Source: Candidatus Gastranaerophilales bacterium (GTDB lineage Bacteria; Cyanobacteriota; Vampirovibrionia; Gastranaerophilales; Gastranaerophilaceae). Taken from it: a stretch of DNA of 36,914 nucleotides. The stretch covers positions 1 through 36,914 of the forward strand of contig CALVEB010000022.1 of the NCBI GenBank assembly GCA_944326465.1, in the 5' to 3' direction. Within the stretch, counting starts at the first letter, position 1, and each line of letters begins with the position of its first letter. The position numbers were made by a program, and so were the translations under genes. Below the pieces are notes generated by a model. It saw only the letters and a program-made list of their open reading frames with translations, was not told the DNA's origin and did no database searches. This document shows positions 1-36,914 of this stretch, in pieces.

Positions 1-240
1 GATACAGACGCCGACGCTGACGCAGACAGCGATACCGATGCTGACTCTGATACAGACGCCGACGCTGACGCAGACAGTGATACCGATGCTGACTCTGATA
101 CAGACGCCGACGCTGACGCAGACAGCGATACCGATGCTGACTCTGATACAGACGCCGACGCTGACGCAGACAGTGATACCGATGCTGACTCTGATACAGA
201 CGCAGATGCTGACGCAGACTCCGATACAGACGCTGATTCT
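1..240 (+). repeat. 48-bp tandem repeat encoding Asp-X dipeptides
   Basis: Near-identical 48-bp units start at 1, 49, 97, 145 and 193, each coding for 16 residues. The serine codon at unit position 28-30 alternates AGC, AGT, AGC, AGT over the first four units, which suggests a 96-bp higher-order unit duplicated more recently. After 240 the same Asp-X coding continues to about 460 but the DNA periodicity decays. The array probably extends left of the window. Confidence 0.9.
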
Positions 241-879
241 GATACTGATAGTGACTCTGATGATGACGCAGACTCCGACAGTGACGCGGATTCAGATACT
301 GACACTGATTCAGATGATGATGCTGATTCTGATACAGACAGCGATACTGATACAGACGCAGATGCTGACTCTGATACAGATAGTGACTCCGATACTGACA
401 CAGACAGTGATACAGATACGGACACTGATACTGATACCGATACAGATTCTGATGACGATGAAAGATTGGATGTTAATACAGGTAAAGAAGCTTATAAGCA
501 AAGAATTTACAATGGCAGCATTCAGTCAATAGACAAACGTCAGTATATGAGATTTGATGCAGATACTGCACCTACACCTATTGAATTACACGATAATGCT
601 CAGGTTTCTGACTTGATTGATATTTCCCGCGGCGGTATTGCTGTAAAACATACCAATAACTTAAAAGTTGGTGATGTTGTTCCGGTTGAAATTTCTTGCG
701 GTGATTTAAATATCAATGCAGATGTTAAAGTTGTAACTGCAAGCCAGAACAGAGCAGGGGCAGAATTTATAAATCTTGACCGTGCAACTGCTAACAAGTT
801 GTTATACGTTAACATCTTATTAGAAGAAGCAAACGGAGTTCAGGCAAATCTGGGAAACGGACTTAGCTGGAACGAATAA
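1..879 (+). CDS. Aspartate-repeat protein with C-terminal PilZ domain (5' truncated)
   Basis: The reading frame is open from base 1 to the TAA at 877-879, so the start lies outside the window. The first ~155 residues are strictly alternating Asp-X, with X being Thr, Ala or Ser: a highly acidic, probably extended and cation-binding low-complexity region. The last ~135 residues form a PilZ domain, the c-di-GMP receptor fold. The RxxxR motif is encoded at 538-552 and the DxSxxG motif (DISRGG) at 619-636, so ligand binding looks intact. A start at 466 would give only the PilZ part, but the repeat is in the same frame with no stop, so one fused protein is the simpler reading. PilZ proteins usually control motility, pili or exopolysaccharide; the target here is unknown. 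No membrane segment is visible in the part seen. Confidence 0.85.
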
Positions 880-902
880 TCAATAATTAAAATCAATAAC
901 AA

Positions 903-937
903 AAAAGAGGTTTAACTTGATTTGTTGAACCTCTTTT
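903..937. terminator. Bidirectional terminator hairpin
   Basis: A 10-bp stem (AAAAGAGGTT at 903-912 with AACCTCTTTT at 928-937) lies between the convergent PilZ gene and the minus-strand gene ending at 939. Its A/T-rich flanks give a U-tract on either strand. Confidence 0.75.
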
Positions 938-938
938 A

Positions 939-2786
939 TTATGCAACTCTTCGTCCTTGCAGATAGAACACCGGATTGGAATAACTTGATCCTCCTCCGT
1001 ATTTAGCCTGAATAGCAGCACGTCGTTTTTGACCTTTTGCAATAATATCTTTTGCTCTGTCTGATAAATTAATTTCAACCTGTTGTTTTTCTTCAGGAGT
1101 TGCATTAGCCGTAGTTTGTTCTGCTTGTTGTCCCATTGCGAGTAATGTACTTTGAATTTTCTTAGCATCAGCTTTTAAGTCAGCCCATGCAGCTTTTGCT
1201 TCTTGTTTTCTTAAAAATTCTTCAGCGCGTTCAGCATTCATCGCATCTGCATTTTGTTTTAATTTATCTAATCCTGCTTTTACATCAGCATCACTCATGC
1301 CGCTTGTATCTGCCATTGCAGATAAATCGGTTTTCGGTGCTTCAAGAGGGGCATTCGGATCAAGTTTAGGGGCTCCGCCGGCCGCTGCCTGAGTAGTACC
1401 ATCAGCAGCCTGTCCAACAGGATTTTCTAATTTATCCGGTAATTCTGTTGGTTTTGCTTCTGCCATATCAGCAGGACTTGTTGCTTCCTGTGCTTTTGCT
1501 TCTGCTTTTTCTTTTACCTGATCAGCTTCTTTAGTTACCTGTTCAGCGGCTTTACCGATATTTTCAGTTTCTTTGCCTAATGCCTTAAATCCGCTTGTCG
1601 CAGCCTTAGTAGATTTAACTGCTGCCGCACCTGTTTGAACGGCTGTAGCAATATTACCTAATGCAGCAGTGAAGTTGCCTTCTGCAATGTTGCCGGCTGC
1701 AAGCATTACATTAGCTGCGGCTTGACCGTAACCGCCTATTGCTTCTGTAGCTTCACCAATAGGTTTCATAACATTACCGGCTGCTGCTAATGCTGCACCG
1801 ACTATTGGAATTCCGCCCATTGCGATAAATGCTGTACCTGCATATTTGACCATTGTACCGACTTGTTTAACTGTAGTTGCTATTTCGTTAAAGTCGTTTG
1901 CAAATTTCATAAAGCCTGATACTTCATTCTGATTGCTTTCAACCTGTTTTTGTGTTGCATTTGTTGTTTTTACATAGGCTGTATTTACACGTTCCATAGA
2001 GCGTAAAGATGCTGTTGATTGTTTTGTTAATACAACAACATTCTGGTTGTACATCTTAATTACGTTTGTTTTTTCGCCTATGCGGGTTGTTAAATCTTGG
2101 ATTTTTTCTGCATCACCGTTATCAGATACACCGCTGCTTTGATCTGCTGTACCGGCTAAATCAAGACTGAATGCACTGTGTGAACCAATACCTGTTTTGT
2201 CTGCATTTACAAGAGCGTCAAGTTCTTTATTCAGGCTGGCAAGTTCAGTTTGTTCAGCATTTATGGTTTGATTTAAAGTTTTGATTTGCTGATTTGTTTT
2301 GTTGAACTGAGATTGAGATTTCTGGTTTTGAGATTTGAAGGTTTGATTATCTTTTTTAACCTGTTTTGCAGTTTCTTGCGTTTGAGATGTGATATCCTGA
2401 GTTGTACTTGTATTTTGTTCTGTTGTTGTTGTACCGCTTCTGACACCTGCCTGCTGACCTTCTGCCTCTTTAGCTGCTGCGCGTCCTTCTGATGCACTTT
2501 TACCTTTAATCAAGTCATCAGCAGATTGGGCACCGGAGGTTTCTCCGCTGCCTGTTGCGACTACTCCGCCGCCTGTTGTTTTTTGCTCACCTGTTTTAGG
2601 GGTTATACCCGAAGATGAAGAGCTTGATGAACTGCCATACAAACTCTTGACCCTCGGTGCATCCCAAAGAGAGCCATCTTTTGTCATATAGTTAGGTTTG
2701 GCGGTCGTTGTACCCTGGTTCTGTCCGCCAATCTTCTTATATATGGATAAGTCTGTATTCGTATTATTAACGCCACCGACGCCCAT
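939..2786 (-). CDS. Unknown 615-aa Ala/Gln/Thr-rich coiled-coil protein with a hydrophobic centre
   Basis: I do not recognise a family. The start at 2786 is preceded by AGGAGA at suitable spacing. The N-terminus (MGVGGVNNTNTDLS) is not a signal peptide and is followed by a polyserine stretch near residue 55. Residues ~120-200 are Gln/Asn/Lys-rich and predicted coiled coil (heptads around TNQQIKTLNQTI). Residues ~310-400 hold Ala/Gly-rich hydrophobic segments that could insert in a membrane. Residues ~410-600 are Ala/Lys/Glu helical repeats. Coiled coils flanking a hydrophobic Ala/Gly core recall translocator proteins of secretion systems, but nothing nearby supports that, so it is only an architectural resemblance. 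Asp/Ala/Thr bias fits a surface or exported structural protein. It is convergent with the PilZ gene and shares its terminator. Confidence 0.75.
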   Translation of the reverse strand: MGVGGVNNTNTDLSIYKKIGGQNQGTTTAKPNYMTKDGSLWDAPRVKSLYGSSSSSSSSGITPKTGEQKTTGGGVVATGSGETSGAQSADDLIKGKSASEGRAAAKEAEGQQAGVRSGTTTTEQNTSTTQDITSQTQETAKQVKKDNQTFKSQNQKSQSQFNKTNQQIKTLNQTINAEQTELASLNKELDALVNADKTGIGSHSAFSLDLAGTADQSSGVSDNGDAEKIQDLTTRIGEKTNVIKMYNQNVVVLTKQSTASLRSMERVNTAYVKTTNATQKQVESNQNEVSGFMKFANDFNEIATTVKQVGTMVKYAGTAFIAMGGIPIVGAALAAAGNVMKPIGEATEAIGGYGQAAANVMLAAGNIAEGNFTAALGNIATAVQTGAAAVKSTKAATSGFKALGKETENIGKAAEQVTKEADQVKEKAEAKAQEATSPADMAEAKPTELPDKLENPVGQAADGTTQAAAGGAPKLDPNAPLEAPKTDLSAMADTSGMSDADVKAGLDKLKQNADAMNAERAEEFLRKQEAKAAWADLKADAKKIQSTLLAMGQQAEQTTANATPEEKQQVEINLSDRAKDIIAKGQKRRAAIQAKYGGGSSYSNPVFYLQGRRVA

Positions 2787-2833
2787 TTTTACAAAGCTCT
2801 CCTGTAGTTATACTATCTCTCTATAAATATAAA

Positions 2834-2843
2834 CACCTCCTTA
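2834..2843 (-). promoter_or_regulatory. Orphan full-length Shine-Dalgarno sequence
   Basis: On the minus strand TAAGGAGGTG is a full match to the anti-SD of 16S rRNA, yet no ATG, GTG or TTG follows at 4-12 nt. The 615-aa gene starts 47 nt further on with its own AGGAGA. It could be a ribosome standby or leader element, or chance. Confidence 0.35.
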
Positions 2844-2872
2844 AAGGGCCTAATTTCAGCATGTCGCGAATT

Positions 2873-2889
2873 TGTTACATTCGTTAACA
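2873..2889. promoter_or_regulatory. Candidate operator palindrome TGTTA-n7-TAACA
   Basis: A perfect 5-bp inverted repeat with a 7-nt centre lies 87 bp upstream of the 615-aa gene, in the divergent region shared with fabI. The same architecture, with the same CA after the left half, occurs at 31724-31740 upstream of another unknown minus-strand gene. It may be a shared regulator site. Confidence 0.3.
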
Positions 2890-2941
2890 TGGAATTTAAA
2901 CAGATTTTCAAATTTTAAAAAGTAAAATTTTTGATAAAAAT

Positions 2942-2970
2942 TTGCTTATAAAAAATATTTAAGGTAAGAT
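2942..2970 (+). promoter_or_regulatory. Sigma70-type promoter of fabI
   Basis: TTGCTT at 2942-2947 and TAAGAT at 2965-2970 are separated by 17 nt. This leaves a leader of about 37 nt before the ATG at 3014. Confidence 0.55.
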
Positions 2971-3013
2971 TATATTAGTAAAATGTTTGTAGTTTTTAAG
3001 GAGAGAAATAATT

Positions 3014-3829
3014 ATGAAACTAATGGAAGGCAAAAAAGGGATTATCTTTGGAGTTTCTAACACACATGGTATTGCTTATGCTATAGCAAAACAATTGTAT
3101 GAAGCGGGTGCGGATATTGCATTCACTTATGCGGGTGAAGCAATGGAAAAACGTGTAAGACCTCTGGCAGAAAGCATGGATGCTAAAATCATCATGAGTT
3201 GTGATGTTACAAAAGAAGATGAAGTAGCTGCTGTTTTTAAAGAATGTGAAAAAGTTTACGGAAAATTGGATTTTGTAGTTCATGCTGTTGCCTTTGCTGC
3301 AAAAGAAGATTTACAGGGCAGATTTATTGATACATCACATGACGGCTGGAATCTTGCAATGGGCGTAAGCGCTTATTCTTTAATCTCAATATGCCGCCAT
3401 GCTGAACCTATCTTGAATGAAGGGGCTTCAATATTTGCACTTACATATCTGGGATCTGAATATGTTGTTGCAAACTACAACATCATGGGTGTTGCGAAAG
3501 CTGCATTAGAAAGTTCTATGAGATATCTCGCTGCAGATCTCGGACCAAAAGGTATCAGAGTTAACTGTATCTCTGCAGGGGCTGTTAAAACACTTGCAGC
3601 AAAAGGCATTTCCGGATTTGATAAGATGTTGAAGGCTGCTGTTTCCAAGGCACCATTGAAGAGAAACGTTTCTCTTGAAGATGTTGGTAAAGCCGGTTTA
3701 TATCTGGCATCTGATTTGTCAACCGGTACAACAGGTCAGATTTTATACGTAGATTGCGGATGCCATGCAGTTTACGCTTCACTTGATGAAATGGAAATTA
3801 TTGCTAATTCTATTGCAAAAGGTGTTTAA
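3014..3829 (+). CDS. fabI: Enoyl-[acyl-carrier-protein] reductase (NADH), FabI type
   Basis: FabI carries out the last reduction of each fatty-acid elongation cycle, turning trans-2-enoyl-ACP into acyl-ACP with NAD(P)H in the cytoplasm. The 271 residues match the family length. The N-terminal nucleotide loop reads GVSNTHGIAYAIAK, as in FabI rather than ordinary short-chain dehydrogenases. The catalytic pair is Tyr155 and Lys162 (YNIMGVAK), with the companion Tyr145 in LTYLG. RVNCISAGAVKTLAAKGI is the usual FabI substrate-loop region. AAGGAG at 2999-3004 sits at good distance from the ATG. The gene is transcribed alone, from the promoter at 2942-2970 to the hairpin at 3863-3899. Confidence 0.97.
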   Translation: MKLMEGKKGIIFGVSNTHGIAYAIAKQLYEAGADIAFTYAGEAMEKRVRPLAESMDAKIIMSCDVTKEDEVAAVFKECEKVYGKLDFVVHAVAFAAKEDLQGRFIDTSHDGWNLAMGVSAYSLISICRHAEPILNEGASIFALTYLGSEYVVANYNIMGVAKAALESSMRYLAADLGPKGIRVNCISAGAVKTLAAKGISGFDKMLKAAVSKAPLKRNVSLEDVGKAGLYLASDLSTGTTGQILYVDCGCHAVYASLDEMEIIANSIAKGV

Positions 3830-3862
3830 TAATTTTCTTATTAGTTAATTTCTATTTGTGAT

Positions 3863-3899
3863 CTCTCTGTTTTTTTCGCATTAGACAGAGAGTTTTTTT
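3863..3899 (+). terminator. Rho-independent terminator of fabI
   Basis: CTCTCTGT (3863-3870) pairs with ACAGAGAG (3885-3892) and is followed by eight T. Confidence 0.85.
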
Positions 3900-3908
3900 T
3901 ATTTTTTG

Positions 3909-3917
3909 TGATATAAT
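3909..3917 (+). promoter_or_regulatory. Extended -10 promoter of the DedA-family gene
   Basis: TGATATAAT is a consensus extended -10 (TGnTATAAT), 30 bp before the ATG at 3947. No good -35 is visible, which extended -10 promoters tolerate. Confidence 0.55.
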
Positions 3918-3946
3918 ATGAAAGAACAGATTAGCGGGAGAGTTTT

Positions 3947-4519
3947 ATGCACGAATTACTTATGAGAATGAATGACCTGTTTCAAAGCTGGGGCGTACAC
4001 GGATTAGCGTTGAATTCTTTTATAGAAAGCTTTTTTCTGGTTCCGCCGCCGGATTTTTTGTTGATTACTATGGATCTGGCAAAACCGGAAAAAGCCCTAT
4101 TCTATGCAACTGTTTGTACGGTAGCCTCACTTTTGGGCGGTATGTTCGGTTATGCTCTTGGATACTGGGGCGGCCGGCCGGTGTTTAATTTTATCTTCCG
4201 TAATAAGCATGAACAATTTGAAGGTGTTGAACGTTTATACGAAAAATACGGTTCTCTTGCTGTATTCTTTTCCGCTTTTACACCTATTCCTTATAAAATT
4301 TTTACTATTGCCAGCGGAATTTTGAGCATGAACTTCTGGAAATTCTGTATAGCAAGCTTTTTCGGCCGCGGACTGAGATTTTTTATTGTCAGTATTGTAT
4401 TAATGCTTTTTGGCGAAGCTATAAAACACTACATAGAATGGGTTATACTCGGCGTTACAATTTTGATTATACTTTTCTTTGTGATACTTTACAAAAAACG
4501 CCATTTGTTAAAAAAATAA
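3947..4519 (+). CDS. DedA/VTT-family inner membrane protein (YqaA-like)
   Basis: The protein has 190 residues with about four to five membrane segments. The VTT-domain signature is present: an N-terminal re-entrant region (SFIESFFLVPPPDFLL), a GYALGYWGGR segment, and FFSAFTPIPYKIFTIASG followed by FFGRGLRFF. The PIPYK and GRGxRFF signatures are closest to YqaA-type members. DedA proteins act as lipid scramblases or undecaprenyl-phosphate flippases in several bacteria, but the substrate of YqaA-like members is not settled, so none is assigned here. The tail is a single helix ending in Lys/Arg-rich KKRHLLKK. GGGAGAG precedes the ATG. It stands alone between fabI and the TPR genes. Confidence 0.9.
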   Translation: MHELLMRMNDLFQSWGVHGLALNSFIESFFLVPPPDFLLITMDLAKPEKALFYATVCTVASLLGGMFGYALGYWGGRPVFNFIFRNKHEQFEGVERLYEKYGSLAVFFSAFTPIPYKIFTIASGILSMNFWKFCIASFFGRGLRFFIVSIVLMLFGEAIKHYIEWVILGVTILIILFFVILYKKRHLLKK

Positions 4520-4598
4520 TTTCATATAATTGAATTATGTTATTTATTGTTGATTTAATATATAATATCATTAAATAACTAAATAGAGGGAAGCCTAT

Positions 4599-5738
4599 AT
4601 GAATAAGAAATTTGTTTTAGTATTATCAGCATTGTTAGCATTAAGTACAACGGCATGTTTAGCCGCCGAACTTGAACCTTTAGATTTTAGCGACAACAGT
4701 TCGTCTAAAACTGAAAAAAAACAGTCAGCAGACGGATTCGGTTCTTCTCTTGATACTAAGACAAGGTATTATAAAAATCCTTCATTAAAAAGTGCTATAC
4801 AAAAATTCAAAAAATCCAATTATTCAGGCTGCCTTCAGGAATTATTCTCCTATGTTCAGATAAAACCTGATGATGCTGTTGCTTACTATTATATGGCAAT
4901 GTCATTTACTCATATCGGTGACAGCAAGGCTGCAATAAAAGCTTACGAAAGAGTGATCGCGCTTGCTAAAGACCCTACATTATCTGAATATGCAACAAAA
5001 GGAAAAAACTGTCTGGTTTACGGGCCTTCCTGTACGCCTGATGAAACTGCTGTACAAGAAGACAAAGTTCAAGAACCAAAAGTTGAACCGACAAAAGAAC
5101 AACAACTTGAAGACTTTATAAAATCACCTTACGGTAATGGTTTGTCTCCTGAATTGGAAAAACAAATTAAAGAAGAAAAATTGAAACAAATTCAGGATAC
5201 AATCAACAGAAAAGAAAAACTTGAAAATAAAGATCTTGAAAAAATCAGAAAATTTGACCGTGAAAATTCTTCACAACTAATATTGAATGAAAAAATAGCA
5301 AAGGCAGAACCAGGTGATAAAGAAATATTAAAAGCAATAAAAACACTTCGTGCGGCAGGCATGGAAGTTTCTATTCAGGCTACACCAACCGGAGCCTCAA
5401 ATACACAAGGCGGTAATGTAACCGGCGTGACTTCATCAAATGACTTGAGCGCTGCAGAAAATTTACAGGCACAAACGACTGTTCAGCCTGTGCAAACGCA
5501 GCAGCCTGTTAATCCGGCAGCGGCTATGATGGGCGGCTATACAGATCCGCAAATGGCACAGATTAGCATGATGCTTGGAAATAATAATAACAACAATAAT
5601 AATATGATGAATATGCTTCCGTTTTTAATGCAGCAGCAAAACGGGCAGAATATAGATCCGCAGGTTATGCAGGCTATAATGATGCAGCAGATGATGCCAT
5701 CAATGGATTTCGGAATTAACAACAACAATAATAACTAA
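4599..5738 (+). CDS. Exported TPR protein with Asn/Gln/Met-rich tail
   Basis: A signal peptide spans residues 1-22 (MNKKFVLVLSALLALSTTAC...). Cleavage could be by signal peptidase I after CLA, or possibly by lipoprotein signal peptidase at Cys20, although the lipobox is weak. Residues ~60-135 contain TPR-like helices (AVAYYYMAMSFTHIGDSKAAIKAYERVIAL). Residues ~150-240 are charged Glu/Lys coiled coil. From ~265 the chain becomes Thr/Gln/Pro-rich and ends in runs of Asn (eight at ~330, six at the C-terminus) mixed with Met and Gln, a prion-like composition. GAGGGAA precedes the ATG and a TATAAT lies at 4561-4566. The next TPR gene starts 4 nt after its stop. A role in envelope complex assembly is a guess from TPR content. 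Confidence 0.8.
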   Translation: MNKKFVLVLSALLALSTTACLAAELEPLDFSDNSSSKTEKKQSADGFGSSLDTKTRYYKNPSLKSAIQKFKKSNYSGCLQELFSYVQIKPDDAVAYYYMAMSFTHIGDSKAAIKAYERVIALAKDPTLSEYATKGKNCLVYGPSCTPDETAVQEDKVQEPKVEPTKEQQLEDFIKSPYGNGLSPELEKQIKEEKLKQIQDTINRKEKLENKDLEKIRKFDRENSSQLILNEKIAKAEPGDKEILKAIKTLRAAGMEVSIQATPTGASNTQGGNVTGVTSSNDLSAAENLQAQTTVQPVQTQQPVNPAAAMMGGYTDPQMAQISMMLGNNNNNNNNMMNMLPFLMQQQNGQNIDPQVMQAIMMQQMMPSMDFGINNNNNN

Positions 5739-5742
5739 TTAT

Positions 5743-6342
5743 ATGATTTCAGATTACCAAACAGCAAAACAAAACTTTCTGGCGGGCCAGCCAAATGGAT
5801 GCCGGGAGTTTTTTGCTCAAAACGGTTATCTGCTTGAGGCTGGATATTGCGAGATGATCGCAGATAATCTTGATGCTGCAAAAAGATTGTTTGCTATAGT
5901 AAAAGACATTGATATAAGAGCGCATTGGGGGCTTTATCTCGTATCAATGATTCAACGTAATGCTAATATCTGTCCGACATATTTTGAATTAAGGAATTTT
6001 TTGGAACCGGATTTAAATATACTTATTACTTATTGCAAAGGCGAGTATGTACGTAATATCCTGGATTATACGGATTTTATGAGTAAAATTAATCCTGAAA
6101 TTTTCAAGTTTATAGGACGCGTGTTTTATAAAAACGGTCTGAAAGATGAAGCCGGATATCTGTTTCATCTTGCGAAAGACTCATTTTATAACGATCCTGA
6201 ATTGCATTATCTTATAGCATGCATGTATCTTGATAGCGGTAATAAACAAATGGCTTTGCATTACGCAAAGACATGTCAGAAAGTTTTACCCGAATATTTT
6301 CCGGCGGTGAAATTAGAAAAAACGTTACAATCTGTTGTATAA
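5743..6342 (+). CDS. Cytoplasmic TPR-repeat protein
   Basis: This 199-aa, mostly helical protein lacks a signal peptide. Helix pairs resembling TPR/SEL1 repeats are visible at residues ~1-50 (YQTAKQNFLAGQPNGCREFF) and ~125-190 (GRVFYKNGLKDEAGYLFHLAKDSF, then ELHYLIACMYLDSGNKQMALHYAKTCQKVLPEY). The start at 5743 is only 4 nt after the previous stop and no Shine-Dalgarno sequence is visible, so translation is probably coupled to the upstream TPR gene. The two TPR proteins may work together, one exported and one cytoplasmic. The specific function is unknown. Confidence 0.75.
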   Translation: MISDYQTAKQNFLAGQPNGCREFFAQNGYLLEAGYCEMIADNLDAAKRLFAIVKDIDIRAHWGLYLVSMIQRNANICPTYFELRNFLEPDLNILITYCKGEYVRNILDYTDFMSKINPEIFKFIGRVFYKNGLKDEAGYLFHLAKDSFYNDPELHYLIACMYLDSGNKQMALHYAKTCQKVLPEYFPAVKLEKTLQSVV

Positions 6343-6394
6343 AATTAGTGTTTATGTTACACTCATCGTAGTTGATTAGAAGAATCAGGAGACA

Positions 6395-7447
6395 ATGATG
6401 ATTATAGTAATGGAGCGCACTGCAACAGAAGAGAATATCCAAAAAGTTACCCGTACGCTGGAAGAACACGGGTTTCGTGTAATGATAAATCGTGGAGAAA
6501 TTCACACGGTTATTGATGCATTTGGTGATAAAACCACCTTGACTCCGGGACGTCTTTCAGCATTTGAAGGTGTTAAAGAGATAAAAGTTATCAGAGAACC
6601 GTTCAGACTTGCATCCCGTGACAGGCAGCCTGAAGATACAGTTATAGAATTTGCAAACGGAGTTAAAATAGGCGGCGGCAACAGACCTGTTGCAATGGTT
6701 GGCCCTTGCTCTGTAGAAAAAGATTATGATGGGCTTTTGCAGGTTGCATTGGCTGCAAAAGAAATGGGATGCGAATTTTTACGCGGCGGTGCGTTCAAAC
6801 CAAGAACTTCTCCTTATGATTTTCAAGGATATGAAGAACTCGCATTAAAATATTTGAAACGTGCAAGTGAAGAAACAGGATTATTAACAGTGACAGAAGT
6901 TATGGATTCTGCGGATTTACCGATGATTTGTGATTATGTTGATGTATTGCAAATCGGAGCAAGAAATGTTCAGAATTTTAAATTATTGCATGCAGTTGGT
7001 AAATGTAATAAACCTGTTATACTAAAGCGCGGACTTGCAAGTACAATAAGAGAATTTTTGTTGGCAGCCGAACATATTATGTATTACGGCAACCACAATG
7101 TAATTTTGTGTGAGCGCGGTATAAGAAGTTTTGACAGTGCATTTACAAGGAATGTTATGGATATCGCATCAATTCCGGTTATAAAAAAATATTCACATTT
7201 ACCGATAATTGTTGATCCGAGCCATGGCACGGGTCAGAGATATTTAATTGAACCTATGGCTAAGGCCGGTCTGGTTGTCGGGGCTGACGGAATTATGATA
7301 GAAGTACACCATGATCCTGAAAATGCTTCATCAGACGGAAAACAGAGTTTGCCAATACCTATGTTTAAGGACGTAATGGGACGTATTAATCAGATGAATA
7401 ACAGGCTGCATTATGAAAGAACCTGTTTATCTGCAAATGTTGAATAA
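6395..7447 (+). CDS. aroF: 3-deoxy-7-phosphoheptulonate (DAHP) synthase, type I-beta
   Basis: This enzyme condenses phosphoenolpyruvate and erythrose-4-phosphate into DAHP, the first step of the shikimate pathway. Residues 1-~75 form the ferredoxin-like (ACT-like) regulatory domain of the Thermotoga-type enzyme, which usually gives Tyr/Phe feedback control. The TIM barrel follows, with VGPCSVE, GGAFKPRTSPYDFQG, ILKRGLASTIREFLLAAE and IVDPSHGTGQR. The 350-residue length matches this subclass. AGGAGA at 6387-6392 precedes tandem ATG codons at 6395 and 6398; the first is kept, but the second is nearly equal. The gene ends in a strong bidirectional hairpin. Confidence 0.95.
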   Translation: MMIIVMERTATEENIQKVTRTLEEHGFRVMINRGEIHTVIDAFGDKTTLTPGRLSAFEGVKEIKVIREPFRLASRDRQPEDTVIEFANGVKIGGGNRPVAMVGPCSVEKDYDGLLQVALAAKEMGCEFLRGGAFKPRTSPYDFQGYEELALKYLKRASEETGLLTVTEVMDSADLPMICDYVDVLQIGARNVQNFKLLHAVGKCNKPVILKRGLASTIREFLLAAEHIMYYGNHNVILCERGIRSFDSAFTRNVMDIASIPVIKKYSHLPIIVDPSHGTGQRYLIEPMAKAGLVVGADGIMIEVHHDPENASSDGKQSLPIPMFKDVMGRINQMNNRLHYERTCLSANVE

Positions 7448-7451
7448 GCTT

Positions 7452-7478
7452 AAAAAATCCCGATATTCGGGATTTTTT
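7452..7478. terminator. Bidirectional rho-independent terminator
   Basis: A perfect 12-bp stem (A6TCCCGA, loop TAT, TCGGGAT6) works on both strands. It ends aroF on the plus strand and the toxin-antitoxin/mutL group on the minus strand. Confidence 0.9.
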
Positions 7479-7494
7479 AGTATGCAGTATTGAG

Positions 7495-7525
7495 TATTGG
7501 TTTCTCTGGAAGAAACCGGCGATTT
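7495..7525. repeat. 31-bp direct repeat, distal copy of the mutL 3' end
   Basis: Identical over 31 bp to 8225-8255. Read on the minus strand it would code for the MutL C-terminal residues IAGFFQRNQ, but here it is non-coding, just after the antitoxin stop. With its partner it brackets the toxin-antitoxin pair. Confidence 0.95.
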
Positions 7526-7528
7526 AAA

Positions 7529-7861
7529 TTAGCATGTACCTGGTATATTGTCAAAGGATTTAATAGACAGTGTAAAGCCAAGAGCTCTTAATATTTTGGT
7601 TAGTGTATCAAATTTTGGACTTGTTTGATTGGAAAATATTCTGTAAAGATTTTGGCGATTTAATTTAGTATCCTGCGCTAATTTTGTTATTCCGCCATTT
7701 GCCTCTGCAACTCTTTGTATTGCACGCATTAAATTCTTTGTGTTCCCGCTTTCCTGATATTCTTCAAGGGCAGTTTCTAAATATGCAATAGCTTCACTTG
7801 AATTTTGAAGTGAATTGTTTAAATATTCATCCCATGAAATTAACTTTTTTTGATTTACCAT
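7529..7861 (-). CDS. HigA-like antitoxin (HTH, addiction-module antidote family)
   Basis: The protein has 110 residues from the ATG at 7861 (MVNQKKLISWDEYL). That start lies 1 nt after the toxin stop and is preceded by AAAGGGA. An upstream ATG at 7933 is in frame but lies inside the toxin gene and adds residues foreign to the family. Residues ~1-40 should contact the toxin (DEYLNNSLQNSSEAIAYLETAL). Residues ~55-105 form a Cro/C1-type helix-turn-helix (GGITKLAQDTKLNRQNLYRIFS) followed by the family tail LTKILRALGFTLSI. It should neutralise the toxin upstream and repress the promoter at 8193-8221. The toxin-first order is that of higBA and related addiction modules. Confidence 0.88.
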   Translation of the reverse strand: MVNQKKLISWDEYLNNSLQNSSEAIAYLETALEEYQESGNTKNLMRAIQRVAEANGGITKLAQDTKLNRQNLYRIFSNQTSPKFDTLTKILRALGFTLSIKSFDNIPGTC

Positions 7862-7862
7862 A

Positions 7863-8186
7863 TTATTTCCCTTTGTAATCTTTAAGATATAATTTAGCTT
7901 TTTTAATATCTTGACTTTGTGTTGATTTATCACCGCCGCACAGCAATATTATCAAAATATTATTTTCTACAGTGTAATATACCCTGTAACCGGCACCAAA
8001 AAACATTCTAAGTTCATATACATTGTCACCGACGGATTTGCAATCTCCAAAGTTTCCGTCAAGTAGTCGGTCGATACGTAACTTTATTCTTTGTCGTATT
8101 TTTATGTCTTTAATTGAGTCTAACCACGAAACAAATGGAGCTTTGCCTGAATTATCAGTGTATATATAGATTGTGTATTGAACCAT
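7863..8186 (-). CDS. RelE/HigB-like toxin (addiction-module killer family)
   Basis: A 107-residue protein of the RelE/ParE superfamily, type II toxin. The family pattern is clear: APFVSWLDSIKDIKIRQRIKLRIDRLLDGNFGDCKSVGDNVYELRMFFGAGYRVYY, then LIILLCGGDKSTQSQDIKKAKLYLKDY. Members of this group usually cleave mRNA in the ribosome. It is the first gene of the pair, overlaps nothing, and is separated from the antitoxin by 1 nt. No Shine-Dalgarno sequence precedes the ATG. The -10 box ends 6 nt before it, which predicts a leaderless transcript and could limit toxin translation. Confidence 0.88.
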   Translation of the reverse strand: MVQYTIYIYTDNSGKAPFVSWLDSIKDIKIRQRIKLRIDRLLDGNFGDCKSVGDNVYELRMFFGAGYRVYYTVENNILIILLCGGDKSTQSQDIKKAKLYLKDYKGK

Positions 8187-8192
8187 ATTAAC

Positions 8193-8221
8193 ATTGTATC
8201 ATATATGCGACATTATGTCAA
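8193..8221 (-). promoter_or_regulatory. Near-consensus promoter and operator of the toxin-antitoxin pair
   Basis: On the minus strand TTGACA (8221-8216) and TACAAT (8198-8193) are 17 nt apart. The interrupted palindrome GACATAATGTC overlaps the -35 box and spacer, and CATATATG lies in the spacer; both are plausible operator sites for the HTH antitoxin. Standard spacing puts +1 on the A of the toxin ATG. Confidence 0.75.
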
Positions 8222-8223
8222 TG

Positions 8224-10035
8224 CTATTGGTTTCTCTGGAAGAAACCGGCGATTTCTTTGTGAGGTATTGTTTTTGTTATCGGGCGGCCATGCGGACAGG
8301 TGTACGGCATTTTGGTGGTACGCCATTTTTTGATAATCTCCTGCATTTGCCAGGTGGAAAGCTTTTGACCCGCCTTTACAGAAGCTTTGCAGGATGTTGT
8401 AATAAGGATTTTTTCTTCAAGATTATCAATGTCACCTTCTATATTCGCAAAAATGTCAGCCAGAATTTCTCGCGGATTGACTTTTGCTATCATTTGCGGA
8501 ACTTTACGGAAAGTAACTTCATTCGTGCCGGTAAATTCAATGCCATATCCAAATTTTTCAAATTTATCTATATTTTCTTTGATAAGCTCTGCCTCCGTAG
8601 GGGTTATATTTACTGGATCTGATAAAAATAAAAGCTGTGAGGCCGGCTCTTTTTGACTCTTTAATTTTTCATAGATATAACGTTCTTCTGCAATATGCTG
8701 ATCGACAATCTCCAACCCGTCATCTTTTTCTATCAAAATATAAGTGTTTTTGTATTGACCGATAATATTTTCTTCATCCTGCGGCTTAACTTCTGCCGGT
8801 GTAAAAAACTGTTTTTGTTCTGAGATGGCAGGCGGAGGTGTAAATTCCGGTGATTTTGGGACAAAAGAGCCTTCTTTTTTCATATTAGAAAAATAGTTTG
8901 TATCATCATCTGCCGTGTAGCGCGATAACGAAAGTACATTACTTTTTGCAGGAGATTCCGTTACTGCGGGTTTAAAATTACTTGTAAAATCAGGTTCTTT
9001 ATCAAATACTGTTTCCTGTTGCGCAAAACTGTCCGGCCGGCTACGGTCAATGTTTGACAGGCCGCCGGTTATAGCTGTGATTATAAAATTAAAAATCTGG
9101 TTGGTATTTTTATAGCGGACTTCTTTTTTTGTCGGATGTACATTAACGTCAACATCTTCCGGCGGAATTTCAAGATTGAGCACGACAAGCGGGTATTTAC
9201 CGCTTGCGATAAGGTTTTTGTAAGCCATATCTATTGCTTTTTGAAATACCGGACACTTGACTGTTCTTGAATTTATATAAGTGTGGTATCCTTTTTTGCT
9301 GGAACGCGTAAAATCAGGAGTTGTAACGTATCCGGTGATCTTAAGGCCAAAATCCTTATCTTCGCGGTTAATTTCTTTCATGTGTGAAGTTATGTCGGAA
9401 GAGTATACTTCTTTTATTGTTTGGAGAAGATAATTCTGACCCGATGTCTGAAGCATTGTTTTGCCGTTTTTTTTGAGTTCAAAGGCCACTTCCGGATGTG
9501 CAATAGCAAGAGATTGAACAAGCTCCTGAATGTATGAAAATTCAGTATTCGGGTTACGTAAGAATTTCAGACGTGCAGGCAGATTGTAAAAAAGATCTTT
9601 TACTTCCATTATTGTACCTACGGCACAGCCTGTTTCCACTTTTGAAACTTCTGAATTCTCGCATTTAACTTTTGTACCTGTTTCAAAATCTCTTGTTCTG
9701 GTTGTACAGGTTAATTTTGCAATAGATATTATACTGGATAAAGCTTCTCCGCGAAAGCCCAGCGTTGTTATAGAATATAAGTCTTCGTCGGTTGCGATTT
9801 TGCTTGTAGCGTGCTTTGAAAAAGCCAGTACAATGTCGTCAGGGTGAATGCCGGAACCGTTATCAGCAACACGTATATCGCGGCAGTCATTGGCTGTTTC
9901 TATACTTATTCTTGCGGCCCCCGCATCTATTGAATTTTCGACAAGTTCTTTTACAACAGATGCAGGACGTTCAATTACCTCACCTGCTGCAATCTGGTTT
10001 ATTAAATGTTTGGATAATTGTTTGATTCTCGCCAT
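8224..10035 (-). CDS. mutL: DNA mismatch repair protein MutL (endonuclease type)
   Basis: MutL couples mismatch recognition by MutS to strand incision. The GHKL ATPase occupies residues 1-~330, with ELVENSIDAG, ADNGSGI and TLGFRGEAL. A linker rich in Pro/Ser/Phe runs to ~420, then the C-terminal dimerisation/nuclease domain. The metal-binding nuclease motif at D445 reads DQHIAEERYIYE (consensus DQHAx2Ex4E, with Ile for Ala), SCKASVK stands for the ACxxAxK motif, CPHGRP starts at C580, and FQR lies three residues before the end. MutL should therefore nick DNA itself. The last nine codons lie in the 31-bp repeat shared with 7495-7525, and the third base of the TAG stop comes from the cassette side of the junction. 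The start is preceded by a GGGG-type weak SD. Confidence 0.95.
   Translation of the reverse strand: MARIKQLSKHLINQIAAGEVIERPASVVKELVENSIDAGAARISIETANDCRDIRVADNGSGIHPDDIVLAFSKHATSKIATDEDLYSITTLGFRGEALSSIISIAKLTCTTRTRDFETGTKVKCENSEVSKVETGCAVGTIMEVKDLFYNLPARLKFLRNPNTEFSYIQELVQSLAIAHPEVAFELKKNGKTMLQTSGQNYLLQTIKEVYSSDITSHMKEINREDKDFGLKITGYVTTPDFTRSSKKGYHTYINSRTVKCPVFQKAIDMAYKNLIASGKYPLVVLNLEIPPEDVDVNVHPTKKEVRYKNTNQIFNFIITAITGGLSNIDRSRPDSFAQQETVFDKEPDFTSNFKPAVTESPAKSNVLSLSRYTADDDTNYFSNMKKEGSFVPKSPEFTPPPAISEQKQFFTPAEVKPQDEENIIGQYKNTYILIEKDDGLEIVDQHIAEERYIYEKLKSQKEPASQLLFLSDPVNITPTEAELIKENIDKFEKFGYGIEFTGTNEVTFRKVPQMIAKVNPREILADIFANIEGDIDNLEEKILITTSCKASVKAGQKLSTWQMQEIIKKWRTTKMPYTCPHGRPITKTIPHKEIAGFFQRNQ
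8225..8255. repeat. 31-bp direct repeat, copy inside the mutL 3' end
   Basis: This copy carries the final codons of mutL and the TA of its stop. It is identical to 7495-7525, 730 bp away in the same orientation. See the cassette entry. Confidence 0.95.
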
Positions 10036-10102
10036 TTTTACCCCGGAAAGCTCTTATATTTATATTTGAAATTTTAAGACAAACACAAATTCATCTAAAT
10101 GT

Positions 10103-10132
10103 TTGATTACAAATTTGAAACATTTCTATAGA
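10103..10132 (+). promoter_or_regulatory. Probable promoter of the methyltransferase gene
   Basis: TTGATT at 10103-10108 and TATAGA at 10127-10132 are 18 nt apart, 37 bp before the GTG start, in the divergent region with mutL. Confidence 0.4.
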
Positions 10133-10168
10133 ATAACCATATACAAATTGATTATGGGGAGAAAATAA

Positions 10169-11041
10169 GTGGGAAGAATAAAAACTAACACAAAGCTACA
10201 ACCTTCAAAAAAAGCTGATTTGCAGGTCGTAAAACCGGTTAAAACAACAAAATACAGTGATATAAATTTGAATGCATGGAAAGAATATCCTCATATCAAA
10301 ACAGATACTTTGTGGGAGTTTCCGTCAAGACTGAAAGAAGGCGGTCATTCTAACGAATACCATGGAAATTATATCCCGCAGATTGCACAGCAGATTTATG
10401 AAAGATTTACCAAAAAGAATGATGTTGTGCTGGATTTGTTTTTCGGGTCAGGAACATCCGGAATTGAAGCTATAAATATGGGCAGAAGATGTATTGGTGT
10501 AGAATTAAAGGATGATTTGGCAGAAAAAGTGTCAGAAAAATTTACACCAAAGCAGCTTGTTACTGATGTAAATATTATCTGTGCTGATTCCGCAAGCAAG
10601 GCTGCTAAAGAAAAAATTCAGGCAAGACTTGATATTATGGGTGAAGAAAAAGCTCAATTGCTTATCCTGCATCCGCCTTACGATGATATTATCAAATTCT
10701 CTGATAAAAAAGAAGATCTCTCTAACTGCGCAACAACAGAAGAGTTTTATGAATTGTTTAAAAAAGTTGCGAAAAACGGATATGATTTGCTGGAAAAAGG
10801 CAGATTTGCCGCTTTGATAATCGGTGATAAATATGCAAATTCACAACATATTCCGCTCGGTTTTGAATGTATGAGAAGAATGAATGAATTAGGGTTTATT
10901 ACCAAAGCAATAATAATAAAAGATATGCAGGGAAATGAACGTGCAAAAGGTAAAAACGCAAATTTATGGCGTTACAGAGCACTTGCCGGCGGTTTTTATG
11001 TATTTAAACACGAGTATGTTATGATATTCCAAAAAGTTTAA
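10169..11041 (+). CDS. SAM-dependent DNA (N4-cytosine/N6-adenine) methyltransferase-like protein
   Basis: The start is GTG at 10169 with GGGGAGA before it. Residues 1-~30 are basic. HGNYIPQIAQQIYERF (~65-80) corresponds to motif X, followed by motif I, LDLFFGSGTSG, at 88-98 (SAM binding) and GVEL (motif II). Motif IV reads HPPY at 168-171 where amino-methyltransferases normally have D/N/S-PP-Y. The order X-I-IV within 290 residues leaves little room for a separate target-recognition domain. No restriction enzyme gene adjoins it, so it is an orphan. It could also modify RNA. The unusual first residue of motif IV makes activity uncertain. Confidence 0.8.
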   Translation: MGRIKTNTKLQPSKKADLQVVKPVKTTKYSDINLNAWKEYPHIKTDTLWEFPSRLKEGGHSNEYHGNYIPQIAQQIYERFTKKNDVVLDLFFGSGTSGIEAINMGRRCIGVELKDDLAEKVSEKFTPKQLVTDVNIICADSASKAAKEKIQARLDIMGEEKAQLLILHPPYDDIIKFSDKKEDLSNCATTEEFYELFKKVAKNGYDLLEKGRFAALIIGDKYANSQHIPLGFECMRRMNELGFITKAIIIKDMQGNERAKGKNANLWRYRALAGGFYVFKHEYVMIFQKV

Positions 11042-11165
11042 GGCTGCTTTTTATACAAATTATTAAGTTGCCGGCAGAATCCGGAATATTTTACCTGCAA
11101 TCCGATAGACAAAAAAGATTTAAATGATATTATAATTATGTAAACGGAATTAGGTGTAAATATTT

Positions 11166-13406
11166 ATGATGAGCCAAACAAAAAAGTTATCAGTTGCATT
11201 CTACTGGCACATGCATCAGCCTGTATATCAACTTAGTCCGAATGGCGATTATTTAATGCCGTGGGTCAGATTACATGCCATAAAAGATTATCTTGATATG
11301 GTGACTATTCTTGAAAAATTTAAACGTATAAAGTTGAATTTTAATCTGGTGCCGGTTTTGCTTGACAGCCTGATAGATTACGGTGAAAAATATCTGCATG
11401 ATATCCACTCGCGTCTTACAATAAAAGATGTTGAAAGACTTACAGATGATGACAAAGAATTTATCCTGAATAACTTTTTTGACGCTAATTATCAGTCAAT
11501 GATAATACCTTATCCTGAATACAATCGCTTGTTTCAAAAAGCACAGCTTGAATATTCTAAAGGTATAGATGTTTTTACAAATCAGGAATACGGCGATCTT
11601 ATGGCGCTGTTCAACCTTGCGTGGTTTGATCCCGTTTATAAAAATAAATATCCGGAATTGAAAAAACTTATTAAAAAAGGGAAAAATTATACACTCAAAG
11701 ACCGGATAAAAATTATTGATATACAGCGGGAAATAATCAGACAAATTATACCAACATATAAAAAATTTATGGAAAAAGGTAAGATAGAAATTACGACAAG
11801 CCCTTATTATCATCCTATTTTACCTATTTTGCTGGATATAAAGAGTATTAAAAAATCAACAAGTGAAGATTTGCCGCAAAATCTGAAGATGGAGTTGGAT
11901 GCCAGACTGCAAACAGAATATGCGCTTGCGAGAATAGAAGAATTATTTGGCAAGCGTCCGAAAGGAATTTGGCCGTCTGAACACTGCGTAAGCGCAAAAG
12001 AATTGAGAATGTTTTCTGACTTAGGTGTTGAGTGGACAATTTCTGATGAAGGAATTCTCGCAAATTCTATTAATCAGGAGTTTGTCAGAGATTTTAAAGG
12101 ATATTTGGAGGATCCTTACAGTCTGTTGAAAACTTATAATTACAAGACCAAAAATTCAGAAATAAAAATTATTTTCAGGGATTCTGTGCTGCCTAATCTT
12201 ATTGGTTTTGAATACCCTAACCATGATCCGAAAAATGCAGCAAATGATTTGTATGACAGATTAAAAAGTATTCAGAGCAAACTGTTGTCCTCACCTGATG
12301 AAAATCATCTTGTCACAATCGCAATGGATGGCGAAAATTGCTGGGAAAATTATGAAAATGACGGCGATACTTTCCTCAGAACTCTCTATTCTCTTATTGA
12401 AAAAGATGAGACTATTGAAACTGTTTTGATAAGCGATTATGTTGAAAAAGAAAAACATCCGAAAGTTTTAAATAAAATAACAGCGGGTTCATGGATAAAC
12501 CAGAATTTCAAATTATGGATAGACGATCCGATAAAAAATCTTGCGTGGACTTATGTAAAACAGGCAAGAGATGATTTTTCGGCTTATGTAAAGCAAAATC
12601 CGCTGGATCCAAATATTCCGCTTGCAATGCGTGAATTGTTTATTTGTGAAGGAAGTGACTGGTTCTGGTGGTTTGGAGAACCAAACGATTCGGGGCGTGA
12701 TAATATTTTTGATTATCTGTTCAGAGAGCATTTAAAAAATATCTATCTCTATATAGGTTTGGAGCCGCCGCAGTATCTTGAAACAGCATTAACTTCTGCA
12801 GTTGCAAAGCCTTCACGTTATCCGAAAGGCGAATTTACACCTTCTGTTAACGGTGAAAATGATACTAATGACGAATGGCTTAATGCCGGTTGTATAGAAA
12901 TACCTGACGGCCCTGTTTTAAAAGAAACAAAAATGTTTGATAAAATATGCTTCGGGTATGACAGAGATAATTTTTATCTCAGATTCTATCTTAATGACTA
13001 TATTCGCGAAAATCCGTCCAGATTCAGGCAGACTTATCAGATGTATGTTTATATGCGCAATGCAAATAAAAAACATTCACTGTCTCCAATAAGACTGATA
13101 AATAAAACAGAACATGTTTTACCGCTGGCAAAAGAAAGATTTCATAACGAATTGCAAATATCCATTCATAATAATGAACTTCAATTGACCCGTTTAATAA
13201 AAGCGCTTCCGAATAATATCTGGGCTTTGCAATCTTCAAAAGACTTTACATCAGCGTTCGACAAGGTCGTAGATTTGAAGATACCGTTCGACAATATAGA
13301 TATAAAAGACGGCGATACACTTGAATTTATGTTTGTTAATGCAAATATGGGCGTCAAAGATTTATATATTCCTAATGATATGTTGTTGAGCGTTACGCGG
13401 CAATAA
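11166..13406 (+). CDS. Glycoside hydrolase family 57 protein (alpha-glucan acting)
   Basis: GH57 enzymes hydrolyse or transfer alpha-glucans (amylopullulanase, alpha-amylase, 4-alpha-glucanotransferase). Region 1 is HMHQP (H15-P19). ITTSPYYHPILPIL precedes region 3, GIWPSEHCVS, whose Glu272 is the expected nucleophile. Region 4, MDGENCWENY, supplies Asp388 as the expected acid/base. The arrangement and the DGENxWExY signature are closest to amylopullulanase-like members. After the catalytic part, residues ~550-746 form a mostly beta C-terminal domain. There is no signal peptide, so it is probably cytoplasmic and acts on glycogen or imported maltodextrin. AGGTG at 11152-11156 is the SD, and TATAAT lies at 11131-11136. 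An AT-only hairpin at about 13409-13440 may terminate it. Confidence 0.92.
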   Translation: MMSQTKKLSVAFYWHMHQPVYQLSPNGDYLMPWVRLHAIKDYLDMVTILEKFKRIKLNFNLVPVLLDSLIDYGEKYLHDIHSRLTIKDVERLTDDDKEFILNNFFDANYQSMIIPYPEYNRLFQKAQLEYSKGIDVFTNQEYGDLMALFNLAWFDPVYKNKYPELKKLIKKGKNYTLKDRIKIIDIQREIIRQIIPTYKKFMEKGKIEITTSPYYHPILPILLDIKSIKKSTSEDLPQNLKMELDARLQTEYALARIEELFGKRPKGIWPSEHCVSAKELRMFSDLGVEWTISDEGILANSINQEFVRDFKGYLEDPYSLLKTYNYKTKNSEIKIIFRDSVLPNLIGFEYPNHDPKNAANDLYDRLKSIQSKLLSSPDENHLVTIAMDGENCWENYENDGDTFLRTLYSLIEKDETIETVLISDYVEKEKHPKVLNKITAGSWINQNFKLWIDDPIKNLAWTYVKQARDDFSAYVKQNPLDPNIPLAMRELFICEGSDWFWWFGEPNDSGRDNIFDYLFREHLKNIYLYIGLEPPQYLETALTSAVAKPSRYPKGEFTPSVNGENDTNDEWLNAGCIEIPDGPVLKETKMFDKICFGYDRDNFYLRFYLNDYIRENPSRFRQTYQMYVYMRNANKKHSLSPIRLINKTEHVLPLAKERFHNELQISIHNNELQLTRLIKALPNNIWALQSSKDFTSAFDKVVDLKIPFDNIDIKDGDTLEFMFVNANMGVKDLYIPNDMLLSVTRQ

Positions 13407-13486
13407 TCATTTTTATTCATTTGTAAATAAAAATTTTTTATGTTAAAATCACTTATGTAAAACATAAAATAAGAGGTTAAAAAAAT

Positions 13487-14146
13487 ATGCAGGCTCGAAG
13501 AGCAGCCAGAGAATTGGCTTTTATATTATTTTCACAGTTTGATAAAAAGATAACAAATTATTCTAAACAGGATCTGGAAGATATTATATTGAAATCAGTC
13601 AGAATTCTGACAGGTAATGCAAGTGATGAACTTGAAATAGCTGTTGGAGCACTGTTAGAAATGAAAGCGCAGATAGATGATTACGAAGCAAATCATGAAG
13701 AAAATTTGCAGCGCCCTTTAGGTGTCGCAAATATTCCTGTTCCGTTACCTATGACATCTGATATGACCGGACGAATTGACCAGATGATAGATATTGCGGA
13801 AAAAGCACTTCTGGCTTTGGAAATTGCTGAATTTACAACACTGGATTCACAAAATGATGTTAAAAATTATGCAATAACAATCGCTGAATTTTTCCAGAAA
13901 CATCACAAAGAAATAGACGAAATTATCCAAAAATATTCTAAAAACTGGGATATTCAACGCCTTGTAAAAATGGATAAAGATATTTTGCGTATAGCTATTG
14001 TAGAACTGCTTTACGTGAAAGATGCGCCAATGAAAGTCGTTGTGGATGAAGCACTTGAACTTGCTAAAAAATATTCAACCGATGACAGCGCAGCTTTTAT
14101 CAACGGTATTCTTGCAAAAGTCATTGTTGATTACGGTATAAAATAA
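13487..14146 (+). CDS. nusB: Transcription antitermination factor NusB (long form)
   Basis: NusB binds boxA RNA with NusE (S10) to promote rRNA antitermination. The N-terminus (QARRAARELAFILFSQFD) and C-terminus (VKMDKDILRIAIVELLY, then KVVVDEALELAKKYSTDDSAAFINGILAKV) are classical. At 219 residues it is longer than the usual ~140, with an insertion around residues 60-115 (EANHEENLQRPLGVANIPVP...) like that of cyanobacterial NusB. AAGAGG is the SD. The stop overlaps the ftsY ATG by 1 nt, so the two are translationally coupled. Confidence 0.95.
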   Translation: MQARRAARELAFILFSQFDKKITNYSKQDLEDIILKSVRILTGNASDELEIAVGALLEMKAQIDDYEANHEENLQRPLGVANIPVPLPMTSDMTGRIDQMIDIAEKALLALEIAEFTTLDSQNDVKNYAITIAEFFQKHHKEIDEIIQKYSKNWDIQRLVKMDKDILRIAIVELLYVKDAPMKVVVDEALELAKKYSTDDSAAFINGILAKVIVDYGIK

Positions 14147-15060
14147 TGTTTAAATTCTTTTCAGATAAATTCAATAACCTGAAACAGGCAGTTTCCAATA
14201 CAGCGCAGGCGCTTGTCGGGAATGTCGTAAATTCTGTTGAAAAAGAAGAAGAATTTTCAGAATTTGTGCTGGAAGATATGGAAGATTTGCTTATCAGCGC
14301 AGATCTCGGCGTGAATTACGCTGCTGAACTGGTGGATAATCTTCGCGATCAAACAAAAATTAAACCGTCTGAAGTTCGGACGTATTTAAAAGATGAGTTC
14401 ACAAAAACATTGAATGCAGCAGGCAGTACATCTTTGAATTACGCTGACAATGCATTAAACATATATTTTATAACAGGTGTAAACGGTGTCGGCAAAACAA
14501 CACTTATCGGTAAACTCGCATATAAATTCAAAAATGAAGGCAAAAGAGTTTTGATAGCGGCAGGCGATACCTTCCGTGCGGCTGCAGAAGAACAACTTGA
14601 TATCTGGTCAAAACGTGCAGGCGCCGATATTGTTCGCAGGGATAAGGCTGATCCGGCGTCAGTTGTTTATGAAGCAATAGAAAAAGCGCAGCGTGAAAAT
14701 TATGATGTAATTCTTGTTGATACCGCGGGCCGGTTGCAAAATAAATTCAACTTAATGGAAGAATTGGCAAAGATTAAAGCTGTAATCGATAAAAAAGCAC
14801 CAGAAAGTTTACGTGAATGTATACTTGTTCTGGATGCAAATACAGGCCAGAACGGCTTACAGCAGGCAAAAGTATTTACAGAAGCTGTAAATTTGACCTC
14901 TGTTGCCCTGACAAAACTTGACGGCTCTGCAAAAGGCGCAATTGTATTGGCCGTTGCAAAAGAAATGAAACTTCCTGTAAAACTTATCGGTGTTGGTGAA
15001 AAGATGGAAGATTTAAAATCGTTTGATGCAAATGAATTTATAGAGGCATTGTTTGAATAA
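14146..15060 (+). CDS. ftsY: Signal recognition particle receptor FtsY
   Basis: FtsY is the membrane-associated GTPase that receives SRP-ribosome complexes for co-translational insertion. At 304 residues it is a short FtsY with a small N-terminal acidic segment followed by the N domain and the G domain. GTPase motifs are GVNGVGKTT (G1), DTFRAAAEEQL (closely SRP-GTPase specific), DTAGR (G3), TKLDGSAKG (G4) and GVGEKMEDL. It follows nusB with a 1-nt overlap and itself overlaps the next gene by 8 nt. Confidence 0.97.
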   Translation: MFKFFSDKFNNLKQAVSNTAQALVGNVVNSVEKEEEFSEFVLEDMEDLLISADLGVNYAAELVDNLRDQTKIKPSEVRTYLKDEFTKTLNAAGSTSLNYADNALNIYFITGVNGVGKTTLIGKLAYKFKNEGKRVLIAAGDTFRAAAEEQLDIWSKRAGADIVRRDKADPASVVYEAIEKAQRENYDVILVDTAGRLQNKFNLMEELAKIKAVIDKKAPESLRECILVLDANTGQNGLQQAKVFTEAVNLTSVALTKLDGSAKGAIVLAVAKEMKLPVKLIGVGEKMEDLKSFDANEFIEALFE

Positions 15061-16117
15061 ATTAAGAACAGCAAAAACAAAGTTAGGAAATGAGATATAT
15101 TTAACCGGAGATGAGAGCGCAAAAGCCCTTGTTATCGGGGTCTTTCACGGCGACGAACCTCAGGGAAAATACTTGATAGAAAAATACCTGACAGAACCGC
15201 CATGCAACCCTCTTGTCCCCCACCTCGAAATCGAAGATTTCGGTCCTCCCTCCAGGGGAGGACATAGGTATAATAAAAAATTATTGTCTACTGCGAGAAT
15301 GTTAAGAAACAATATGACAGAACCAGAAGTTATTTTATGGCAATATTTAAAACAGAGTCAATTAGGTTATAAGTTCCGTCGTCAGCAGCCAATAGGAAGA
15401 TATATTGTTGATTTTGTATGTTTTGAAAGAAAGTTAATTATTGAGCTTGACGGAGGGCAACATAATACATCTATTAATATTGCAAAAGATGTAAAACGAG
15501 ATGATTTTTTACGACAAGCCGGATTTAATGTTGTTAGAATATGGAATAATTATATTTATGAAAATATAGATGCAGTTGTGAATTATATTTTATCCTTATT
15601 AAAAGCATGTCCTCCCCTGGAGGGAGGACCGAAATCTCTGATTTCGAGGTGGGGGAGAGGGGGCAAACTTTTTATCCCGTGTCTTAATCCCGACGGGCTT
15701 CAACTCGGGCAACGTACAAATGCCAACGGTGTTGATATTAACCGCAACTTCCCGACTAAAAATTGGGCTTTAACTGAAAAAAATGAGTTCTTCGGCGGTG
15801 AAAAGCCCGCAAGTGAAATAGAAACACAATTCGTTATAGATATAATAAATGAATATAAACCCGAAATAATACTTACACTCCATGCGCCTTTTAAGGTGGT
15901 AAACTATGACGGGCCGGCAGAACAACTTGCTGAAAAGATTTCTAAAATTATAAATTATCCGGTTGAACCTAATATCGGCTACCCGACACCCGGAAGTTTC
16001 GGAACTTACGCAGGCGTTGAGCGGCAGATCAAAACAATTACTCTTGAACTGGATGAAAAATGTCCGCAAGATGACCTTGTAAAACCGGTTTTTGAAATAT
16101 TCGACTGCTTATTGTAA
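15053..16117 (+). CDS. M14-family zinc carboxypeptidase (MpaA-like) interrupted in frame by a DUF559 domain
   Basis: The start is TTG at 15053 with AGAGG upstream, overlapping ftsY by 8 nt. Residues 1-~54 carry the first zinc motif (FHGDEPQG, His32 and Glu35). Residues ~203-354 continue the same enzyme: IPCLNPDGLQLGQR, ANGVDINRNFPT, ILTLHAP (third zinc ligand) and TITLELDE (catalytic Glu). These features fit murein-peptide amidase-type M14 enzymes. Between them, residues ~55-201 are foreign: a DUF559/Vsr-like PD-(D/E)XK nuclease domain (MTEPEVILWQYL, RYIVDFVCF, IIELDGGQHN) bounded by translated inverted repeats (PPLEGGPKSLISRWG). The insertion is 441 bp, exactly 147 codons, so the frame survives. 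Whether the fused peptidase folds is unknown. Confidence 0.88.
   Translation: MNKLRTAKTKLGNEIYLTGDESAKALVIGVFHGDEPQGKYLIEKYLTEPPCNPLVPHLEIEDFGPPSRGGHRYNKKLLSTARMLRNNMTEPEVILWQYLKQSQLGYKFRRQQPIGRYIVDFVCFERKLIIELDGGQHNTSINIAKDVKRDDFLRQAGFNVVRIWNNYIYENIDAVVNYILSLLKACPPLEGGPKSLISRWGRGGKLFIPCLNPDGLQLGQRTNANGVDINRNFPTKNWALTEKNEFFGGEKPASEIETQFVIDIINEYKPEIILTLHAPFKVVNYDGPAEQLAEKISKIINYPVEPNIGYPTPGSFGTYAGVERQIKTITLELDEKCPQDDLVKPVFEIFDCLL
15216..15265 (-). repeat. Left terminal inverted repeat of the DUF559 element
   Basis: This 50-bp unit holds two nested palindromes: a CCTCCC/GGGAGG hairpin and a GAAATC/GATTTC hairpin, then a C5/G5 end. It is the reverse complement of 15607-15656 with two mismatches. 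Confidence 0.92.
15607..15656 (+). repeat. Right terminal inverted repeat of the DUF559 element
   Basis: Same 50-bp unit as 15216-15265 in opposite orientation, and 48/50 identical to the solitary copy at 35184-35233. Confidence 0.92.
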
Positions 16118-16205
16118 CAATTCCGTAATATCTCTGCAATTTTGTATGCACTGTATACTTAATAAGTATATATGAAGTGTATAACAAAATATGGAGATAC
16201 TTAAA

Positions 16206-16697
16206 ATGAAAATTAGCCCTTTATCAAATGTAGAAATGAATTCACCTTTAAGTTCAACCTCAGAAGTCGCAGGTGCAAATAGTGATATTACTTTCCAGTA
16301 TGGCAATGTTGATGAAATTATCAACAGACAAAATACTCAAAAAGGAGTTGAACAAAGTCTAAAAGCTTACAAAGGTAATATTGAATTAAATATACCATTT
16401 TGGGGTGATGATTACATTATTTTTAAAGGTGATAACAAGATGACCTATGGACAGTTGAGGGAGAGATTAGGTATTCCCGCCGGTGTTTTGAGCGAAACAA
16501 ATCGAGAATCGTTGGAAGACGATGACAAAATTGCAAAAGATACCAAAATTTATTTGAATGATATCGGCTGGTATGAAGTATATCCTGAATTTGAAGGCGA
16601 AGCTGCAGATATCAGAGCACAAAGGAGATATGGCAACCATCATGCAGGTTATCAAAGAGCCGTAACAAATGATGATATAAAAAAATGGTTAAAATAA
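16206..16697 (+). CDS. Small protein with a possible LysM-like domain
   Basis: The start at 16206 (MKISPLSNVEMN) has GGAG 9 nt upstream; the ATG at 16191 overlaps that SD and is less likely. The 163-residue product has no signal peptide. Residues ~70-115 (MTYGQLRERLGIPAGVLSETN, then DDDKIAKDTKIYL) follow the spacing of a LysM repeat, with an ordered Y..L..GI..G.L...N...D.KI..T.IYL pattern. This is a visual match only. The tail is charged and helical. An ATACTT/AAGTAT palindrome at 16155-16169 upstream may be regulatory. I cannot assign a function. Confidence 0.7.
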   Translation: MKISPLSNVEMNSPLSSTSEVAGANSDITFQYGNVDEIINRQNTQKGVEQSLKAYKGNIELNIPFWGDDYIIFKGDNKMTYGQLRERLGIPAGVLSETNRESLEDDDKIAKDTKIYLNDIGWYEVYPEFEGEAADIRAQRRYGNHHAGYQRAVTNDDIKKWLK

Positions 16698-16702
16698 AGA
16701 AT

Positions 16703-16723
16703 TCCCCCGCAAGGGGGATTTTT
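16703..16723 (+). terminator. Rho-independent terminator with GCAA tetraloop
   Basis: TCCCCC-GCAA-GGGGGA followed by five T, just after the LysM-like gene. Confidence 0.85.
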
Positions 16724-16776
16724 ATGCATAAATGAATTGTTTGTTGTAGAATTATTGTAAAAGAGGATAGAAAGCA

Positions 16777-18150
16777 ATGAGATTACATAATTCATACACA
16801 AACCAGTTAGAAGAATTTAAACCAATAGAAGAGAATAAAGTAAAAATGTATGTTTGCGGGCCGACAGTATACGATTACGCACATTTGGGCCATGCAAGAT
16901 GTTATATTACATGGGATGTTTTATATAGATACTTAAAGTTTAAAGGGTATGATGTAACTTATTGCCGTAATGTCACAGATGTTGACGACAAAATTTTAAA
17001 AAAGGCCGAAAAAGAAGGAAAAACACCGGAAGAAGTTTCGCAGTACTGGTATAAACAGTTTACAAATTCAATGAATGCTCTTCACAACCTGAAACCGGAT
17101 ATTGAACCTTTTGCAACCAGAACAATAGGTGAAATGATATCTATAATTAAGGATTTAATCAAAAACGGTTATGCTTATGAAGCCGGCGGAGACGTATATT
17201 TCAGGGTTAAAAAATTCCCTAAATACGGATATCTTTCCAAACAGCCGATTGATCAGCTTGAAAGCGGGGCAAGAATTGAGGTTGGCGAGCTTAAAGAAGA
17301 TCCGCTTGATTTTGCATTGTGGAAGAAGGATGAAAAATTCGGTTACAATTCCCCGTGGGGCGTAGGACGTCCGGGCTGGCATATAGAATGTTCTGCAATG
17401 AGCCGTAAATTCCTCGGTAAAACTATTGATATTCACGCAGGCGGAGCTGATTTGATATTCCCGCATCACGAAAATGAAATTGCTCAATCAGAATGCGCTA
17501 ACGGCTGTAAATTTGTAAATTACTGGCTGCATAACGGATTTGTGACAATTAATAAAGAAAAGATGTCAAAATCTCTCGGTAACTTTTTAACTATTGACGA
17601 TTTATTGAAAAAGTATGATGCAAATACAATCAGATTTTTCATTCTGACCAATCATTACAGGATGCCGGTTGAATTTTCTGATGAAGCTCTGGCAAGCGCT
17701 CAGGCAGGCGTAAAACGCTTGATGAATGCTAAGCAGACAAAGATTAATGAGGATTTGGACATTACTCAAACAGAAAGCTATAAAGAATTTGTTGAAGCAA
17801 TGGATGATGATTTAAATACATCAAAGGCGCTTGCTATTCTCTTTGATCTTGCCAACCGTGCTAATAAAGATGAAAAAGATGCATTTACAATTCTGTATAA
17901 ACTGGCTTCTGTTTTAGGATTTAGCTTTGAAAAAGCCGCACTATCTGATGATGAATTGCAAAAAGCAGTTGAACATGTATCACAGGTGCTTGGTGAAAAG
18001 TTCGCGAATATTGATGATCTGATTGAGTACCGTAAAAAAGCCCGCGAAGAGAAGAATTGGGCTGTTGCGGATAAAATCCGTGTAGCACTTGATGAATGCG
18101 GAATTTTAGTTAAGGATTCCAAAGACGGCACTGTACTTGAGGCGAAATAA
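16777..18150 (+). CDS. cysS: Cysteinyl-tRNA synthetase
   Basis: Charges tRNA-Cys. The 457-residue class Ia synthetase has the HIGH motif as HLGHAR, preceded by the zinc cysteine in YVCGPTVYDY, and KMSKS as EKMSKSLGN. Other zinc ligands lie in WHIECSAMS and FPHHENEIAQSE. The C-terminal DALR-type anticodon-binding helices cover ~340-457. AGAGGA is the SD. It is convergent with the prepilin peptidase gene across a shared hairpin. Confidence 0.97.
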   Translation: MRLHNSYTNQLEEFKPIEENKVKMYVCGPTVYDYAHLGHARCYITWDVLYRYLKFKGYDVTYCRNVTDVDDKILKKAEKEGKTPEEVSQYWYKQFTNSMNALHNLKPDIEPFATRTIGEMISIIKDLIKNGYAYEAGGDVYFRVKKFPKYGYLSKQPIDQLESGARIEVGELKEDPLDFALWKKDEKFGYNSPWGVGRPGWHIECSAMSRKFLGKTIDIHAGGADLIFPHHENEIAQSECANGCKFVNYWLHNGFVTINKEKMSKSLGNFLTIDDLLKKYDANTIRFFILTNHYRMPVEFSDEALASAQAGVKRLMNAKQTKINEDLDITQTESYKEFVEAMDDDLNTSKALAILFDLANRANKDEKDAFTILYKLASVLGFSFEKAALSDDELQKAVEHVSQVLGEKFANIDDLIEYRKKAREEKNWAVADKIRVALDECGILVKDSKDGTVLEAK

Positions 18151-18155
18151 CGTTT

Positions 18156-18191
18156 CTGTACAAAAATTGTAAAACATATTTGTACAGTATT
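18156..18191. terminator. Terminator between cysS and the prepilin peptidase gene
   Basis: CTGTACAAA (18156-18164) pairs with TTTGTACAG (18179-18187), followed by TATTTT. It can serve both convergent genes. Confidence 0.6.
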
Positions 18192-19226
18192 TTAAATAAC
18201 TGTCATTAACAATGCAGCTATTGCCATTGCAGGGCCAAAAGGTAAATAAATCATATTTTCGTGATTACCGTCACGCATACTTTTTATTATTCGTACGCAA
18301 ACATATATTCCTGAGCCGGCAAGTATCAGTGCGGATAATAATTGAATTATTAAAATTGAAAATACACTGTTATCTTTCAAGAAGTAATATAGAATTGCAT
18401 AAACAAAAAATCCGATCAATGCTGTGAAGGTTTTGTAATCTTTGTTTGTATACAGTTTTTTTAGTAGTATTGGTAATGTTATCACGACCTGAATAACTAT
18501 ACTTAAAACAAGCGCCCAGAGAATTTTCTGCCAGCCGAATATTGCCCCTAGACCTGCTGCAATATAGGTATCACCTTCTCCGAAGGCTCTTGTTCCTGCA
18601 AATAAATATCCTGAACGCGCTAACAATTCCATTATTATTACGCCCAGTATAATTCCGGCTAATGAATTTGTCAGAGGATTATTTAATAAAAAAGCAATGC
18701 TTAAATGAAAACTTCCGGTTGAAGCTGCGATATAGTGTATAAGATATCCTGTTCCTAAGATATGGAGCAATAGCCCCATGCCTATTAAGGTATATGTGTG
18801 TGCGTCAAAAACAACCTTTTCTTTGATATCTGTAACTGCAATCACGATTAACAGAGAGATTATTATCCAAGAATACAGAATTGCAAAATATGTTCCTAAA
18901 TTAACACCCGAAGTTGCAAGCGCAACAACAAAGTACTTTAAAAACACTGCTGTAAACAGTAAGCCTGTTACCAGTTCAACAATGGGATATTGAATACTTA
19001 TTTTGCAGCCGCAAAATCCGCATTTACCTCTCAAAAGAATGTAAGACAGCACAGGGATATTGTGCCACCATTTTAATCTGTTGCTGCAAACCGGACATTT
19101 TGACGGCGGAAAAACAATGGATTCATTGGACAAAGCCCTTAGAATTACAACATTTAAAAAACTGCCGATACATAGCCCGATTATAAAAACAAAACCTGCT
19201 ATGATTAAAATATCATTTACACTCAT
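18192..19226 (-). CDS. Prepilin peptidase (type IV leader peptidase, PilD/GspO family)
   Basis: Cleaves and N-methylates prepilins at the inner membrane. The 344 residues contain about eight membrane segments. The N-terminal part has the GSFLNVVI signature and the zinc loop CPVC...CGFC between residues ~45 and 80, which goes with methyltransferase-containing members. The two catalytic aspartates of this GxGD protease are Asp133 (AVTDIKEK) and Asp219 (FGEGD). It is longer than usual at the C-terminus, with extra hydrophobic helices. AGAGGATA precedes the ATG, and the upstream sigma factor gene ends 15 nt away, so the two form an operon. Likely substrates include the prepilin at 35646-36806. 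Confidence 0.93.
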   Translation of the reverse strand: MSVNDILIIAGFVFIIGLCIGSFLNVVILRALSNESIVFPPSKCPVCSNRLKWWHNIPVLSYILLRGKCGFCGCKISIQYPIVELVTGLLFTAVFLKYFVVALATSGVNLGTYFAILYSWIIISLLIVIAVTDIKEKVVFDAHTYTLIGMGLLLHILGTGYLIHYIAASTGSFHLSIAFLLNNPLTNSLAGIILGVIIMELLARSGYLFAGTRAFGEGDTYIAAGLGAIFGWQKILWALVLSIVIQVVITLPILLKKLYTNKDYKTFTALIGFFVYAILYYFLKDNSVFSILIIQLLSALILAGSGIYVCVRIIKSMRDGNHENMIYLPFGPAMAIAALLMTVI

Positions 19227-19241
19227 TTTTTATCCTCTGAT

Positions 19242-20021
19242 TTAATTGTATTTTACTATTTCGTACATTTTGCTCAATGCTTTTTTAATTCTTCTTGAGA
19301 CCTGCATTTGTGAGATGCCTATACGTTCTGAGATTTCGCGCTGATTAAGGTCTTCGTAATAACTTAATTCAAGTATTTGCCGTAAATCATCAGGAAGTTT
19401 TTTTATTGCAGCTGCAAGCATAATTTTATTTTCATTTGAATTCATCAATTCCTGATAGTCACCGGAAGGAATTTTGTCAATGAGAGACAAATCATCGTCT
19501 TCCTGTGTAAGATTCTGGTCAAGGGAGAGAGTTGTTTTGCAGTATTCAATCTCCATAACTTCCTGAATTTTCTTTTCCGGTAAGCCTAATTCTTCAGCTA
19601 TTTGTTTTGCTGTAGGGTCTGAAAAGCCTTTTTCGCTTAAACTTTTTATTGTGCTGCTGATTTTAAACACGAGTTCCTGAAGTTCGCGCGGGGCTTTTAT
19701 CAGAGAGGCTTTGTCTCTGAGATAATGCTTTATTTCTCCTTTAATAAAATATGAGGCATAGGTTTTGAATTTGGTGTTTTTTTCGGAATTGTAAAATTCA
19801 ATTGCCTTAATCAGACCAATAGAGCCGACCTGAACAAGATCTTCGTGTGAAATTCCGGATTGTGACGATATGCTGTTCGCAATTTTTTTAACAAAAGACA
19901 TTGCAGCCTGTACTATACTTATATGAAGCATACGTTTTTTCTTCTTGTCAGTACAGTTTTTGTAGGCGGCTAAAAGCTCGTCAAGATTAGTCGATTTTGT
20001 TAAATCTTCGGTCAAATTCAA
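19242..20021 (-). CDS. Group 3 sigma-70 factor (SigF/SigB type)
   Basis: The start is TTG at 20021 behind AGAGGAG. The 259 residues carry region 2 (GISHEDLVQVGSIGLIKAIEF, then FKTYASYFIKGEIKHYLRDK), region 3 (APRELQELVFKI...TAKQIAEELGLPEKKI) and region 4 (LPDDLRQILELSYYEDLNQREISERIGISQMQVSRRIKKAL). Region 1 is missing, and the GEIKHYLRD segment is typical of the SigB/SigF/SigG group. In cyanobacteria SigF controls type IV pili and motility. Here the gene is directly upstream of the prepilin peptidase, which supports the same role. No anti-sigma gene adjoins it, so its control is unclear. Confidence 0.93.
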   Translation of the reverse strand: MNLTEDLTKSTNLDELLAAYKNCTDKKKKRMLHISIVQAAMSFVKKIANSISSQSGISHEDLVQVGSIGLIKAIEFYNSEKNTKFKTYASYFIKGEIKHYLRDKASLIKAPRELQELVFKISSTIKSLSEKGFSDPTAKQIAEELGLPEKKIQEVMEIEYCKTTLSLDQNLTQEDDDLSLIDKIPSGDYQELMNSNENKIMLAAAIKKLPDDLRQILELSYYEDLNQREISERIGISQMQVSRRIKKALSKMYEIVKYN

Positions 20022-20160
20022 AAATCTCCTCTTTTAATATACACATATAATAGCATAATTTTGTTAAAAATAAAAGTTTTTTAAAATTGTTTTGTAAAAT
20101 GACGCACAATTTGTTTGTTTATGTTACAATTAAGATAAAAGTTAAGGGAGTTATATCAAT

Positions 20161-20442
20161 ATGATTACAATAAAAGATGTAGAACATGTTGCAAAATTGG
20201 CCAGACTGGAATTAACAGAGGCAGAAAAAGAACTTTATACAAAACAATTAGGTGATGTTTTGAAATACGTAGACCAGATGAACGAAGTTGATACGTCAAA
20301 TGTAAAACCTATGACTCAGGTTATTGATTTTTATAATGTTATGCGTGAAGATAAGGTTTATTACGAACATACCAAAGAAGAATTAATGGCTAATGCTCCG
20401 GAAGAAGAAAACGGTTTCTTTAAGGTACCTAAGATTAATTAG
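20161..20442 (+). CDS. gatC: Aspartyl/glutamyl-tRNA amidotransferase subunit C
   Basis: GatC stabilises the GatCAB complex that amidates mischarged Glu-tRNA-Gln or Asp-tRNA-Asn. The 93 residues show the family core: DVEHVAKLARLELTEAEKELYTKQLGDVLKYVDQMNEVDTSNVKPM and the C-terminal FFKVPKI. AAGGGAG precedes the ATG. gatA and gatB are not in the window. pyrG follows 72 nt later and could be co-transcribed. Confidence 0.95.
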   Translation: MITIKDVEHVAKLARLELTEAEKELYTKQLGDVLKYVDQMNEVDTSNVKPMTQVIDFYNVMREDKVYYEHTKEELMANAPEEENGFFKVPKIN

Positions 20443-20499
20443 AAAATCCGGACGCAAAAAAGAAGAAAAATACTGACTGTAAACGGAGTCGGGGAATAG

Positions 20500-22116
<1,617 letters not shown>

Positions 22117-22136
22117 ATTGTTGTTATGGAGAAAAA

Positions 22137-23519
22137 ATGGAAGATAATCAACTAAAAAAATTTACTACCCCGATGTTTCTAAACTTTGCTTTAGGATTTT
22201 TTGGTCTGCAATTCGCCTGGCAGATGAGAATAATTTTGTCCGGGCCTGTTACCGAAAATCTCGGTGCTTCGCCGTTTTTGTACGGTTTAATCTGGCTTGC
22301 CGGCCCTTTTACCGGCATGGTCGTTCAGCCGTTGGTGGGGGCATTATCAGATAAAACGGTTTCACCTTTCGGGCGCAGAAGACCATATTTGTTGGGTGGC
22401 GCATTAATCGCTGCTCTTGCTTTATGGATTTTTCCTAATTCTGCAAATATTGCCGATTGGCTTCAAAATATTACAGGCGCACATTTACCTGAATTAACAG
22501 CATTATTCATTGCTGCAGTAATGATCTGGATTATAGATGCCTGCATAAATATTGCGCAGGGCCCTTACAGAGCACTGGTGCCTGATGTTGTTCCCGAAGA
22601 ACAATATTCAATTGCTAATTCTTATATGAGTCTTGCTATCGGTTTGGGGTCTGTTGTTGCAGCAGCTACTGCCCCGTTTTTAAAATGGGCTTTCGGTTAT
22701 CAGATGTCCATAACAGCACAATTCATAATGGCCGCGCTTGCATTTGCGCTTGCTATGTTGTGGACTTGTGTAACTATAAAAGAACATCAAACCAGACGCG
22801 AAGAACTTAAAGATGTTGCGATTGCAGAAAAAGAAGAAACCTCTTTTATAAAATCATTGAAAGATTTCTTTGCACTTTCTCCGGAAGTGTCTAAAATTTG
22901 TCTTATGCAATTCTTCACGTGGATTGGCGTAATGTGTATGCTCATATTCTTTACACAGTATTCTGTTCACACGATTTTTGAAGTGCCTGATTTGTCTACT
23001 GTATCGGATGAAGCTAAAGCTTTATACGAAAACGCAACACTGGTCGGAACTAATTTTTCTTCAATTTGTTTCGCGATATTTAACTTTATATGTTTTATCG
23101 TTGCAATTCCTATAGGTGTTCTTTCTGCAAAATATACAAATAAGAAAGTACATATCGTGTCCTTAATCACAATGATTTTGGCATATTTGGGAATGGCATT
23201 TACAAAAGATATAAGAGCGGTTGCCGCATTAATGGGATTGGCCGGTATAGGCTGGGCAAGTATTTGCGCATTGCCGTTTGCAATGTTATCACAGTATATT
23301 AAAAAGGGTACAGAAGGTTCTGTGATGGGGCTTTTCAATATTTTCATCGCAGGCCCGCAGATATTTGTTTGTACTCTTGTTGCCGGAATTATTTCAAAAT
23401 GTTCATTTGTGCAGGGCGCAGATGCTGTAAATTACCACTGGGAATATGCTTTTTTAATAGGCGCAGCGTGTCTGGCTATTGCAACACTGGTTACTAATAC
23501 AATAAAAGAAAAGGAATAA
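22137..23519 (+). CDS. MFS sugar transporter, SLC45/GPH-like (sucrose/maltose type)
   Basis: The 460-residue protein has 12 predicted membrane segments. The first cytoplasmic loop contains DKTVSPFGRRRPYLLGG, the hallmark of SLC45, plant sucrose and bacterial maltose/sucrose symporters. WIIDACINIAQGPYRALVPDVVPEEQ matches the same family between segments 4 and 5. Proton-coupled disaccharide import is therefore likely, though the sugar cannot be named. A cytoplasmic charged linker lies between segments 6 and 7 (~215-250). TGGAGA precedes the ATG. It follows pyrG by 20 nt and precedes the radical SAM gene by 5 nt. Confidence 0.88.
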   Translation: MEDNQLKKFTTPMFLNFALGFFGLQFAWQMRIILSGPVTENLGASPFLYGLIWLAGPFTGMVVQPLVGALSDKTVSPFGRRRPYLLGGALIAALALWIFPNSANIADWLQNITGAHLPELTALFIAAVMIWIIDACINIAQGPYRALVPDVVPEEQYSIANSYMSLAIGLGSVVAAATAPFLKWAFGYQMSITAQFIMAALAFALAMLWTCVTIKEHQTRREELKDVAIAEKEETSFIKSLKDFFALSPEVSKICLMQFFTWIGVMCMLIFFTQYSVHTIFEVPDLSTVSDEAKALYENATLVGTNFSSICFAIFNFICFIVAIPIGVLSAKYTNKKVHIVSLITMILAYLGMAFTKDIRAVAALMGLAGIGWASICALPFAMLSQYIKKGTEGSVMGLFNIFIAGPQIFVCTLVAGIISKCSFVQGADAVNYHWEYAFLIGAACLAIATLVTNTIKEKE

Positions 23520-23524
23520 TAAAA

Positions 23525-24934
23525 GTGGCAGAGCAAGAAGTTAAGAAAAAGATTTTGTTAATATATCCGCCTTCACCTGTTTTGAACAGAGAAGACAGGT
23601 GTCAGCAGCCGACAAAGGAACTGATAGTTATTCCGCCTTTGCCGCCTACTGATTTAATGTATATGGCTGCAGTTGCAGAAAAGGCAGGACTTGAAGCAAA
23701 AATTCGTGATTATAGTCAGGAAGGCTCACTGGAAGATGATTTGCGTGAATTCCAGCCTGATTACATTGTCGCAAATGTCGCAACTCCGACTCTGGAAAAC
23801 GATTTGTCGGTTTTTGCAACAGCAAAACTTATTTGCCCTGATATCGTAACAATTGCAAAAGGGGCAGCTTTCTTAACTATTGCTAATGAAGTGCTGGCAA
23901 ATCATAGAGATCTGGATATTATAATTATCGGTGAAGTTGAAGAAACTTTGCGCGAAATTGTTTCCGGTAAATCAAAACGCTGGATATCCGGAATATATTA
24001 TCGAGAAGATTTGCTTATTAAATTCACCGGTAAGCGCCGCTTGATAGAAAATTTAGATGAATTGCCTTTTCCTGCGCGTCATTTAATTAACAATAAAAAA
24101 TACAGACGCCCTGATAATAATGAAGTTCAGGCTGTTATAAAAGTTTCCCGCGGGTGCCCATATCACTGTTTCTTCTGCCTTGCAACACCGGTTTCGGGTT
24201 CCAGAGTCAGAAAACGCAGTACCGATAATGTTATGGAAGAAATTAAAGAATGCGTTGAAAAATACAATATTCGTAATTTTATATTCTGGTCTGATATCTT
24301 TAATATTGATAAAGAATGGGTAATGGATTTATGCCGTAAAATCATTGACAGCGGACTTGAGATAAAATGGTCTGCAAATACCCGCGCAGATACTGCTGAT
24401 CAGGAAATGGCCGATATGATGTATGAAGCAGGATGCAGTCTTGTAAGTATCGGCGTCGAAAGCGGTTCGCAATATATATTGGATAAAATCGGCAAAAAAA
24501 TTACACTTGATGATGTGAGAAATACCGTAAAAGTATTTAAGCAGGCACATATAAAAATTTATAACTATTTTGTTATAGGTTTGCCGTGGGATGATGAAGA
24601 AACCATTGAAGATACTATAGATTTTGCCTGTGAACTGGATAGCGATTTTGTAAGCTTTTACACCGCAACACCGCTTCCGGGTACAAGATTTTACAATTAT
24701 GCGCGGGAAAACGGATTGTTAGATAACGAAACATCGTTTGAAAATGCTTACTACTATCCGGCTGTTGACACACACTGCCTTACAAAAGAAAGAGTTTTTG
24801 AATTACATAAACTTGCTATAAGACGTTTTTATTTACGGCCTAGATACATCTGGAGAATGCTTTTAGGTATTCGTTCGTTTACTGAATTCAGAAACTATTT
24901 CAAAGCCGGTATGAATGTTTTAATGAGAAAATAA
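23525..24934 (+). CDS. B12-binding-domain radical SAM protein
   Basis: The start is GTG at 23525, with AAGGA 11 nt upstream. Residues ~10-150 form a cobalamin-binding-like Rossmann domain (LLIYPPSP..., IPPLPPTDLMYMAAVAEKAG, DIIIIGEVEETLREI). The radical SAM centre is Cys211, Cys215 and Cys218 in SRGCPYHCFFC, followed by VSIGVESGSQYILDKIGKKIT and YNYFVIGLPWDDEETIEDTI. The usual DxHxxG B12-ligand motif is not obvious, so cobalamin may bind base-off or not at all. Substrates of this large class include lipids, hopanoids, tetrapyrroles and peptides; none is indicated. The Arg-rich C-terminus (RRFYLRPRYIWRMLLGIRSF) could contact the membrane. Confidence 0.88.
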   Translation: MAEQEVKKKILLIYPPSPVLNREDRCQQPTKELIVIPPLPPTDLMYMAAVAEKAGLEAKIRDYSQEGSLEDDLREFQPDYIVANVATPTLENDLSVFATAKLICPDIVTIAKGAAFLTIANEVLANHRDLDIIIIGEVEETLREIVSGKSKRWISGIYYREDLLIKFTGKRRLIENLDELPFPARHLINNKKYRRPDNNEVQAVIKVSRGCPYHCFFCLATPVSGSRVRKRSTDNVMEEIKECVEKYNIRNFIFWSDIFNIDKEWVMDLCRKIIDSGLEIKWSANTRADTADQEMADMMYEAGCSLVSIGVESGSQYILDKIGKKITLDDVRNTVKVFKQAHIKIYNYFVIGLPWDDEETIEDTIDFACELDSDFVSFYTATPLPGTRFYNYARENGLLDNETSFENAYYYPAVDTHCLTKERVFELHKLAIRRFYLRPRYIWRMLLGIRSFTEFRNYFKAGMNVLMRK

Positions 24935-24950
24935 GAAAGGAGTTTTTATT

Positions 24951-25136
24951 ATGATAAGATTTTTATTTCTGGTAATTATTGTTATTGCAGGGTTCTGGGC
25001 ATACAATAATGTTGATATGGATCAATTTAAAAGCAATGCAATAAATCTTTTCAGTAAAGAGAAAACAATACAAAAATTTAATCAGGCTGACAAAATGAAT
25101 AGAGATGCTGTTGAGGATTCACTTAATAGTTTCTAA
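24951..25136 (+). CDS. 61-aa single-pass membrane protein
   Basis: AAAGGAG precedes the ATG at good spacing, 16 nt after the radical SAM gene. One hydrophobic helix at residues 3-18 (RFLFLVIIVIAGFWAY) is followed by a polar 43-residue tail with alternating charges (MDQFKSNAINLFSKEKTIQKF, DKMNRDAVEDSL). I know no family. The strong SD and operon position argue that it is real, perhaps as a membrane partner of the radical SAM protein. Confidence 0.65.
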   Translation: MIRFLFLVIIVIAGFWAYNNVDMDQFKSNAINLFSKEKTIQKFNQADKMNRDAVEDSLNSF

Positions 25137-25167
25137 GAACAGAGTCTATAAATTTTAATGTTTTTAT

Positions 25168-25869
25168 TTAGATATCGGCGCCGCCGTCCTGCATTTTTTT
25201 CAGAACCTGTTTGCTGCCGTCTTTATGCTTTGCAAGCTGTATAACAAAGTCGCTGGCTTCGTTGTCCCGTGCTATAGCTTCTTTCAGGGCTAACATTTCG
25301 TCAAGCGTCAAGTTTTTCAGCCTCTTATCATTGGAGTTTCTCAAAGATATTTTAAGCAGCTTTTGTGCGGTGTAGTCAAACCCCGGTAATTTATAGCGCA
25401 TGGCATACCATTTATAAAAATGGTGCAGAAAATAGTAAGGGTCAATGTTGCCTTCCCGCATGACAAACATGGGTTTTGATTTGAAACTTATGCCGTTACC
25501 GGTAAACAAATTCAAAAGCAAAGCAGGCTTGCCTTTTAATTCTGTAATAAAACCTTCTTCTTCCCCGATTAAATTTAAAAACTTGTCGGCATTGGCAGGT
25601 CTGTATATAGGTGTACCTTTACTTTCGATAAAATTTAAAAGCTCAAGCGGATTCCCGCCTGTTTTTTTGACAATTGCCGAAACATTTTCCCGCACAAGTT
25701 CTGCATTTTTTTGAGTTTCTGTAGAAAGTGTGAGGGTAGCGGTACCTGACATGACTGTTTTTGAGGTTGCATTGGTTGCACTGCGCTTCAAATGTTTGTC
25801 AAGCCGGATTTTTAGTGATTTTTCTTTTGCCGCAAGCAATTTGTATATTATTTTTTGTAAAAAATTCAT
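25168..25869 (-). CDS. Unknown 233-aa basic protein
   Basis: I do not recognise it. The N-terminus is basic and amphipathic (FLQKIIYKLLAAKEKSLKIRLDKHLKR), without a signal peptide. A Thr/Ser-rich stretch follows (ATNATSKTVMSGTATLTLST), then a mixed helical domain with DPYYFLHHFYKWYAMRYKLPGFD and a C-terminal KKMQDGGADI. No Shine-Dalgarno sequence precedes the ATG; TATAAT ends exactly 6 nt upstream, so a leaderless mRNA is predicted. It is convergent with the radical SAM/small membrane protein operon and divergent from atpD. Confidence 0.7.
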   Translation of the reverse strand: MNFLQKIIYKLLAAKEKSLKIRLDKHLKRSATNATSKTVMSGTATLTLSTETQKNAELVRENVSAIVKKTGGNPLELLNFIESKGTPIYRPANADKFLNLIGEEEGFITELKGKPALLLNLFTGNGISFKSKPMFVMREGNIDPYYFLHHFYKWYAMRYKLPGFDYTAQKLLKISLRNSNDKRLKNLTLDEMLALKEAIARDNEASDFVIQLAKHKDGSKQVLKKMQDGGADI

Positions 25870-25875
25870 AACTGT

Positions 25876-25881
25876 ATTATA
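25876..25881 (-). promoter_or_regulatory. -10 box giving a leaderless transcript
   Basis: TATAAT on the minus strand, then ACAGTT, then the ATG at 25869. Standard -10 to +1 spacing puts +1 on the A of the ATG. No clear -35 is seen. Confidence 0.5.
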
Positions 25882-25941
25882 TACGAATTGTTTGCAAAAG
25901 TTTTCCTCTAAATGATGTATAGCAAGCTTTTTAAGGATTAA

Positions 25942-25970
25942 TTGCGTTATTTTTTTTCTTGTAGTATAAT
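25942..25970 (+). promoter_or_regulatory. Promoter of the atpD operon
   Basis: TTGCGT (25942-25947) and TATAAT (25965-25970) are 17 nt apart, followed 26 nt later by the ATG with AAAGGAGAGGG between. Confidence 0.75.
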
Positions 25971-25978
25971 TAGCTTAA

Positions 25979-27400
<1,422 letters not shown>

Positions 27401-27415
27401 CAATTGAAAAGTCTG

Positions 27416-27447
27416 GCGGGCTTACCGAAAAATACAGGCATGCCCGC
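27416..27447 (+). other. Intergenic hairpin between atpD and atpC
   Basis: GCGGGC (27416-27421) and GCCCGC (27442-27447) enclose a 20-nt loop. No T-run follows, so it is more likely an mRNA-stability or partial-attenuation element than a terminator. The atpC SD (AAGGA) follows. Confidence 0.45.
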
Positions 27448-27477
27448 TCGCTATTCAGTAAAAAAGGACTTAATTAT

Positions 27478-27870
27478 ATGCATTTGAAAATAATAACTCA
27501 TGAAAAAGTTGTGTTTGACGAAGATGTTGATGCAATTTACACAAAAGGAACAGAAGGTGAATTTGGTGTATTAAAGAATCACGTTCCTGTCATGGCGTCT
27601 TTAGATATCGGTGTAACCAAAGTTGTTCAGGGCGAACAGGAAAAATACTTTACAACTATGGGCGGTGTTTTTCAATTCAAGAATAACGAAGGTTTAATAT
27701 TAACTAATACTGCAGAAAGCGGCGACGAGATTGACGTTACGCGTGCAAAAGCAGCGCTGGCAAGAGCGCAGGCAAGATTAGCAGAAGCTGATGCATCAAT
27801 TGATGCAAAGCGTGCAGAAGCCGCTGTTGCACGTGCTATGGCGAGATTAAAAGCAACATTGAATAAATAA
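27478..27870 (+). CDS. atpC: F1Fo ATP synthase subunit epsilon
   Basis: Central-stalk subunit that couples rotation and inhibits ATP hydrolysis. The 130-residue protein has the N-terminal beta-sandwich (HLKIITHEKVVFDEDVDAIYTKGTEGEFGVLKNHVPVMASL) and the C-terminal two-helix arm (RAKAALARAQARLAEA...RAEAAVARAMARLKATL). A ChrA-type gene starts 2 nt after its stop. Confidence 0.97.
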   Translation: MHLKIITHEKVVFDEDVDAIYTKGTEGEFGVLKNHVPVMASLDIGVTKVVQGEQEKYFTTMGGVFQFKNNEGLILTNTAESGDEIDVTRAKAALARAQARLAEADASIDAKRAEAAVARAMARLKATLNK

Positions 27871-27872
27871 CT

Positions 27873-28463
27873 ATGGACAAATCATTTTATAACATATTTA
27901 AGACCTTTTTCAAAGTCGGAACTCTGCTTTTGGGCGGAGGATATGTTATATTACCGCTTTTGCAAAATGAACTTGTTGATAAGAGAAATTGGGTTGATAA
28001 TGAGGAACTCTGTGAATATTATGCATTAGGTCAGAGTGTTCCGGGGGTAATTGCAGTTAATATGTCAGCGTTCGTGGGCTACCATTTACGTGGAGTGTCA
28101 GGCGCGTTTGCTGCAATGTGCGGTATTGTAATGCCGTCATTTCTGGCAATTGTAATTATTGCAAGAATGCTGGATGAGATTGTCGGGTTAAAATTTATCC
28201 AGAGTATATTCTGGGGTGTCGGAATAGGTGTTCTTATACTTATATTCCTTGCAGTAAAAGAAATGTGGCAAAAAAGTATTGTGGATAAATTCACAAGCTG
28301 GGTATTTTTCTTTGTGTTTATTTTGTCAGCCTGCTGTAAGGTATCTCCGGGGATATTGATTGTTGCAGCTATATTTTTAGGGATTTTCAGGGAAAGCAAA
28401 AGGCGTGTTGACGCAATAAAAATTGAAACTTCGGAAGATACAGATGAGGATGAGGCCTTATGA
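27873..28463 (+). CDS. Chromate transporter family half-protein, first of a pair
   Basis: A 196-residue membrane protein of the ChrA (CHR) superfamily, short-chain type. Motifs are FKVGTLLLGGGYVILPLL near the N-terminus and ALGQSVPGVIAVNMSAFVGYHLRG. About five to six membrane segments are followed by an acidic tail (SEDTDEDEAL). Short CHR proteins usually work as heterodimers of two oppositely oriented halves, and the second half overlaps this gene by 4 nt. The true substrate in anaerobes is uncertain. No SD is visible, and the start lies 2 nt after atpC, so translation is probably coupled. Confidence 0.9.
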   Translation: MDKSFYNIFKTFFKVGTLLLGGGYVILPLLQNELVDKRNWVDNEELCEYYALGQSVPGVIAVNMSAFVGYHLRGVSGAFAAMCGIVMPSFLAIVIIARMLDEIVGLKFIQSIFWGVGIGVLILIFLAVKEMWQKSIVDKFTSWVFFFVFILSACCKVSPGILIVAAIFLGIFRESKRRVDAIKIETSEDTDEDEAL

Positions 28464-28987
28464 TATTAGCACAGTTGTTTTTTGAATTTTTTCATATAGG
28501 ATTGCTATCATTCGGCGGCGGGTACGCAACACTTCCGTTTTTGTATCATATTGCGGAATTCAGACACTGGTACACAGCAAAAGAACTTACAAATATGATA
28601 GCTGTATCATCGATTACACCGGGACCTATAGGGATAAATGTGGCTACTTTTGCAGGTTTTAAAACCGCAGGAATTATCGGTTCAATGGTTGCAACCGCTT
28701 CTATTGTTTTGCCGTCATTTATACTTGTTTTGATTATATCCAGATTATTGAAACAATTTAAACAGAATAAATATGTCAGGTCGATAATTTATACACTAAA
28801 ACCCGCAGGGTGTGCGCTTCTGGCAGCAGTTGGCGTTGATATGTTTGTAAACAGCACAAATGTTCTGGGCATGTTCTTGCTGTTGATATTGTTTGGACTA
28901 AGCCTGATAGAAAAACGTGATCCTCTGTTTTATCTGGGAATTTCTGCATTAGCCGGAATAGTCGCCGGAATTTTCGGCTGGGTTTAA
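28460..28987 (+). CDS. Chromate transporter family half-protein, second of a pair
   Basis: A 175-residue partner of the preceding ChrA half, overlapping it through ATGA. The CHR motifs are FFHIGLLSFGGGYATLPFL and SSITPGPIGINVATFAGFKTAG, with LPSFILVLIISRLLKQF. About five membrane segments. The second half keeps the canonical PGP motif, whereas the first half has VPGV. Confidence 0.9.
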   Translation: MILAQLFFEFFHIGLLSFGGGYATLPFLYHIAEFRHWYTAKELTNMIAVSSITPGPIGINVATFAGFKTAGIIGSMVATASIVLPSFILVLIISRLLKQFKQNKYVRSIIYTLKPAGCALLAAVGVDMFVNSTNVLGMFLLLILFGLSLIEKRDPLFYLGISALAGIVAGIFGWV

Positions 28988-29095
28988 TATAAAAGATTTT
29001 TCCACCTGATAAATTTATCTGTATAAAAGTTAATTTTTCTTAAAATACGGCTTTACAATCTTTAATTTTTTCTATTAATGGAGTAGAATAGCTCT

Positions 29096-29917
29096 ATGAG
29101 TAAGGAAGAACAATTATATTCTGACATCCCTCCAACCAAGTTGAGGAATAAAGAGGAGAAATTTAAACCGGCGAAAACAAGCTGGTTCTGGGTACATGTT
29201 GCCAGTTTCTTCTTTTTCAATATGTTGGAAAACAGGTTTAGTGCTTTCCGATATACGGGCATGGAGCAATTTAGTGAAGAAGATAAAAATATTCCGACCG
29301 TAATTTTTGCTCCGCACTGTAACTGGTGGGACGGAATTGTTCTCTATAACATTACAACAAGAATTTTTCGTAAAGAAATACGTCTTATGGTAGAAGAACT
29401 TAACCGCTTCCCTCTATTAAGACGCGGCGGTGCTTTCAGTGTAAACAAAAAATCACCGCAATCAGCTATGAAGGCTTTAAATTATTCTGTTGAAGTACTG
29501 GGAAATACCAATACTATACTCGGAATTTTTCCGCAGGGAATTATCAGACCACCTTATTTCAGACCGATAGAATTTCAGACAGGACTTGCATATATTGCTA
29601 AAAATGCGGCTAAACGCTATGGAAAAGTTAATCTGGTGCCGGTCGGGATTGAATATACGTTTTTGCGCGACAATAGACCGGAAGTTCTTGTAAGATTCGG
29701 GGATAAAATTTGTCTGGATACCCCGAATATTAACCGTAAAGAGTTTACTCATCTGCTTGAAAGGTCGCTTGAAAAAACCTGTGATGATCAGTTTAATCAA
29801 ATAGCATCAGGTGATCTTTCTAATTATAAAATTCTTTTTAAACAGCATTTAAAATGGTATAGAATGATTGAACAGCGTTTGAAACGTATTGACGTTAAAA
29901 AACAATCAGGTGTATAA
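29096..29917 (+). CDS. PlsC-like 1-acylglycerol-3-phosphate acyltransferase
   Basis: The HX4D catalytic motif is His74 to Asp79 (HCNWWD), followed by LRRGGAFSVNKKSPQSAMKAL and the second block IFPQGIIRPP (FPQG in place of the usual FPEG), so it belongs to the glycerolipid acyltransferase superfamily. A hydrophobic helix near residue 30 (WVHVASFFFFNML) should hold it at the membrane. It may make phosphatidic acid or acylate another lipid such as a glycolipid. GGAG at 29081-29084 precedes the ATG. It ends in a hairpin shared with the convergent gene. Confidence 0.88.
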   Translation: MSKEEQLYSDIPPTKLRNKEEKFKPAKTSWFWVHVASFFFFNMLENRFSAFRYTGMEQFSEEDKNIPTVIFAPHCNWWDGIVLYNITTRIFRKEIRLMVEELNRFPLLRRGGAFSVNKKSPQSAMKALNYSVEVLGNTNTILGIFPQGIIRPPYFRPIEFQTGLAYIAKNAAKRYGKVNLVPVGIEYTFLRDNRPEVLVRFGDKICLDTPNINRKEFTHLLERSLEKTCDDQFNQIASGDLSNYKILFKQHLKWYRMIEQRLKRIDVKKQSGV

Positions 29918-29944
29918 AAAACTCCTCTTATACTGAGGAGTTTT
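29917..29944. terminator. Bidirectional terminator
   Basis: AAAACTCCTC and GAGGAGTTTT form a stem around a short TTATACT-type loop, between convergent genes. Confidence 0.85.
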
Positions 29945-29949
29945 AGAAA

Positions 29950-31614
29950 TTATGCACTATATCGCTTGAAAGATTTTTCTATATTCTTATCTATTACTGA
30001 TTTAACACTATCGTATTCTGTTGTGAGGGAAGATATTTCAGTATCAAGGTTTTTCATCTTCAAATCAAGTTCTTCTTCTTTGCTGTTTAAGCGTGCTTTT
30101 GTATTTGTATATTTTGCCTCTGCTTCTGCTATTGCGCTGTCATCAGAAACTTCTTTTATAAATGTATTAGTAGTGTAATTTTCCTGATAATAGTAACCGT
30201 CATCATCTATTGTAGAAATGAACATCATGCCGCTTTTGAGCATTTCCTGTAAGTATTCCTGATCAATGATTTCAGCGTTTTCAGTCCAGCCGTTTAAGCA
30301 TAACTGGTTGAATAAAGTATCGTAGAATAAGCCGATTTTAGCATCTTCTTCTGAAACTGTTGTTCCGGCATTAATTTTGTATATATAAGTTGGATCATCT
30401 GTTACAAGATTTGATTCATCTTTATGAGCAACCACAGCACTATAGTTAGGTTGAATAGCCAATCTTTCCATATATTGAGCAAAGTATGTCAGGAATGCTT
30501 TTGCTACGTTGTTCAGGTTCAAAGCCGCATGGTTAATGTTACGGTTATAACCCATTACACCGCCTCTGTATGTATGTGTATAAACAATACCGACATAATT
30601 TTCTGCTTCATTTTTAATTTTATCTTTATAGTCGCTGCCTTTACCTCTGTTGCCGCTATCCCATTTACCGTCAAGGCCTTTTCCAATAGTACCGATATTT
30701 TCAATACCGTGGCTGCCGCCATCGTGGTGTCCGTAACTGTTGTCGCCAACATCTGATGTATCAAACATAGATTTTGTCATGTTACGAGCATAAGCTAAGG
30801 CGTTTGCGCTTACAGGATCTACATTAAGTACTTGTGAAAATGCTTCATACATCTCATCAATAAATCCTCCGTCAGCAGAAACACTATTAGCGATGGCTTT
30901 TGCTGCTGATGCCGGATAACGTGCACCTTTTTGTGCATCAGTTAAGATCAAATATTGTTCCTGATCGTTCAATAAGTCTGCAAGATAAAACTCACTTTGT
31001 TTAGAACCATCAGCGGCATTAGAAGCCGCTCCGATATAAGAGCAATCTTGTATTTCCGGATTAACATAAACTGACAAAGAACCTAATGCGTCAATCAAGC
31101 CGTCAAGATCTGTTTCAACATATTGCGTTGAGAGCATATCTGTACTTCCGACACCGGCAGCCTGATTGTATACTGTTGACAGAATAGAATCCCTTGTTTT
31201 CTTAGAGATAACACCGCTTGTGAATAAACCTTCAACAAATGCATTACGCATATCGCTGCTAGGAAGTCCGTTTATACCTTCCTGCGGAATACCTGCCGCA
31301 CGCGCCGCTGCTGCAATACTTGAATCGACAACAACTCTGCCCTGCTGGTTGAGAATTAATGTAGGGAAGTAGTCGTTCAATGCAGAAGGCGTCATTAACA
31401 AATTATAATTCAGCGGATTTGACGTATCGCCTTTGCCATAAAAATCGTAATATAGTTTAGTTTGATTTAAAGAATTTTGATATTCATTGGATATCTCGTT
31501 TAATTCACGGGACAGCGCAATTTTCTGATGTGACAGTCTCATTGACTGGTATTCACAATCAGCCTTTCTGGATGTTATGGTTAGTAATCTTGCCTGTGAT
31601 GCTGCTAATCCCAT
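29950..31614 (-). CDS. Unknown 554-aa protein with helical N- and C-termini
   Basis: I have no firm family. Residues 1-55 (MGLAASQARLLTITSRKADC, then SHQKIALSRELNEISNEYQNSLNQTK) are amphipathic helix. The middle (~60-480) is mixed, with Asn/Gly-rich loops (YGHHDGGSHGIENIGTIGKG). Residues ~495-554 are coiled coil (KYTNTKARLNSKEEELDLKM...). Paired terminal helices around a variable middle are the architecture of flagellin-like axial proteins, but no flagellar gene is near, so that is only a shape argument. There is no signal peptide. GAAAGGAT precedes the ATG. The palindrome at 31724-31740 lies upstream. Confidence 0.75.
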   Translation of the reverse strand: MGLAASQARLLTITSRKADCEYQSMRLSHQKIALSRELNEISNEYQNSLNQTKLYYDFYGKGDTSNPLNYNLLMTPSALNDYFPTLILNQQGRVVVDSSIAAAARAAGIPQEGINGLPSSDMRNAFVEGLFTSGVISKKTRDSILSTVYNQAAGVGSTDMLSTQYVETDLDGLIDALGSLSVYVNPEIQDCSYIGAASNAADGSKQSEFYLADLLNDQEQYLILTDAQKGARYPASAAKAIANSVSADGGFIDEMYEAFSQVLNVDPVSANALAYARNMTKSMFDTSDVGDNSYGHHDGGSHGIENIGTIGKGLDGKWDSGNRGKGSDYKDKIKNEAENYVGIVYTHTYRGGVMGYNRNINHAALNLNNVAKAFLTYFAQYMERLAIQPNYSAVVAHKDESNLVTDDPTYIYKINAGTTVSEEDAKIGLFYDTLFNQLCLNGWTENAEIIDQEYLQEMLKSGMMFISTIDDDGYYYQENYTTNTFIKEVSDDSAIAEAEAKYTNTKARLNSKEEELDLKMKNLDTEISSLTTEYDSVKSVIDKNIEKSFKRYSA

Positions 31615-31723
31615 TTTTTACCTGATATCCTTTCAAGCTTTTATATAACTTAGTAACATTAGCTGAGTATACATGTTGTACTACGGTTTTTTAGTGCCAA
31701 TTCTTTAAATAATCAGGTTCAAA

Positions 31724-31740
31724 TGTTACAAATATTAACA
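31724..31740. promoter_or_regulatory. Candidate operator palindrome TGTTA-n7-TAACA
   Basis: Same half-sites and spacing as 2873-2889, here 110 bp upstream of the 554-aa gene and 115 bp upstream of the 233-aa gene. The rest of the 240-bp gap (31615-31854) is AT-rich, with no other clear feature. Confidence 0.3.
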
Positions 31741-31854
31741 TATAATTTTCTGTTTTTATTGCAAATTTTTGTAAACATTTTTTTACTTTAGGTAATTTCA
31801 TCCATAAAAAATACTTTATATAAGTGTAGTGTAGTTTTATAAGGTTAGATTATT

Positions 31855-32556
31855 GTGTTTAGTCCGGTAGCTTCAACAATATTCACATTTAGAAATATAG
31901 ATAAAACCGAAAACGGCGAGATCGGCAGGGCACCTGTTGCACTGGGACAGGCCGTAGGTGTGCTTGGTGAAGTCGCAAAATATGATAATGCAGCAGCACT
32001 CACCGCAAAAAATGTATTATCTGTGTTTAGTGAGCTTTCAAAAGAAAATAAAGTTATGAACTATGCCGGTAAATTTGCAAAATTTGCGAGTAATAATGTT
32101 AATCCGCTGATTGCTTTGTCCGGAGGTGTAAAAGTGCTTATGTCTGACGACAAGCAGTCTGCTGCAATTACAGAAGGCGCGGCTCTTGCTACAATGTTTG
32201 GCGGTGAAGCACTTGTTAAAAAACACTATGATAAAATTCTTAACTCTAATAATGTACAGAATTTATTAAAATCTGCATCTAAACAAAAATATCTGAAACC
32301 TGTTTTTGATTTTCTTAAAAAGAAAAACTGGGGAGGCGCAACAGGAGCTGTAATTAAAGGTTTACTTTTCCTGACTGCATCTATGACGGCTTATGAAATC
32401 GGCCATATTGCAGGGGATAAAACTGCAAAATATGTAAAAAGCAAACAAAATGAACAGCAAATAAATGACGAAAAAACGCTCAATCAAGTTATTGAAACAC
32501 TGACCGCGCAGGCCGATAAAGAAGAAAACGACCAAAAAATCAATCATGTAGCCTAA
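31855..32556 (+). CDS. Unknown 233-aa Ala/Lys-rich protein with hydrophobic segments
   Basis: The start is GTG at 31855 with AAGG 10 nt upstream. I recognise no family. Hydrophobic stretches at ~90-105 (NPLIALSGGVKVLM), ~115-128 (ITEGAALATMFGGEAL) and ~175-190 (AVIKGLLFLTASMTAYEIGHIAG) alternate with basic helices, and the last 35 residues are charged and Gln/Asn-rich. It could associate with membranes. It lies 7 nt before the longer possible start of the SpoIID gene but does not seem coupled to it. Confidence 0.7.
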   Translation: MFSPVASTIFTFRNIDKTENGEIGRAPVALGQAVGVLGEVAKYDNAAALTAKNVLSVFSELSKENKVMNYAGKFAKFASNNVNPLIALSGGVKVLMSDDKQSAAITEGAALATMFGGEALVKKHYDKILNSNNVQNLLKSASKQKYLKPVFDFLKKKNWGGATGAVIKGLLFLTASMTAYEIGHIAGDKTAKYVKSKQNEQQINDEKTLNQVIETLTAQADKEENDQKINHVA

Positions 32557-32575
32557 GGTATTTTTGGATACCACG

Positions 32576-32584
32576 TGTTATAAT
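32576..32584 (+). promoter_or_regulatory. Extended -10 promoter of spoIID, leaderless
   Basis: TGTTATAAT is a perfect extended -10; AACAAT (6 nt) then leads directly to the ATG at 32591. Predicted +1 is the A of that ATG. Confidence 0.55.
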
Positions 32585-32590
32585 AACAAT

Positions 32591-33460
32591 ATGAAAAAGA
32601 TATTATTGTTATTATTAGCTCTATTTTTTCTTGCAAATCCGAGTTTTGCCATAAAAATCGGATTACTTATTGATACTGAAGATGTACCGTTGGGAACATC
32701 TGTAAAAGGCACAATTATTGATGCCAATACAAATCATACGGTTCTGGAAACGGAATCAATGAAAGGATATGAGCTTAAACCATATAATAATGTTATTGCA
32801 ATAAAAATAGACGGTAAGTTTTATAAAATCAATTCCGATAATATAGTTATAAAGACTCTAGATTCGGGTTATGTCTGCACAAAGAGCAAATGGTACCGCG
32901 GGATTTTGATTGTACAAAACAAAGGCGGAAAATTAACTGTCATAAATGATGTAGATATTGAAGACTATATAAAAGGTGTAGTTCCTGCGGAAATGCCTTC
33001 CGGCTGGGAGTTGGAAGCCCATAAGGCACAGGCTGTGGCCGCGAGAAGTTACGCAATAGCGAATCTAGGCAAACGTGCGAGTTTAGGCTTTGACCTGAAA
33101 GATACGCCGGAAGATCAGGCATACGGCGGCGCATCAGCAGAAACCGCAAAAACAAATAAGGCTGTTGATGATACAAAAGGTATAGTTTTGACATACGATA
33201 TGAAAGTTATAACAGCATATTATTCCGCATCCGCCGGCGGTCAGAGTGTTTCTGCAAGCGATGTATGGGGCGGAAATTTACCTTACCTGCGTTCTGTGCC
33301 GTCATTCGACGACAATGTTAAAAAGAACGGGCATGGGGTCGGCATGTCACAGCATGGTGCCAATAACCTCGCAAAACAAGGCTATAACGCATATCAAATT
33401 TTACAATATTTTTACAAAGATGTTACCTTCGCAAGACTGAATCCGGAATATTACAAATAG
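32591..33460 (+). CDS. Exported SpoIID/LytB-domain protein
   Basis: The start at 32591 gives a clean signal peptide (MKKILLLLLALFFLANPSFA), cleaved before IKIG; an in-frame ATG at 32564 would add nine polar residues and overlap the promoter. The SpoIID domain covers the C-terminal two thirds: VINDVDIEDYIKGVVPAEMPSGWELEAHKAQAVAARSYA, then TAYYSASAGGQSVSASDVWGG, and GHGVGMSQHGANNLAKQGY. SpoIID enzymes are peptidoglycan lytic transglycosylases acting on denuded glycan; members outside spore formers, including cyanobacteria, take part in cell wall remodelling. Nothing here suggests sporulation. No SD is visible, and the predicted mRNA is leaderless. Confidence 0.92.
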   Translation: MKKILLLLLALFFLANPSFAIKIGLLIDTEDVPLGTSVKGTIIDANTNHTVLETESMKGYELKPYNNVIAIKIDGKFYKINSDNIVIKTLDSGYVCTKSKWYRGILIVQNKGGKLTVINDVDIEDYIKGVVPAEMPSGWELEAHKAQAVAARSYAIANLGKRASLGFDLKDTPEDQAYGGASAETAKTNKAVDDTKGIVLTYDMKVITAYYSASAGGQSVSASDVWGGNLPYLRSVPSFDDNVKKNGHGVGMSQHGANNLAKQGYNAYQILQYFYKDVTFARLNPEYYK

Positions 33461-33555
33461 CTGAAACCCGCGTAATATCAAGGAAAAATACTGCTTAACC
33501 GGCTGATATCCTTTATATATAAGGCTTAAAGTCCTATAAAATATCCGAAACCCCC

Positions 33556-33583
33556 TTGTCAAAACAAAAATAAGTGTTATAAT
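33556..33583 (+). promoter_or_regulatory. Strong promoter of the HU gene
   Basis: TTGTCA (33556-33561), 16-nt spacer, then TGTTATAAT, which is both a consensus and an extended -10 (33575-33583). Fits a highly expressed gene. Confidence 0.8.
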
Positions 33584-33619
33584 AAATTTGTCGAATACAA
33601 AATGCATGCGGGAGAGAGA

Positions 33620-33664
33620 ATGGTTTTATTTACCGTAGGCAAATTAAAAGAAGGAGGTTCGTAA
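33620..33664 (+). CDS. 14-codon leader ORF coupled to HU
   Basis: ATG at 33620 follows GGGAGAGA and encodes MVLFTVGKLKEGGS. The stop TAA overlaps the HU ATG by one base (TAATG), and the HU SD (GAAGGAGG) lies inside the last codons. Ribosomes translating it would keep the HU start open, or compete for it. The peptide resembles nothing I know, and its role is probably in cis. Confidence 0.5.
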   Translation: MVLFTVGKLKEGGS

Positions 33665-33936
33665 TGAACAAAGAAGAATTGGTAAAAGAAGTATCTCAAA
33701 AAGCAAAAGTTTCTCAAAAAGCAACTGCTGACGTAATTGCAGCAACTATTGACACTATTGAAACAACTCTTGCAAAAGGTCAAAAAGTTACATTAGTTGG
33801 TTTCGGTACTTTCGAACCACGTAAAAGAGCAGCTAGAACAGGCCGCAACCCTCAAACAGGTGCTGCTTTGAAAATCGCTGCTAAAACAGTTCCTGCATTT
33901 ACAGCAGGTAAAAAATTCAAAGATGCTGTTAAATAG
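33664..33936 (+). CDS. hup: HU-family nucleoid protein
   Basis: A 90-residue DNA-bending histone-like protein. It begins MNKEELVKEVSQKAKVSQKAT and contains the HU core VTLVGFGTFEPRKRAARTGRNPQTG, including the Arg/Asn-Pro arm that intercalates in the minor groove, and ends AGKKFKDAVK. GAAGGAGG precedes the ATG. Codon use (GCT, AAA, GTT) looks biased, as for an abundant protein. The strong promoter and perfect terminator make it a unit with the short leader ORF. Confidence 0.97.
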   Translation: MNKEELVKEVSQKAKVSQKATADVIAATIDTIETTLAKGQKVTLVGFGTFEPRKRAARTGRNPQTGAALKIAAKTVPAFTAGKKFKDAVK

Positions 33937-33956
33937 TTTTTCTTGAATAAATTTAT

Positions 33957-33989
33957 AAGTGGCGCGGTTGAATTTCAACCGCGCCACTT
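33957..33989. terminator. Long perfect hairpin between HU and the convergent dehydrogenase gene
   Basis: A 16-bp perfect inverted repeat (AAGTGGCGCGGTTGAA and its complement) around a single T. It is GC-rich with modest T-runs outside, and is likely a bidirectional terminator or transcript-stabilising stem. Confidence 0.8.
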
Positions 33990-34001
33990 AATTTCATATA
34001 T

Positions 34002-34967
34002 TTAAAATTTTAACAAAACTTTCAATACATCTTTTTGTTTATTTTTTTCAAACGCTTCAATTGCATCGTCGGCATTATAGACTGCAGAAATTAAAGGTGA
34101 AAAATCAATACGGTTGTTTTTCAAAAGCCTTAAAGCTGGGCCGAACTGTCCGCAGCGGGAACCTAATACCGTAATTTCATCTATAACGATAGGTGCAAGA
34201 TTAAATTCTTTTGATGCGGCAACAGTGCTTTTCAAAACAAGTACCCCGCGCGGTCTTGTGAGCGCCAGAGCGGTTTCAAAACCGGAAATAGACCCTGTTG
34301 CTTCCACGACCACATCGTATTTTTTTTCTATAGCAAAATCGTTTAACAAATATGTCTTAACCCCTTGAGCTTTTGCAATATCAAGCTTATTTTGGTGCTT
34401 ACCGACCAGAATAACGTCGATATTTTGCGCATTGAGGGTTAAAGCGGTTATCAGTCCGAGTTTTCCGTCGCCAAGTACAACGACTTTTTCAAACGGTTTT
34501 ATGTGGAGTTGTTCTGTTATTTCGCAAGCAGCGGCAAGCGGTTCTACAAAAACAGCCTGCTCATCGGGTACATTGTCCGGAACTTCAAACAGGACCTCAA
34601 GCGGCATAGTCATATATTCAGCAAAACAGCCGTCTTTTTTCCAGATACCGAGAGTATGGCGGTTAGGACAGTGACGGTAGAGTTTTTCAGCACAATAGGT
34701 GCATTGCGGGTCTTTACACCCGTAAGAGATTTCTGCGACGACGCGCTTACCTAAGAGTGATTTGTCGTCGTCATTAATTTCTTCTACAATACCTACGGCT
34801 TCGTGCCCGAGGATACCTGCATACCCCATATATCCTTTAGTTATTTCATAATCAGTGTTACAAATACCGGCGAGCGTAATTCTTATGAGAGCTTCGCCTT
34901 TTTGCGGAACCGGTTTTGCGTAATTGTCAACCAGTTTTAATTCTTTGTCAAATACTACAGCTTTCAT
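34002..34967 (-). CDS. Zinc-dependent alcohol dehydrogenase-type (MDR) oxidoreductase
   Basis: A 321-residue medium-chain dehydrogenase/reductase. The catalytic zinc side has GICNTDYE (Cys37, with Asp near it) and GHEAVG (His/Glu). The structural zinc lobe carries four cysteines in YGCKDPQCTYCAEKLYRHCPN. The Rossmann part is VVVLGDGKLGLITALTL with GKHQNKLDIAKAQG and VVEATGS. It probably oxidises a polyol, threonine-like substrate or alcohol with NAD(P). The GDGKLG loop departs from the usual GxGxxG. It is slightly shorter than the 340-350 typical residues. AAGGAGA precedes the ATG. Confidence 0.88.
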   Translation of the reverse strand: MKAVVFDKELKLVDNYAKPVPQKGEALIRITLAGICNTDYEITKGYMGYAGILGHEAVGIVEEINDDDKSLLGKRVVAEISYGCKDPQCTYCAEKLYRHCPNRHTLGIWKKDGCFAEYMTMPLEVLFEVPDNVPDEQAVFVEPLAAACEITEQLHIKPFEKVVVLGDGKLGLITALTLNAQNIDVILVGKHQNKLDIAKAQGVKTYLLNDFAIEKKYDVVVEATGSISGFETALALTRPRGVLVLKSTVAASKEFNLAPIVIDEITVLGSRCGQFGPALRLLKNNRIDFSPLISAVYNADDAIEAFEKNKQKDVLKVLLKF

Positions 34968-35043
34968 GATCTTCTCCTTGTTTACGTGGATAATTATATC
35001 ATGAAACTAAAGAGCATACAAAAGCGGCAGACACAGTCAGGCG

Positions 35044-35156
35044 GACAAAGTCAACTCTTATACACTGGGCACCCGCTAGAGGCACACAAAGTGTGCTCCT
35101 GCACACTAGCCCACGCAAAAATTACGGGCATCCAGTATGTAAAAGTGGACTGTGTC
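35044..35156. repeat. Imperfect inverted repeat with 32-nt arms
   Basis: The arm 35044-35075 pairs with 35125-35156 at 24 of 32 positions. The inner hairpin GCACAC-AAA-GTGTGC sits at 35082-35096. A third copy of the arm, direct to the left one, lies at 35283-35313. Confidence 0.7.
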
Positions 35157-35183
35157 CACCCTCTCCGAGGGGGATGAAGCTTT

Positions 35184-35233
35184 ATGTCCTCCCCTTGAGG
35201 GAGGACCGAAATCTTTGATTTCGAGGTGGGGGA
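35184..35233 (+). repeat. Solitary copy of the DUF559-element end repeat
   Basis: Matches 15607-15656 at 48 of 50 positions, and the complement of 15216-15265 at a similar level. No second copy or DUF559 ORF is adjacent. Confidence 0.92.
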
Positions 35234-35282
35234 CGCAAGCGAAGCGCGCGTTTATTATTCGGGCAATTCTAGGTGGGGGGTG

Positions 35283-35313
35283 GACAAGTCCACTCTTACA
35301 TATTAGGCACCCG
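35283..35313 (+). repeat. Third copy of the 32-nt arm repeat
   Basis: Similar to 35044-35075 and to the complement of 35125-35156, with shared AGTCCACTCTTACAT and GCACCCG-type blocks. Confidence 0.6.
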
Positions 35314-35341
35314 TTAAAGTCCAATGGAGCCCGTCACATAT

Positions 35342-35402
35342 ACCTCTCCAAGGGGGAGGTCGAAATTCTGTGAGCATAGCGAACTAGAATTTCGGGTGGG
35401 GG
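35342..35402 (+). repeat. Diverged relative of the DUF559-element end repeat
   Basis: It has the same plan as 35184-35233: a CCTC..GAGG hairpin, then a CGAAATTCT/AGAATTTCG hairpin, then GGTGGGGG. The second hairpin has a longer loop. Confidence 0.55.
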
Positions 35403-35513
35403 TCAAATGTGCATGTCCCACCAACGCCTTTCCGTCATCCCACAACGGGCATGTGTGCATAAAGCGGGCATTGTCACCTTGCGGGATCTCAAGCTAAAAG
35501 GCACTCTATGTAG

Positions 35514-35533
35514 GGCGGATTTACCAATCCGCC
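35514..35533. repeat. Palindromic repeat GGCGGATT-TACC-AATCCGCC
   Basis: A perfect 8-bp stem with a 4-nt loop. Together with GGTGCGTTGAAACGATGCA downstream it resembles small dispersed REP-like palindromes seen in other bacterial phyla. Confidence 0.75.
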
Positions 35534-35599
35534 AGAAAAATTAACCGGTGCGTTGAAACGATGCATCCTACAATTCTTCTCTGCTGTACCGGTTTCAAA

Positions 35600-35626
35600 G
35601 GGGCGATTTTCTGAAAAAATCGCCCC
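35600..35626. terminator. Hairpin downstream of the prepilin gene
   Basis: GGGGCGATTTT and AAAATCGCCCC (11-bp stem, 5-nt loop) lie 20 bp past the prepilin stop. It is a possible terminator or another repeat unit. Confidence 0.5.
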
Positions 35627-35645
35627 GAAAGGGAGAATAGGTGAG

Positions 35646-36806
35646 CTAATCACCAAGACAAACCGCCAGTTCGAGGTACTTGCGGCGGGTGCCGTCGCTC
35701 GCGCTCGTGCGGTCAGAGGTGAATTCACGTCCATATGCGTAGCGGCCGACAGACTCCTGCCCTGACCAAATAGCGAATTCGCCGCTTGGTCTGCCTGATA
35801 CTGAGTCGCCGTATACTGCATCAAGAATTGATACGTAGGACTTGGTCTTGTCCATGGTTAAGCCATCTTTGTATTCGTAGCCGCTTGTACTAAATCCATG
35901 ATCACCATACAAATCAGTTGCTATCTCTGCTAGTTGTGCAGGTGTTGGCATGTTCTGGACTCCGCCGCAGTGTTTTACTGCTCCTGCCCAGTAATCGTTG
36001 TCATAATGGCATTCTTTTATTCCTAAAGTACCTTCTTGTACAGCCTGTTCACATTCTGCAAGTGTCATTGGTGTTGGCAATGCAGGATTTGTATAACATG
36101 TGCCATTTACCTCAAAGGCACATTCAATACCACCTAAAGAAAGAACGTTGCCGTTAGCTCTTAAGTCTTTGCCATAGCTGTTCGGGTTCTTTTTTGCGCT
36201 CACATCATAAAGTATTGCCATGCAATTAGATGCCTGAATCTGGTTGTTATATGGGTCTTGGGTGCAATTCGGGTCATAAGCAATAAGTGCGTCAATGCCG
36301 TTTGCAAACTGTGCACCTATAACTTCTGTCCCCCAGTTATCCTGTCCCATGTTTTTAGCGTTTTTTATATCCTTTTCTACATCTATTTCTTCTTGCTCTG
36401 CGCCCCAGAATACTTTTTCAGGGAAACATTTTGTTAATTCATCATTATCGCATATTCTTGTTATTTTGATATGTTTTTTTAGTTCTGTAACAAAGTCTTT
36501 GGTGTTTGAATAACCTGCTAAGGTTTCCTGTGTATTCATGACACGGGCTGCGACTTCTAGGCGTTTATTGAAGACATCTGCTGCTGTATCCCATGCTTTC
36601 TGATTGTTGTTCTGCATAAGGTTTGGGATGGTCAGTACTGCCACTATTCCGATAACCGCGAGGGTGATGAGCACCTCGGCTAACGTAAACGCGGCCGCTT
36701 TTGAAGTGATTAAGTGACTAAGTGATTGAGTGATTAAGTGGTTACAGGAATTAGTGCCTGTTGTTCTGTGACGATTAACGTCTTTTTCAATTTTTTTGTT
36801 TTTCAT
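35646..36806 (-). CDS. Type IV prepilin/pseudopilin-like protein with long leader
   Basis: The 386-residue protein has a class III prepilin signal: a 39-residue positively charged leader, cleavage between Ala39 and Phe40 (SKAAA/FTLAEVLITLAVIGIVAV), and Glu at +5, then one hydrophobic helix ending in TIPNLM. Ala replaces the usual Gly before the cleavage site. The soluble domain has about ten cysteines, suggesting disulphides, and a C-terminal region with GRPSGEFAIWSGQE. The leader includes HLITQSLSHLITS, coded by five 8-bp repeats. AGGAGA precedes the ATG. It is a likely substrate of the peptidase at 18192-19226. The large size suits a minor pilin or an adhesin-like pseudopilin. Confidence 0.88.
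   Translation of the reverse strand: MKNKKIEKDVNRHRTTGTNSCNHLITQSLSHLITSKAAAFTLAEVLITLAVIGIVAVLTIPNLMQNNNQKAWDTAADVFNKRLEVAARVMNTQETLAGYSNTKDFVTELKKHIKITRICDNDELTKCFPEKVFWGAEQEEIDVEKDIKNAKNMGQDNWGTEVIGAQFANGIDALIAYDPNCTQDPYNNQIQASNCMAILYDVSAKKNPNSYGKDLRANGNVLSLGGIECAFEVNGTCYTNPALPTPMTLAECEQAVQEGTLGIKECHYDNDYWAGAVKHCGGVQNMPTPAQLAEIATDLYGDHGFSTSGYEYKDGLTMDKTKSYVSILDAVYGDSVSGRPSGEFAIWSGQESVGRYAYGREFTSDRTSASDGTRRKYLELAVCLGD
36705..36744 (-). repeat. Five 8-bp tandem repeats inside the prepilin leader
   Basis: On the plus strand the units are AGTGATTA, AGTGACTA, AGTGATTG, AGTGATTA and AGTGGTTA. Since 8 is not a multiple of 3, gain or loss of one unit shifts the frame before the cleavage site, as in phase-variable loci. 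Confidence 0.9.
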
Positions 36807-36914
36807 GAGCTAATTCTCCTTTTTAGTTACCATTTTATGCTAAATCTGTTTATCAATGTGAATTTTATTCCTTTATAATGTACGTCACAAGTTTTTAGCT
36901 TGTGTTGAATTTGA

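Follow-up and report, generated by a model that had tools for sequence, protein, structure and literature searches.

An unnamed multicopy protein family of Gastranaerophilales with predicted helices at its conserved ends and a distribution shared with a separate clade of FlhA-type export gates

Flagellins and hook-associated proteins have conserved N- and C-terminal helices and a variable middle between them, and in the D0 part of these proteins the two ends fold back into a helical pair. The needle and inner-rod proteins of type III systems, SctF and SctI, are small and helical.

In the accessible part of Di Rienzi et al. 2013 (PMC3787301), MEL.A1 is described without filament, cap, junction, and L/P rings, which was read as genome reduction; the flagellar trees of the same source contain flgG (twice), flgC, fliF, fliH, flhA, fliI, and flgE (one ACD20 scaffold), and a second flhA. 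From what was accessible of the later papers, complete flagellar sets were found in three of nine Gastranaerophilales genomes, with loss inferred (Soo et al. 2014, PMC4040986), a flagellum was assigned to Vampirovibrio and loss to Gastranaerophilales (Soo et al. 2015, PMC4451040), and a termite member richer in flagellar genes was inferred to be motile (Utami et al. 2018, PMC5877343). The accessible text of these four papers and of PMC7018530 and PMC12199754 mentions neither a second machine nor a family such as the one described below. The same holds for the literature on flagella and secretion in Gastranaerophilales, Melainabacteria, and Vampirovibrionia, so far as its accessible parts extend (mostly open papers, without bioRxiv), and no mention of the motif MGLAASQA was found in the literature searched.

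The window analyzed here is a stretch of 36,914 nucleotides from Candidatus Gastranaerophilales bacterium, contig 22 (CALVEB010000022.1) of the 52 contigs in a 2.07-Mb assembly (GCA_944326465.1). The open reading frame at 29950-31614, first proposed in a sequence-only reading that gave no strand, was confirmed on the minus strand from the ORF list, the translation, and relatives in its own genome and across the order. It starts with ATG, has its stop codon at the low end, and encodes 554 amino acids; the plus strand across the same interval is full of stops. The translation contains both the N-terminus described in that reading, MGLAASQARLLTITSRK, and a coiled-coil-like C-terminus. A perfect 10-bp inverted repeat read from the sequence, AAAACTCCTC/GAGGAGTTTT (29918-29944, no strand assigned), is terminator-like and sits between this gene and a convergent acyltransferase gene (Pfam PF01553). 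The gene is not adjacent to export genes. Farther along the window, positions 35646-36806 encode a pilin-like protein whose N-terminus carries a type IV methylation motif scoring slightly under the Pfam cut-off; similar AFTLAEVLITL proteins are common, by eye, near genes of the family considered here.

The Pfam scan of the 554-aa protein detected no family at the cut-off (best E 0.13), PHROG contained nothing for it, and 27 of its relatives compared with NCBIfam and Pfam gave scattered weak matches, each in at most three of the 27. PDB sequence searches with family profiles produced coiled-coil-like or marginal matches only, the best of them between the small form of the family and a coiled coil (E 0.0017). 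One 107-aa small member had two weak PHROG matches of unknown function (E 0.005-0.006). The absence of any known family, noted from the sequence alone, thus extends to Pfam, NCBIfam, PHROG, and PDB. The suggestion that the N-terminus would make a good probe for a lineage-specific family also proved correct: a genome-collection scan gave 508 relatives, and the titles of the best 80 are Gastranaerophilales, Melainabacteria, Cyanobacteria, or generic or apparently misnamed MAGs. Family members occur in records titled Fusobacterium, Brachyspira, Clostridiaceae, and Ruminococcaceae (L038, L048, L057, L073), which are probably misnamed MAGs.

A protein search of the window's own genome yielded 16 matches, and the loci read contain eight large members of 392-661 aa, scattered over the genome. 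The N-terminus MG[LM][AS]ASQAR is present in all large members and their last 70-80 residues are alike; the middles are hardly alignable. Two small members of 107 aa are encoded at L017:2938-3261 (E 1.5e-9 with the C-terminal profile) and, a weaker case, at L147:1875-2198 (E 1.5e-4). The latter represents a third small type, MTFLAxDxQK, also seen at L046:2103-2504 and L048:2816-3166; it matches the C-terminal profile weakly and adjoins a folD-like gene (by eye) at all three loci.

The C-terminal profile, built from 49 sequences and applied at E <= 1e-5, matches all 241 genomes of the order, with 2-20 matches in each. This distribution, together with the eight large paralogues of one genome, places the family far from chance. 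In a phylum sample the same profile matches 131 of 292 genomes, every one a member of the order, and gives zero matches in the five class-mates from outside the order shown there (f8). The N-terminal profile matches 23 of 60 class genomes: 11 of f1, which is the window's own family of genomes, and 8, 3, and 1 of f46, f50, and f51, further families of the class; it has no matches in the class genomes of f8 (11), f45 (10), f47 (9), f48 (5), and f49 (2). Judged by its sequence, the window protein is a member of a new, unnamed, order-wide family, which, within the genomes searched, appears to be restricted to non-photosynthetic Cyanobacteriota, namely Gastranaerophilales and three further families of the class.

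An AlphaFold2 model of the window protein based on 27 relatives (mean pLDDT 80.1, pTM 0.46, moderate as a whole) has, by DSSP, a predicted N-terminal helix of 48 residues (residues 2-49; 31468-31611, minus strand) and a predicted C-terminal helix of 62 residues (residues 492-553; 29956-30141, minus strand). Both helix blocks have pLDDT values of 82-92, the last residues excepted. The variable middle delimited by alignments, the model, and profile comparison (residues 50-491; 30142-31467, minus strand) is mixed in the model, and its residues 292-325 fall under a pLDDT of 50. Terminal helices recur when a second member is modeled from eight sequences, at low overall confidence (residues 2-51 and 312-372; pLDDT 55.9, middle unreliable). 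Helices at both ends of a variable middle had been anticipated from the sequence and are found in these predictions; the amphipathic character ascribed to the N-terminal helix found no statistical support, the hydrophobic moment of residues 2-37 being not above that of shuffled sequences (fraction as high 0.53). For the C-terminal residues 530-553 the moment is borderline (fraction as high 0.07).

The two predicted ends are also a protein in their own right. In f46, f50, and f51 a 109-aa version of the family comprises just the two ends and lacks a middle: the family N-terminal profile matches its residues 1-42 (hhalign 98.9%, E 2.3e-17) and the C-terminal profile its residues 60-109 (97.4%, E 1.1e-11). 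Among the N-terminal profile matches listed for these three families, the frames are short (109-147 aa). The 87 large members examined are 357-817 aa long, and members in the f1 cassette described below are 324-599 aa long; since both profiles match the 109-aa form, the large proteins can be regarded as a 109-aa hairpin with roughly 210-710 aa inserted, and residues 50-491 of the window protein as such an insert. We infer that the 109-aa form is the ancestral one. Over the first 35 residues of the 87 large members, the highest 11-residue hydrophobicity mean is 1.27, and thus, by this simple measure used in place of a signal-peptide program, they have no Sec-type hydrophobic core.

The sequence-only reading had compared the ends of the protein with those of flagellins and proposed an axial role. 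In the predicted structure the comparison stands as far as the end-helix architecture is concerned; kinship in sequence to flagellins or flagellar axial proteins was not found. Comparison of the family ends by hhalign with profiles of flagellin, FliE, FlgB/C/F/G, hook-like, and FliJ-like proteins gave probabilities of at most 1.5% (the FlgB and hook-like profiles being single sequences and the flagellin profile six flagellins), and the N and C ends of flagellin gave 0.2-0.7%. The flagellin model PF00669 is unmatched by the window protein (E up to 1) and has zero matches in the own genome. Homology to flagellin or hook proteins was thus rejected at the sequence level by the Pfam and NCBIfam searches and by hhalign. 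For the 19 small members compared, no needle or rod family is among the 25 of 29 matched families listed.

Foldseek detected nothing significant with the window model (best E 0.34). VIA-align places both ends jointly on coiled-coil hairpins, including MukB (Z 10.6, 114 residues, 2.3 A) and colicin Ia (Z 9.7). The pairing of the terminal helices, which had been chosen beforehand as the structural check, is therefore present in the predicted model. Several flagellar assemblies are matched as well: 9gnz_U from the Salmonella cap-filament complex (Z 9.0), 9u4r_AE (8.2), 9m6h_A, a FliD-FliC complex (7.5), and 9gsx_L from the hook-filament junction-cap (5.2). Because unrelated coiled coils score as high, the likeness to cap complexes does not separate a flagellar fold from that of coiled coils in general.

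The distribution of flagellar genes bears directly on a role in motility. Every one of the 241 order genomes has FHIPEP, the domain of the FlhA/SctV family. The scores cluster near 870 bits for type I, near 730 bits for type II, and near 160 bits where the match is to the C-domain only. Type I FlhA, assigned at a best E < 1e-240, occurs in 91 genomes, all of which also encode flagellin; six genomes have flagellin without type I FlhA (G009, G020, G095, G154, G218, G240), and 144, including the window's own, have neither. Since type I FlhA and flagellin go together and the family is found in all 241 genomes, the family does not follow the swimming flagellum. That its members are filament, junction, or cap parts of an ordinary swimming flagellum would agree with their predicted flagellin-like ends and with structural matches to flagellar cap complexes that rank among the better ones (Z 9.0 and 7.5); however, the family persists in all 144 genomes without flagellin and type I FlhA and has no sequence similarity to flagellin or rod and hook proteins, which makes this explanation very improbable. 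Four genomes (G045, G121, G218, G238) keep the family with FHIPEP scores of C-domain scale only, for which assembly gaps are possible. Matches to the cytoplasmic domain of FHIPEP only were also observed in every f1 genome of the class sample (11 of 11); the own genome encodes a separate 491-aa protein of this kind (L026:15444-16916, own contig 17), and in G428 a 289-aa protein (L201:9001-9867) lies beside the type II flhA of the IIa group.

In a maximum-likelihood tree of 46 FHIPEP sequences, type II forms a clade of its own (28 rows, 100/99), apart from type I, which clusters with the Thermomicrobium FlhA, and from four SctV proteins. Within it, group IIa (100/100) unites eight f1 rows with the second FHIPEP found in each of the 12 f46/f50/f51 genomes, and IIb contains the rows of f8, f47, and f48. 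The SctV proteins, four rows, cluster by themselves (100/100), and IIa and IIb fall on the flagellar FlhA side, so grouping of the gate with the injectisome type is not seen in this tree, in which, according to a warning of the tool, long branches meet at the division between SctV and FlhA/IIa/IIb. From the 60-genome class sample the tree contains one of the 11 f1 genomes (G018), four of 11 f8, two of nine f47, and two of five f48. Two f47 genomes, G422 and G418 (L214-L217), have two full-length FHIPEPs, the first on a long branch beside type I and the second within IIb, and no family match.

The N-terminal family profile, the partner protein described below, and gate IIa coincide in 23 of the 60 class genomes, 13 of which are placed in IIa by the tree (the 12 of f46/f50/f51 and G018) and the other ten, all f1, by score and kinship. 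The family and the partner are absent from 24 other class genomes with FHIPEP and from 13 without it. The idea that the protein belongs with a secretion system is borne out to the extent that the family shares its distribution with a distinct FlhA clade. As far as sequences can tell, this co-occurrence may reflect shared ancestry rather than shared function, because one lineage event explains the division into 23 and 37 class genomes. IIa coexists with ordinary flagellar FlhA in the same f46/f50/f51 genomes.

In the window's own genome FHIPEP IIa and FliP are both encoded, and a type III export gate is thus present; there is no match to flagellin or to type I FlhA. FliE, FliF, FliH, and FlhA are encoded in one cluster, FlgB/C/F/G-like proteins in another, and a hook-like protein with a FliK-like match below the cut-off in a third, with fliP elsewhere; the four places matched by PF00460 all lie within the separate rod- and hook-like clusters. 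The gene in the position of fliG between fliF and fliH (L028:14552-15571) has no FliG match and a weak MgtE_N match.

A conserved neighbor was found for the family. In the own genome a cassette contains a member (L017:309-1583) followed by genes for a 272-aa partner (MAYKNDSYLV...), a 90-aa protein, and a 107-aa small member. The partner has a Gly/Ala-rich hydrophobic stretch and a coiled-coil-like C-end, and the class genomes that encode it (23 of 60) are the very ones that match the N-terminal family profile. At all 24 loci studied (22 of the 23 family genomes, all except G023, plus G060 and the own genome) a family member lies immediately upstream of the partner gene on the same strand, at a distance of 9-144 bp. 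This member is 108-113 aa long in f46/f50/f51 (one of 138 aa has an earlier start) and 324-599 aa in f1. The hydrophobic maximum of the partner is a 19-residue mean of 1.3-1.7. Its weak matches to a bacterial dynamin-like helical domain (E 0.019, one of 13) and to 2j68 (E 0.096) are a hint only, and kinship of its C-end to the family C-end was rejected, the match being weak (hhalign 19.7%, E 0.0012). The 90-aa protein between the partner and the second small member (L017:2654-2926) has no PHROG match and has look-alikes in several f1 cassettes.

Among the 11 f1 genomes in the class sample, seven have the partner gene 7.0-10.4 kb from flhA and four have the two on separate contigs; linkage is seen in G060 as well. 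In f46/f50/f51 they lie on separate contigs in 11 of 12 genomes and 74 kb apart in one. No member is tagged upstream of flhA, the one side read, in seven other f1 genomes (G058, G081, G107, G132, G174, G175, G216), and in four f46/f50 genomes none is tagged on either side of the gene. A general rule that the cassette is linked to flhA was accordingly rejected, since no member was tagged on the side read in those seven f1 genomes and the linkage was not found in f46/f50/f51. In the own genome the cassette opens one contig and fliE closes another, an arrangement that would fit their adjacency without showing it.

These data are relevant to the possibility that the proteins are cytoplasmic or envelope coiled-coil scaffolds unrelated to type III export, whose co-distribution with IIa would reflect common descent only. 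A single lineage event suffices for the distribution, no member is tagged near flhA in 11 of the regions read, and the helix pair matches unrelated coiled coils, for example MukB at the Z-score given above. On the other hand, the partner is linked to flhA in seven of 11 f1 genomes, related as these are, the member-partner pair is kept at every one of the 24 loci, and the hydrophobic segment of the partner is unlike a plain cytoplasmic scaffold. We consider the scaffold explanation unlikely.

A phage origin was considered because of gene neighborhoods. In the own genome, portal and terminase genes (Pfam; L018:315-3388, own contig 9) lie upstream of a member, and the stretch continues into secA. 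Portal and terminase look-alikes (by eye) precede members in the IMG/VR contigs L165-L171 as well, with secA following in L166. Among 80 loci with members, a terminase is near 19, a portal near 14, and a terminase together with secA near four; the recurrent stretch could be a domesticated phage or gene-transfer-agent module. Nevertheless, a search of 50,697 phage records returned zero matches to the family, the window protein has no PHROG, the stretch runs on into secA both in the own genome and in L166, and every genome of the order searched has the family. Phage origin was rejected on the records and PHROG, and the reading of these proteins as phage-derived structural genes is extremely improbable, in spite of the terminases near 19 members and the look-alikes in IMG/VR.

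The explanation that we favor, with somewhat more confidence than doubt, is that IIa is a flagellum-derived type III machine distinct from the swimming flagellum, and that it exports the window protein together with its paralogues, at least eight axial-type subunits in all. The conserved ends would fold back as a helical pair, carry the export signal, and polymerize, and the middle, different from one paralogue to another, would be a surface domain. In its simplest form the subunit would be the two-helix protein of 109 aa whose gene adjoins that of the partner in the related families; in f1 genomes, domains of roughly 210-710 aa would have been inserted between the helices and the gene multiplied. 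Export through IIa, polymerization, surface display, and a non-motile function of the family proteins are what we infer from the predicted architecture and the shared distribution. Also in favor are the separate FlhA clade, the constant member-partner pair, the partner-flhA proximity in seven f1 genomes, the rod- and hook-like genes of a genome with no flagellin match, the independence from the swimming flagellum, and the missing Sec-type core. Weighing against it are a possible common ancestry of family and IIa, the four genomes with C-domain-scale FHIPEP scores, the position of the window gene away from export genes, the regions near flhA with no tagged member, the separation of partner and flhA in f46/f50/f51, the lack of sequence kinship to axial proteins, the moderate model, and the gene at the fliG position that gives no FliG match.

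Alternatively, the proteins could be secreted and not structural, with the ends serving as an export and chaperone-binding signal and the middles being adhesins or effectors released via IIa unpolymerized. Several paralogues per genome with unrelated middles, their scattered genomic positions, and the missing Sec-type core would suit such a role. Effectors usually carry an N-terminal signal only, however, and in this family both ends are conserved and the 109-aa form comprises the ends without cargo, so that a structural subunit suits the data better than an effector; we regard release of this kind as improbable.

An extension of the axial-subunit explanation, which we offer tentatively and hold to be less probable than not, is a third type III machine, neither swimming flagellum nor SctV injectisome. 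Here the IIa basal body and gate would build a needle or filament of the 109-aa hairpin, the partner would be a tip or membrane-inserting component, and insert-bearing subunits would cover the filament in Gastranaerophilales.

If the axial-subunit explanation is true, what has been described as 'incomplete flagella' in a common gut order would be a conserved dedicated secretion machine and not decay, and a multicopy substrate family found in each of the 241 order genomes searched would belong to it. These little-studied bacteria would then have a concrete means of contact with hosts or neighbors, and the machine would be a natural case in which a type III gate has taken on new axial proteins. 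The MG[LM]xASQAR end, the partner gene, and FlhA IIa are available as probes.

Compared with known systems, the family resembles flagellin (PF00669) and FlgK, FlgL, and FliD in its conserved terminal helices (predicted here), variable middle, several paralogues, and lack of a Sec-type core, and differs from them in having no sequence or profile similarity, in occurring in genomes without flagellin, and in possessing a 109-aa form without the middle. This 109-aa form is similar to SctF, SctI, and FliE in being small, probably helical, and found in genomes with a type III gate; it differs in that no needle or rod family is among the matches listed for the small members, and FliE, with a weak similarity to YscI, is encoded separately in the own genome. 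No lineage-specific multicopy candidate substrate family is known from Buchnera. The rod, FliF, FliH, FlhA, and FliI genes in the flagellar trees of PMC3787301, as far as the accessible part of that source goes, probably include the IIa set. Whereas the accessible parts of PMC3787301 and PMC4040986 describe the flagella of Gastranaerophilales as 'lost', FlhA IIa is here a separate clade with a dedicated protein family, and since it also coexists with ordinary FlhA in f46/f50/f51, IIa is more than a vestige of that flagellum which drives swimming. A parallel is provided by the flagellar basal bodies of Buchnera (PMC8109811, in its accessible part), where, as here, gene clusters for the basal body and export apparatus are kept in a non-flagellated lineage.
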